Position numbers and translations under genes: made by a program
The notes under the pieces: generated by a model
Told to the model about the DNA's origin: nothing
Databases searched by the model: none
What the model saw: only the letters and a program-made list of their open reading frames with translations
In this document: positions 1 to 41,916 of the stretch, in pieces
How positions within the stretch are numbered: the first letter of the stretch is position 1
Layout: each line of letters begins with the position of its first letter
Origin: a virus
Strand: one strand, 5' to 3'
Virus record (IMG/VR): IMGVR_UViG_3300024262_000006
Location: 1 to 41,916 of that record
Length of the DNA: 41,916 bases

Positions 1-122
1 TTAAGTATTGCAATAAATTTCTTTTTCATTTTACCCTCCCGCAATAAAAGCGCATAACAACAGCTATATTTAATAGCGGTTTTGGTGCTATGCGCAAGGT
101 TTATAATTATATTTTACTGTAT
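1..122. repeat. Direct repeat A (contig-end copy), hairpin leader
   Basis: Bases 1-122 recur exactly at 41603-41724, and bases 1-111 recur at the very end (41806-41916). The end match means the contig is circular. On the minus strand the repeat is the leader and first codons of a small gene: an outer inverted repeat GCGCATA/TATGCGC encloses an inner hairpin GCTAT/ATAGC, then a T-rich run, a GGGAGGG ribosome site and ATG at 29. The first 29 bases are the start of the chimeric small gene listed at 41709-41834. Confidence 0.9.
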
Positions 123-227
123 CTCATTTTTATAATTTCGCACTTCGATTCCGCTACTAAACATAGCCAAACCGTTTCATTCTGCTGCAATATCAAATTG
201 TTCACCTATAACGTTTTGTGTTTTCAT
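114..227 (-). pseudogene. Small ORF (37 codons) interrupted by an in-frame TGA
   Basis: From ATG at 227 the frame reads 16 codons (MKTQNVIGEQFDIAAE), a TGA at 177-179, then continues open as NGLAMFSSGIEVRNYKNEIQ to TAA at 114-116. A single base change (TGG to TGA) would explain the stop. The phage uses TGA as a normal stop elsewhere, for example in several ATGA overlaps, so general recoding is unlikely. I do not recognise the peptide. It is either a freshly broken mini-gene, two very short peptides, or a sequencing error. Confidence 0.4.
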
Positions 228-251
228 ATCAATTCAGTTTAGCCGTTACTT

Positions 252-344
252 CTAATACATTTTTCTCGATTTAATTTTGATTATGTAATAAGTCTTTATA
301 CCACTTCTGATTTCGGTAGTTTCGATCAGTTCAATTTTTTTCAT
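252..344 (-). CDS. Small hypothetical protein, 30 aa
   Basis: ATG at 344 to TAG at 252-254, beginning MKKIELIETTEIRSGIK. The body (bases 269-337, 69 bp) is duplicated exactly at 41723-41791, where it is joined in frame to the start of another small gene. No function is recognisable. The reading frame being kept open in both copies is the main support for it being coding. Confidence 0.45.
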   Translation of the reverse strand: MKKIELIETTEIRSGIKTYYIIKIKSRKMY

Positions 345-459
345 AGCTGTAATTTATTATTTTGAGATTCAATAGCCTTGTTATTCGTGAACATAAATTT
401 GTAAGCAGAAAACCCAATCTTGCATAAATTTCGCTTATAATCAACAATAAAATAAACCA
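345..459. other. Short stretch with no convincing gene
   Basis: The contig end up to 459 holds repeat A and two mini-ORFs, described separately. In this remaining part I see only a 17-codon frame (MFTNNKAIESQ...) whose TGA overlaps the ATG at 344, too short to call. No clear terminator follows the KilA-N gene, and no TAnnTTTG promoter box is visible. Confidence 0.5.
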
Positions 460-1083
460 TTACATATCAATTGTTTGTGATATAAATTCAAGGTTTTTCC
501 TCCTAGATTTTTTACCAACATTCCTTTGAATTAAGAGGGTGTTAGCTTTTTGGAGTACTATAACTTTGTTAAGCTCTTTCTCAGTAAGCACATTCCGGTC
601 TTTACCAACTCCCGCAATTTCTCTAACAGCGTTTGCTTCATCGGCATAAATTTTTGCGGGGGGCTTGGAACCCTTTACCTCCACATAGACCTTCATAATA
701 GTAGCACACATTTTATTGTAGTAATCACCAGCCCCATGCCTTGATTTTATAAGCCCATCTAACACCCAATCAATAACTTTCGCTTTAAATTCAATGGAAG
801 TCCACATGGCAAGATCAATGAAAATCTTTGGATGTACCCAAGTGCCACCCCCTTTACCCCTTGATCTTATAACAGGCTTTTCAATACCTTCACTTTCTAT
901 AAGATATTGGATGTAATCTTTAGTACCCATTGTTTTGAAATAATTATGCAATTGCCTCTTGTCGTTGTTAACTTTATTCCACTGGTCAATTAGAGTATTA
1001 GCATCGAAATAATTATCGCAGGTTCTTTGTTTCACCATCCCTTCCCGAATCATTATCTGATTTGTTTTCATAATTATGTCCAT
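460..1083 (-). CDS. KilA-N domain DNA-binding protein
   Basis: A 207 aa protein. Residues about 20-115 carry the KilA-N pattern: NYFDANTLIDQWNK, then YFKTMGTKDYIQYLIES, a glycine-rich RSRGKGGGTWVHP and AMWTSIEFKAKVIDWVLDG. KilA-N is a DNA-binding module common in phage antirepressor-like and regulatory proteins. The basic C-terminal half (ends GKKSRRKNLEFISQ) is not recognised. Starts at Met1 (1083) or Met5 (1071) are both possible; neither has a strong ribosome site. It is the last sizeable gene of its transcription unit, and an imperfect palindrome lies in its leader (1108-1133). Its target genes are unknown. Confidence 0.8.
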   Translation of the reverse strand: MDIIMKTNQIMIREGMVKQRTCDNYFDANTLIDQWNKVNNDKRQLHNYFKTMGTKDYIQYLIESEGIEKPVIRSRGKGGGTWVHPKIFIDLAMWTSIEFKAKVIDWVLDGLIKSRHGAGDYYNKMCATIMKVYVEVKGSKPPAKIYADEANAVREIAGVGKDRNVLTEKELNKVIVLQKANTLLIQRNVGKKSRRKNLEFISQTIDM

Positions 1084-1107
1084 TTTTTAATATTATTTCT
1101 GCTAATG

Positions 1108-1133
1108 TAATTATTCCTTTTTGGATATAATTA
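1108..1133. promoter_or_regulatory. Imperfect inverted repeat upstream of the KilA-N gene
   Basis: TAATTATTCC, five T, then GGATATAATTA: a ten-base inverted repeat with one extra base. It sits 25 bp upstream of the KilA-N start in a 124 bp gap, the right place for an operator or a leader hairpin. Function is inferred from position only. Confidence 0.35.
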
Positions 1134-1207
1134 CAATTCGTTATTTTTATTTCTCGTTTGGAATGATTTAAAAAACCTCATTTGTATTTTATAGTTCTGA
1201 TTCACAG

Positions 1208-1858
1208 CTACTTTAACACATATCCAAATCCTAAACTTCCAAGCATCATTTCACGTTGCTTATTCTCCCGGTCCTCTTTTCTTTTCATGGATAAACAAAG
1301 TCTTTTACACCAGCTACCCTGCCAGTCTGTTTTCCGGCCATATTTCCTATGTAACAAGGCCATATTTTCAAGATTTTCAATTGATATATTATCCCAGATG
1401 TCATGCCATACAGCATTAAATCTAATACCTTTTTCAGGCTTATATTCAAGGGCATCAGCGTGAATGATATTTACCCTAGGATCAGTATAGAACGGGCTTA
1501 TCAGGTCAATCAAATCCTGATCTATTTCAATCACGGTTACTTTGGTTATGTCGGGTTTGGCTAAGATATACGCAAGTGTAACCCCCAGACCTAGGCCGTT
1601 GATAAGTACATTCCCGGTGGCTTTTCTTTTAAATTCGTTGAAGTCACCAATTTCTGCCGGGGTGTTACTCATGATAGTACTGCCATTTCTCTGAAGGCTT
1701 ACATATTCACCGGGTATTACTGGTCTGCCATTCCCGGATATCAATTCACGTAAATTATGCCATCGGGCTTCATCGTGGCTTATGACAAAGTTTTTCACTT
1801 TCCAGTCACCTTTTTCACAGTCGGGGATATTGATTTTAATTTGGGGCTTAAATTCCAT
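1208..1858 (-). CDS. Class I SAM-dependent methyltransferase-like protein
   Basis: A 216 aa protein with a Rossmann methyltransferase core similar to the spermidine synthase/methyltransferase fold. Motif I is VLINGLGLGV (residues about 84-93), the acidic motif II is VIEID (109-113), followed by IIHADALEY (131-139) and WHDIWD (151-156). The C-terminus (WQGSWCKRLCLS, then a very charged stretch) is not recognised. No nucleic-acid methylase catalytic motif (DPPY, NPPY, PC) is visible, so the substrate is unknown. Its start overlaps the end of the upstream gene by 11 bp, indicating the same operon. Confidence 0.7.
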   Translation of the reverse strand: MEFKPQIKINIPDCEKGDWKVKNFVISHDEARWHNLRELISGNGRPVIPGEYVSLQRNGSTIMSNTPAEIGDFNEFKRKATGNVLINGLGLGVTLAYILAKPDITKVTVIEIDQDLIDLISPFYTDPRVNIIHADALEYKPEKGIRFNAVWHDIWDNISIENLENMALLHRKYGRKTDWQGSWCKRLCLSMKRKEDRENKQREMMLGSLGFGYVLK

Positions 1859-2072
1859 CCGCTAATAATTTTATGATTTCAAGTGCAATTAGTTTAGCTT
1901 TATCAAAGTCCTTTGTATTTACGGTACAATCCACTATTTCAAATCCAACCGCACTAATATCAAAACTGATATAGTCGGGTTTGTATTTACACATTGATAG
2001 CCTATATTTATCTGTGTAGCCAATGAACCGATCATTGGTGTCGATAATTATTTTAGTAAATTTACTTTCCAT
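1848..2072 (-). CDS. Small hypothetical protein, 74 aa
   Basis: MESKFTKIIIDTNDRFIGYTDKYRL..., ending IALEIIKLLADGI. It alternates short beta-like segments with a C-terminal amphipathic helix. No family recognised. It overlaps the methyltransferase-like gene downstream by 11 bp and follows the zinc-ribbon gene by 6 bp, so it is part of a compact operon. Confidence 0.6.
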   Translation of the reverse strand: MESKFTKIIIDTNDRFIGYTDKYRLSMCKYKPDYISFDISAVGFEIVDCTVNTKDFDKAKLIALEIIKLLADGI

Positions 2073-2078
2073 AGTTAT

Positions 2079-2459
2079 TTACCTTTTAGGCAGCCACTTA
2101 TGTTTACAGTCGCCACATACATGTATATGTGTAAACTTTGTTATATTTATACTATTGCAGGTAGGGCAACATAAGCCTGAATCTCTGGCAAATTGCTCTT
2201 CCCTTTGAATAAAATTCTCGAAATGGATTATTAGTGCGGGGTGATAACCCATAATACTAAAAGGATCAAAAAAACATCTATCAGCAACAATATGTGGTCT
2301 GATATCCATTATTTCATCAGCTTTTTCGGCCCCTTCCAGCTTTTCGGTTAGATATGCCCAGAAAAACTTACCGATCCCATCAGTAAGCTCATTCGTTAAT
2401 GATTTGGCTGCTACTGGGTGTGTCCTGAAAAGGAATAATCTAAAATGTTCAGCTTTCAT
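2079..2459 (-). CDS. Zinc-ribbon hypothetical protein, 126 aa
   Basis: The C-terminal 35 residues hold a zinc ribbon: CCPTC (about 97-101), then HVCGDCKHKW (113-122), ending in basic LPKR. The N-terminal 90 residues are helical and unrecognised. Zinc ribbons of this kind usually bind nucleic acid or protein. It lies 3 bp after the upstream gene, so it is co-transcribed with it. Confidence 0.6.
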   Translation of the reverse strand: MKAEHFRLFLFRTHPVAAKSLTNELTDGIGKFFWAYLTEKLEGAEKADEIMDIRPHIVADRCFFDPFSIMGYHPALIIHFENFIQREEQFARDSGLCCPTCNSINITKFTHIHVCGDCKHKWLPKR

Positions 2460-2462
2460 GAC

Positions 2463-3587
2463 TTACTTCAAGTTAAATAATTTTACAATAGTGCTAGTTA
2501 TCTTAGTCCATATAAAAACAATTCGTAAATTTAAAGGCAAGGGGGGGATTTTATCATTTACTTTTTTAGCCTTAAAAATCAGAGCATTAGGTTCTGTTGT
2601 TGCTATTTTTTTATCCTTTATGGTCCTCTCTACCACAAATTCTTTCGGGATTAAATTAAGAGCCTTCCCGTCACCTTCACCATAGATTCTTTTTTCAACT
2701 TCACCTTGACCTTTTTCATGTGGCTCAATCCATATTAAACCATTCGATGTTCTTCTGTAATGACCTCTGACGGTCCATTTTTCAATATGCCTCTGATATT
2801 CCCTAATAGGTTCATCAGGATCTTTTTTTACAATCGGCTTGTAAACCTTATTTTTACTCAGATCGACATAGCCGGTATATTTATATATATGCTCAACTTT
2901 TTTACCTAGGGACTCATTAGTAACTTGAGTGCTAAAATCGGAGCTTATTTCTTGTATCGAAGTTTTTTGCCTTGAAACGTAATACATTAAAGAATACAAC
3001 GTATAGACCGCCAACTCACAATTAAACCTCGCTTCCTCCTGAAGGCTTTTATTAGTGCGCTTCTGGAATACAATTTCATCTTTTGTCAAGTGTCGTTTTT
3101 GTCGTCTCCTTCTCTTATCAAGTTCAATAATACTCATATTGAGCCTGACGGTATTTTTTAATAATCTTTCAGCGATAAATAAATTTTCAGTGTCTTTAAA
3201 AGTATGAGCAAATAGGTATTTTATATCAAGAACAATATCAGTCATGGTTAAATTTTCCTGTCTCTTGTAAATAAAATGAGACATAATGGATTGGTCGGAA
3301 TATCGGTATAATTCAAAGTTGACATTATCAGGGATAGTAAGGTCAAATGATACCACAAGTTTTTCCTCACCCGCAATAAATTTATCAATAAGGATCACAC
3401 CTTTTCTTGCAAAATATTCTCCGTTGTCGATTAAATACCAGTCAAAAAAATCCCTTGTAATATTCCTGTCTTTATCCTTGCAGAAATCCATCATTCTATC
3501 AATGTCACCGAAAGATATAACAATAGTCTTACTCGTTTCTGTTTTATCAATAAACTCGGATACTGAGGGTATTTGAATTTTTTCCAT
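2463..3587 (-). CDS. Phage hypothetical protein with a C-terminal RGHYR motif region
   Basis: The frame is open up to 3704, but the upstream part translates a tRNA-like element (RPGSIPGLG is typical of a mistranslated T-arm). I therefore place the start at MEKIQIPSVSE, ATG at 3587, giving 374 aa. A basic RRRRQKRHLTKDE stretch lies mid-protein. Near the C-terminus, REYQRHIEKWTVRGHYRR and IWIEPHEKGQGE resemble a conserved segment of uncharacterised siphophage proteins. No enzymatic motif seen. Function unknown. Confidence 0.65.
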   Translation of the reverse strand: MEKIQIPSVSEFIDKTETSKTIVISFGDIDRMMDFCKDKDRNITRDFFDWYLIDNGEYFARKGVILIDKFIAGEEKLVVSFDLTIPDNVNFELYRYSDQSIMSHFIYKRQENLTMTDIVLDIKYLFAHTFKDTENLFIAERLLKNTVRLNMSIIELDKRRRRQKRHLTKDEIVFQKRTNKSLQEEARFNCELAVYTLYSLMYYVSRQKTSIQEISSDFSTQVTNESLGKKVEHIYKYTGYVDLSKNKVYKPIVKKDPDEPIREYQRHIEKWTVRGHYRRTSNGLIWIEPHEKGQGEVEKRIYGEGDGKALNLIPKEFVVERTIKDKKIATTEPNALIFKAKKVNDKIPPLPLNLRIVFIWTKITSTIVKLFNLK

Positions 3588-3609
3588 GGATTTATGAATT
3601 ATTTGTTTT

Positions 3610-3655
3610 GAACCCAAGCCCGGAATCGAACCGGGCCTATGCTCCAAGGAGGGTT
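3610..3655 (-). other. tRNA-like 3' fragment (T-arm), possible attachment site
   Basis: On the minus strand, GCCCGG-TTCGATT-CCGGGC (3636-3618) is a perfect T-arm with the B-box consensus GGTTCGATTCC, followed by an acceptor-like CTTGGGTT. Upstream, CTTGGAGCATAGG resembles the anticodon-loop side of a tRNA-Pro(UGG). No matching 5' acceptor strand (ACCCAAG expected) and no D-arm lie within tRNA distance, so this is a 3' half, not a full tRNA. Such halves are typical of attP sites, but no integrase is present. Confidence 0.55.
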
Positions 3656-3726
3656 TACACATAAATTGACCGCCCGTTTCCATTTCGATTTGATTTAAAA
3701 GCACACATTAACGTTACCTACAACCC

Positions 3727-4671
3727 TTATCCTTTCTTTGGTGGGGTTGGTATTTTGTGATACTTCCAATGAGTATACCCCCCTATCTTAATTTCTTCAT
3801 CTAAATCCATTAGGACGTATTTCTTCTTAACGTGAGCGATTTCAGCTATTAACTCAACCCTGCTAGACTTTCCTAAGTATATTTCTGAAATCCGATACCA
3901 TTTGTCACCTTCCCTTAGTTCTGGCTCAGGCAGCCTCTCATTCACATCCACCCACCCCTCACTGGTTTGGTCTGATTCGTTTAATATTTCACCTTGATAT
4001 TTACCACATCTAACACACTGATTTCCTGTAGGCTCTATTTCATGATCGCAATCCTCACTGGTTTGGTCACGGAGCCATTTAGTTAGTTCCTTTGCAATAT
4101 CTTTCGATGTTGAATAACCAGTATCGTAATTCTCACAAAACCAATTTGCAAACTCCTCAATCGCTTCATCACTTATCTTCCCTTTATTCCCCTCAAATAC
4201 CTCCATCATGCCATCGAAGAACTTCTGACTGCATTCGGGTTTGTCACAATTATTCGTTATATCTGTGACAGATTTGGGTTGAGCAGTCTGTTGATCTCTG
4301 GCCCATTTAGCACCAATTTCTTTTAGTTCATAAAATGGTATGTTTGCAAAATCCCCAAGTTCTTCAGTATAGCTTAATCTATGTTGGTAGTTTACTTTAA
4401 CAAAGTCACCAAGATCATTACTTACCTCCCCTGCTTCATCTGTCAAGTATTTTAGTTCTTTTACTTGACTTTGTGGTTGGCGGGTGTTAACTGCTTCTTC
4501 AATAATTTTCAAGTACAATTCATTAGCTTCATTACGCAATGTTTGCCAATCAATATATACAGTATGCAATTCATCATTATCAACTTTACTGATTAGGTCT
4601 GTCAATATTTGCTCTTTGTCTTTTAAGGATTTGACAATATCCTCATGCTTTAGTTGTTCTTGTTGTTTCAT
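3727..4671 (-). CDS. Multi-part protein with C-terminal DUF551-like domain
   Basis: A 314 aa protein. The N-terminal 60 residues are a charged helix (MKQQEQLKHEDIVKSLKDKEQ). A possible metal-binding knuckle CDHEIEPTGNQCVRC lies near residues 208-222. The C-terminal 75 residues match the DUF551 pattern of phage proteins: GWVDVNERLPEPE at its start and THWKYHKIPTPPKKG at its end. Function of DUF551 is unknown. The gene starts inside the stop of the upstream gene (ATGA), and both begin MKQQE, suggesting a small local duplication of the start region. Confidence 0.65.
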   Translation of the reverse strand: MKQQEQLKHEDIVKSLKDKEQILTDLISKVDNDELHTVYIDWQTLRNEANELYLKIIEEAVNTRQPQSQVKELKYLTDEAGEVSNDLGDFVKVNYQHRLSYTEELGDFANIPFYELKEIGAKWARDQQTAQPKSVTDITNNCDKPECSQKFFDGMMEVFEGNKGKISDEAIEEFANWFCENYDTGYSTSKDIAKELTKWLRDQTSEDCDHEIEPTGNQCVRCGKYQGEILNESDQTSEGWVDVNERLPEPELREGDKWYRISEIYLGKSSRVELIAEIAHVKKKYVLMDLDEEIKIGGYTHWKYHKIPTPPKKG

Positions 4672-4967
4672 TGCTTCTTCTTTAAGTACACTAAAAAATG
4701 ACTTCCCGTATCAACTCCTTCAATGCCATATATTTCCATCAATAAGTCTCCAAATTCAGCAATAATTTGTTTACAGATATTAGAATATTGCCTTTCTTCT
4801 TCACTATATGTCATTTTCACAAGATTTACCCTGCGACATTTTACAGACCAATAGGTATCATGATCATAAACTTTTTCCTCCCATTGATCGGGGATGATTC
4901 CAGTCAGGAACTTCTTGTTAGTTAAGTGTCCTAATGTTACTGCTCCTATTCTTTCTTGTTGTTTCAT
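4668..4967 (-). CDS. Hypothetical protein, 99 aa
   Basis: MKQQERIGAVTLGHLTNKKFLTG..., with an acidic helical C-terminal half (IIAEFGDLLMEIYGIEG) ending LVYLKKKQ. No family recognised. It is coupled to the DUF551-like gene by a 4 bp ATGA overlap, and the two share the same first five residues and nearly the same first 17 bases. Confidence 0.6.
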   Translation of the reverse strand: MKQQERIGAVTLGHLTNKKFLTGIIPDQWEEKVYDHDTYWSVKCRRVNLVKMTYSEEERQYSNICKQIIAEFGDLLMEIYGIEGVDTGSHFLVYLKKKQ

Positions 4968-4982
4968 AGTTATCTTCTTAAC

Positions 4983-5141
4983 TTATTTTGGTTTTTGAGA
5001 AAGCCATTTATAGTACTCATAAGTATATTGCCTACCTCTTTTTATCCAACTGATAAAATTAAATTCACTTCCAATTATTATAGACTTTAACCAAACCAAT
5101 ACTAAGGCTATCAATCCTATGTGAGCTAATATATTTTTCAT
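4983..5141 (-). CDS. Small membrane protein, 52 aa
   Basis: ATG at 5141 to TAA at 4983. MKNILAHIGLIALVLVWLKS gives one membrane segment (residues about 4-23), followed by an aromatic and basic tail (WIKRGRQYTYEYYKWLS). It carries the same AAGAGAAATG leader end as three genes downstream of 5.98 kb. It fills the gap between its neighbours exactly. Function unknown; size and topology fit a phage accessory membrane peptide. Confidence 0.5.
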   Translation of the reverse strand: MKNILAHIGLIALVLVWLKSIIIGSEFNFISWIKRGRQYTYEYYKWLSQKPK

Positions 5142-5153
5142 TTCTCTTCGATT

Positions 5154-5240
5154 TTAATCAACCATGCACACTAGTAATGGGCTAAATATTATTATGAGTA
5201 ATATAGCCAGTGTTAGTCTTATTATTTTTTTAGTTTTCAT
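5154..5240 (-). CDS. Very small membrane peptide, 28 aa
   Basis: MKTKKIIRLTLAILLIIIFSPLLVCMVD then TAA. A basic N-terminus followed by about 18 hydrophobic residues makes a single membrane segment with no soluble domain. Evidence for coding is the clean hydrophobic pattern, the fit between neighbours, and the adjacent run of other membrane mini-genes. Function unknown. Confidence 0.4.
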   Translation of the reverse strand: MKTKKIIRLTLAILLIIIFSPLLVCMVD

Positions 5241-5256
5241 TTTTATTAGGTTTTAA

Positions 5257-5457
5257 TCATGGGTAAATAATTTCAGTTTTTGGCTTGTGTAACTTACGTT
5301 TTATGATTTCTTTCGCAAGACAACGTGATTCGTGTTCTTTGCTTTTGTAAGCCTCAATTTTGTAAACGTAATACCAAAATCCAAATATTGATTTACGTTG
5401 GACAAAAAATATAGTTCCGTTGTAATATTCTATTTCTTTAATTCTATATGTTTTCAT
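5257..5457 (-). CDS. Small basic hypothetical protein, 66 aa
   Basis: MKTYRIKEIEYYNGTIFFVQRKSIFGFWYYVYKIEAYKS..., ending in a basic helix (LAKEIIKRKLHKPKTEIIYP). Aromatic beta strands followed by a helix suggest a small alpha/beta fold, but no family is recognised. It is the third gene in a row with the leader AACCCCAAGAGAAATG, shared with its two upstream neighbours. Confidence 0.6.
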   Translation of the reverse strand: MKTYRIKEIEYYNGTIFFVQRKSIFGFWYYVYKIEAYKSKEHESRCLAKEIIKRKLHKPKTEIIYP

Positions 5458-5469
5458 TTCTCTTGGGGT

Positions 5470-5772
5470 TTAAAATTGAGGGTCTTGATGTACTGGTGGC
5501 TTGTACTGTTTGATTTTCTTTTGGGGTTTTAATTCATTAGGCAAAAATTCGCCAAATTCTCTAACCATATTCGTTTTGGCAAGAATATGGTGTTTCGTTT
5601 CTAAATCAAAGTCTTTAGCTAATATGTTCCAAGCTATTCCTTTTGTCATTCCCTTGTTTACACTACTAACTTTTGTCCAGTCTGTAATTTTTGCCTTTGC
5701 GGTATCGAACATTTGCTTAATTTGTTCATTAGTGATAGTTTCGGCAATTTCTCTTGCTGTTTTTCTGTTCAT
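5470..5772 (-). CDS. Hypothetical protein, 100 aa
   Basis: MNRKTAREIAETITNEQIKQMFDTAKAKI..., a mainly helical and basic protein with a proline-rich end (YKPPVHQDPQF). The middle (VNKGMTKGIAWNILAKDFD) could be part of a helix-turn-helix, but I cannot support that. Preceded by the repeated leader at 5773-5785. Function unknown. Confidence 0.6.
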   Translation of the reverse strand: MNRKTAREIAETITNEQIKQMFDTAKAKITDWTKVSSVNKGMTKGIAWNILAKDFDLETKHHILAKTNMVREFGEFLPNELKPQKKIKQYKPPVHQDPQF

Positions 5773-5774
5773 TT

Positions 5775-5966
5775 CTATTGGGGTTTAGTGTAGTTTTTAC
5801 GTTCATTGTACCACGTTGTAACATCTCCAAAGGTTATTAATTGATTTAGTTCATGTCTATTCAATTGCCTTAATTCTGACAAAATAGCTGAATCATGACA
5901 CCTAATATTTTTGTCGTTCAATCTATGAACAATAGCTTTAATGATATCTTCTCCGTTGTGGTTCAT
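5775..5966 (-). CDS. Hypothetical protein, 63 aa
   Basis: MNHNGEDIIKAIVHRLNDKNIRCHDSAILSELRQLNRHELNQL..., an all-helical small protein. No family recognised. It is the first of three consecutive genes with the repeated leader (5967-5979). Confidence 0.6.
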   Translation of the reverse strand: MNHNGEDIIKAIVHRLNDKNIRCHDSAILSELRQLNRHELNQLITFGDVTTWYNERKNYTKPQ

Positions 5967-6037
5967 TTCTCTTGGGGTTTTAACGTTAATTGTTATTTTT
6001 TATATGGCATAAAGTAACCTATGATAAGTGCTGCAAC

Positions 6038-6145
6038 CTAGAGAATGGAGATAATGCCACATACTATATTTTTACTAAGTAGGTATGTGTTTGTGAATAT
6101 CATAGCCATGAATCCACAATAAATTAAGTTGTTTGTCTTTTTCAT
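6038..6145 (-). CDS. Very small membrane peptide, 35 aa
   Basis: ATG at 6145 overlaps the TGA of the upstream gene (ATGA). MKKTNNLIYCGFMAMIFTNTYLL... and SKNIVCGIISIL make a mostly hydrophobic peptide with one or two short membrane segments. The ATGA coupling is the main evidence that it is translated. Function unknown. Confidence 0.45.
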   Translation of the reverse strand: MKKTNNLIYCGFMAMIFTNTYLLSKNIVCGIISIL

Positions 6146-6300
6146 ATCAGTTCATCTATTTCGGTTTTACACTGCTCAAGAGTCTCAGCCCAATATTCCT
6201 CACCGTCTGTGGCATCTTCAGGGTAATACCTAAAAGTGGCTGGCAAATGGTTGTAGTAGTTGGTTGGATTCAATTCGATTATGTAGCCTTTGTATTTCAT
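6142..6300 (-). CDS. Small acidic protein, 52 aa
   Basis: ATG at 6300: MKYKGYIIELNPTNYYNHLP..., then an acidic end (YPEDATDGEEYWAETLEQCKTEIDELI). The pattern (a short beta region, a tryptophan and a C-terminal helix of about 13 residues) is common in small phage proteins of unknown role. It is followed by a gene coupled through ATGA. Confidence 0.55.
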   Translation of the reverse strand: MKYKGYIIELNPTNYYNHLPATFRYYPEDATDGEEYWAETLEQCKTEIDELI

Positions 6301-6340
6301 ATCAGTTGATTGTGTACAATTTTTCTGCTCTAATAATAAA

Positions 6341-6517
6341 TTATTCCCACCAATAAAGCACCTTGAAAAAATCTTTTATTAGTTCGGGAACAACCCATCC
6401 TGTTTCAATGTCGTATTCGCATTCGCCCTCCCCATTATTACAGGATGGTACATTGTTTCTAATTCTGTAACTACCGTTTTCTTTTGGTGGTCTTTCTGCT
6501 GCTTTAATCCATGCCAT
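6341..6517 (-). CDS. Small DUF551-like protein, 58 aa
   Basis: ATG at 6517, preceded by a GGAGGAGATATA leader, one of the few strong Shine-Dalgarno sites in the window. MAWIKAAERPPKENGSYRIR and the end KVLYWWE follow the start and end pattern of DUF551 (WIxxxERxP ... YW), shorter than usual. A larger DUF551-like domain lies at 3727-4671. Function unknown. Confidence 0.6.
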   Translation of the reverse strand: MAWIKAAERPPKENGSYRIRNNVPSCNNGEGECEYDIETGWVVPELIKDFFKVLYWWE

Positions 6518-6536
6518 TATATCTCCTCCATTATTT

Positions 6537-6674
6537 TCATATCATCACAATTATAATCAGTATAAACATTCCTGCAATCGTACAGCCTGTTGCTGCACCG
6601 TCTCTGCCCAGCCATTTAGCGTAAAAAGCCGTGCCGAGAAAACCCGTTAGTAAAGTACTTAGGATTGGTATCAT
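6537..6674 (-). CDS. Small membrane protein, 45 aa (second of a pair)
   Basis: The open frame extends to 6767, but ATG at 6674 is chosen because it overlaps the upstream TGA by 4 bp (ATGA). MIPILSTLLTGFLGTAFYA is the first membrane segment, KWLGRDGAATG a short loop, and CTIAGMFILIIIVMI the second. Two-segment proteins of this size can act as holins or antiholins, but the main lysis genes lie elsewhere (12.3-13.8 kb). Role uncertain. Confidence 0.6.
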   Translation of the reverse strand: MIPILSTLLTGFLGTAFYAKWLGRDGAATGCTIAGMFILIIIVMI

Positions 6675-6808
6675 AGCGTAATAATTTGATACCAGAAATA
6701 CAGTTCCTGAATAGCAAGGTAAAGCAAACCAATACCTACCGCCCCGATCACGGCCCAAGCAATGCACTTGAGCGAATCTGATTGTTGTCTGTGTCTTTTA
6801 GATTCCAT
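6671..6808 (-). CDS. Small membrane protein, 45 aa (first of a pair)
   Basis: ATG at 6808: MESKRHRQQSDSLKCIAWAV, then a hydrophobic run IGAVGIGLLYLAIQELYFWY and ITL. One membrane segment with a basic cytoplasmic N-terminus. It overlaps the end of the upstream gene by 11 bp and the next membrane gene by ATGA, so the pair is translationally coupled. Function unknown. Confidence 0.6.
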   Translation of the reverse strand: MESKRHRQQSDSLKCIAWAVIGAVGIGLLYLAIQELYFWYQIITL

Positions 6809-7262
6809 ATTGACCAACATACCTTATGATTTCCAAATGCAAGCTCTTATCGTAATACGGGTTCATTTCACCCTTTAGTTCAGTCAAGTAACCCATGCAA
6901 CTACGAAGTGACACACCTAATAAATCCTCGGTCTTGATCTCCTGTTTTGGGTTTTCATTAGCTGGCTCATTGTTGATTTGCAACTGATACTCAAACAAAC
7001 CATTGCTTGAATCCCCTACCCTTCGTTTCTCAACCGTATGCCCTCCAAACCTTGGTTTTCTCAAGTGCCTTAACTGTGCTGAAATACTTGCTTGTGGTGC
7101 TCTTGTTTCTTCCTGTATCTGTGATAAGGTTCTAAACTTACCATCTTTCATACAGTTGTAAATCTTTCGTATTTGACCCGTTAACCTTTTTTGGTCAAAT
7201 GCTGGAACATAGCTTGAACCGTCAAACCTTAATCCCTGTGAAGAAAATAAATCCTTTTTCAT
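6798..7262 (-). CDS. Winged-helix DNA-binding protein
   Basis: A 154 aa protein. Residues about 28-85 form a winged helix: KIYNCMKDGKFRTLSQIQEETRAP (first helices), QASISAQLRHLRKPRFGG (recognition helix) and VEKRRVGDSSNGLFEYQL (wing). This matches a family of small phage proteins with a MarR/ArsR-like fold. The C-terminal helices (LLGVSLRSCMGYLTELKGEMNP) are not recognised. It overlaps the NinB-like gene by 4 bp, so it is part of the recombination operon, perhaps as a local regulator. Confidence 0.65.
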   Translation of the reverse strand: MKKDLFSSQGLRFDGSSYVPAFDQKRLTGQIRKIYNCMKDGKFRTLSQIQEETRAPQASISAQLRHLRKPRFGGHTVEKRRVGDSSNGLFEYQLQINNEPANENPKQEIKTEDLLGVSLRSCMGYLTELKGEMNPYYDKSLHLEIIRYVGQYGI

Positions 7263-7663
7263 CTTTCATTGTTTATGATTATACCTAAATTCTCTGCCGT
7301 GAACTGAATACACCAATCAATAAAATTTGACATCGTAGGCATATCCAACTCGCTGACTTCTTTTATTCTTATACTTGTTCTTCCCTCCTGTGTAACTTTG
7401 TGTTCATGTAACAAAGGGCACCCATGCCTCATTCTATCCTCTGCCTCTCTGATTGAAATATGCTCTCCCAATTCCATGAACCCTGCAACTACTTTTGGCA
7501 AAATTCCTTTATAGAAAAATCCCTTTTGGTTGAAACTTTGATCTTTCCCGATTGCCTCAATATCCATAACCAAGCGAGTGCCGTTCTTCAACGTGGAAAT
7601 CCATTGCTTGAAACTGGTACTCGTTACCACTTTACCGTCTATTATTTGTGCGGTGAATTGCAT
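7259..7663 (-). CDS. NinB-like recombination protein
   Basis: A 134 aa protein. It resembles NinB (lambda Orf), a mediator that binds single-stranded DNA and SSB and assists recombination: a short beta segment, then a helical core (NQKGFFYKGILPKVVAGFMELG), a basic region and a final helix pair (LDMPTMSNFIDWCIQFTAENLG). Sequence identity to lambda Orf is too low to judge by eye, so the call rests on layout and company: RuvC-like resolvase, YqaJ exonuclease and OB-fold protein lie just upstream. Overlaps the upstream gene by 32 bp. Confidence 0.5.
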   Translation of the reverse strand: MQFTAQIIDGKVVTSTSFKQWISTLKNGTRLVMDIEAIGKDQSFNQKGFFYKGILPKVVAGFMELGEHISIREAEDRMRHGCPLLHEHKVTQEGRTSIRIKEVSELDMPTMSNFIDWCIQFTAENLGIIINNER

Positions 7664-7958
7664 TTTTTGCTCTTACATTAAATTCCAAAAACTCTTGCAT
7701 CGTGATCTCTTGAACCTGTAAACCCATGTTCTCTGCCGTCTTATCCGTGAAAACAGTCAACATGAAATATCGGTATTCTATCCTAAATGATCGTTTGATG
7801 TGAAACGTTTCCTGAACTTGCCCCGTGTCAATGGCTTTCATTAACTGGTCTAAAAATCCTGTCAACTTCTTTCTCATTGCACCTACCTGTTGACGAGTTA
7901 GTCCAAATTTGCTTTCCGTTTCTCGGACAATGTTTTCAACTCCTGATTGTATGCTCAT
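7632..7958 (-). CDS. Hypothetical protein of the recombination operon, 108 aa
   Basis: MSIQSGVENIVRETESKFGLTRQQVGAMRKKLTGFLDQ... gives an N-terminal helical part, followed by a beta part (TFHIKRSFRIEYRYFMLTVF). No family recognised. It overlaps the upstream gene by ATGA and the NinB-like gene by 32 bp, so it is certainly within the operon. Confidence 0.6.
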   Translation of the reverse strand: MSIQSGVENIVRETESKFGLTRQQVGAMRKKLTGFLDQLMKAIDTGQVQETFHIKRSFRIEYRYFMLTVFTDKTAENMGLQVQEITMQEFLEFNVRAKNAIHRTNNRR

Positions 7959-8293
7959 TTTATTTTTTCAATTAGTGCGTCCATTACCGTTGAGTAATAT
8001 TCCTCCCACTCCTTTGTGCCGGAATACTGCTCGTTCCAATATTTATAAATCCTTCCCCTAAGAATCTGGCTCTTTGATTTGCCTTGCTCATTTACTCCAA
8101 TGCTCCTGTTCTTCATTGCCTCCTCTACTTCGCGTTTCAACACATCAGCGGAAAATGCAATGTAACCATCTGCATCAACAGATTGAGTAACAAGAAGATC
8201 AAAATCTTCGCTGTACTCCTTAACATCAAATTCTAGGGTAATTTTTGTTTTCTTCGGTGTGACCTTCCTTAATCGAGCCTTTGTTATCCACAT
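7955..8293 (-). CDS. Hypothetical protein of the recombination operon, 112 aa
   Basis: MWITKARLRKVTPKKTKITLEFDVKEYSEDFD... begins with beta strands and ends in a long helical part (IYKYWNEQYSGTKEWEEYYSTVMDALIEKIK). No family recognised. It starts 45 bp after the RuvC-like gene and is coupled to the next gene by 4 bp. Confidence 0.6.
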   Translation of the reverse strand: MWITKARLRKVTPKKTKITLEFDVKEYSEDFDLLVTQSVDADGYIAFSADVLKREVEEAMKNRSIGVNEQGKSKSQILRGRIYKYWNEQYSGTKEWEEYYSTVMDALIEKIK

Positions 8294-8337
8294 ATCCTTT
8301 TTCGTTTACAGAACTAAATTAATAAATATTCTTTAAT

Positions 8338-8874
8338 TCATAACAATGTTAACACAACTTTTTTTCTCATTTTCTCTTTCATCCATTTCGTCTGCTCTAT
8401 CCACTGGTTGCGACCAAACATTGCTATCGTAATGGCATCGGCATTCCATAGAGTGACCTTTATCTCTGGACAGACAGCTTGAGCAAATGTTTTAATCCTA
8501 TTCTTTTTATCCTGTGAGGATTCCTTAACAGATAAATTCATACGGTTCTGCCACATCTTAGGTGTCACATCAATAACCGTAAAATCCAACATCTTTAAAA
8601 TGGTCTTCAATTCAATGTACCCTTTTATCATTTTGATAATATTGAAAATCTTACCGCCTTCTGATACATCACCGAGATAACTTTGCACACTCTCAACAAA
8701 TACCAGTGAATTAGGGTAGTCAACTTTTAGCTGTTCCAATAGAACACGCATCTTAGCAAATGTCGGCTCCTTGGTTTCAAACTTTGGCATACGAATAACA
8801 GATACACCGTTTCCAATAACGGCAATCCCTCCCTGTTTGCCCGGGTCAATCCCTATAAAGTAATCGAATTGCAT
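8338..8874 (-). CDS. RuvC-like Holliday junction resolvase
   Basis: A 178 aa protein with the RNase H/RuvC fold. GIDPGKQGG (residues 8-16) carries the first catalytic Asp (D10), VFVESVQS the catalytic Glu (E61), and WNADAITIAMFG the last acidic residue (D146). Length equals bacterial RuvC. It would resolve four-way junctions and branches made during replication and recombination before packaging. It overlaps the upstream gene by 22 bp. A non-catalytic role is unlikely because all acidic residues are present. Confidence 0.85.
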   Translation of the reverse strand: MQFDYFIGIDPGKQGGIAVIGNGVSVIRMPKFETKEPTFAKMRVLLEQLKVDYPNSLVFVESVQSYLGDVSEGGKIFNIIKMIKGYIELKTILKMLDFTVIDVTPKMWQNRMNLSVKESSQDKKNRIKTFAQAVCPEIKVTLWNADAITIAMFGRNQWIEQTKWMKEKMRKKVVLTLL

Positions 8875-9659
8875 CGCTGTTCCTTTAGTTGTTTAAATAT
8901 ACCTAAGACCTTTTCCTTTGCTTTGTTTCTCCTTGCGTTAACTTTTACCTTGCCGTCAACCCTTCCTTGCTCCATGTCTTTCTTAATGCGGTCTTTCTCG
9001 TACCTGTTTTCTACCTCTAAGATTGTTGCACGAAAATTACCAATGTAATCTCTCGCCTCCACAACAAAGTCAACATCATGTCCAAGTTCACGCAAGCGGT
9101 CTAAGACCATATAAGGGTTCAATCCCCTGAACTCACCTGTCTCGAGATATTCAGCATACAAGCCATTGATATATCCCTCTACTTCCTTGTTGTGTTCCTC
9201 AATATTGAACGTCTTTTGTGGCTCCGGCAATGCTTTTCGTGCCTTGATCAAAACCTTATCTTTTCTCCTTCTATATGCCTGAATAACTTTTCCGACATAT
9301 TCCAAAGAAAACTGCTGATAATGGTTCTTATCCTTTAAGTACTCGTCAAGATCACCAAACTGCAACATTTCAAACGCTAACTTCACTTCACTCATGGTTA
9401 AATCAGAACAGTACCTTCTAAGGACTTGGAAGAATCGTGTACCATCGTAACCGTCCGGCTTTCTGTTTATTCCTATATCCCTGAACAGGTAGGGCATCAT
9501 CTCTCCAATGATCTTCTGTAACTCCTTATCAGACATGACAGCAATTTCATCCACGTTGCTCCTGTCTAATATCAAGCCGTCAGTCCTGTTTAACCGCTCC
9601 CGAACTTTGGGATTCTCGGCCAAACTTGCGATCTCATCATTGTACTTGACTAAACTCAT
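8853..9659 (-). CDS. Putative replication accessory protein, 268 aa
   Basis: A charged helical protein. EIIGEMMPYLFRDIGI-like and YDGTRFFQVLRRYCSDLTMSEVKLAFEMLQ segments make up the N-terminal half. A basic end (KVNARRNKAKEKVLGIFKQLK) closes it. No ATPase motif (no Walker A), so it is not a DnaC-type loader. Its place between the winged-helix replication protein and the resolvase suggests a replication role, perhaps helicase loading without ATP. It starts 4 bp inside the upstream gene. Confidence 0.45.
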   Translation of the reverse strand: MSLVKYNDEIASLAENPKVRERLNRTDGLILDRSNVDEIAVMSDKELQKIIGEMMPYLFRDIGINRKPDGYDGTRFFQVLRRYCSDLTMSEVKLAFEMLQFGDLDEYLKDKNHYQQFSLEYVGKVIQAYRRRKDKVLIKARKALPEPQKTFNIEEHNKEVEGYINGLYAEYLETGEFRGLNPYMVLDRLRELGHDVDFVVEARDYIGNFRATILEVENRYEKDRIKKDMEQGRVDGKVKVNARRNKAKEKVLGIFKQLKEQRCNSITL

Positions 9660-10357
9660 AACCCTAAATAGCCTGTCGCCTTTTCCTGTTTTACGTATCT
9701 AGTAACTCCTTTGTTATCATCCTTCTTTATGAAGTTCTCGAAAGTAGCCAACCATCCCCTCGGTGTTCTCTTTATTTGGCTGTTTCTATCGCTCCAATTT
9801 TTCACACTATAAAAATAATAAGAAATATCTATTCCCTGTTCCTTTAAGGCTAAATATTTGTTAAGGAATATTCCAATATCATTAATTTTAGATTTTGAGA
9901 ATACTTCTTCTATATCTATATTTTCAATTATAGTATTATTCTTATTCTTATTATAGCCTAAACTTCCGTTTAGAGTGCCTAAACTTTCGTTGGGTGCTCC
10001 CCTTAACTCCTGTTTAGGGCTGTTAACAAAACATAACTTCTCGAAATTCTCACCAAATTGATACAGCGTCCTTCCGTAGTGTGAGCAATTAGGATGCTTG
10101 ACAAGTATCTTAGCCTGAATCAGTTTGTCCACTCTTTTTATCACTCCCTGCTTAGTTTTAATTCCCAACAATGGCAACTCACCTATTATCAATTGGTGTG
10201 AAATCCAAAAGTATTCCCCCTCGGGTGTCTGCATCTTTACACAACTTGGTACCAATGAAAAATCCTTTATGAAATCAAATATCGCCATGTCGGTGAAATC
10301 TAAATCCAGTTTTAGGTTAACAACAGCCAACTGATTGATCGTAATATTATACTTCAT
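9656..10357 (-). CDS. Winged-helix replication initiation protein
   Basis: The frame opens at 10384, but MKYNITINQLAVVNLKL at 10357 is the likely start, overlapping the exonuclease gene by 11 bp. 233 aa. Residues about 10-110 form a replication-type winged helix (ISHQLIIGELPLLGIKTKQGVIKRVDKLIQAKILVKHP). A low-complexity linker (NESLGTLNGSLGYNKNKNN) leads to a C-terminal domain ending RTPRGWLATFENFIKK, the arrangement of phage O-like or DnaD-like replisome organisers. It probably binds the origin and recruits the host helicase. Confidence 0.65.
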   Translation of the reverse strand: MKYNITINQLAVVNLKLDLDFTDMAIFDFIKDFSLVPSCVKMQTPEGEYFWISHQLIIGELPLLGIKTKQGVIKRVDKLIQAKILVKHPNCSHYGRTLYQFGENFEKLCFVNSPKQELRGAPNESLGTLNGSLGYNKNKNNTIIENIDIEEVFSKSKINDIGIFLNKYLALKEQGIDISYYFYSVKNWSDRNSQIKRTPRGWLATFENFIKKDDNKGVTRYVKQEKATGYLGL

Positions 10358-10970
10358 CAGCTGAATACGTTTTATAAAACTCAATCTTTTCCTTCACAGT
10401 CTTAATCCCGTCCTGTATTGCAGCCAACATTTCTTTCTGAAATATCTTATCTGGTTTTACACGAACAATAAACGGTTTCATCTTTGGGTGGTAGCTCATG
10501 AAAATGCAATAAGGTGCATCACTTATCAATAACTGACCTTGAACTTGGTGTTTGTACTCTGCTGGAAGTCGGTTTTCTTGCAGGTATTTCAAATGTGTTT
10601 TTAGCCTTGGGCATTTGATTTCTATCAAACCTCCATCTGGTAGCACCCCGTCAGGACTAATACCAGCCCATTTGGCAAGCTCTTCGTCCTCTGGCAACAC
10701 AAACCCTACTTCACGCACAGAAACGTCGTATAAGTCCTCAAAACAAGCTCTAGCATAAGGCTCCATGTCTTTGCCTCGTTCCATATCAGCAGAAACAAAC
10801 CCTTCTTCTGTTTCTTCCGTGATTATTTCGCTAACGACATCCATAATCGTGTCGTTATATGATGCCGTGGTTTTCTTTGACATCAAACCTTTAAACCGTG
10901 TGGCGGTGAAACGGCCTCGCCGCTCATCCATCCAAGCCTCGGTTCCCTGTGTTACTTCAACTTCAATCAT
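10347..10970 (-). CDS. YqaJ/lambda Exo-type 5'-3' exonuclease
   Basis: A 207 aa protein of the PD-(D/E)XK fold. GTEAWMDERRGRFTATRF is the N-terminal family signature; ERGKDMEPYA holds E70; SPDG holds D107; IEIKCP holds E117 and K119; YKHQVQGQLL is the downstream conserved Gln motif. It would digest the 5' strand of double-stranded ends to make single strands for recombination. It is coupled by a 4 bp overlap to the OB-fold gene upstream, which may take the place of the usual annealing protein. Confidence 0.9.
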   Translation of the reverse strand: MIEVEVTQGTEAWMDERRGRFTATRFKGLMSKKTTASYNDTIMDVVSEIITEETEEGFVSADMERGKDMEPYARACFEDLYDVSVREVGFVLPEDEELAKWAGISPDGVLPDGGLIEIKCPRLKTHLKYLQENRLPAEYKHQVQGQLLISDAPYCIFMSYHPKMKPFIVRVKPDKIFQKEMLAAIQDGIKTVKEKIEFYKTYSADEV

Positions 10971-11350
10971 AATGTTTTATCTAATTCAACCATTAAACTA
11001 AACATTTTCTTCGTGTAGTCCGAGATTTCCGACAATGGAATCTTATCAGCTATCACCAAGTCCTTGGCATAACTCATTGCGAAACCGGAATACTTTGATT
11101 GCTCCCTTTTTACTTGTGGACTGAATTTTGCCTGTGCTGGCTTGATCGTAGTAAAAGTGTCGCCGCTGTCCTTCGTCTTGACCGTTTCCTCGAACTCGAC
11201 CTCCTTGCCTTCCACGAATTTCTGTTGGCCTCTATCCTTGCTGGAATAAAGAGCCTCCGTGTCATTGTAACTAACGGCAAACAAATACATCGTGCCGTAC
11301 CTGTTTTCGTACTCCTTGATAAACCTTACCTTCTTGATCGTTGCTTTCAT
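10967..11350 (-). CDS. OB-fold-like single-strand DNA-binding protein
   Basis: A 127 aa protein. Its first 75 residues (MKATIKKVRFIKEYENRYGTMY, LFAVSYNDTEALYSSKD, FVEGKEVEFEETVK) have the beta pattern of a nucleic-acid-binding OB fold. The C-terminal third is helical. It directly precedes and is coupled to the YqaJ exonuclease, so protection or annealing of exonuclease products is the likely role. The assignment is by pattern and context, and a second SSB of classical type lies at 38.7 kb. Confidence 0.55.
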   Translation of the reverse strand: MKATIKKVRFIKEYENRYGTMYLFAVSYNDTEALYSSKDRGQQKFVEGKEVEFEETVKTKDSGDTFTTIKPAQAKFSPQVKREQSKYSGFAMSYAKDLVIADKIPLSEISDYTKKMFSLMVELDKTL

Positions 11351-11361
11351 GTTTTAAATAT

Positions 11362-11733
11362 TTATGATTCTAAATCCGATTTCATTTCCTCAACCATATC
11401 TTTCATGCCTAACGCATCACAAGCGTTCATAATAGCTTTCGCCTCCCATATACTACCCTCATCAAATCCTTTCCTCAACCAACGTCTCAACACCTCTACG
11501 GTCTTTTCATCCGTAATCTCAACACCATACAGTTGGTTGGGCGTAATCTTTAGCACTTGGCAAATGAATGGTATCTGTGCTCCTTTTAACTTTGTCGCTC
11601 CGTTGACTAAGTTGTGGAGATTTACCTGTTTGCTATTTTTTGACGCTTTGGGCCAAAGGGCGTCAGATAATTCCCTTTGCATCTCCAACCTTTCGGCTGT
11701 GGGCATACTGTGTAAAATTTTCTTGAGTCTCAT
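11362..11733 (-). CDS. XRE/Cro-like transcriptional regulator
   Basis: A 123 aa protein. VNLHNLVNGATKLKGAQIPFICQVLKITPNQLYGVE (residues about 37-72) fits the second half of a helix-turn-helix of the XRE type: NLVNG is the recognition-helix end, and ITPNQLYG the closing motif. The C-terminal helices may dimerise. It is coupled by ATGA to the gene upstream and so is the second gene after the strong promoter at 12160-12189, a usual place for a phage regulator of early genes. Confidence 0.65.
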   Translation of the reverse strand: MRLKKILHSMPTAERLEMQRELSDALWPKASKNSKQVNLHNLVNGATKLKGAQIPFICQVLKITPNQLYGVEITDEKTVEVLRRWLRKGFDEGSIWEAKAIMNACDALGMKDMVEEMKSDLES

Positions 11734-12131
11734 ACTGTGAATATTTTATTGCATTCATAACACTTCATTTCTACTTCCCCATCCCACTCAATAGGGTAGT
11801 TGTAACCATCTCCTGAAAATCGGCCCCTTTCTCCGTAATCCTTAAACCTTAACTCGCCCCCACAGTCAGGACAATCTCCTTCACCCATAATCACTAAATC
11901 CTTAAAAAAAGGAATCCAATAACTGTTCGCCTTCCCAATAGTGTAAATCATAACCGTTAACGGTGTGTGGTCTATATCCTTGATCGCCTCATCAATAGTG
12001 CAACCATAATACAAATCCAAATCAATGTCCAACTCCTTTAAACGATTAATGATTTTCTTACCCAGGGTTTCACATGACCAGCCTGTTCTAGCTGCCATTT
12101 TCCTTAAATTGTCGTCTTTTTTTAGTTTCAT
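11730..12131 (-). CDS. Zinc-ribbon protein, first gene of the replication operon
   Basis: The frame opens at 12188, but that start would lie upstream of the predicted transcription start. ATG at 12131, with GGCAGGTG just before it, gives 133 aa starting MKLKKDDNLRKMAARTGW. The C-terminus carries a zinc ribbon: CPDCGGELRF and, after a 25-residue insert, MKCYECNKIF. The N-terminal half looks helix-turn-helix-like (TGWSCETLGKKIINRLKEL). Probably DNA-binding, role unknown. Coupled to the regulator downstream by ATGA. Confidence 0.55.
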   Translation of the reverse strand: MKLKKDDNLRKMAARTGWSCETLGKKIINRLKELDIDLDLYYGCTIDEAIKDIDHTPLTVMIYTIGKANSYWIPFFKDLVIMGEGDCPDCGGELRFKDYGERGRFSGDGYNYPIEWDGEVEMKCYECNKIFTV

Positions 12132-12159
12132 CACCTGCCTTATTTTTATATGTTCATAA

Positions 12160-12189
12160 CAAAGATATAAATAATTCTTATATATCAAA
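12160..12189 (-). promoter_or_regulatory. Bacteroidota-type promoter of the replication operon
   Basis: On the minus strand, TTTG (12189-12186), 18 bp, TATCTTTG (12167-12160): both boxes match the Bacteroidota consensus TTTG/TAnnTTTG without error. Transcription would begin near 12156, about 25 bases before the ATG at 12131. It lies just after two terminators, as expected for the start of a new unit. Confidence 0.75.
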
Positions 12190-12200
12190 GCCTATATACA

Positions 12201-12225
12201 TAAAAAAGAGGCGATTTCTCGCCCC
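12201..12225 (-). terminator. Intrinsic terminator (second of a tandem pair)
   Basis: Minus strand: GGCGA-GAAA-TCGCC followed by TCTTTTTTA. A five-base GC-rich stem with a GNRA-type tetraloop and a U-run. Confidence 0.75.
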
Positions 12226-12270
12226 TTCTCCTGTAAACATAAAGACAATGTGATGAAGTGAATAAGGTTA
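12204..12270 (-). ncRNA. Candidate small RNA of about 65 nt between two terminators
   Basis: A TACATTTG box (12281-12274) matches the Bacteroidota -7 consensus, with a weak TTTT at the -33 position 18 bp upstream. A transcript starting near 12270 would stop at the terminator at 12201-12225. No ORF of useful length lies in it. Existence is inferred from promoter and terminator positions only. Confidence 0.3.
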
Positions 12271-12298
12271 GATCAAATGTACATTAAATTTATGACAT

Positions 12299-12330
12299 AA
12301 AAAAAGCACCCTCATTACAAGAGTGCTTTC
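12299..12330 (-). terminator. Intrinsic terminator at the end of the late operon
   Basis: Minus strand: AGCACTC, a nine-base loop, GGGTGCT (7 bp stem with one G-U pair), then seven T. It lies 20 bp after the last late gene (stop at 12350). Confidence 0.85.
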
Positions 12331-12349
12331 CAAACCACTAACCAAAAAA

Positions 12350-12853
12350 CTACTTTGCCTGAAAGTAACCAACTGCCGTTTTCAGCAAGAAGAACACGAC
12401 ACCAAATAGTGCCGCCTCTGTATCATCATCCAATTTTTTAAAGTTGACATACTTGTCAGCGATTGGCTCCAACATACCGACACCCTCTGCATAATCCCCT
12501 GCAAGGATTTTTCCGACTGCCTCTTGAGTGACCACACAAACACTATCAGGAATCATCGGGTTGCCTTCTTTGTCTTTCCAACGTTCAACGGCATTGACAC
12601 CTAACGTCAAGCCTCCTTTAATCAATGGGCCATCGACTACCTCGCCGAACCCTTTTAATTCAATAGCGGAATCTGCCTTTTCAGCAATCTCGCTAATCTG
12701 GTCAACTGTAATTAATTTCATTCTTTCTGTATTTTTTTTTGTGAATAAATCTGAAATCCATTTCCCTATTCTCCATGCTCCCGTGATCGTGGCCCAGTGT
12801 GTAACCAGTATGCCAAACAAGTTAGAAAAAAATGCTGTGATAGCTGCAATCAT
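12350..12853 (-). CDS. Putative membrane-associated protein of the lysis cassette, 167 aa
   Basis: MIAAITAFFSNLFGILVTHWATITGAWRIG is an amphipathic or membrane N-terminus. The middle is soluble and acidic (ISEIAEKADSAIELKGFGEVV). The end (EAALFGVVFFLLKTAVGYFQAK) is again hydrophobic. No family recognised. It overlaps the endolysin gene by 4 bp and is the last gene before the terminator, so it probably acts at lysis or at the envelope, possibly as an antiholin or a spanin-like factor. Confidence 0.5.
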   Translation of the reverse strand: MIAAITAFFSNLFGILVTHWATITGAWRIGKWISDLFTKKNTERMKLITVDQISEIAEKADSAIELKGFGEVVDGPLIKGGLTLGVNAVERWKDKEGNPMIPDSVCVVTQEAVGKILAGDYAEGVGMLEPIADKYVNFKKLDDDTEAALFGVVFFLLKTAVGYFQAK

Positions 12854-13230
12854 TTTGGGTCGTATTCTGCATGAATGTGAGTATCATGGATAACAATGTC
12901 ATACTTTCTGCCAAGTTTCTTTTTTAGCTTATTTCCTAAATCCATTTTTTGATTCATGGACAGGTACCGAGTTCTGAAATCAACCGCATCAATCCAATAT
13001 CCTGTTCTTCCGGCATTAGTTCGGTATTTCCCATAATGCAATGAATTCTTAGAATGAATACCATCACCTAATGCCGTTACCGTACCTTGTTCAAGTCCTT
13101 CCTCCCTGATTAGTTCATCCCAAACAACGATAGCCAACTGAACCTCGTCACTTACTCCCTCTAATTTTCTGGATTGGCCATTAATCATTCGCAACCCTGA
13201 AAACATTACACCGTCTTTATACTTTGCCAT
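12850..13230 (-). CDS. Endolysin, M15-type peptidase (L-Ala-D-Glu or D-Ala-D-Ala)
   Basis: A 126 aa single-domain zinc peptidase. LGDGIHSKNSLHYGKYR (residues 54-70) has the SxHSxxSLHY-like motif with H59 and H65; WIDAVDFRTR holds the metal Asp (D81 or D84); THIHAEYDPK at the end holds the closing His (H118/H120). These phage enzymes cut peptide cross-links or stems in peptidoglycan. No signal peptide, so release depends on a holin; two membrane proteins lie directly upstream. Start ATG follows a TTAAGAGAA leader. Confidence 0.85.
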   Translation of the reverse strand: MAKYKDGVMFSGLRMINGQSRKLEGVSDEVQLAIVVWDELIREEGLEQGTVTALGDGIHSKNSLHYGKYRTNAGRTGYWIDAVDFRTRYLSMNQKMDLGNKLKKKLGRKYDIVIHDTHIHAEYDPK

Positions 13231-13504
13231 TTCTCTTAAATCTGTTTTTGAATATCTGGCTACCTAAATACCCTGCACCAATGCTTTCAGCGACGGACAT
13301 TTGCAAACCTGTGTTTGAGGCAATCGCCCCCAAAGCTACGATACATAAAAGGTTCATAATAAAGTTGGGTAAATTCTTACTGATAAATAAACCAAACGTA
13401 AAGGCATCCCCATGTTTCTTGATTGCCACGTCCCATTGATCGACAATGAAAATCAACCACCCTAAAAGGGCCAAAGGCAAATGAATCATTTCTGCCCAGT
13501 TCAT
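13217..13504 (-). CDS. Putative holin, 95 aa
   Basis: Two clear membrane segments: HLPLALLGWLIFIVDQW (residues about 8-24) and LPNFIMNLLCIVALGAIAS (45-63), then a weakly hydrophobic stretch and a basic tail (KNRFKRNGKV). Size, topology and the basic C-terminus fit a phage holin, and the gene overlaps the endolysin gene by 14 bp. Not a recognised holin family by eye. Confidence 0.65.
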   Translation of the reverse strand: MNWAEMIHLPLALLGWLIFIVDQWDVAIKKHGDAFTFGLFISKNLPNFIMNLLCIVALGAIASNTGLQMSVAESIGAGYLGSQIFKNRFKRNGKV

Positions 13505-13809
13505 TAGTCGCCCCCTCCCCTGTGGAAACTTCGTATCAATTCCTTGATGTCCTCTTTGGCTTGTTGTAAATCTTCCTTGGTTGACAGATTATGCCTAATG
13601 TAATCAATCTGTTTCGTGTTTTCCAAAATATGAGCATCTTGGTTTTTGTCGTTTTGTTGCAAGACCTTGATCTCACTTTTGTTTTCCTTGCTCACGTTTG
13701 AGTTTTCCCTTGGTAGGCTTATAAAACCCATTATCAAGGCTACTACAATAGGACTAAAAATAGCTAAACCAAAGGCTATTCTAATTTTTGTTTTTTCACT
13801 TTGTGCCAT
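13504..13809 (-). CDS. Single-pass membrane protein with coiled coil (holin or lysis accessory)
   Basis: 101 aa. After a charged N-terminus comes one membrane segment (IAFGLAIFSPIVVALIMGFIS, about residues 11-31) followed by a periplasmic coiled coil (ENKSEIKVLQQNDKNQDAHILENTKQIDYI and KEDLQQAKEDIKELI). The layout resembles haemolysin XhlA-like or Rz-like lysis factors. Overlaps the holin gene by 1 bp. Confidence 0.6.
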   Translation of the reverse strand: MAQSEKTKIRIAFGLAIFSPIVVALIMGFISLPRENSNVSKENKSEIKVLQQNDKNQDAHILENTKQIDYIRHNLSTKEDLQQAKEDIKELIRSFHRGGGD

Positions 13810-13848
13810 AAAAAAGTTGAGTTAATTGCGTAGTTCCAACCCCACCTT

Positions 13849-14283
13849 TTATTTTTTCTGATAAATAAATTCCCACCACAGATGCCATTTCGTTACCGAG
13901 CCAACGGTAAACCTTAACCCGTACCACTCGAACACCGTGCCGTCAGGGTCATAAAACGGGTACGCCCCCACCGTTGTAAGGGTCTTGGTCATGTTGTCCG
14001 TTAAACGAGCCGCAAGGCTGTCAGCTGGGTTCGGTTTTCCTAAAGCGTACCACTCCGCATCAGTCAACCCGTCATTGCAAACTACTAATTCAATCGTGCC
14101 GTCTGTGCCACCCTCCAAGGTGTCGCACTTGACATACCACGAAGCAAAATAGTCGGACGTGGATAAATGATACCAAACGATTGTATCGGACTCGGCTGTC
14201 AAGCTGTCAATGACAGGGTTCATACGTTGCCCAAACATCAAGATCGGTACGAAAACTAAGGCGATTAAAAGTATCTTTTTCAT
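13849..14283 (-). CDS. Secreted small beta protein with Sec signal peptide
   Basis: The frame opens at 14328, but ATG at 14283 gives a clean signal peptide: MKKILLIALVFVPILMFGQ, cut after FGQ as is usual in Bacteroidota. The mature 125 residues are beta-rich (SWYVKCDTLEGGTDGTIELVVCNDG, FEWYGLRFTVGSV) and end WEFIYQKK. The layout (signal peptide, one beta domain, basic KK end) is the same as in the protein at 29229-29684, so the two may be related. Located between the fibre genes and the lysis genes. Function unknown; surface or virion role inferred. Confidence 0.6.
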   Translation of the reverse strand: MKKILLIALVFVPILMFGQRMNPVIDSLTAESDTIVWYHLSTSDYFASWYVKCDTLEGGTDGTIELVVCNDGLTDAEWYALGKPNPADSLAARLTDNMTKTLTTVGAYPFYDPDGTVFEWYGLRFTVGSVTKWHLWWEFIYQKK

Positions 14284-14311
14284 ATCTCTATTATTTTGTC
14301 TTGTTCTTCTA

Positions 14312-16480
14312 TCATTTTGTTGAATCATAATGCAGTGTAACCCAATCAGCGATTGGCATTGAGATAACTGACTTATCGTAAACGTCTGGAGCTGATAAAT
14401 ACCCGTTAAAATACACCGCAGTTCCAGCGGCCCCTATTTGATCAACTGTCAAGTCATCTGTTACGGGTGAACCACTAATAGACATTGCTACCCCATCCTG
14501 ATACATGGTAACAGCCAAACCATCAAAGACAATAGCATAATGATGAAAGTCAGTATCATCGTCATTCAATGTTCCGGTTACCGCATCTGTATCTGTATCG
14601 GTTTCAAGTACAATAGTACCTGCATCGGTGAAATTAATGTATTTGTATGTTCCTGTTCCAGAATTACCTAATACGGTCATTGCTGTACCAGTGCTTGCTC
14701 TTGCAGCCCAAAAAGTAACGATTGAGTTGCTCGTGTTTATTACATGATCAGCTGATAATGTCAATAATGAAGTCGAACCATCAAACCAAAGAGCATTCGA
14801 CCATGAGTTTCGATACATCGTTGGCCCGTCAACCGTGTAAATCTCGTCATGATACCAGTCGTGCCATGCTGTGGGTTTTTGCCATACCGAAGGCAGTGAT
14901 AGGGTAGAGCCGCATTTGGTAATTAAGACGTTATCAAGCCGATAAGTCATTGCTCCATCTACTGAATTAATAACTATGCTTGTAGAAACCGCATTTGTAT
15001 TATCGTACTGAAAAGAATACCTAACCCAAGAGGTTGTTATGGTTTGATCGAAAACAAAGTCTGCTGTACCCTGAAAGCCAAATCTGATAGAATCGCCACC
15101 GCTTATTTTTTTAGCATAATAACTGACAATATATGATTGACCTTCCTCAAGTGCAATCGGAGTTTGCTTGAAAAAATTCGACCCAAATAGTCCGCTTCCA
15201 GTTGCAACTACTTCACAAACATTACTTCCTTCTGGTGCAGTACCATCGGCTACTGCCGTTGCCGTATGATTCCCATTGTGAGACCAACTTGATGGTGGTG
15301 AAGCTGTGCCAGCCTCAAAAGTACCATTAACAACGATATTCGTCACATTATCCGCCCCCTGATCAGCTTCGGGAAGAAGGAAAGTGTTGTTTGCTATCTT
15401 GGTGGACCAGTCTGCGATTGAGTCGGTGATGTCGTAGTTGAAAAGGTAGGCATCGTAAATTTTGCCATAAACTTCATCAGTCCCAGATGCCCAGACATTT
15501 CCTATTAATAAATCTGCTGTACCGTTCCATAATGATGATGGAATTGCACCCGTATCTATGCTACCTGATTTCTCAACACCGTCAACATAAACAGTTATAG
15601 TTGACGAACTATATGTAAACCCAACTACATGATCTACACCAGCCGTTATAACTACATCATCCGTAACCCATATACATCCTAGTGTTCCATCAGAAGGATC
15701 ACCTAAAGATATTTGCACTTTCCCAGTTGACAACACTTGAAGCCTATACTCTCGTTCATCACCTGTTGTTATGTACTTTGCTATAAGAGTCTGGTTTTCC
15801 GCTAAATCCGTATGATTCACCTTTACCAATGCCGCCATTGCCGTTGAATACTCAAACTGAGCATTATCCCCTAAATTAATCTCATCATCCGTACCATCAA
15901 AACTATAATACTTCGCCCCACCGCCTTTGTGATCGGGTGCTACTCGGACATTACTTGCGGTTACGGAATTGCCTGAAATACGCTCGTAGGTGGCTTGGTC
16001 GATTTGGCGGCAAGCCACATTATCAAGTTTTAAAGTTGTTGTACCTTTGGCTGTAAAAGTAAGGGTTTGAGTTGTGGTTGCCTTTAGTAAAACACTAAAT
16101 TTACCATTCGCACTGTATGTTGGGCTTTCAGCACCCGAACCAGCTTTAAAGGACAATCCACCAGCGCTATAATCACTAATTTCACCATAAATTTGATAGT
16201 AGTTACCAATTGTAAGTAATGATGTTTTGTAAAGAATATCTCCGTCAGCACTGGATGTGTAAACAGCTTTCCCTCCTGTTATTGTTATACTCGCATCTTT
16301 ACTCCACCAAGTATCTGAATCAAATCCTCCATTAGTAACTTCATCACTCCCACCCGTCAGGGCTGACTCGGCAAAACTTACATCGAGCTTTAAGCCTTTA
16401 GCCCCGTCGCTGAATTGCACTTGCGAGAATCCGCTAAATGCGAAAACCGCTAATATCGTAAATAGAATAAATCTTTTCAT
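14312..16480 (-). CDS. Secreted fibre-like lectin with alternating CBM-like and LamG-like domains
   Basis: 722 aa. Signal peptide MKRFILFTILAVFAFSGFSQ, cut after FSQ. Then residues about 45-160, a jelly-roll CBM-like domain (NGGFDSDTWW ... LKLDNVACRQ); 185-365, a LamG/concanavalin-like domain (YYSFDGTDDEINLGDNAQFEYS ... YDAYLFNYDI); 385-525, a second CBM-like domain (NIVVNGTFEAGTASPPSSW ... YRLDNVLITKCG); 555-715, a second LamG-like domain (LWFDGSTSLLTL ... VYDKSVISMPIADW). This looks like a tandem duplication of a sugar-binding pair. Its place after the baseplate genes suggests a receptor-binding fibre, yet it is built for export. It may bind capsule or other glycans. Confidence 0.75.
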   Translation of the reverse strand: MKRFILFTILAVFAFSGFSQVQFSDGAKGLKLDVSFAESALTGGSDEVTNGGFDSDTWWSKDASITITGGKAVYTSSADGDILYKTSLLTIGNYYQIYGEISDYSAGGLSFKAGSGAESPTYSANGKFSVLLKATTTQTLTFTAKGTTTLKLDNVACRQIDQATYERISGNSVTASNVRVAPDHKGGGAKYYSFDGTDDEINLGDNAQFEYSTAMAALVKVNHTDLAENQTLIAKYITTGDEREYRLQVLSTGKVQISLGDPSDGTLGCIWVTDDVVITAGVDHVVGFTYSSSTITVYVDGVEKSGSIDTGAIPSSLWNGTADLLIGNVWASGTDEVYGKIYDAYLFNYDITDSIADWSTKIANNTFLLPEADQGADNVTNIVVNGTFEAGTASPPSSWSHNGNHTATAVADGTAPEGSNVCEVVATGSGLFGSNFFKQTPIALEEGQSYIVSYYAKKISGGDSIRFGFQGTADFVFDQTITTSWVRYSFQYDNTNAVSTSIVINSVDGAMTYRLDNVLITKCGSTLSLPSVWQKPTAWHDWYHDEIYTVDGPTMYRNSWSNALWFDGSTSLLTLSADHVINTSNSIVTFWAARASTGTAMTVLGNSGTGTYKYINFTDAGTIVLETDTDTDAVTGTLNDDDTDFHHYAIVFDGLAVTMYQDGVAMSISGSPVTDDLTVDQIGAAGTAVYFNGYLSAPDVYDKSVISMPIADWVTLHYDSTK

Positions 16481-16484
16481 AGTA

Positions 16485-16874
16485 TTATCCTTTCAAAATT
16501 TCTAATTTCTCTGTCGCCTCTGCAATAGTCTTTTCAAGTTCAGCGATCTTTTGTGCCTTGATTTCTTCTTCAGTAGGCTTAATATATTCAGGGTGAAAAG
16601 CCCTGTGGTCTCTGAAAGTAACACCAAATAGTTCTTTAGCTTCATTCCAAGAATAAGTACGGTTTTTTGCTAAACGATCATGTGGTGACAAATCCCCTTG
16701 GATTGTTTCAATGATATTACCATCCATGTCCTGAATTACCGTATCAGTATGCTTAACATATTCGTATAAATCCACCTTAACAACGGTTTTGTCAAAGTCA
16801 ATGTTTTTGATAAGAGCAACAAGAGCCGTTTTTTCTAAGGCTTCAATTTCTATATTCGCTTTTTTTAGTATCAT
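16485..16874 (-). CDS. Putative fibre assembly or accessory protein, 129 aa
   Basis: MILKKANIEIEALEKTALVALIKNIDFDKT... is a mixed domain; the last 35 residues (EEIKAQKIAELEKTIAEATEKLEIL) are a coiled coil. No signal peptide, unlike the genes on both sides. Small coiled-coil proteins between fibre genes often serve as fibre chaperones or joints, which is an inference from position here. Confidence 0.45.
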   Translation of the reverse strand: MILKKANIEIEALEKTALVALIKNIDFDKTVVKVDLYEYVKHTDTVIQDMDGNIIETIQGDLSPHDRLAKNRTYSWNEAKELFGVTFRDHRAFHPEYIKPTEEEIKAQKIAELEKTIAEATEKLEILKG

Positions 16875-16886
16875 CGTATATCGTAT

Positions 16887-17837
16887 TTAATTTTTTATTT
16901 TCTTCATAATTACCCTGACATTAATAGAGGCTGTACCCCAACCCCCACCAGTGTCTTGTATGAATAAATTCGTGGCAGAAGTTAAGCTATTAACAAAAAC
17001 AACATCAACAGAAGTAAACCCTGAAGCTGATACCGCTTGAGAGGCAATTATATCTGTACCTCCGGCAGTTGTGCCTAATTTAATTGTTACCGTACCTCCG
17101 TTAGTTTCCTCAATTAAGACATACTCAATCATATAGCCTTTGGGTAAATCCTCAAGCTGTGAGTCTCCTGTTATTGTCTCCGTGAGCATATTTTCATCAT
17201 CTACCCAAACAGCTTTCAAGCCTACCCATTCAGAACCTGAAACGGCCACTCCCGTACCATCGTTTTCCGCTCGTATATCAATCATCTTTGTTGGCCCTAC
17301 ATAAGCCATTGCCCCGACAAGATCACCATGCGAACCGTCTGCGGTTAAGTCAACGTCAAGGAAAGTTCCATAGGTATCAGGCTCGTAATCAAAGGCCGAA
17401 ATACTCAAACCAGTTCCTAACTTAATTTTGTTATCTGCACCCAAAGAGAACACATTCTGCGTAGCCCCGTCCGAGTCGTAATACTTTTGCCAACCTCCAT
17501 AAGACAGATAGATTGAATCTAAGGCAATCTGTCCTATATTAAATGTGCTAGCTGAAAGGACATTAAACGAAGCTGTATCGCCCGTCAATGTACCGTAGTT
17601 GTTAATATCACCCGTTACCGTAAGGCCCGGTGTCTTTAGCCAAGGATTGACGAATATTGAATCCCCACTCAAAGTCAGGTAGTAAACTGAACCTGATGAA
17701 CCAAAAAACAGCGTATCACCAATAGTGAATTCTGCAAAAAGGGTTTGAGTTGGTCGGGTGGCGATTCCAGATTGAGCAAAAATACCAGTACTCAACAGGC
17801 ACCCCGTGATTATCAAAATGATCTTTTTCATGGTCAT
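16887..17837 (-). CDS. Secreted fibre-like protein with C-terminal beta-sandwich
   Basis: The frame opens at 17876 inside the upstream gene, but the start is probably ATG at 17837 (or 17831), giving signal peptide MTMKKIILIITGCLLSTGIFAQ. About 316 aa. The middle is fibre-like and serine/threonine-rich (LTLSGDSIFVNPWLKTPGLT, VTGDINNYGTLTGDTASF). The last 85 residues (GYMIEYVLIEETNGGTVTIK, LGTTAGGTDII) form a domain also seen at the C-terminus of the baseplate protein at 19492-20667. Probable adhesin or fibre; exported. Confidence 0.65.
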   Translation of the reverse strand: MTMKKIILIITGCLLSTGIFAQSGIATRPTQTLFAEFTIGDTLFFGSSGSVYYLTLSGDSIFVNPWLKTPGLTVTGDINNYGTLTGDTASFNVLSASTFNIGQIALDSIYLSYGGWQKYYDSDGATQNVFSLGADNKIKLGTGLSISAFDYEPDTYGTFLDVDLTADGSHGDLVGAMAYVGPTKMIDIRAENDGTGVAVSGSEWVGLKAVWVDDENMLTETITGDSQLEDLPKGYMIEYVLIEETNGGTVTIKLGTTAGGTDIIASQAVSASGFTSVDVVFVNSLTSATNLFIQDTGGGWGTASINVRVIMKKIKN

Positions 17838-17860
17838 TTTTTCCAAAGTTACGAATCTAT

Positions 17861-19495
17861 TTAATTTTTTGAGCATAGTTCCTCCAATTTCTTAATTCTC
17901 TTGCGATTGTCTCTAATATAAAATACCATTACTAAACATACCAATGACAACACGATAAGGCCGTATTCCTTCATCTGTTCATCGGTCAAACCCAATGCGG
18001 CAGCCGCCGGAGTTGGAGACGGGGCTGTTGCTGCCGTCACTATACCGCCTTTAACCGTAATACTTGTAATATCTGAAGGGCCAAAATCAATCCCTGCCAC
18101 ACCGTTGTCAATAAATCCACCCGTTGCGGCAACTGTCCCTGTGGCCGAAACGCCAGAAGACGTAGTTGCTAATTTCTGACTTCCATTATAGTTGATAGTC
18201 GTGTAGTTGCTCCCACCGTTATACAAGCAACTGATATATGACTGTGAATCATCCGCATCACCAATATAAAGATTGCTTGAATTTGCGCCTATCTCTGTCG
18301 CTGTTCCATTATGCAACCACCAAGAATCTGAACCCGTACCTACATAAATCGGGGTATTATCTTGGAATCTGGTCGTTGCTCCGATACCAATGCTGTCCCC
18401 AGCATTATAGAATGTCATGTGATCAGTTCCGCCGCCTGAATTAATGATTCTTAATTTAGTGTTGTAAGTTATTATTCCTTGTGTTGAAGTTTGCCCTTCA
18501 ATCCACAATTCCCCAGCAAAATCAAATGCTGACAAACTTGCCACATCTATGTCTGTTCCATCATAAGTGAATTTCTCTGTGCCATCTACACTTGAAGCGT
18601 TATTCCAAAGCAACTCATTCACAGAACTCGCTCCCGTACCACCACCACCAGCAGGTGTCGCCCAAGTGCCGTCACCCCTCCAATAAGTTGTTCCACTTGC
18701 TGATGTTCCGCCATTTAGATTCCCAACAGGTAAATTTCCCGTTACATCCGTAGCTAAATCAATCGCTCCACGAGTAATGGTTTGCCCCGAAAGGGTAAGG
18801 TAATCCAATGACCCTGCCAACCCGACAGAATCGTGCATGGCGTATTCCGTTCCTGAAGAATTTAAGAACCTGAATCTATCTTGATAAGAGAAGAAAATTC
18901 CTGCACCATCAATAAAATCCGTTTGGTTTACATCATATAATACTATCGGCCTGAATGCCTCAACATACCCACCAAGGGTTCCGCTTGCTCCGTCTGCCGT
19001 ATCTGTTGCAGCAAGTATCTTGCTTCCATTCACAGACCAATCCCATGAATGCCGCATACCATAAGGACTGTCGCTCGTTACGTCAATATTATCATTGTGC
19101 ACCCCGTGGTCTGGTTCCAACCAAACATAAGCTACCTTCACGGGCAAAGCAAATACCATCTCTCCTGCCTCGTTAATTTTATAGACATTGATTACATTTC
19201 CATATCCGTCATAGGCTAGTCTCCATGTGTCATTGGCGAGCGTATCAACGGACGATTGAGTATTAATTGCATCAAGCAATGTCCTGTAATTAACTAGGTC
19301 TAAACTATCAACCGGGTCTGCCGCATTCTTAAACATGAACTGGTCAGTACTATCAGGGTGGTGAGCAATCAGCGTGTCCGATGAATTTGCCCACAACAAA
19401 CTATCGACTCTTAGGTATTCTATCTTGTCAATTTTTTGACCAAATGAATTAACTGCAAATAGAGTTATGGTTAGAAATATGATTAACTTTTTCAT
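17861..19495 (-). CDS. Secreted tail-fibre-like protein with C-terminal membrane anchor
   Basis: 544 aa. Signal peptide [20 protein letters not shown], cut after FGQ. The body is classical phage fibre sequence: [20 protein letters not shown] followed by [17 protein letters not shown] is a repeat-type motif found in many tail fibres. A Pro/Ala linker ([10 protein letters not shown]) leads to a membrane segment ([17 protein letters not shown], residues about 511-527) and a basic tail ([13 protein letters not shown]). With signal peptide outside and basic tail inside, it would be a type I inner-membrane protein. That is unlike an ordinary virion fibre. Overlaps both neighbours. Confidence 0.7.
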
Positions 19496-20667
19496 GGTAT
19501 GTCATTTAATTGGAATAACACCTTAATCCTTAACACAAAGCCAGCACCACCAGAGAACGTAAAATAGATTCTACTCGCGGCATCGAAATCATCCCTCATG
19601 TTTGGCTGGAATGCCGTTGGCCTTGACGCTGATTTAAAGATCGGGCCACTTGCTATCTCGGAGCCTAATGCCGTATAACCAATGTCCACGTTTACACTTG
19701 CTGGAACAGAAGTTGCAGCGTGTTGGATTAGTATATTGCTAACTAAATAACCATCCGGTTCTTCGATGTCAAAGTTAGCACTAACCGTATCTGATGAATA
19801 TTCTTTATGCCATTCCACGGTGTCGGTTGTGTCTTCAATTCCTAAATCATCTATATTAATTCCTATTGCATTTTTTTCCGTTAACTCCAACGAAAACTGA
19901 AACAAGGTACTGCCCCCGAAAGGCTCTGGCTCAATACTACTCTCCTTGATGTACTCCACAGCATTAACCATAAAGACATCTAAATTGCTGACGGCTATCA
20001 TTCGGTCAACCATGTAATCTGGAACAGGGCCAGTTTTTAATGTCGTGCCGCTGAAACTTCTTCCATTGATAATTGTTTTTGATTGCGACCCGTCTAAGAC
20101 CTCCGTTTCATCTTGAGGACTTGCATCTCTGTCTATCCCCTCAATGTAGAAAAACATATAATCACGATTCGCCCAATCAATAAAATAATCGTCCAGATCA
20201 GAATTTCCTCTGTCAAGGTTAGTGTATTTGACATATTTTATTCTTCCCTCGGTAATTAAATCCGATAGGTCAAGTATCTCAACGGGCTCACTCGTCAGCG
20301 TGTCGCCGTCCTGCTCAATCGTTAGAAAAATACAATTATCATTGTAGGCAGTCATATCTAAATCCCATGAATACCAATATCTCGTATCTATGCCCGTTAC
20401 CGTACTATCCAAGGTTCCTGCAATCGTGTCCAAAACAGTTGCAGAAAAATCCATGTCGTAAATCTTTAGACTGGGTACCGTTGCACTATCACTTATCACC
20501 TGCAAACGAATCGTATCACCATTGTTAAACTTTTGGGCATAATCCTTGACGGTAAACCCTCCGTGATACCTGTTTCTTTGTAGTGTATTCCATTTGTTTG
20601 GATAACTACCCGAAAGGTCTTTGAACATCACACTATTGACGATACTACTAGCTAACATATTTTTCAA
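19492..20667 (-). CDS. Baseplate or tail-tip protein, 391 aa
   Basis: Begins [20 protein letters not shown] without a signal peptide. Beta-rich throughout, with jelly-roll-like repeats ([26 protein letters not shown] and [10 protein letters not shown]). The C-terminal 85 residues ([31 protein letters not shown]) share pattern with the end of the secreted protein at 16887-17837. It lies directly after the large baseplate protein, and overlaps it by 20 bp. Likely part of the distal tail that carries or contacts fibres. Confidence 0.6.
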
Positions 20668-22807
20668 TTATGGTGATCAATGCCTTGTCCTCTCCGTTTT
20701 TCTTCTTCAAATTTACTAAATAACCACTAATCTCGGCAGTGAACTTGATTAAACCGAGTTGATTAGTTAATAAAGTAGTCAGATCATCCCACGTGAATTT
20801 CACTTCCACCGTGTGTTTTACAGGCAAATAAATAGGGTCCGACAAATCATCAACCAAGATGTCTTCGTTCTCCGTAATGCTATACCCCTCGCCCGTGGTT
20901 TCTAAAGTCTGTGCCTTGTCTGCTGTTTGGAAACGAATATAACTACTCAAATACTTCGTTAGAGCTGTTTTGATGCGATTTCCCTGCCTTACTAGGTTAC
21001 GGGTAGGCGTTATATACAAATTCAACGAACTGCTGCCAAACAGGCTTGAATCGTTGTCAATCGTTATGTTCTCATTCGTCTCCACATCCCAATCAATTGC
21101 AGGGTCGCTCGTGTTGGCCTGTGTCTTGATAACAAAATTGTGGTTATCACCCTTTAAATCTGTTGAGCCTGTCGTTGATAATGGACTTGCTACTTGGTCG
21201 CTGATGCCTTTCGTGTCTCCCCTGATCGTAGAAACATTATCCAACTTCACATCTGTATTCAGAATGCTCGTTCTTTTGTGTTTCGTATTGTACTCACCTC
21301 GCCCGTTGATAGACAAATATTCAAAGTTCTGATACCCTGTTTGAATATCCAACGGTGCTACCTCGGAAACAACTTCGCTTTCTATATCCAGCGTGGTTAT
21401 CCTATCCGAGATGTCTAACACCTCTGTATCGTCAAAAAAGTAATCGTAATTCTCAACTCTTATCCGTGTAAAGTCGTCTATCGTTTCTATTGTGTAGCCG
21501 ATATTCAACCATGATTTAACGCTCTGGAACCAATCATCAAAACTCAAACCTATCGGGGAGTCATCATCACTCAATGCCGCTCCACGAAGATGCAATCCGC
21601 TTAGAATACTAAAAAAACGTAATTGGTTTTCACTTGCATACATATCCCCGTTCAGGTTGTAGACAACATCTGTCCTACCAAGAAATTCAGAGTAAAAGGC
21701 ATATTGAACATCTAAGATATGCTGTGCCAATCTCTCCCCTGATTCATACAAAGGGAATGCCTCAACCTCTGTCGCTGGTGTGCTGATATTTGTTTCTTTG
21801 ATAACTAATTCCGTACTATCAATATCAATATCCATGCTCCCACCAATAGGATCCGTTTCCACGAAACCATAAATAGCAACAGAATTCCCATTCGCTAAGC
21901 TGATACTTTGACTGATCGTGATCGTTTTCTGCCCTGAATCCGTTGTGTCGTATGTTGCTAATGAAAATCGCTGAACCTTGGCATTTGATGTGTTGATCGT
22001 GTCTATCCTGATTTCTATCTGTGTGTTCGCTCCCGAACCAACCATGCTGTTTAATGTCAACACAATCTCACCCGTCAAGACTAAGGTACGAGCCTCCGTT
22101 GATTCTTTAAACAATGAGTAATCCCTGTCCAATGATGCAAGTTCCGTTAAGGCTACATCTTGAGGTTCAGTTAAAAAATCACTATCAATCAATGTCTGTT
22201 GGAGATAAAGAAACTTTATTGAGTTAGGAACGGCATTCGTATAATTCTGTGAAGTACTATTCGCCCATTCCGCTTTATCAACCGAGGTAATGGCTGGTAT
22301 CTGCAATGCTTTTTTCAGACTTGCATAAGGAACAATCGGGAACCCTCCTATGCTGGTCGTTTTCGTGATGTCAACATCTGTGTCTCGCCTATTGTCCAAC
22401 TTATCCAATGCCGAGGTATTGACCGCCTCAATGCTTACTCCCGTTGACATATTGCCAACCTTTACCCTTGGTTTGAATAGTTTGAAATTCAAGTTAAATG
22501 AACTGGGAAACTCAACATAGGTTCTTGTACTGGTTTTGAAGTAATATATCTTCAACGTACAAACAGCATTCATCCCGTTCTGCTCCCATAACCTAGTCAA
22601 CAAATCTGCTCCCTCTTTGATGAACGTCAAACTGGAAACACTAAACAGCGAAAACACACCACCTACCTCTAAATCTCTATTCATTTCCAGCATCCCCTCT
22701 TTCCATTCCAAAGGGTCATGCCGGAGATTAATATTATCAATCCCACTCTCCAACCGAAAACGGTAGGGCGCTGGCGTGTTGCTGACTAAATTAGTTAACC
22801 AACTCAT
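20648..22807 (-). CDS. Large distal tail/baseplate hub protein, 719 aa
   Basis: MSWLTNLVSNTPAPYRFRLES... follows the tape measure gene with a 17 bp overlap, the usual site of distal tail and hub proteins. The protein alternates beta-rich regions (EARTLVLTGEIVLTLNSMVG) with acidic linkers, and ends with a beta domain (HTVEVKFTWDDLTTLLTNQLG) plus basic [19 protein letters not shown]. No peptidase or lysozyme motif seen. Identification is by position and size. Confidence 0.65.
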   Translation of the reverse strand: MSWLTNLVSNTPAPYRFRLESGIDNINLRHDPLEWKEGMLEMNRDLEVGGVFSLFSVSSLTFIKEGADLLTRLWEQNGMNAVCTLKIYYFKTSTRTYVEFPSSFNLNFKLFKPRVKVGNMSTGVSIEAVNTSALDKLDNRRDTDVDITKTTSIGGFPIVPYASLKKALQIPAITSVDKAEWANSTSQNYTNAVPNSIKFLYLQQTLIDSDFLTEPQDVALTELASLDRDYSLFKESTEARTLVLTGEIVLTLNSMVGSGANTQIEIRIDTINTSNAKVQRFSLATYDTTDSGQKTITISQSISLANGNSVAIYGFVETDPIGGSMDIDIDSTELVIKETNISTPATEVEAFPLYESGERLAQHILDVQYAFYSEFLGRTDVVYNLNGDMYASENQLRFFSILSGLHLRGAALSDDDSPIGLSFDDWFQSVKSWLNIGYTIETIDDFTRIRVENYDYFFDDTEVLDISDRITTLDIESEVVSEVAPLDIQTGYQNFEYLSINGRGEYNTKHKRTSILNTDVKLDNVSTIRGDTKGISDQVASPLSTTGSTDLKGDNHNFVIKTQANTSDPAIDWDVETNENITIDNDSSLFGSSSLNLYITPTRNLVRQGNRIKTALTKYLSSYIRFQTADKAQTLETTGEGYSITENEDILVDDLSDPIYLPVKHTVEVKFTWDDLTTLLTNQLGLIKFTAEISGYLVNLKKKNGEDKALITIIEKYVS

Positions 22808-25538
22808 TCCTTCTGTACTTATTTAGAAGCCTTGTACGGGTGTTGTTTTTCGTGTAACCCCAAACATCGTTTTGGTAAATTGGTGTTGACATACCCTTTA
22901 TATCACCCCTCAATCCCCGTATCTCAGACAACAAACGATCATCGGTTGTGAATCCTCCGTGAGTTGTCTGGTTAATCATTTCCTCAGTCTTGGTATTTGG
23001 GAAAATACGAGCACCTTTATAGGTGGACCCTTTAAAGTATGTCGGGCGATCAACCATCATTGCCTCACCGCTTGGCAGAATCATTAACTCCCTGCCCCGT
23101 TCACCAGCGATAAACTCACTTGGCGCATTCTCCGTACCACCTCCAAACTGTGGTAATGGTTGTGAAAGAATAGCTGCGGTTTGTAAGGCACCAATGGTTG
23201 TTGCAAAAATAATACCGGGCAGGTTAGCTGGAAATGGTGCGCTTGCCGTTGCCTTTAGAATAGCCTGTGCCGTACTAATTGCAGCACTAAACAATGCCTG
23301 ATTTCTATCATTCTTTGCTATCCTTAATTGAATTTCCTTTTGTTTCTGCTCGTTCCCTTCCGCTAACTGCAATTCCTTTTGTAGGTTTCCTGAACGAATA
23401 GAAAATATTGCATCACCTACCTGTGTCGTTAATCCAAGTGCCGTGTCAAGCGACTCACGTAATTTTTCAACCCGCCGTTCTTCATTCTCTATCGCATTAT
23501 CAGTAACGAGATTATCCAACTCCTGACGAGCATCTGCTAATTGCTGTTCAATGTCCAGACGTTGTTCAGCACTTACATCCGTGACATCCAATAAGTCTTG
23601 CAGGCTATCAATCTGTTCCTCAATCAGTGTTTTTTGAATATCAAAGGTAGCCTGTGCAAGTTCTTCCTCCGTGGCAGCTGACATCATTGCAAGGTTAATC
23701 CTTGCGTCCGCCTCACGAGTTTTGTTCTCAATAATTAGGTTGGTTTCGTCAATGCTCGACTGTACCAGCAAGTCATTCATTTCCTTTTGCTCGTCATATA
23801 ACTGCTTCGCCTGCTCAATAGCCTCATCGTTTAGGTCTCGCTGAGCCTCTGCTAAATCCTGTATGACTATCCTTCTCTCCCGGACTACTTCCAATATCCT
23901 ACCTTCAATAATCTCACTTAATCCTAAATCCCGTATTTTTTGATTCAACAATTCAGCATCAGATGTAGCAACTAAGTCATTCAAATCAATTTGCTTGTCC
24001 GTGAATTGTTGCAAAGTTTCTAGTTGTTTCCCATACGAGGCATCAGCCAATGCCGTTGTATCGTCCAACAATTTTTGCCGGGCAGTCAATGTCTTTCTAT
24101 CGTCCTGCAGAATCCGCTCATTAATTGTTTTGACATTATCAAACCCGTCGATCAAAATATCTAAATCCCTCTCTAACCTGTCCTGTGTCAATTGTCGCCG
24201 CTCCTTCTCGTTTGCAAGCCTCGTCCTTGCCAGCTCTCCTTCTGCCGCCATGACCGCTGAAATAGCCTCCTGTTCCTGTTGCCTTAACTCTCTAGTTAAC
24301 CTACCTTGTCGCTCTGCTATGTTTACTTGACGGGTTAATATCTTCAATTCTTGCTGTGCTAAACGAAGTGATTCACCAGCACGAGCAGCCTCTAATGATC
24401 GTAAACTCTCAGCCGCATCCTCCCTCTCCTTGAATGAACGGGTTGCATCGTCTTGTACAACACTCAGTTTTTCAATCTCTGCCGTTAGTTTGGCTAGTGT
24501 AGCCGTGGACTTGATTGTCTGTTCCTCTAAATCAATCTCCATCTGCTCTAGATTTTTGCCCTCCTGGTAAGCATCCTTCATTGCTGAACCAAACCCCTGA
24601 ACTGCTTCTTTCCCTTGTTCAAATGCCTCTTTAAACTTCAACTGAACCAACTTAACAAGTGCGCCAGCTAGTTTAAAGGCTCTGCCTATAACCTCTTCAA
24701 ATACGTTCTTTATCCCGGCAAATACAGTCCGGAATTTATCAGCAGCCTCTTGGTTTCTTTTTAATGCTCCACGCAAAGTACCTAACCCGACAACGACAGC
24801 CGCTATGACGGCACCTAACGGAGTAGCAATAAATGCCAGCGCCGCACGAGTAGCACCTTTTATTCCACCAACAAAAGTGCCGAAGAACTTTTTTACCCCA
24901 CCTTCCTGTTGGCTAATCTCAATGAAATTATTGATTACACTCGTAGTCCCTCCTTGAAAGGCATTTGTACTCTCTAAGGCACTTTTGATACTGTCCTCGT
25001 AATTACCAATATTGATTTTAGTTTTCACATAGGCATCGGCCGACTCCTTAATTTTCTCATTATTGGAATCCAGCTCAGAGTTAATTTCCTGCAACCGCTT
25101 GGTCCCCTCTTTGGTTTCTAGATTGAGCGTTTCCTTCTCCTTTCGCAGTTCCTTATTCTTTTGACGTAGTTTTGCCAGCGTACCTATCTGCCCTTCTTCT
25201 TCTTTAATCTCACGTTTCAAAGCCGCTGTCCGTTCCTTGATTGCGTCCTTATTCCGGAGAATTACCTTAGTTCTTTCATCTTCAAGTTGTTTCAGCTTTT
25301 CATTCGTCGTAGTTAACTGCTTACCCACTTTGTCAACATCTTCATTACTCTGTTTGACCTTAATCTGAGCAGCGTTCAAATCCTTTAAGGTATTGGAATT
25401 ATTTTTTATAGACTCCGACAGATTCTCAATGTCTTGGTTGATCTTTATAATGCTATCGTCTAATTTGATAATAGCCTTATCAGTTACCAGAATACCTTTA
25501 ATCGCCTCTTTACTGACTATTTCTTTGATTTCTGCCAT
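22791..25538 (-). CDS. Tail tape measure protein, 915 aa
   Basis: The longest gene in the window. The first 190 residues and residues about 330-720 are long coiled coils rich in Glu, Lys, Gln and Arg. A hydrophobic block (ALAFIATPLGAVIAAVVVGLG, about 233-253) and a second one near 770-800 (FPANLPGIIFATTIGALQTA) are the membrane-like segments typical of tape measures. The C-terminus (EFIAGERGRELMILPSGEAM) is a common tape-measure ending. At about 0.15 nm per residue this predicts a tail near 137 nm, which supports a siphovirus with a long flexible tail. Confidence 0.9.
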   Translation of the reverse strand: MAEIKEIVSKEAIKGILVTDKAIIKLDDSIIKINQDIENLSESIKNNSNTLKDLNAAQIKVKQSNEDVDKVGKQLTTTNEKLKQLEDERTKVILRNKDAIKERTAALKREIKEEEGQIGTLAKLRQKNKELRKEKETLNLETKEGTKRLQEINSELDSNNEKIKESADAYVKTKINIGNYEDSIKSALESTNAFQGGTTSVINNFIEISQQEGGVKKFFGTFVGGIKGATRAALAFIATPLGAVIAAVVVGLGTLRGALKRNQEAADKFRTVFAGIKNVFEEVIGRAFKLAGALVKLVQLKFKEAFEQGKEAVQGFGSAMKDAYQEGKNLEQMEIDLEEQTIKSTATLAKLTAEIEKLSVVQDDATRSFKEREDAAESLRSLEAARAGESLRLAQQELKILTRQVNIAERQGRLTRELRQQEQEAISAVMAAEGELARTRLANEKERRQLTQDRLERDLDILIDGFDNVKTINERILQDDRKTLTARQKLLDDTTALADASYGKQLETLQQFTDKQIDLNDLVATSDAELLNQKIRDLGLSEIIEGRILEVVRERRIVIQDLAEAQRDLNDEAIEQAKQLYDEQKEMNDLLVQSSIDETNLIIENKTREADARINLAMMSAATEEELAQATFDIQKTLIEEQIDSLQDLLDVTDVSAEQRLDIEQQLADARQELDNLVTDNAIENEERRVEKLRESLDTALGLTTQVGDAIFSIRSGNLQKELQLAEGNEQKQKEIQLRIAKNDRNQALFSAAISTAQAILKATASAPFPANLPGIIFATTIGALQTAAILSQPLPQFGGGTENAPSEFIAGERGRELMILPSGEAMMVDRPTYFKGSTYKGARIFPNTKTEEMINQTTHGGFTTDDRLLSEIRGLRGDIKGMSTPIYQNDVWGYTKNNTRTRLLNKYRRNELVN

Positions 25539-26137
25539 TTGTCTATTGCTAATTTTTTCAACTCAACCAAATGCCTCAACGTAATGTTCTGGTCGTATGA
25601 CATTCCTAAGGTAATGAAAATCCCGGCACTAAATTGTACTATTCCTATTGGGTCACCTTTTTGAGCCTTGTCAAAATTCTCATGGTACTTGTCCATCTTA
25701 AACTCAATATCTTTTGCAACAAGTTTCAAGTCTTTGATTGACTTTACTTGAATACCACTCAAACGATGGATAGTCTGAATATAGGTGTTGAGCCTGTTAG
25801 TCGTGCTCTCTTTGAATTTCTTTTTTGTGTAACTATCAAAAAACTTTTTTAAGCTGTTACACTTGCTCTGGTTTTCATAAATGTTGTAAATGCCAAAGTA
25901 ATTCAACCGCAATTGGTTTATTCTCAATAAAGATAATATCTGCCACTCACGGTCTTCGATCGCATCGTCTAAGTCCTCAACGTTCAACATTGTAATCAGC
26001 TGATTCATCAACCTATCAACGCCACGGGCAAACAGAAACATAGGCAACCATTTCCAGCTCAACAGGTGACGCACACTTCCCGTTCTCTCAATCTTGTCAT
26101 AATCTAAAATCGTTATGTCGTCAACTGATTTCAACAT
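25517..26137 (-). CDS. Tail assembly protein upstream of the tape measure, 206 aa
   Basis: Mostly helical: IDDITILDYDKIERTGSVRHLL-like start, a YNIYENQSKC region, and a basic end (LVELKKLAIDKWQKSKK). It overlaps the tape measure gene by 22 bp, the usual place of the tail assembly chaperone. I saw no slippery heptamer linking it to the gene before. Function by position. Confidence 0.45.
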   Translation of the reverse strand: MLKSVDDITILDYDKIERTGSVRHLLSWKWLPMFLFARGVDRLMNQLITMLNVEDLDDAIEDREWQILSLLRINQLRLNYFGIYNIYENQSKCNSLKKFFDSYTKKKFKESTTNRLNTYIQTIHRLSGIQVKSIKDLKLVAKDIEFKMDKYHENFDKAQKGDPIGIVQFSAGIFITLGMSYDQNITLRHLVELKKLAIDKWQKSKK

Positions 26138-26567
26138 ACACTTCCCTCTTGTACCTTTTCATTATTGCTGTCGTAGTGATAAATTGTGCTATCCGCTGGT
26201 TCTTCTTAGCGATACCAAATATGTTTTTATACATCTTCATTAGAAACCCTTGCTTTGGGTCTTCACTCTGTATATAGTACTCGTTTGGCAAACGAAAATC
26301 AGAGAACATATCACCCTGAAAATCGCCCTTTAGATATAAATTAGGTGTGGTTTTACCAGTTCTTTTAGCATAGGCAGGTGTTAATTTAGTTGACTTCGTT
26401 TTCTCATTAAACAAAGGTTCTCCGAGTGCGTTTTCAGACTGCAATAATTGACCACGGTTAATGTCCGTGATTTGTTCATTAACCGTTTCTAATGCTATTT
26501 CAACATTAGAATTCAAATCATTAACAAACCTGTTATGCCTCAATCTTAATTCGTGTACCTTGCCCAT
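26121..26567 (-). CDS. Putative tail completion/assembly protein, 148 aa
   Basis: The frame opens at 26603, but its first 12 codons would encode a terminator hairpin (26571-26601); ATG at 26567 (MGKVHELRLRHNRFVNDLN) is the better start. The protein is basic, with a helical N-terminus and YAKRTGKTTPNLYLKGDFQGDMF in the middle, reminiscent of head-tail joining or tail completion proteins. Overlaps the next gene by 17 bp. Confidence 0.5.
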   Translation of the reverse strand: MGKVHELRLRHNRFVNDLNSNVEIALETVNEQITDINRGQLLQSENALGEPLFNEKTKSTKLTPAYAKRTGKTTPNLYLKGDFQGDMFSDFRLPNEYYIQSEDPKQGFLMKMYKNIFGIAKKNQRIAQFITTTAIMKRYKREVYVEIS

Positions 26568-26570
26568 AAC

Positions 26571-26601
26571 TAAAAAAGAGGGGACAGAAACCCGCCCCCT
26601 C
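26571..26601 (-). terminator. Intrinsic terminator inside the tail operon
   Basis: Minus strand: GAGGGG, a 12-base loop, CCCCTC, then TTTTTTA. It follows the tail tube and its small partner gene and precedes the start at 26567 by 4 bp, so it would lower expression of tape measure and baseplate genes relative to the tail tube. Confidence 0.75.
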
Positions 26602-26608
26602 ATTCTCT

Positions 26609-26776
26609 TTATTTAGAAGCCTTTTTCTCTTTAGGCTGTCCTTTTAACAATCGGTGGGCCTCCTCGGCATCTACACCTGTTTTGTCGTGGAACTTGCCAT
26701 CCTTCCAAAACTTCGCAAAAGATGCAGCCTTCAAGGTTTTTAACTTCTCATTGAAATCAATTTTACCTATTATCAT
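26609..26776 (-). CDS. Small tail gene, 55 aa, coupled to the tail tube
   Basis: ATG at 26776 overlaps the TGA of the tail tube gene (ATGA). MIIGKIDFNEKLKTLKAASF, then FWKDGKFHDKTGVDAEEA and a basic end. The FHDKTGVDAEEAHRLLKG part could be a short helix pair. Position directly after the tail tube is where phages keep small tail assembly chaperones. The ATGA coupling and fit before the terminator strongly support a real gene. Confidence 0.65.
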   Translation of the reverse strand: MIIGKIDFNEKLKTLKAASFAKFWKDGKFHDKTGVDAEEAHRLLKGQPKEKKASK

Positions 26777-27672
26777 GCTACCACTACTTTATACGGGTTA
26801 GTCAGGTAAGTGAAAAATGAACCATCATCGTCTCGTCCTTGGAGAATGGCATACTCACCAGAAACAAGGTTCGCTGGTGTACCCGATGCATCCTTCTTGA
26901 TAGTCAACGTATATTGACCATTCGCCTCGGAAACGGCAGTAACATCGACATCATCGGCATTACTCTCCAATACCTCCCATTTGGCCGCCGAAGCGAATCC
27001 ACCTGTGTAAACGGTATTAGTACAACGTTTCTTGGCATTCAAGATTACATCGCCAGCTGAATATGCTGTGTTTAAACCCAAAGCGATACCAGCAGGTACC
27101 ACGTCCTTTAATTCGCTAAGACGAAAATCCATCTTGTCGATATAAAACTCTTTGAATTCTCCCACATCATCAAAATAGACACGAACAGGATAAGACTGGG
27201 CGGCATTGTCAGAAGGTGGCACGTCAAACTTGACGGCTATTCTTCCACGGAAACCTTTTATTGTTCCGGCACTTTGCATGGTACCCATCTTAATCCCATC
27301 GTTTAGGATTAACTGCACATCAAATTCCTTTCCATCGGCATCGAAAAGTGTCTTGTAATCACAGGCAGCGATCGTCGCCAGACCCTCCAACCGAGGTAGT
27401 GGGTCCATCGTCTTCTCTGTGTAATTCAAGTTTGATGTGTTTTCTTCAATGTCATCCGTGTTTCTTGTGTACCCTCTGGTGATTGGAATCAGCATACCAG
27501 TTACACCACTTGAACTAGCTACCACAGATTTATTCCCTGCTAAAGAAACAAAAGTGACAGCCGTTTGAGTAGTGCCCTTGGTTGTGATTAACAATGCCTT
27601 CACCTTCTGAAGAAGGGCAGTACAATCTGCACTTAGACCTTGATAATTATAGACCGAACAAATATTACTCAT
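26773..27672 (-). CDS. Probable major tail tube protein, 299 aa
   Basis: A compact beta-rich protein: KALLITTKGTTQTAVTFVSL near the start, FRGRIAVKFDVPP in the middle, and a C-terminal Ig-like stretch (GQYTLTIKKDASGTPANLVS). It lies after the connector genes and before small tail genes and the tape measure, the standard place for the tail tube, and is followed by a terminator as expected for a highly expressed gene. Assignment by position and beta pattern. Confidence 0.65.
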   Translation of the reverse strand: MSNICSVYNYQGLSADCTALLQKVKALLITTKGTTQTAVTFVSLAGNKSVVASSSGVTGMLIPITRGYTRNTDDIEENTSNLNYTEKTMDPLPRLEGLATIAACDYKTLFDADGKEFDVQLILNDGIKMGTMQSAGTIKGFRGRIAVKFDVPPSDNAAQSYPVRVYFDDVGEFKEFYIDKMDFRLSELKDVVPAGIALGLNTAYSAGDVILNAKKRCTNTVYTGGFASAAKWEVLESNADDVDVTAVSEANGQYTLTIKKDASGTPANLVSGEYAILQGRDDDGSFFTYLTNPYKVVVA

Positions 27673-28183
27673 AGCAATTTATATTAATTTCGTACTCCAA
27701 GCGAGTATCATATCTAAACAAATAAAAAGGGTGCATATCCTGACGATTTTGACTGATGTAGCCATAATCATTAAAGGCCGTTGCACCACGAACCAACCTC
27801 TCAATAGTAAACTGTGAAAGATCAATATAATTCTTGACATCTCGGTGTGCGTATTCCGTTGCCCTAACTCCGGCACTCGGATAGAGCTCCAAAAGATTAA
27901 CAGCAAACAGAATCCTCACGTTGGCAATGTATAAACCATCAAACTCATTATCCGGCAGGACATCAAAAAAACAATGCCCATCGTGGCTATCATCCAAAAG
28001 AACCTCAACATACTCCTCATTGGTGTAATCGAATGTCTCTGGTATGATAACTTGACTCCCTTCCTCTGTGCGTTCATTCCGGTAAATACGACCATAAAAG
28101 GCCACATCTTTATCAGTCCACAAAGAAGAAGTAAATACTCCGTCTAATTCGCTTATCGGTATGTCAATGCCTATGTTTGTCAC
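27665..28183 (-). CDS. Putative head-tail connector or tail terminator, 172 aa
   Basis: MTNIGIDIPISELDGVFTSS..., with a beta-rich middle (VAFYGRIYRNERT, GHCFFDVLPDNEFDGLYI) and NINCYE at the end. Size and place (after the 348 aa head gene, before the tail tube, overlapping both) fit a tail terminator or connector. No sequence family recognised. Confidence 0.5.
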   Translation of the reverse strand: MTNIGIDIPISELDGVFTSSLWTDKDVAFYGRIYRNERTEEGSQVIIPETFDYTNEEYVEVLLDDSHDGHCFFDVLPDNEFDGLYIANVRILFAVNLLELYPSAGVRATEYAHRDVKNYIDLSQFTIERLVRGATAFNDYGYISQNRQDMHPFYLFRYDTRLEYEININCYE

Positions 28184-29226
28184 CCTAATGTCAGTTGAAT
28201 TATACTTGGGTCAGCAAACTGATCGCGTAAACAATCAATCTCCTTTTTAAATGTCTCGACAAGACCAACGGTATAAGGTAGCTCATTACTTAACTTGTTG
28301 CCATTTAATTCCAACAATGCCTCGCCCTTAGAAACCCTCTCCAAACGGTTTGAACGACTGCTCGTGGCAATCTCATTCAATACCCTTACCCCAACACCAA
28401 GTTGAAGTGCCTTTGAAAAGGAATTTTCATTGTTGCGAATTACTGTCGTGAAATCATAAGTGGAATTGATCTGGAAGTTTAACCCGAAAGTCTCACTCAC
28501 ATATTCAATGTCCTCAATGTCAAACAAAGTTTCCGCATTCCAACCTGATACCTTTATCGAGCGAATACCTAAACAGTTAAATACCGCCGCCTCATTTGAC
28601 AGCTCATACGCCCTGTTTAAACCCTTCGGGGATAATCCGCTTGTCAGATACCCGATATAGAAATGACCGCCATTATACTCGTTTAAATGCTTGAGTACCC
28701 AAGTGCAAGCGTTAGATACTGCCGTGTTGGCCGTTGTGTCTAATTCTAGACTATCAATCAAGGCATTTTTAGAACTGTGGAACAACAAGAGCTTGACGCC
28801 TCCCGTGGTTGTTTCATCAAATTCAGCAAACACCTGTTTGACAAGTGCCTGAATAGTAATGTCCATTACGGGAGTAATCTCATACCCTACAAAATCCCCT
28901 TCATTATCCAAAAAAGAACCCCAATTATCAGGGTAAGGGTAGAGCATCCTACTCTCAATTATTTCCTCATGCCTAAAAACTGAACGGGCAATATCCTTCA
29001 ACACATCTTTTGAAATGTTCTTCAAAAAAGTATTGAATTCCGCTCCGCTCATTTCCTTGTCCGACTGAACATCATTGAGTATCTCGGGAGTAATCAAGCC
29101 GCTGGCGCCTTGAAAATACTTACCCGATCGACTCGCTAAATTAGCCGCATCAATAGTCAAACTTGAATTAGTGGTTTGTCTCCACCCCACTAAGCCCACA
29201 GCAATATCATCCAGCGTTGCACTCAT
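28180..29226 (-). CDS. Virion structural protein, 348 aa (function not recognised)
   Basis: MSATLDDIAVGLVGWRQTTNSS... mixes helical parts (IQALVKQVFAEFD, AVSNACTWVLKHLNEYN) with beta parts. No motif recognised. It lies between the secreted protein after the capsid gene and the connector-like gene, with a 4 bp ATGA overlap, so it probably belongs to the head-tail interface. Confidence 0.55.
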   Translation of the reverse strand: MSATLDDIAVGLVGWRQTTNSSLTIDAANLASRSGKYFQGASGLITPEILNDVQSDKEMSGAEFNTFLKNISKDVLKDIARSVFRHEEIIESRMLYPYPDNWGSFLDNEGDFVGYEITPVMDITIQALVKQVFAEFDETTTGGVKLLLFHSSKNALIDSLELDTTANTAVSNACTWVLKHLNEYNGGHFYIGYLTSGLSPKGLNRAYELSNEAAVFNCLGIRSIKVSGWNAETLFDIEDIEYVSETFGLNFQINSTYDFTTVIRNNENSFSKALQLGVGVRVLNEIATSSRSNRLERVSKGEALLELNGNKLSNELPYTVGLVETFKKEIDCLRDQFADPSIIQLTLG

Positions 29227-29228
29227 TA

Positions 29229-29684
29229 TTATTTCTTTTTATACGCCCATGCACCTGTGTATTGAGTTGTATCGCTCGCCTCCCCTACCAAGGCAATGCG
29301 CCAATATTTGTAGGAAGGTTCATCAATCTCAACACCAAATCCCTCAGTCGTAGTTGCAGTCCAAGACGCTCCATTGTTTGCGATTTTCGTAGTGTCAGTC
29401 GCAAATAATCGAATACCATCATCATGGTGTGCCTCGCTGTATATGAAATATGTTGTTCCGTCTGTTGAAAACTTCAACAACCCTACTTCGTTAGTCGTGC
29501 CACCAATATTGGTTGCCTTCACGAAAGCGGTTGCCTTGACGTTTACATCAGTCAGTTCAAAGTCAAAATTTACCGTCTCTGCACCTTTTACAGTATCAGT
29601 GGTAAAGGCTCTGGATTTGCCATTCTGTGCCATTGCTCCAACGGCGATGAACAGCACACAAAGAATAAAAAATACTTTCTTCAT
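29229..29684 (-). CDS. Signal-peptide protein in the head operon, 151 aa
   Basis: MKKVFFILCVLFIAVGAMAQ is a textbook signal peptide, cut after MAQ. The mature part is one beta-sandwich (VKATNIGGTTNEVGLLKFST, YWRIALVGEASDTTQYTG), ending AYKKK. It stands 12 bp after the major capsid gene, where a decoration protein is usual, yet the protein should leave the cytoplasm. Its layout matches the small secreted protein at 13849-14283. Role unknown. Confidence 0.65.
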   Translation of the reverse strand: MKKVFFILCVLFIAVGAMAQNGKSRAFTTDTVKGAETVNFDFELTDVNVKATAFVKATNIGGTTNEVGLLKFSTDGTTYFIYSEAHHDDGIRLFATDTTKIANNGASWTATTTEGFGVEIDEPSYKYWRIALVGEASDTTQYTGAWAYKKK

Positions 29685-29695
29685 TTTTCTAAACT

Positions 29696-30724
29696 TTATG
29701 GTACTTGACCGATTGCATAAATCACTTCGTCGTTAGCATCACGATAAGAGCTCAATTCAGACTTGGTAAAACCTAAGTCAATTGAAGCCTCGAAATAATG
29801 TCTAACATCCTGTGTATATCCACCGACTGAACTGTCGTCCACACGGGCACTATAAGCATGAATTCCAATATTGAATCCAAGTTCTGGAACAGAAATTTGT
29901 CCATAATCACCAATTGCATCCTCTACCTTAGTAGGGTTCAATGGCTTACGGTTCTGCTTAGGAATCCAAGGAAGAACGGCAACTAAACCTGTTTCAAACA
30001 TCAACGCACTTCCATTATAAGCACTTCCAAGAATGCTCCGAGTCGTTGGCAGAATCTCCATGTTCCCAAATTGGAAACCATAGTTAGTTGCATTGGCACT
30101 ACCTTGTGCAGTTAGCCTTTCGGCTGAAGTTGCGGCATGGTCATCAGCGATAACCATCAACGGGCCATTGTAACGGTTGTACCGTAAACATTGACGTCCG
30201 TTCTGAAAGAAGTAATTAGCCTCTGCGGCTGGTACTTCATAAACATCATCCGTGGTGTTGAAGTTTCCTTTTCCACCTCCGGCTGAATAACCTGTCTTTG
30301 CAGCCACGGCGGCGGCAACGAACCAAGCATCTGCACGGTCAATGATGTTATAGATCGCATTCTGTAAACTTGAAGCATACATCTGTGCCCAAGTCAGAAC
30401 GTTATTGTCGGCCTGCTTTTTAGATATACTAAAAGGCTCCGATAGGGTTGTCCATGATACTGCGGTAGCTTGTGAATCCCCTTTTGCTCCTGTATGGTTA
30501 TGAGCCCTCGCCGTACCACCAATGGCGGCTTGACGAATAGGCATATACGCATTCACGGAACGGTCTTCACGAGTCCTCAGCTCATTTAAGGCTGGAGAGG
30601 CGATACCTGCCTTTTTGACCATGCGGATGGCCGCACTGTCAGGAAGTCGCCACTCACCTTTTTGAAACGCATCGTTGAAAACCGCTTGGCCTGCAACGAG
30701 TGCTGATGGTAAAAAATTAGCCAT
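29696..30724 (-). CDS. Major capsid protein, 342 aa
   Basis: Starts MANFLPSALVAGQAVFNDAF without a signal peptide and follows the scaffold gene by 14 bp. An E-loop-like segment (ARAHNHTGAKGDSQATAVSW), long helix (AQMYASSLQNAIYNIIDRADAWF) and C-terminal strands (LGFNIGIHAYSARV) fit an HK97-type capsid fold. Gene order portal, small gene, scaffold, capsid supports it. The exact family was not recognised. Confidence 0.8.
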   Translation of the reverse strand: MANFLPSALVAGQAVFNDAFQKGEWRLPDSAAIRMVKKAGIASPALNELRTREDRSVNAYMPIRQAAIGGTARAHNHTGAKGDSQATAVSWTTLSEPFSISKKQADNNVLTWAQMYASSLQNAIYNIIDRADAWFVAAAVAAKTGYSAGGGKGNFNTTDDVYEVPAAEANYFFQNGRQCLRYNRYNGPLMVIADDHAATSAERLTAQGSANATNYGFQFGNMEILPTTRSILGSAYNGSALMFETGLVAVLPWIPKQNRKPLNPTKVEDAIGDYGQISVPELGFNIGIHAYSARVDDSSVGGYTQDVRHYFEASIDLGFTKSELSSYRDANDEVIYAIGQVP

Positions 30725-30737
30725 TTCGTACTACTTT

Positions 30738-31535
30738 TTAAAGTTTGAAATTTGGGTTTTTCTTAGCCTCTGCCAGCAAAGTCTGTCCATCGTTACCCAT
30801 AGGTTCGATGCCCTCTGCTTCACAATGGGCCATGAATTCGTCCATATTCGTGAAGTTAGTAGTACCACCACCACCCCCAGCGTCACCATTTCCGTTAGCA
30901 CCCGTTTGAATAAACTTGTGACTATCAAGAAACATTGGAAGAACTTCCTCCAATTTTAGTGGCTCTCGGGTTTCACTCTTTAGGACCTCACCGTTTCTTA
31001 TAAAAACGGTCTTGCCTTCTTCATCTTTTGTTTGAATTTCGTTGTGGAATATAGTCAGAACATCTGGCTTTCCTATACTCAAATTGTCAGGCAACTTGGT
31101 TATAATCTCACCATTCAACGCCTGACGCCTTAACTTGGTACTTAGGTCGGAAATAGCTGCCTCTTTCTCGTCTAAGGCACTTTGCTGACTTGCTCGTACC
31201 GCCTCCAAATCCGCTTCCAATTCCTTGATACGGGCATTTGGGGTCTTGTCTAATTCAGCCTTGACCTTTGATTTGAATCCATCCAAGAATTTGCCTATAT
31301 CCTTACCCTCTACCTCAACCTCATGTTGAGCTTTCAAGTCTTTAACAAGGATTTCCGTGGCCGCTTTCTTGCCTTCTTCAAATCTGTTGGTGCTTACTTC
31401 CGAAAATTGTGTTTCGTTGTATAGCTTTGGAACCTCCAAAGTTTCTTCCTGTTCGCTTTTGATTTTTGCTTCCAGGTCAGAAACCTCGATGTTCAGCACC
31501 GCTGAAATTTTACCGAGTGTTTCCTGTGTTAACAT
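30738..31535 (-). CDS. Capsid scaffolding protein, 265 aa
   Basis: MLTQETLGKISAVLNIEVSD..., then a long charged coiled coil (residues about 85-140, ARIKELEADLEAVRASQQ, LDEKEAAISDLSTKLRR), a beta part, a glycine-rich linker (NGNGDAGGGGGTT) and a short helical end. Highly charged, elongated and located directly before the capsid gene: the profile of a scaffold. No protease motif seen. Its ATG shares one base with the stop of the upstream gene. Confidence 0.75.
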   Translation of the reverse strand: MLTQETLGKISAVLNIEVSDLEAKIKSEQEETLEVPKLYNETQFSEVSTNRFEEGKKAATEILVKDLKAQHEVEVEGKDIGKFLDGFKSKVKAELDKTPNARIKELEADLEAVRASQQSALDEKEAAISDLSTKLRRQALNGEIITKLPDNLSIGKPDVLTIFHNEIQTKDEEGKTVFIRNGEVLKSETREPLKLEEVLPMFLDSHKFIQTGANGNGDAGGGGGTTNFTNMDEFMAHCEAEGIEPMGNDGQTLLAEAKKNPNFKL

Positions 31536-31750
31536 TATTCCTTGCCTCCTGTTTTTAGTTCTTCATATACATAACCAAGATTCTCTGCCTGTTCTTCGTG
31601 AACATCAAAATGCTCGGGTAGCATCGTTACCGGGCGACCAACTTTCTGCCCTTTGATGAAATTACCTTCTTTGGTTTTTTTCAGCGACCCGTTTGGGTTC
31701 CTCGCTAGGTCAAACCTTTGAAACCTTGCAAATTTAGCTTTCTGTGCCAT
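31535..31750 (-). CDS. Small head-operon protein, 71 aa
   Basis: MAQKAKFARFQRFDLARNPN is strongly basic; the end (PEHFDVHEEQAENLGYVYEE) is acidic. No family recognised. It overlaps the portal gene by 17 bp and the scaffold by 1 bp, so it is translationally coupled to both. Possibly a head morphogenesis factor. Confidence 0.6.
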   Translation of the reverse strand: MAQKAKFARFQRFDLARNPNGSLKKTKEGNFIKGQKVGRPVTMLPEHFDVHEEQAENLGYVYEELKTGGKE

Positions 31751-33344
31751 TTGTTTTACTGTTTATAAATGTATCAAATTCAGTCTGTAATCGTGTTAAA
31801 TCTGTTGCATGAACATACTCATATCCCAACATCTTAACCCATTCGCTGAACAATATTTTTCTTTTCTTATCCTCGTCTGATAACGCCCATCCCAATACCT
31901 CGTCTACTGTTTTGTGGACATAAGGCTCCAACTTCATGAGCTTAACCATTACGTTGAGCATCATTTCATTTTTCCTAAATTCACTTTCATAGTATTGTTG
32001 CAAAAGTAAATCAAGTACATGGTCGGGTGAACTCAAACGTGAATCCTTATACTTTGTCCAAATTTGATCAGGTGTCTCAATCATGAACCTGCGACCGTAA
32101 TTAATGTTGCACGGCTTGAAACTGGTTGGATAATAGAACCTAATAATTAAGTCCGTCAAGTGCTTTTCCGCATTCTCTAACCAATCAGCATATTTGTTCA
32201 GCTTGTTGTTTACAGGCTGTATGTCAATGAATCTTCCCGTGGCTGTCTCATTGCCCTCACGTTGGTAATTCGTTCCCCAATGACTATAAAAGACCTTTTC
32301 GTATTTGTCGTCAATCTCCACTCTCATTTCTCGCCATGTCTCTAAATCAGGCTGAACATATCCAGCAATGTCCGGAGCAATCTTTATACCATCTTCCTCG
32401 TTCTTGGGTGGCTTTAAGAAAATACCATCCGTGACATCTTTGTTGATATTGACACCCGTTCCCTTGCATCTCGAACACAAAACTCCGTCAACATATCTCG
32501 TTCCTTTACAAACAGGACATTCCGTGATGTATTGCCAGTACTTAGGAAAACCATGTATAAACTGATAGATTTGTTTTACACTATCATCAACACTAATTAA
32601 ATCCAGCCTTTTAACTTGTTTCCATATCGGACTAACCTGTGTTCTATCCCTCGTGTCCATTATCGGAGAATAGACAATGGCAGGAACCACATTCATGTTG
32701 TGTGGTGTCGTTGTGTAGGTTACCGATTGAGTTTCTTTCTCGTCTAACCTAATTTTTACTCGGTAGGTATTGGCCCCGTCATAGGCCCATAGGAAACTGA
32801 CTGTTTCATCTTCGTTCAATTGCTTTCCTTCTTCATCAAATCCATCCGGCTCAAGAAAAACATAATCAGGAACGATGCCATTTAGTTTATAGTTCTTGAT
32901 CTTAGCAATGCTTTTTATCGTCACCATTGCCTGCTGTTCCTCTATGCGTTCCAAGAAGGCTAAACCACCCGGGTTGACAATTAGTTGCTCAAAAAAGACA
33001 TCAGCCATGTATTGACGTATATTCATGCCATTACGAACATTGTTGAGCTGTTCTATTGCAAGTTGCTTTTCTTTGGGTATTTCACGACTACCACCCTTTG
33101 CAACAAAAACATTATCAACGGGCCTCAATAAATCTTCCACCCTGTCCTGATTGCCAATAGCAAATTTCTTCCTCAAAGCAAACTGCCTGTCATTCTCATA
33201 TTCGTTGATTTGGCTAAGGTATTGTTGAAGGTTTTCATTGTAGTAATTCCGCCTTAATTTCTCAGCCTGTTTTCGCATTAGTTGGATAGAGTCGTCTGGC
33301 TCCGCGACTGCCAATGCCTTTATTTGAATGTCGTCTAATACCAT
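31734..33344 (-). CDS. Portal-like protein with a zinc-knuckle insertion, 536 aa
   Basis: Placed as portal by position (after terminase, before scaffold and capsid), size, and its helical C-terminal region. Residues 276-297 hold CPVCKGTRYVDGVLCSRCKG, two CxxC pairs (C276/C279, C290/C293) of the DnaJ zinc-finger pattern, which is not usual in portals I know. The start at 33344 is only 4 bp after a TACCTTTG promoter box, so the message may be leaderless; Met23 is an alternative start. Just upstream is a strong terminator. Confidence 0.7.
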   Translation of the reverse strand: MVLDDIQIKALAVAEPDDSIQLMRKQAEKLRRNYYNENLQQYLSQINEYENDRQFALRKKFAIGNQDRVEDLLRPVDNVFVAKGGSREIPKEKQLAIEQLNNVRNGMNIRQYMADVFFEQLIVNPGGLAFLERIEEQQAMVTIKSIAKIKNYKLNGIVPDYVFLEPDGFDEEGKQLNEDETVSFLWAYDGANTYRVKIRLDEKETQSVTYTTTPHNMNVVPAIVYSPIMDTRDRTQVSPIWKQVKRLDLISVDDSVKQIYQFIHGFPKYWQYITECPVCKGTRYVDGVLCSRCKGTGVNINKDVTDGIFLKPPKNEEDGIKIAPDIAGYVQPDLETWREMRVEIDDKYEKVFYSHWGTNYQREGNETATGRFIDIQPVNNKLNKYADWLENAEKHLTDLIIRFYYPTSFKPCNINYGRRFMIETPDQIWTKYKDSRLSSPDHVLDLLLQQYYESEFRKNEMMLNVMVKLMKLEPYVHKTVDEVLGWALSDEDKKRKILFSEWVKMLGYEYVHATDLTRLQTEFDTFINSKTNGTES

Positions 33345-33348
33345 AGTT

Positions 33349-33356
33349 CAAAGGTA
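33349..33356 (-). promoter_or_regulatory. Bacteroidota -7 box before the portal gene
   Basis: TACCTTTG (33356-33349 minus strand) matches TAnnTTTG. The -33 box is weak (TTCG, 22 bp upstream). It lies between the UUCG terminator and the portal ATG, so it probably starts the head operon, with a transcript beginning at or next to the ATG. Confidence 0.45.
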
Positions 33357-33390
33357 TGACAAATTTGGTACTAATTTACGAATTATCAGG

Positions 33391-33419
33391 CAAAAAAGAA
33401 ACCCCACCGAAGTGGGGCC
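33391..33419 (-). terminator. Strong UUCG-loop intrinsic terminator
   Basis: Minus strand: GGCCCCAC-TTCG-GTGGGGTTTC then TTTTTT. A six-base GC-rich stem closed by an extra-stable UUCG tetraloop, 30 bp after the stop at 33449. Confidence 0.9.
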
Positions 33420-33448
33420 TCACCAATAGGTTGGAAACTGTTACTAAT

Positions 33449-33760
33449 TTAGCAACATCCTACGGCTAACAATTTGCTTGGAAAACCCATTTCATCCCAT
33501 CCGTCAGGCTCAACCATGTAGCCTAATAACGAAGGACAAACACTGTCAAGCACATTACGCTCTAATTCAGCGAATGATATTTCTTCAAACTCCTCCATGT
33601 ACTTCCACAGGTTACGTGATTTCATGCGAAACTTTCTTCCCTGCACAGTAACAATGGCAATCGTTGGTGCTCTCTCATCAACCTCGACATCTACCTGTAT
33701 TCCTTTTGGGTAAAAGGTAGTGTCCTTTAGTTCAATACTTGTTTTTAATGTTGCTCTCAT
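33449..33760 (-). CDS. Hypothetical protein, 103 aa
   Basis: MRATLKTSIELKDTTFYPKG..., beta-rich, with AIVTVQGRKFRMKSRNLW mid-protein and a curious LLAVGCC end. No family recognised; the FRMKSRNLWKYMEEFEEISF region looks like a small SH3-like or barrel fold, as in other phage accessory proteins. Coupled to the gene before by ATGA and followed by the UUCG terminator. Confidence 0.6.
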   Translation of the reverse strand: MRATLKTSIELKDTTFYPKGIQVDVEVDERAPTIAIVTVQGRKFRMKSRNLWKYMEEFEEISFAELERNVLDSVCPSLLGYMVEPDGWDEMGFPSKLLAVGCC

Positions 33761-34002
33761 GACTTTTTGGGTGGGTTAGGCCAAACATAATCTTTCAATT
33801 CGCTGGCTGTTGGTTTTCTTAAATTTGATTCCACAGGCCCCATCCAATTGGTGTTGTGTCCTGTGGCTATTCTTACCCATGGCCTGTCAGGATGTTTGTC
33901 CAAAACCAGGGCAGGGTAGATAATAGGGTCATTGGTTACCGGGGACTTCGCGTTGGGGTCCCACATTAGTTTTGTCAGCGGTGGTAAATTGTCTATTCTC
34001 AT
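33757..34002 (-). CDS. Hypothetical protein, 81 aa
   Basis: MRIDNLPPLTKLMWDPNAKS..., proline- and tryptophan-rich, with APVTNDPIIYPALVLDKHPD-like beta strands. No family recognised. Its ATG lies 5 bp after the stop of the radical SAM remnant, and it overlaps the next gene by 4 bp. Confidence 0.6.
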   Translation of the reverse strand: MRIDNLPPLTKLMWDPNAKSPVTNDPIIYPALVLDKHPDRPWVRIATGHNTNWMGPVESNLRKPTASELKDYVWPNPPKKS

Positions 34003-34007
34003 TGTTT

Positions 34008-34387
34008 TTATGGTGTTAGTTTGTGAAAATAATCTCCGAGTTCATCTACTTGGCAAAGCACATTATCTTTTTGGTTTTCATAAGACCAATTACAGCCGTT
34101 GATTATCTCGCCTAAGCAATTCAAATATATCTCTGTATCGTTGAAACCCTTTGAAGTTTGGCATACGCTAAAAATGCCTCGATACTATCCACAGCTAAAC
34201 TTGGTTCCCCTCCTGTGAAAGTTACCGCACCTATGTGTTCCACTTGATTCAGTAAACTGCACATGAACTTCATACTCATGTCCAGCTTTTCAGTTTCTCC
34301 CCTAAGGCAATGGTCGCATGACATATTGCATCGCCTCGTGACTTCTATCACTAAATTGCTTAGGTTAATTAATCCCTTATCCTTCAT
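34008..34387 (-). pseudogene. Radical SAM gene with internal deletion and frameshift
   Basis: The 5' part (34387-34121) encodes 88 aa with IEVTRRCNMSCDHCLRGE (the CX3CX2C iron-sulfur motif) and TFTGGEPS (SAM-binding). It then shifts into an early stop. In another frame the sequence continues as DTEIYLNCLGEIINGCNWSYENQ to TAA at 34008-34010, like the end of full-length phage radical SAM proteins. No ATG lies in that frame. So about 150 middle residues seem deleted and the ends are out of frame. The catalytic barrel would be incomplete. Confidence 0.65.
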
Positions 34388-34397
34388 CGCTGTGGTT

Positions 34398-34721
34398 TTA
34401 TTCTGTTGCTTTTTTGATTGCTTCTTTCATTTGCTTTATTGAAAGAGGATTATCATGGTCTTTATGATATCCATTCTTGCTCTCTAAGATTTGAACAGCA
34501 ATATTTAAAGCCTCAAGCAAATCAGGAGCCGCTGCAATTAGTTTGGCATTGGCTTTGTTTTCTTCTGTATGATTAAGGTCATTACTATTCATATCATGCA
34601 GTAATACGTTTACACTAAAGAAACAATCTGACTCGTCGTCAAATCTTGATTCGTTATAAACCTCATAAAAAGCACTATTCTTTAGTGCAATCCAAGGCCC
34701 TTTTGTGTGTTTTGTTTTCAT
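34398..34721 (-). CDS. Conserved phage protein of unknown function, 107 aa
   Basis: MKTKHTKGPWIALKNSAFYE... and ENKANAKLIAAAPDLLEALN match a very widespread small phage family (TPGPW start; ANAxLIAAAPxLLEAL core). The family has no known role. It starts 3 bp before the end of the upstream gene region and lies within the small-gene block after terminase. Confidence 0.75.
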   Translation of the reverse strand: MKTKHTKGPWIALKNSAFYEVYNESRFDDESDCFFSVNVLLHDMNSNDLNHTEENKANAKLIAAAPDLLEALNIAVQILESKNGYHKDHDNPLSIKQMKEAIKKATE

Positions 34722-34723
34722 CT

Positions 34724-34984
34724 TTATCTCGCCTTTAAGGTTTTAATCAACTCAATAGTTGTTTCAGGTGTCATAAAACTAAAGGTGAAAGTCTCATCAG
34801 AATTTAACCATGTCTTAAACTTTCTTTTGATTCTTTTGAGTTTTTTACCAGCATTTCCAATCCTAGCGAATTCACCAGTATGTTTACTAATGATTGCAAC
34901 ATCTTCAACTTTCAATGTGCCGATACTAACTAAATGATTTCCGGCCTTGATTAATCGTCCTCTTGTGATTTCTTGTGTTTCCAT
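34724..34984 (-). CDS. Hypothetical protein, 86 aa
   Basis: METQEITRGRLIKAGNHLVS..., then a basic middle (GKKLKRIKRKFKTWL) and an end with TFSFMTPETTIELIKTLKAR. Possibly nucleic-acid-binding from its charge, but no family is recognised. Confidence 0.55.
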   Translation of the reverse strand: METQEITRGRLIKAGNHLVSIGTLKVEDVAIISKHTGEFARIGNAGKKLKRIKRKFKTWLNSDETFTFSFMTPETTIELIKTLKAR

Positions 34985-35011
34985 GTTTCTGTCCTTTATC
35001 GTGTTAATTGT

Positions 35012-35230
35012 TTACTCCTTTTCCCAACCCAAACTTTCCAATTCCTCACTCATTTCCTCCAACCGTTGCTCCATCTCGTCCTTGGTTCCCCAAGTTTGGT
35101 CTGACCTGTGTTCCTTACTCCAATCATCTTCTTTCCACTTGCTCCATTGAGTAGTTGTCCAATCCCGACCTTCTTGTTCCAATCTTAATTGCTTCTTTTC
35201 TTTTCCGGTTTTGCTTTTGAAAGTTTTCAT
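35012..35230 (-). CDS. Small charged protein, 72 aa
   Basis: MKTFKSKTGKEKKQLRLEQE, then WTTTQWSKWKEDDWSKEHRS and an acidic helix (KDEMEQRLEEMSEELESLGW). Very rich in Lys, Glu and Trp. First gene behind the promoter at 35258-35287. No family recognised. Confidence 0.6.
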   Translation of the reverse strand: MKTFKSKTGKEKKQLRLEQEGRDWTTTQWSKWKEDDWSKEHRSDQTWGTKDEMEQRLEEMSEELESLGWEKE

Positions 35231-35257
35231 CTTGTTTTTGTTGTTTGTTTACACAAC

Positions 35258-35287
35258 AAATATAAGGACTATTTTTATATTTCCAAG
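35258..35287 (-). promoter_or_regulatory. Bacteroidota-type promoter after terminase
   Basis: Minus strand: CTTG (35287-35284), 18 bp, TATATTTG (35265-35258). The -7 box is perfect and the -33 box has one mismatch. It drives the small-gene block from 35230 to the UUCG terminator. Confidence 0.65.
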
Positions 35288-35354
35288 CCTTTCTATAAAT
35301 TTTCTTTATTTTTTATGCCGTACCGGTATTAACTTTTCGTCACGTTCTTAAAGT

Positions 35355-36767
35355 TTATTTAAGATAGTAGTGAGTTGCATAGCCTAATAAGTCCACATAC
35401 TCGTCGTGAGGTTCGCCGGGGAACCCACATATCTGGTCAACAAACTCTCTGTTCCAGTTACCGTTTATCAAATGAACACGATCAGCCTCTACCCGTGGGG
35501 CGGCAGCATTAATCCTACCCTCCTTGCCTGCTTGCACTAATCGGCCAACAATCTTTAAGACATCATAGTTCGTTAGCTGTCTAAGCATTTGGATAATAGA
35601 ATAACCGGATGCCTTAGGTTCAATAAATATCCTCCCAGCCATGTTGAAGCCGTGTTCCTCAACATACTTTGGTATGAATTTCAATAACTCTGGTAGGCCC
35701 ATGAATACGCTCTTTGCGTGTTTGATTATCACTCGCCTTGTGCGTGGGTCAAACCCTGATACCATTAATCCCGTTGGGTCGTTCTTTGTTGATTCTGTAT
35801 AGGCTCCATCAACCCATAAATCCCAAATAATATCTGGTGCATCGTCTGTATATCCGAACCATTCTTCTTTCACTTTGTTTCCGCCTTCAGGAATAGGGTA
35901 TTGCCCATACTGCCCTGCAAAGGCATAACTACCTAAATCAATATGCTGTTGGCTTAAGATTTTTCTGCTCGCTCTCGTAGGGTCAAGCAAACCATTTTTA
36001 TAGTACTTCTCAACTTCTGGTGGTTTGACGTGCTCACTTATTTCCGCAGGAAGGCAAATATGGAATATCTCTTTGCCTACTTTTTTTAAGTCATGCCCTG
36101 TCGTGTCGTCCTGATGAAGTCTTTGCATAACTGTAACCGTGGGTGTTCCGTCTTTGTTTTTCTTCCTACTGGGTAATGTTCTATCGTTGTACCTGTGTGC
36201 TCTTAGACGCTTTGCAGGGCTCTCCGCTTGTTCAGCACTCAATGGGTCGTCTCGGATGATTAAGTGTGCGTGCTTACCTGTAACCGTTCCTCCTGTGGAC
36301 GTTGCATAGTAGAATCCACCATAATTATTTTGCCAATTCTTTTCTGTGTCTTTCGTTAGGTGTAAGGCTGAACCATGGCGAGCAGCGATATAATAATTAA
36401 ATATTTGGAAATCCTCACTTGCAATGATGTTCTTCGCTCTTAAACTGTGGTCTGAACTTATTCCATCAGAGTAGGAAGTAATAATTGTGCAGATACTAGG
36501 GTCATGCAACCACAACCAAACGGGGAATGCCTGTGTTACTAAACTTGATTTCGTCATGCCCGGCGGTATGTTGATAATCATATCAAACGGTGCTGGCTCT
36601 CTGTCAATAATAAACGAACCAAGATACTGCAACTGGTCTGCTAAGTAACCTATATGCCAATTCCAATGCAATGGCTCTTGGCTTAGAATACTCCATGCCC
36701 ACTCAAAAAATACACGGTAATATCGTGCCGCTTTATTTACGTCTGCTATTAGATCGCTTGATGACAT
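35355..36767 (-). CDS. Terminase large subunit, 470 aa
   Basis: Packaging motor and headful or site-specific nuclease. The ATPase part has a Walker A variant NIPPGMTKSS (residues 66-75) and Walker B LIIRDDP (169-175). The RNase H-like nuclease part has WVDGAYT (D320), IFIEPKASG (E383) and EYVDLLGYA (D459), so all acidic positions are present. Length fits the family. It overlaps the small subunit by 35 bp. The packaging mode cannot be told from this sequence. Confidence 0.9.
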   Translation of the reverse strand: MSSSDLIADVNKAARYYRVFFEWAWSILSQEPLHWNWHIGYLADQLQYLGSFIIDREPAPFDMIINIPPGMTKSSLVTQAFPVWLWLHDPSICTIITSYSDGISSDHSLRAKNIIASEDFQIFNYYIAARHGSALHLTKDTEKNWQNNYGGFYYATSTGGTVTGKHAHLIIRDDPLSAEQAESPAKRLRAHRYNDRTLPSRKKNKDGTPTVTVMQRLHQDDTTGHDLKKVGKEIFHICLPAEISEHVKPPEVEKYYKNGLLDPTRASRKILSQQHIDLGSYAFAGQYGQYPIPEGGNKVKEEWFGYTDDAPDIIWDLWVDGAYTESTKNDPTGLMVSGFDPRTRRVIIKHAKSVFMGLPELLKFIPKYVEEHGFNMAGRIFIEPKASGYSIIQMLRQLTNYDVLKIVGRLVQAGKEGRINAAAPRVEADRVHLINGNWNREFVDQICGFPGEPHDEYVDLLGYATHYYLK

Positions 36768-37167
36768 CCCTTAGACGTTTGCCTGAAAATTCCTTATGAT
36801 CCATATCTTCAAACGGGTTGCCTTGAAGTTGTACGGTCTGCGGTACCTTGCCGTCCATCCTGTCTACAATCTTCTCGAATGCTTGAACATTGCCTTTTGC
36901 CGCTTTGTTGATTATGCTTATGGCAATGATTTGATAATTTGGTAAACGAACACGGCAATTCTGAATAACCGTTCCAGTTGGCTTGCCTTCCTCGTCCGTG
37001 ACTTCAACATTCTTTAAGTTCATGTAACCATCATTCTCAATGATCTCGCGAAGTGCCACAGTCATGCCCGTATAACGTGGCGTGCCGGGCGGTCTACCTG
37101 ACGGATTGCCGCTTTGACCTGGCCCGTATTGATAGTCCTTTAGTTGCTCTGCTGTTCCTCCTGCCAT
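36733..37167 (-). CDS. Terminase small subunit, 144 aa
   Basis: GPGQSGNPSGRPPGTPRYTG (residues about 15-34) is the Gly/Pro-rich N-terminal motif of a known phage DNA-packaging family, followed by helical parts (YQIIAISIINKAAKGNVQAFE) and a basic end. It lies directly before and overlapping the large subunit. It would recognise the packaging site. First gene after the promoter candidate at 37190. Confidence 0.8.
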   Translation of the reverse strand: MAGGTAEQLKDYQYGPGQSGNPSGRPPGTPRYTGMTVALREIIENDGYMNLKNVEVTDEEGKPTGTVIQNCRVRLPNYQIIAISIINKAAKGNVQAFEKIVDRMDGKVPQTVQLQGNPFEDMDHKEFSGKRLRDVIKRSNSRRK

Positions 37168-37189
37168 GTGAACTGTTCCTTTTTATTTT

Positions 37190-37225
37190 CAAATATACGA
37201 CATTAATTGTTTCCATATTTTGGAA
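37190..37225 (-). promoter_or_regulatory. Promoter candidate with palindrome before terminase
   Basis: Minus strand TATATTTG (37197-37190) matches the Bacteroidota -7 box, but there is no -33 box. At that position lies an inverted repeat TTCCA-5-TGGAA (37211-37225). A regulator binding there could replace the missing -33 contact, which would fit activation of late genes. Inference from position. Confidence 0.5.
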
Positions 37226-37238
37226 CATTAAATAGTCT

Positions 37239-37979
37239 TTAAATCTTTTCGCCTTTTATCCACTTAGTAATTAAATGATGTCTGTCCATTTCATAGGTTT
37301 TCTCTAATTGGTCTAGACGTTCTTTTACTTTGATGTGTAGTTTCACGGACAATACTATTTCAGTGGTTTCCGTCAGGTCTTCCGTGTTTTCAAACTGCTC
37401 CCAATCGAAGTCAAGTAATGCACTCATTTCCTCTATTTCTGTGACGGAATAGGGCATTGTCGTACTCAAGTCGTCCATGTTGAATTGCTCGGTTAACTGC
37501 TTAATGGTTTCAGCCAGTTTAATTGTGTTGGATTTAAACCTCGTTTCATTGGTTTCAATTGCTATTCTCATGGCTTGCTCTTGGGTTATTTCACCAAAAT
37601 TATAGCACATGACTTCTTTGATTTTTAACTCCCTGAAACTATCCAATCGGTGGTTCCCGTTAACGACCTCGAACTTATCTCCAAGCTGACGAATGATTAT
37701 GTTTTCAACCTGTCCGTTCCTTCTAATGTTCTCGGTTAACTTGACGGCCTCGTTGGTGAGTTGCAAGGTAGGCTCTCCTCCTGTCCAAACAATCCACCTT
37801 GATTTATAGGGTTTGATTTGCTTAAGGATTTCCGGCAATGTCATTTCCTTACCCTTTTCCCAATCCGTATCACAAAACCAACAATTCCTATTGCAATCAC
37901 TCAAGCGGATAAAAATACTTGCCTCTCCCGATCTTCCTCCCTCGCCCTGTATAGAGTAGAATATGTCATTAACTTTCAT
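37239..37979 (-). CDS. QueE-like N-terminal half fused to ParB-like domain
   Basis: 246 aa. Residues 1-80 are QueE (7-carboxy-7-deazaguanine synthase, a radical SAM enzyme): IFYSIQGEGGRSGEASIFIR, the cluster motif CNRNCWFC (C29, C33, C36), and IVWTGGEPTLQLT. Here QueE normally goes on for over 100 residues. Instead a ParB-like domain follows: ENIRRNGQVENIIIRQLGDK, VVNGNHRLDSF (residues 106-115), then AIETNETRFKSNTIKLAE and a helical end. The join is in frame. With half a barrel the QueE activity is probably lost; the cluster may be kept. ParB-like proteins near terminase genes are common. Overlaps QueD by 11 bp. Confidence 0.8.
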   Translation of the reverse strand: MKVNDIFYSIQGEGGRSGEASIFIRLSDCNRNCWFCDTDWEKGKEMTLPEILKQIKPYKSRWIVWTGGEPTLQLTNEAVKLTENIRRNGQVENIIIRQLGDKFEVVNGNHRLDSFRELKIKEVMCYNFGEITQEQAMRIAIETNETRFKSNTIKLAETIKQLTEQFNMDDLSTTMPYSVTEIEEMSALLDFDWEQFENTEDLTETTEIVLSVKLHIKVKERLDQLEKTYEMDRHHLITKWIKGEKI

Positions 37980-38313
37980 CCGTTGTGTAGATTGCTGTAT
38001 TATTTTCTGATTCTTCTACCTCTACCTTAAAGCACCCATCTATCTGATTGCAAATCCAGTGAGCGATATTCTCTGCCGTAGGGTTAAACTCAAACAGGTC
38101 ATTCATGTTGCGGTGGTCTAACTTGCCGTGAACGATTCTCTTGATTTCAGCAAAATCTATCACCATGCCATTGTCGTTCAACTTCCTTGTTCTCACATAG
38201 ACCGTGATCTTCCAGTTATGACCATGGAGTCTTTGGCATGGACTTTCATAATCCAATGTCAAACTGTGGCTCCCTGCAACTTCTAATGTCTTTTTTGCTA
38301 TCCAATATTCCAT
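37969..38313 (-). CDS. queD: QueD, 6-carboxy-5,6,7,8-tetrahydropterin synthase
   Basis: 114 aa, full family length. Zinc ligands H16 (GSHSL), H30 and H32 (RLHGHN); catalytic Cys C26 (SPCQRLHG); GMVIDFAEIK; LDHRNMND with D66/H67; and VEVEESENN with E101. All key residues are present, so the enzyme should be active, turning dihydroneopterin triphosphate into carboxy-tetrahydropterin, the second step toward preQ0. No FolE, QueC or DpdA-like gene was found, so the product would feed the host pathway. Coupled to the QueE-ParB gene. Confidence 0.9.
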   Translation of the reverse strand: MEYWIAKKTLEVAGSHSLTLDYESPCQRLHGHNWKITVYVRTRKLNDNGMVIDFAEIKRIVHGKLDHRNMNDLFEFNPTAENIAHWICNQIDGCFKVEVEESENNTAIYTTDES

Positions 38314-38315
38314 GA

Positions 38316-38627
38316 TTATTCAATTACTTGTTTCAATAAATATGCGTTAATTCTCGTTTTTGTGTCTTGCTCGGCTAGGACATTGTTTTGTATCAACTTC
38401 ATTAACTTCCAAATGGCTAAAAAAAAATCTCCCGTGGTCGTTTCTCTCAATACTATATCAACATTGTGTCTTTTCTTAATTTGGTCATACATCACTTGAT
38501 ACCTTTGCTCAACTTTTATATTCTTTAGATTGTAATAGATTTCAGCTAACCTAATCAATCCCTCTTTCGTTTTCACGTTTGGCAAGTTCTGTATCAATTG
38601 CGGTGATATGTCTGATCGTGTCCTCAA
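38316..38627 (-). CDS. Hypothetical protein, 103 aa
   Basis: MRTRSDISPQLIQNLPNVKT..., then helical IRLAEIYYNLKNIKVEQRYQ and IWKLMKLIQNNVLAEQDTKT. The overlap with the gene upstream is long (77 bp), so the true start may be downstream, for example GTG near 38573 (KTKEGLIRLAE). All-helical, no family recognised. It ends 3 bp before QueD. Confidence 0.55.
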   Translation of the reverse strand: MRTRSDISPQLIQNLPNVKTKEGLIRLAEIYYNLKNIKVEQRYQVMYDQIKKRHNVDIVLRETTTGDFFLAIWKLMKLIQNNVLAEQDTKTRINAYLLKQVIE

Positions 38628-38796
38628 CCTTGTTGCTTATTCTTAATTCATTCGCCCAAATTACTTCTAATTTTTTATAATCCTTTACCCGTTCAGCATT
38701 GTTTTCATCTCTATACAATACCTCAAGGACGAACCAATATGTCCTCAATTTCTTGATCTTCCATGTCCTCAAAGCCTTCAGACTTGTGAGTGACAT
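38551..38796 (-). CDS. Hypothetical protein, about 81 aa, start uncertain
   Basis: The frame is open to 38886, inside the SSB gene. The first internal Met (MSLTSLKALRTWKIKKL, 38796) still overlaps SSB by 74 bp; a TTG start after the SSB stop is also possible. The part beyond SSB (VKDYKKLEVIWANELRISNK, TIRHITAIDTELAKREN) is helical and basic. No family recognised. Confidence 0.4.
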   Translation of the reverse strand: MSLTSLKALRTWKIKKLRTYWFVLEVLYRDENNAERVKDYKKLEVIWANELRISNKVEDTIRHITAIDTELAKRENERGID

Positions 38797-39139
38797 TTCG
38801 TTGATCGTTACCTCCTTTTTTTGTTGTTGGGATTTTCTTAGCAATGCCAACAACTTCTGTCTTAACCTTTTTTTCTCCTTTGTCATTTTGCCATTTTTTT
38901 GTTCTCATAGAACCCATAAATAGAACCATGTCGCCAGACTTGAATTTCTGTGCAAAGTATCTGGCTTGATTACCAAATACAACAACATCGTGCCATTCCG
39001 TTACTTGTTCAAATTCTCCTTTATCATCTTTTTTTGACCACCATGTAGCCAAACTGCTCTTTGCTATTGTCGTCGTCGCAAGCTCTGTTAATTCAGGGTC
39101 TTGCCCTAATCGTCCTATCAATCTAACTTCGTTTAACAT
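38723..39139 (-). CDS. ssb: Single-stranded DNA-binding protein
   Basis: 138 aa. MLNEVRLIGRLGQDPELTEL and the WWSKKDDKGEFEQVTEWHDV region, then FKSGDMVLFMGSMRTKKWQN are the OB-fold signature of bacterial SSB. The linker is short and basic. The C-terminus is acidic (GFEDMEDQEIEDILVRP) but does not end in the DDIPF tip that binds host repair proteins; three extra residues (VRP) follow a DIL. It would coat single-stranded DNA in replication. Confidence 0.9.
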   Translation of the reverse strand: MLNEVRLIGRLGQDPELTELATTTIAKSSLATWWSKKDDKGEFEQVTEWHDVVVFGNQARYFAQKFKSGDMVLFMGSMRTKKWQNDKGEKKVKTEVVGIAKKIPTTKKGGNDQRNVTHKSEGFEDMEDQEIEDILVRP

Positions 39140-39426
39140 TTTCCTATATAGGTTTTATCGTGTTTGTTGTGGCAATCCCGGCCACGAATTGTAATGTTCT
39201 CAATATCCCAAGCCAGTTCAGCTCTGCCCGTTTCCTGACACTCCTTAACACTAATGTCATGTGAGCAGTCCAAAGGCACACAATCATTCCTGTGGCAATC
39301 TTGGCAAAAGTTGTACCCGTGTTGTTCCCGTTGTCTAACAAGTTTAACATTCTTTGCTTCTCGTACCCTTCGGTCAATTATGGCCTTTGAGACTCGCTCA
39401 CCGTTTGACATTCTAAAAGTTCCCAT
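39133..39426 (-). CDS. HNH endonuclease-like protein, 97 aa
   Basis: CQDCHRNDCVPLDCSHDISV (residues about 41-60) gives the first CxxC and the HNH histidine, IENITIRGRDCHNKHD the Asn and the closing CHxxH. The arrangement matches NinG-like or HNH nucleases of phages. It directly precedes ssb with a 7 bp overlap. It may act in recombination or packaging. Start MGTFRM or MSNGER. Confidence 0.7.
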   Translation of the reverse strand: MGTFRMSNGERVSKAIIDRRVREAKNVKLVRQREQHGYNFCQDCHRNDCVPLDCSHDISVKECQETGRAELAWDIENITIRGRDCHNKHDKTYIGKC

Positions 39427-39888
39427 CTATTCCTCGAATGCGATTTCTAGTTGAGCCTTCTTATCTTCAAAACGATACAAATAAACTTCTTCCTCAATCA
39501 AATTTACTTGTACCTCAAGATCATCCTCCCATCCTGTCACCTCTCCATTCAGGTCAATCTTGTGGGCCGATATTCCCATCGTGCCACCAAAGCGACTGTC
39601 TTTTTTTCCAGTTAGGCTAACAAAATCATTTGACAGACTTAGACCTGTCACCGAAATACTTTTATCATCATCCGTGTAATCAAACACACGACAAAGAAAC
39701 GGTTTCAACTCTTTTACCGCCTTAATCAAATCTGGGTGTGGCTCAATCGTGAATTTTTGACTATCATAGTCGTTCTTGTAAATAGCACCACCTGATGATA
39801 CTTCCTCTCTGTGTGAAATTTCAACTCCACCTCCGTTGACCAACTTAATCTTTTTTAGGTGAAAATTCTCCTTGCTCGGCTTTTTCAT
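39427..39888 (-). CDS. Hypothetical protein, 153 aa
   Basis: MKKPSKENFHLKKIKLVNGG..., beta-rich, with KAVKELKPFLCRVFDYTDDD, DKSISVTGLSLS and an acidic end (LEVQVNLIEEEVYLYRFEDK). No family recognised. Similar small beta proteins are common in Bacteroidota phages beside ssb genes. The stop is next to the HNH start. Confidence 0.6.
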   Translation of the reverse strand: MKKPSKENFHLKKIKLVNGGGVEISHREEVSSGGAIYKNDYDSQKFTIEPHPDLIKAVKELKPFLCRVFDYTDDDKSISVTGLSLSNDFVSLTGKKDSRFGGTMGISAHKIDLNGEVTGWEDDLEVQVNLIEEEVYLYRFEDKKAQLEIAFEE

Positions 39889-40018
39889 TTTTTGAATATT
39901 TAGTGTTAAAGGTATAATATTTTCTTAAATTCTCCATCCATTTCTGTCGTTGCTTTCGCCCACTAATGTCACCAAAGTTCCATTTGCCGGAGTAGCCTAT
40001 TTTGATCTTGAACTTCAT
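39845..40018 (-). CDS. Small basic protein, 57 aa, overlapping the next gene
   Basis: ATG at 40018 overlaps the TGA of the GH16-like gene (ATGA). MKFKIKIGYSGKWNFGDISG, then RKQRQKWMENLRKYYTFNTK and KKD at the end. It runs 44 bp into the following gene. The start coupling and the fill of the gap support it. The basic middle suggests nucleic-acid binding, but nothing is recognised. Confidence 0.55.
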   Translation of the reverse strand: MKFKIKIGYSGKWNFGDISGRKQRQKWMENLRKYYTFNTKYSKNEKAEQGEFSPKKD

Positions 40019-40725
40019 ACATCAAGTTTGATTCTGTTTATTGTAATCGTGTGGTCTTTCTCTATCCCTCCCCAATAAGGAACAGCCGACCAAATGATCG
40101 GGTACATGGGTTGACGCTGAACTCCCTTAGGTCTGCGAAAACGCACTAATGTCCTGTCGTTGATACCAGACACTAACCACCTTTTCTCAATCTCTGTCCA
40201 ATAAAGATTCACACCTGTATAGAGATTGTAGAACTTCTTGCTCTTGTGTCTGCCTGTTGGGTAGTGCAGTCCATCGTGAAGTGCAATGTTCATTAATATA
40301 GGCTCATGTTCTGTGCCGAACTCATGTGAATCCCATTCCGGCTTGATACTTTCATCACCATGAACGAACCTTGTTTGAGTAAGAAACCAGATAGCCGGAA
40401 CGATACCTACCTGTGGGTTCATGTCTGCCACTACCTCGAACCTTCCCGTTTGAAATGATTTCTTGCCCACTATTTCAGCACTTTGGTACTGGTATGTTTT
40501 CTCCCCATCCTTATAGTGAGGAAACGATATCTCTTTTTTTGTCGCTGTAATCCGTAAAGAATTATCCGTGATTTTTAGCCTTGTGGCTTGCTGTGAAGTC
40601 CAATCCTCAAAATATGTATTAACACTTGCATCTAATGGATGCCATGGTAAACGTGGCTTGAAATGCTTGTAAAAAACACTGATTGACTTCCAATCCTTAA
40701 ACTGTATGTCGTAAACTGTTTTCAT
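40015..40725 (-). CDS. GH16-like (concanavalin-fold) protein with altered active site
   Basis: 236 aa. YQSAEIVGKKSFQTGRFEVV followed by IVPAIWFLTQ is the core signature of glycoside hydrolase family 16 (laminarinase/agarase-like). At the catalytic position, where the family has EIDxE, the sequence reads HEFGTE (E135, E139): both Glu are kept but the Asp is replaced by Gly, so activity is uncertain. No signal peptide. It may act as a glycan-binding protein or as an enzyme on capsule or exopolysaccharide after lysis. Confidence 0.6.
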   Translation of the reverse strand: MKTVYDIQFKDWKSISVFYKHFKPRLPWHPLDASVNTYFEDWTSQQATRLKITDNSLRITATKKEISFPHYKDGEKTYQYQSAEIVGKKSFQTGRFEVVADMNPQVGIVPAIWFLTQTRFVHGDESIKPEWDSHEFGTEHEPILMNIALHDGLHYPTGRHKSKKFYNLYTGVNLYWTEIEKRWLVSGINDRTLVRFRRPKGVQRQPMYPIIWSAVPYWGGIEKDHTITINRIKLDV

Positions 40726-40732
40726 AAATCCA

Positions 40733-41017
40733 CTAATTTCTTATCCCGTCAATTATTTGTTCTATTTCCTCGTCAGTCATCACGTAGTTGTATATGTAAA
40801 ACCATCCGATAGTTCCTTTATAGAACCAAGCTGAATCCCCAATGATAACGGTGTGATCTCCTTCCTCTATTCCAATAGAATCTGAATACACGGCAGGTGT
40901 TTCTTTGTGTGAGTTCTGCCATATCAATGTGGCTTGAATGCCTATTCCAATTCCCATCAGTAGGGCGAAAACATACCAAAACCTAAAACCCTTTTTTACT
41001 TCTTTGCTGTTCATCAT
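40733..41017 (-). CDS. Membrane-anchored small protein with LamG-like tail, 94 aa
   Basis: One membrane segment (FWYVFALLMGIGIGIQATLIW, residues about 13-33), then an external part ending IGWFYIYNYVMTDEEIEQII, which matches the closing strand of LamG domains (VRIYNRALSDEEI). Only that last strand is present, so the lectin domain is a remnant or is completed by another protein. Coupled by ATGA to the HExxH gene upstream. Confidence 0.55.
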   Translation of the reverse strand: MMNSKEVKKGFRFWYVFALLMGIGIGIQATLIWQNSHKETPAVYSDSIGIEEGDHTVIIGDSAWFYKGTIGWFYIYNYVMTDEEIEQIIDGIRN

Positions 41018-41349
41018 TTTTTGAATTGTGTTTTTGAGAAGTTTGCTATCTCTATGTCCTGATTGCTTGGTAGCAATATGTCCGTGAGTATCACGAAATA
41101 CAGCTTTATAAATATACTGGCATCAAGCCATATCAGGGCAATCCATGTTAAGGCAAAACCAACTAACGGCGCACCTGCAACAATAAATATCTTACTCCAA
41201 GATTTCTCCCCGTCAAATGAAGTTAAAAAGTTGTATTCATTGAGCGTCATTGTCCAGTTTTTTTGGTGAGTGCAACCCGTTACCCATATCGCAATTAAAT
41301 GTGATAGTTCGTGAATGAATATTGCAGGAAAATGGATTACAGTTTTCAT
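41014..41349 (-). CDS. Membrane HExxH protein (S2P/M50-like)
   Basis: 111 aa. FPAIFIHELSHLIAIWVTGC carries the zinc motif HELSH inside a hydrophobic helix. KIFIVAGAPLVGFALTWIAL and FIKLYFVILTDILLPSNQDI are further membrane segments, the last with an Asp-containing motif similar to the third ligand of site-2-type proteases. Smaller than cellular members. Start ATG has a clear AAGGAG site. It may cut a host membrane regulator early in infection (inference). Confidence 0.6.
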   Translation of the reverse strand: MKTVIHFPAIFIHELSHLIAIWVTGCTHQKNWTMTLNEYNFLTSFDGEKSWSKIFIVAGAPLVGFALTWIALIWLDASIFIKLYFVILTDILLPSNQDIEIANFSKTQFKK

Positions 41350-41394
41350 TTTATTCTCCTTTCTCTGTGTTTATGCGATGCGTATATTTCGTAG

Positions 41395-41631
41395 TTATAC
41401 ACAATTAGCCATCACACACTCTCTAAAGTATTTCAATACACCTACTCTATTTGAGATGCTGTTTTCATCGACATCCCAAATGCTAACCTCCATATCGAAT
41501 ATATACTCATATCCATCTTTGTCTTTATATTCAATCTCGTAGGTATTCCAATCAAAATTTGGTTTACTGTGTTCGTATTTAACCAATTCAAATCCTAACT
41601 CTTTAAGTATTGCAATAAATTTCTTTTTCAT
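41395..41631 (-). CDS. Hypothetical protein, 78 aa, first gene after repeat A
   Basis: The frame can extend to a TTG at 41646, but ATG at 41631 follows a GGGAGGG ribosome site. MKKKFIAILKELGFELVKYE..., acidic and aromatic in the middle (IEYKDKDGYEYIFDMEVSIWD), ending FRECVMANCV. No family recognised. Its first 15 codons and leader are duplicated at 41790-41916. Confidence 0.65.
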   Translation of the reverse strand: MKKKFIAILKELGFELVKYEHSKPNFDWNTYEIEYKDKDGYEYIFDMEVSIWDVDENSISNRVGVLKYFRECVMANCV

Positions 41632-41724
41632 TTTACCCTCCCGCAATAAAAGCGCATAACAACAGCTATATTTAATAGCGGTTTTGGTGCTATGCGCAAG
41701 GTTTATAATTATATTTTACTGTAT
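41587..41724. repeat. Direct repeat A (second copy, 138 bp)
   Basis: Bases 41587-41713 (127 bp) equal 41790-41916 exactly, and 41603-41724 equal 1-122. Contains leader hairpin, ribosome site and the first 15 codons of the gene at 41395-41631. Confidence 0.9.
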
Positions 41725-41834
41725 TTAATTTTGATTATGTAATAAGTCTTTATACCACTTCTGATTTCGGTAGTTTCGATCAGTTCAATTTCAAATCCTA
41801 ACTCTTTAAGTATTGCAATAAATTTCTTTTTCAT
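41709..41834 (-). CDS. Chimeric small protein, 41 aa
   Basis: ATG at 41834: MKKKFIAILKELGFE (same as the gene at 41395-41631), then IELIETTEIRSGIKTYYIIK (same as the mini-gene at 252-344), then IKYSKI and TAA at 41709. The two halves join in frame at a short overlap. It is either a real fusion made by recombination, or an assembly artefact from the repeats. Confidence 0.4.
   Translation of the reverse strand: MKKKFIAILKELGFEIELIETTEIRSGIKTYYIIKIKYSKI
41723..41791. repeat. Direct repeat B (69 bp), copy of 269-337
   Basis: Exact match to 269-337. Together with repeat A it gives the order A-B-A-X-B on the circle, where X (123-268) is present only once. See the finding on the chimeric junction. 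Confidence 0.9.
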
Positions 41835-41916
41835 TTTACCCTCCCGCAATAAAAGCGCATAACAACAGCTATATTTAATAGCGGTTTTGGTGCTATGCGC
41901 AAGGTTTATAATTATA

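Follow-up and report, generated by a model that had tools for sequence, protein, structure and literature searches.

Signal peptides on tail-fiber and capsid-adjacent genes of a putative Bacteroidota phage and a possible two-compartment route of virion assembly

Gene content of the tail and capsid regions

In the window, by which we mean the whole 41.9 kb viral record analyzed here, the main gene set lies on the minus strand, as do all of its features described below. Its major capsid protein (29696–30724) was identified through phrog_7231 and its matches to annotated major capsid proteins, and has no signal peptide. The portal and capsid proteins match those of Bacteroides, Polaribacter and Flavobacterium phages, and relatives of the capsid protein occur in the genomes of Chitinophaga, Paraflavitalea, Flavobacterium and other Bacteroidota. 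Because of these relationships the host very likely belongs to the phylum Bacteroidota. A single capsid match of 58% identity lies in a Methylococcaceae-labelled MAG which is probably misbinned.

The tape measure protein (22791–25538) was recognized by its homology to the PHROG tail tape measure families. It is followed by a 719-aa virion structural protein (20648–22807; phrog_15220) which, based upon its position, is probably the tail hub; a pattern search of viral contigs revealed no relatives of it, and these came instead from the related loci compared below. The next gene specifies a 391-aa distal tail protein (19492–20667), a neighbor of the signal-bearing fibers which itself has no signal and is likely the adaptor joining them to the hub. 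The fiber genes follow, located as tail fibers and tailspikes usually are, after the tape measure and hub genes and before four genes (12350–13809) whose position and hydrophobic segments suggest a lysis module. PHROG matches to a HAD hydrolase and an Rz-like spanin were at noise level and were discarded.

The first fiber gene encodes a 544-aa protein (17861–19495) with a signal peptide recognized from its sequence (19439–19495), fiber repeats, and, near its end, one hydrophobic segment of 17 residues (17915–17965) followed by a basic tail, an architecture which the preliminary description had correctly picked out. Its GDGTW repeat is common to approximately 80 fiber ORFs of many different phages, the majority signal-less but some bearing signals, and among the exported proteins of the window it alone shares sequence with known fibers. 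Tblastn gave no match to the membrane tail, and no such segment was seen in the relatives or in any of the virion-found fibers that were examined. It is a real feature, unique to this phage among those relatives. A unimolecular spanin was considered and rejected, for although the segment is present the protein has a signal-peptidase-I site and no lipobox.

Next in order are a fiber-like protein of about 314–316 aa (16887–17837), whose C-terminal domain weakly resembles that of the 391-aa tail protein, and a 129-aa protein without a signal (16485–16874), which at a guess may be a cytoplasmic helper. The 722-aa adhesin-like protein that follows (14312–16480) contains Laminin_G_3 and CBM_4_9 domains together with a sub-threshold match to GTA_spike_fiber. 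The last is a 144-aa protein (13849–14283) distantly related to the product of the gene which immediately follows that of the capsid protein (hhalign E 2.5e-6; the 74 aligned columns take in the signal).

Signal peptides and the Q-rule

The N-terminus at start 14283 reads MKKILLIALVFVPILMFG and then Q (signal peptide ending ILMFG), that at 16480 reads MKRFILFTILAVFAFSGFS and then Q (ending SGFS), and that at 17831, with an in-frame ATG upstream at 17837, reads MKKIILIITGCLLSTGIFA and then Q (ending STGIFA). Together with the 544-aa fiber these account for the four signal peptides reported in the preliminary description, all of which we found at the reported starts, each with a small residue and then Q. 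The four genes had also been described as consecutive; all of them exist, but the gene for the 129-aa protein separates two of them.

A fifth signal-bearing protein, outside the four first noted, enlarges the pattern. This is the 151-aa protein encoded directly after the capsid gene (29229–29684), which begins with MKKVFFILCVLFIAVGAMA and then Q (ending VGAMA). A positive n-region, a hydrophobic core and a small residue at -1 are found in the signal-bearing proteins of the window, and Q occupies +1 in all five. Our script, a simple rule rather than SignalP and with a score blind to the +1 residue, returned four N-termini having a signal peptide and Q in 63 genes; the 544-aa protein, added by eye, was missed since its c-region contains an Asn, which the strict rule does not allow. 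By chance one would expect 0.010 or 0.037 such N-termini per genome (residues 2–60 or 2–30 shuffled, 63 genes). When the window and related loci were taken together Q was possible at +1 in 36 of 75 signal-like non-lipoprotein ORFs (E in 2, D in 1 and K in 1), compared with a background of 3% for Q.

In Bacteroidota most signal-peptidase-I substrates expose Q (PMC5837995, Bochtler 2018), and the predicted signal peptides of the window follow this Q-rule. The suggestion that these proteins are built for export is well supported by the shape of the signal peptides, by the Bacteroidota-specific Q at +1 and by their retention in relatives. Type IX secretion cargo was ruled out, the C-terminal sorting domain being absent (none of 10 proteins matched an NCBIfam T9SS model).

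The 151-aa protein belongs to a family whose gene, where present, separates the capsid gene from the conserved gene that comes next. Its members possess a signal peptide in approximately 33 of 34 loci, the remaining related capsid loci being without such a gene, and they retain the signal and Q down to about 20–29% identity. In one locus, L088, the orthologue begins at the mature domain and has no signal (hhalign E 2.5e-18). The AlphaFold model of the 151-aa protein consists of a signal helix and a small beta sandwich (pLDDT 73.6), with weak fold matches, mostly to uncharacterized small phage proteins. Based upon gene position and this model, it is probably a small capsid decoration protein.

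Fibers of related and cultured phages

We compared the DNA after the hub gene in 13 relatives. The order is the hub, one or two signal-less proteins, and then a large fiber; this first large fiber after the signal-less adaptor carries a signal peptide and Q in 11 of the 13, so that the signals proposed for the window are indeed kept in related phages. In the other two (L172 and L180) an ordinary signal-less fiber occupies the position. Signal-bearing fibers were also seen on GC-rich contigs. Fibers without signals are found in the Bacteroidota phages B124-14, crAss001, P12002L, 11b, RAP44, phi18:1 and phi46:1, and export is therefore not needed by phages of this phylum in general.

GenBank records of Cellulophaga baltica phages mark the proteins detected by virion MS/MS. 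In phi19:1, phi10:1, phi39:1 and phi18:3 a total of 13 flagged proteins have signal peptides (that of phi39:1 gp25 was called by eye), 12 of them with Q at +1 and one, phi19:1 gp104, with K, although vesicles carrying exported proteins may co-purify with virions. All 13 are encoded in the distal part of the tail module and are fibers, pectate-lyase tailspikes or neighbors of these. The other 38 flagged virion proteins of these four phages all lack a signal peptide at their annotated starts. The large proteins detected in virions of phi19:1 and phi10:1 that lie distal to the hub all carry signals, and the receptor-binding proteins must consequently be among them. Since phi18:1 and phi46:1, which infect the same host species, have signal-less virion fibers, the signal belongs to the fiber module and not to the host.

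Tail fiber N-termini usually hold the virion anchor. Among phages of different families the signal and the first 40–118 residues are held in common at 83–93% identity while the rest of the protein differs: phi10:1 gp94 and phi13:2 gp87 are 93% identical over 42 residues and no further, and phi10:1 gp93 and phi18:3 gp86 are 83% identical over 118 of about 780 residues. Such sharing of the signal and N-terminal module as a unit is what one would expect were the anchor formed by the mature N-terminus, and it suggests that in these exchanged modules the signal lies just ahead of the anchor.

Fate of the exported proteins

Export of the signal-bearing fibers and the presence in virions of comparable Cellulophaga fibers are both well supported. 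By analogy the signal-bearing proteins of the window would be virion parts as well. We lean, by a little, towards the view that they are components of the virion surface which are exported, trimmed, and attached to the virion afterwards. The distal fibers and adhesins, and probably the small capsid decoration protein, would be made with Sec/signal-peptidase-I signals fitting the host phylum, cross the inner membrane and be cut ahead of the Q, which host glutaminyl cyclase would then cyclize. The exported fibers would be held outside the cytoplasm, perhaps as a periplasmic pool, while cytoplasmic assembly would take heads and tails as far as the hub and the 391-aa adaptor, which has no signal; the two sets of parts would presumably bind when lysis mixes both compartments, this being the simplest arrangement. 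For the window's own proteins the export itself, the cleavage, storage and post-export attachment are extrapolated from the pattern described above, as are the time and place at which fibers would join the virion. Of the options raised in the preliminary description it is periplasmic assembly which the evidence now favors, given the signal-bearing fibers in the MS/MS virion proteomes of the Cellulophaga phages.

Alternatively, the exported proteins might end up on the host envelope or in the surrounding medium and there mask receptors, block superinfection or bind neighboring cells, their presence in virions reflecting contamination or a minor fraction. The clear signal peptides, the carbohydrate-binding domains of the 722-aa protein and the C-terminal membrane anchor of the 544-aa protein would all suit such a role, as would the Q-rule genes of a Porphyromonas gingivalis phage group considered below. 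However, it would leave phi10:1 and phi19:1 without any receptor-binding protein, it does not account for the ordinary fibers which replace the exported fiber at the same position in relatives, and the capsid-adjacent protein has no obvious masking role. We regard it as unlikely, and surface display and receptor masking, which the preliminary description had also put forward, have lost ground to the Cellulophaga proteomes, in which signal-bearing fibers and tailspikes appear, and to the ordinary fibers of the relatives. Host-surface masking may nevertheless be an additional function, particularly of the 544-aa protein.

The membrane segment makes that protein a poor fit to a free virion fiber, and it may be an exception to periplasmic assembly. 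One might suppose that roles are mixed, most of the exported proteins being virion parts and the 544-aa fiber acting at the inner membrane, where it might be a tether that gathers other fibers or an exclusion factor. The signal peptide, C-terminal segment and basic tail do predict an N-outside, C-inside topology, and the virion-found fibers examined are without such a segment; but this is a single case with no homologue of the segment found, a recent fusion at the gene end could have produced it, and we consider the idea improbable. There is similarly little likelihood that the N-terminal segment goes unused for export and serves, uncleaved, as an attachment or packing helix in fibers assembled in the cytoplasm: tail fibers do normally attach by their N-termini and the signal does travel with the N-terminal module, but the conserved small residue and Q of the host signal-peptidase-I pattern would have no reason to be there, and orthologues without the segment exist.

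Bacteroidetes Q-rule substrates (PMC5837995; PMC10653852) share the shape of the signal peptide and the Q at +1, whereas here the genes are those of a phage tail and a capsid-adjacent protein, and comparable phage fibers are found in virions. The P. gingivalis "Nixviridae" phages likewise encode proteins with Q-rule signals, namely the products of five functionally unassigned genes which were interpreted as possible modifiers of the outer membrane (PMC10367356), but those of the window are tail-fiber and capsid-adjacent genes for which there is virion MS/MS evidence from other phages. Lambda Lom and similar tail-operon envelope genes (PMC12309495) also place a signal peptide in the tail region, although Lom is a host outer-membrane barrel and the protein here a fiber. 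The target proteins of phage DGRs are without signals (PMC6199706).

Ordinary fibers and tailspikes of the Caudoviricetes have the same post-hub position, fiber repeats, and carbohydrate-binding and pectate-lyase domains but, unlike the exported ones, no signal peptide, and they are assembled in the cytoplasm. The filamentous phage coat proteins pIII and pVIII are likewise synthesized with signal peptides that are cleaved and end up in the virion, and these phages are extruded through the membrane; the particles considered here are instead tailed and released by lysis. In the open-access literature the work on P. gingivalis phages was the one paper found to deal with phage Q-rule proteins, and we found no description of exported tail fibers there; subscription papers could still mention them.

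The standard teaching is that tailed phages assemble in the cytoplasm. It is conceivable, though we would put it at rather less than an even chance, that there is a class of tailed phages whose virions are built in two compartments, with cytoplasmic heads and tails and with periplasmic fibers and capsid decoration protein which are Sec-exported, trimmed, N-terminally cyclized and joined only at lysis, and with signal-plus-anchor modules swapped between families. Were receptor-binding proteins to be exported first, the progeny would be unarmed until lysis, co-infecting phages could share fibers, and the phage host factors would come to include the export system, signal peptidase and glutaminyl cyclase of the host. 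Signal-bearing phage genes, which at present are often taken for envelope modifiers, would be annotated differently, and the way in which Bacteroidota phage tailspike enzymes are expressed would change as well. The isolated Cellulophaga phages with their deposited virion MS/MS annotation make the idea directly testable.

In Bacteroidota the motif D-S/T-(A,I,L,V,M,T) is the site at which exported proteins are glycosylated (PMC8550257). We rejected O-glycosylation as an explanation for export: the motif is enriched in the exported set of the window's clade, at 12.5 versus 3.1 per 1000 aa, but it is more frequent still in the 391-aa tail protein, which has no signal (20.5 per 1000), the signal-less L088 orthologue retains its motifs, and the exported fibers of Cellulophaga phages avoid the motif. 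These exported virion fibers contain 12 D[ST][AILVMT] motifs versus 35 expected (z -4.2), a depletion found post hoc in a set of proteins some of which are homologous. Six control motifs fell within z +/-1.5 in the same fibers, and the signal-less Cellulophaga virion proteins gave z -1.2 for the O-glycosylation motif. The depletion would fit selection against glycosylation during passage through the periplasm, the glycosylating compartment, and we offer it as a lead and not as proof. Relatives in the window's clade showed no such depletion (z +2.5), the reversed control motif giving z +2.0.

Possible fibre export beyond the clade of the window

Signal peptides were also found on fibres carrying the GDGTW repeat (the repeat of the 544-aa fibre protein of the window) in eight loci, L013, L030, L054, L055, L057, L061, L075 and L079. 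The predicted cleavage falls mostly between A and Q, and the G+C content of these contigs spans 35–67%. Signal-bearing fibres may occur beyond the Bacteroidota.

The locus L089 (OP947161) bears the name "Rhodobacteraceae phage." It possesses a Q-rule gene adjacent to the capsid gene, and its portal and capsid genes are nearest to those of the Bacteroidota phage clade of the window; the host name may be wrong.

Features of the exported fibres

In the exported virion fibres of Cellulophaga phages (loci L160/L170, L159/L169, L164 and L168) the O-glycosylation motif D[ST][AILVMT] is depleted, with 12 occurrences against 35 expected; control motifs in the same proteins were near expectation. Between two exported fibre genes of the window lies a gene for a signal-less protein of 129 aa (16485–16874), which could be a cytoplasmic helper keeping the fibres export-competent.

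Other putative gene products

Proteins with a lipobox-like N-terminal signal and a C-terminal membrane segment are encoded close to the lysis genes in four relatives, L173 (6017–6550), L174 (6811–7386, reverse complement), L177 (9278–9865) and L180 (4244–4909, reverse complement), and are likely unimolecular spanins.

The window also contains, at 37239–38313 and 34121–34387, a QueD-like (PTPS) gene, an ORF with a radical-SAM segment ahead of a ParB-like domain, and another radical-SAM gene that is short. A role for the QueD-like and radical-SAM genes in 7-deazaguanine DNA modification is possible. A glycosyl hydrolase family 16-like protein (40015–40725) is without a signal peptide.

Follow-up and report, generated by a model that had tools for sequence, protein, structure and literature searches.

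The window analyzed here comprises the 41,916 nt of the IMG/VR virus record IMGVR_UViG_3300024262_000006 and contains a reading frame that begins as QueE (7-carboxy-7-deazaguanine synthase) and ends as a ParB-like protein, which raises the question whether this phage encodes a new type of fusion protein or whether the hybrid frame is the remnant of a deletion. We assume that an illegitimate deletion recently occurred in the phage genome and left this frame as its scar, and assign a probability of roughly 70% to this reading.

Two truncated domains in one open reading frame

The hybrid frame and its neighbors are located on the minus strand:

37969..38313 (-): queD, intact (Pfam PTPS, 5.3e-28), 11-nt overlap with the queE start
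37239-37979 (-): queE::parB fusion ORF, 246 codons open, 246 aa
37743..37979 (-): 5' part of queE, codons 1-79, with start, CX3CX2C iron-sulfur motif and GGEP
37239..37742 (-): parB-like 3' part (phrog_723), GNHR and NETRF kept
37728..37750 (-): putative deletion junction inside the AVKLTEN codons, exact base indeterminable
36733..37167 (-): putative terminase small subunit TerS (DUF5681; Pfam 1.6e-12), precedes terL
35355..36767 (-): terminase large subunit TerL (phrog_38, 1.3e-75)

A comparison with PHROGs assigned residues 1-86 of the fusion ORF to QueE-like radical SAM proteins (phrog_2076, 8.5e-16) and residues 80-228 to ParB-like proteins (phrog_723, 1.5e-15), and with Pfam Radical_SAM scored over and ParB_N slightly under the cut-off. 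The uninterrupted 246 codons and these matches bear out the original prediction of half a QueE, with iron-sulfur motif and GGEP, that runs into a ParB-like domain. The proposed neighborhood was confirmed as well: QueD, upstream of the fusion, carries its catalytic residues (C-x3-HGH, LDHRNMN, NPTAEN and the C-terminal E), and TerS and TerL follow directly downstream in the order queD-[queE::parB]-terS-terL.

Residues 1-79 of the hybrid represent the N-terminal half of QueE and residues 80-246 the ParB-like protein; the similarity to QueE stops around residue 79-80 and the similarity to ParB starts at 80. The QueE half is 60-66% identical to the best intact QueE proteins of other viral contigs and retains every family-invariant residue up to Q73, including C29, C33, C36 and GGEP (67-70). 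Unlike QueE, the fusion does not extend into the second half of the barrel and is devoid of all motifs beyond about residue 80, namely the E of ETNG, SPK and the C-terminal H/K, which correspond to the invariant or nearly invariant alignment columns E92, S109-P110-K111, S180-P181, H215 and K227; identical letters in the ParB part at such columns are coincidences of the alignment. The ParB part shares up to 67% identity with full-length ParB-like proteins of other phages and resembles the phrog_723 proteins in the GNHR and NETRF core and the region after it. In contrast to these proteins, its first 35-45 residues or so are missing and the match begins at profile position 38, at the putative deletion cut, and neither the fusion nor any other part of the window contains the N-terminal strand or the invariant KADWNYK. 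As judged from what is known of radical-SAM barrels and the ParB fold, the cut runs through the fold of each domain.

An 11-nt repeat, AGTTAACCGAG, is located at the junction (37731-37741) and again 243 nt downstream (37488-37498), with both copies inside the ParB part. This repeat may be due to chance, as it arises from KLTE/QLTE codons.

Among the ORFs examined, the fusion is found in the window only

To see how often both domains occur in one ORF, we scanned the viral contig collection (IMG/VR) with the fusion, the ParB alignment and the QueE alignment, which yielded about 180 loci; the terminase, radical-SAM and genome loci were added to this set for a profile search. This search identified 147 QueE ORFs and 118 ParB ORFs, window included, and only the ORF of the window contained both. 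The other QueE ORFs mostly match the whole family profile, and the partial matches are explained by contig ends or by longer QueE-like radical-SAM proteins; among the ParB ORFs, the one of the window is the only one flagged as lacking its start. No QueE-ParB fusion was present among the listed matches from the 50,697 phage records searched or among the listed plasmids at the sensitivity used, and the 20-mer spanning the junction does not occur in any other IMG/VR contig. The prokaryote genomes searched with the ParB part yielded one ParB-methyltransferase homologue, which is not fused to QueE, and the papers found in the open-access literature, in the parts available, contain no description of a QueE-ParB protein. 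The same domain order in independent genomes, which characterizes an established fusion family, was thus not found.

The methyltransferase homologue originates from an Ignavibacteria MAG (L125:4824-6248), where a ParB domain of the same type is fused to an apparent DNA methyltransferase domain directly upstream of terminase-like genes.

These results have to be considered together with the possibility that the hybrid is a new functional protein, in which the QueE-derived iron-sulfur N-terminus replaces that of ParB and which acts as a redox- or SAM-responsive ParB-like factor in modification or packaging. The open frame, the intact iron-sulfur cysteines, GGEP, GNHR and NETRF and the normal branch lengths of both halves would fit such a protein, but none of the other related ORFs examined is fused, the break falls within the fold of each half with loss of invariant motifs, and the contig does not encode the preQ0 and transglycosylase functions to be served by such a protein. 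We therefore regard this explanation as very unlikely. For the same reasons, and since a simple deletion explains the join, the original proposal of a sensor through which a deazaguanine cofactor is coupled to the binding or packaging of DNA finds no support.

Gene order in related contigs points to a deletion

In many IMG/VR contigs the corresponding functions are encoded by separate genes on one strand in the order queD-queE-folE-(queC, queF)-x-parB-(terS)-terL (for example L002, L016, L126, L128, L147 and L235), and gene x before parB encodes a DpdA-type transglycosylase, as phrog_887 was matched by all nine copies tested. We found 59 contigs with queE upstream of parB on one strand, some of which are overlapping records of one contig or nearly identical contigs and hence not independent, and the DNA between the two breakpoints amounts to 494-5357 nt with a median of 2819 nt. 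The window shares with these relatives queD, the start of queE, the end of the parB-like gene and the adjoining terminase genes, but it lacks folE, queC, the DpdA-type transglycosylase gene, about 60% of queE and the start of parB. Nothing convincing was detected elsewhere in the window for the C-terminal half of QueE, the N-terminal part of ParB, FolE, QueC or the transglycosylase of the relatives, and QueD is the only cassette gene left intact. A rearrangement was ruled out, as the missing halves are not located elsewhere in the contig.

The gene order of the relatives in combination with the missing stretch makes one deletion the simplest account. The ancestor would have carried the cassette queD-queE-folE-(queC)-dpdA-type TGT-parB upstream of terS-terL, and a single deletion of roughly 2-4 kb would have removed the last 115 or so codons of queE, the genes in between and the first 35-45 codons or so of parB. 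The frame would have been left open by a one-in-three chance, so that translation of the chimera would start at the queE start site and yield a product without the second half of the radical-SAM barrel and without the N-terminal part of the ParB fold, and QueD would remain as an orphan and the phage could no longer produce 7-deazaguanine DNA by its own route. Some points speak against a deletion. The intact cassette is known only across a large distance, as the search retrieved no close relative of the virus that carries it and the closest TerL relative is only 42% identical. In addition, the open frame and the position of the junction in a predicted helix-like stretch of both parents would match a selected fusion too.

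A different arrangement was observed at L176:6686-8462, where the order is queD-queE-parB-terL and queE immediately precedes parB with neither folE nor a transglycosylase gene between them. Based on this compact order, the lost stretch could be far shorter than 2-4 kb.

A second deletion in a radical-SAM gene

Downstream of the terminase genes, the window contains a second radical-SAM ORF, which the original prediction had overlooked and which is likewise shortened by a deletion:

34121..34387 (-): second radical-SAM gene, N-terminal part, 88 aa, frame lost about 12-20 codons past GGEP
34011..34148 (-): second radical-SAM gene, C-terminal tail (GFNDTEIYLNCLGEIINGCNWSY...), in another frame

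Intact relatives of this gene encode about 220-260 aa. The N-terminal part matches residues 3-82 of an intact 241-aa relative in L114 (4.8e-18) and the tail matches residues 178-223 of the same protein (54% identity, E 4e-12), which means that about 95-100 codons are gone between them. The C-terminal motif of the relatives, YLNC-x-G-x-II-x-GC-x-W-S-Y, is located immediately downstream of the 34121-34387 ORF in the other frame, and the tail is free of stops over 46 codons, a property shared by only 2.1% of the out-of-frame 46-codon windows of this contig. The short ORF does not result from a sequencing frameshift, which would affect one or two bases, whereas about 100 codons are lost here. The break and the one in queE are of the same form, and both occur shortly past GGEP. 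As this deletion is out of frame, selection for a fusion cannot account for its product, and a dead product of the same process is a further argument against a functional QueE-ParB protein.

Recent deletions in the virus or chimeric molecules

Both remnants of the second radical-SAM gene and both fused halves keep their family consensus. Root-to-tip distances of the QueE half, the ParB part, the two parts of the second radical-SAM gene and QueD do not exceed the median of their relatives, and the terminal branches of these five segments are near the median, with the tree of the second radical-SAM tail comprising only four sequences. Undecayed remnants with ordinary branch lengths indicate that both events are recent or that the molecules were chimeric. 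The original second option, a decaying QueE with a frame that happened to stay open, comes close to these findings.

Alternatively, the join may be absent from the virus, with chimeric molecules formed during amplification, library preparation or assembly that skipped the queE-parB stretch and, in the second radical-SAM gene, part of the sequence. Such an origin would be in line with the presence of two deletions in the same contig, each flanked by undecayed remnants, and with a junction 20-mer that occurs in no other IMG/VR contig, and a few shared bases at the joins might be enough. On the other hand, no long repeat that could mislead the assembler was seen at either junction, which speaks against an assembly collapse: within 60-nt stretches surrounding each junction, a single 12-mer recurs in the contig, namely AGGCATTTTTAG from the second junction, with its other copy on the opposite strand at 28761. 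Furthermore, random chimeras should also break large structural genes, but terminase, portal, tape-measure and the other recognizable structural and replication genes look whole. Two deletions in accessory genes next to whole structural and replication genes are what is expected if selection filtered deletions in a living phage. Taken together, we consider an artefact unlikely. The deletion, which is indicated by the gene order of the relatives, the missing parts, the lack of recurrence and the second deletion, probably occurred in the virus itself rather than during library preparation or assembly.

An identical 111-nt repeat is common to both contig ends (1-111, 41790-41916), and a further copy at 41587-41713 shares 127 nt with the right end. 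Small paralogous genes (MKKKFIAILKELGFE...) start at these copies, and the repeat may mark a site where assembly stopped rather than a closed genome. Due to the extra copy the contig is perhaps not closed, and the lost genes could lie outside of it.

Consequences for 7-deazaguanine modification

With invariant motifs missing in both halves (SPK and the C-terminal H/K of QueE, KADWNYK of ParB), the chimera most likely does neither job, i.e., neither synthesizes 7-carboxy-7-deazaguanine nor helps in base insertion, and we infer a loss of function from these motifs. As QueD is the sole intact gene of the pathway on the contig, the phage has probably lost the 7-deazaguanine modification, unless host enzymes supply the missing steps. 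It is very unlikely that the chimera is expressed and selected as a regulator or DNA-binding factor in which a QueE-derived iron-sulfur cap sits on a ParB core, in a phage that no longer makes 7-deazaguanine itself. As a fusion, the hybrid gene is of little importance, and it illustrates how easily the scar of a deletion passes for a novel arrangement of domains. The locus is also a further example of a phage, or phage variant, in which a DNA-modification cassette next to the terminase genes has lost its core.

Phage cassettes for 7-deazaguanine DNA modification have been described with FolE, QueD, QueE, QueC and DpdA (PMC6884629), and a ParB-like DpdB neighbor was noted in mycobacteriophage CRB2 (PMC6392294); DpdB is described as ParB-like. 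Based on its genomic position, the ParB-like gene of the window would correspond to DpdB. In uncultured phages, the widespread order queD-queE-folE-queC-DpdA-type TGT-ParB-terminase indicates a close tie between the ParB-like protein and the transglycosylase. Two cassettes additionally contain a glycosyltransferase-like gene within the folE-dpdA stretch (L163:2892-3833, called by a weak phrog_4356 match, and L183:3256-4239, called by inspection alone); its product might glycosylate the modified base.
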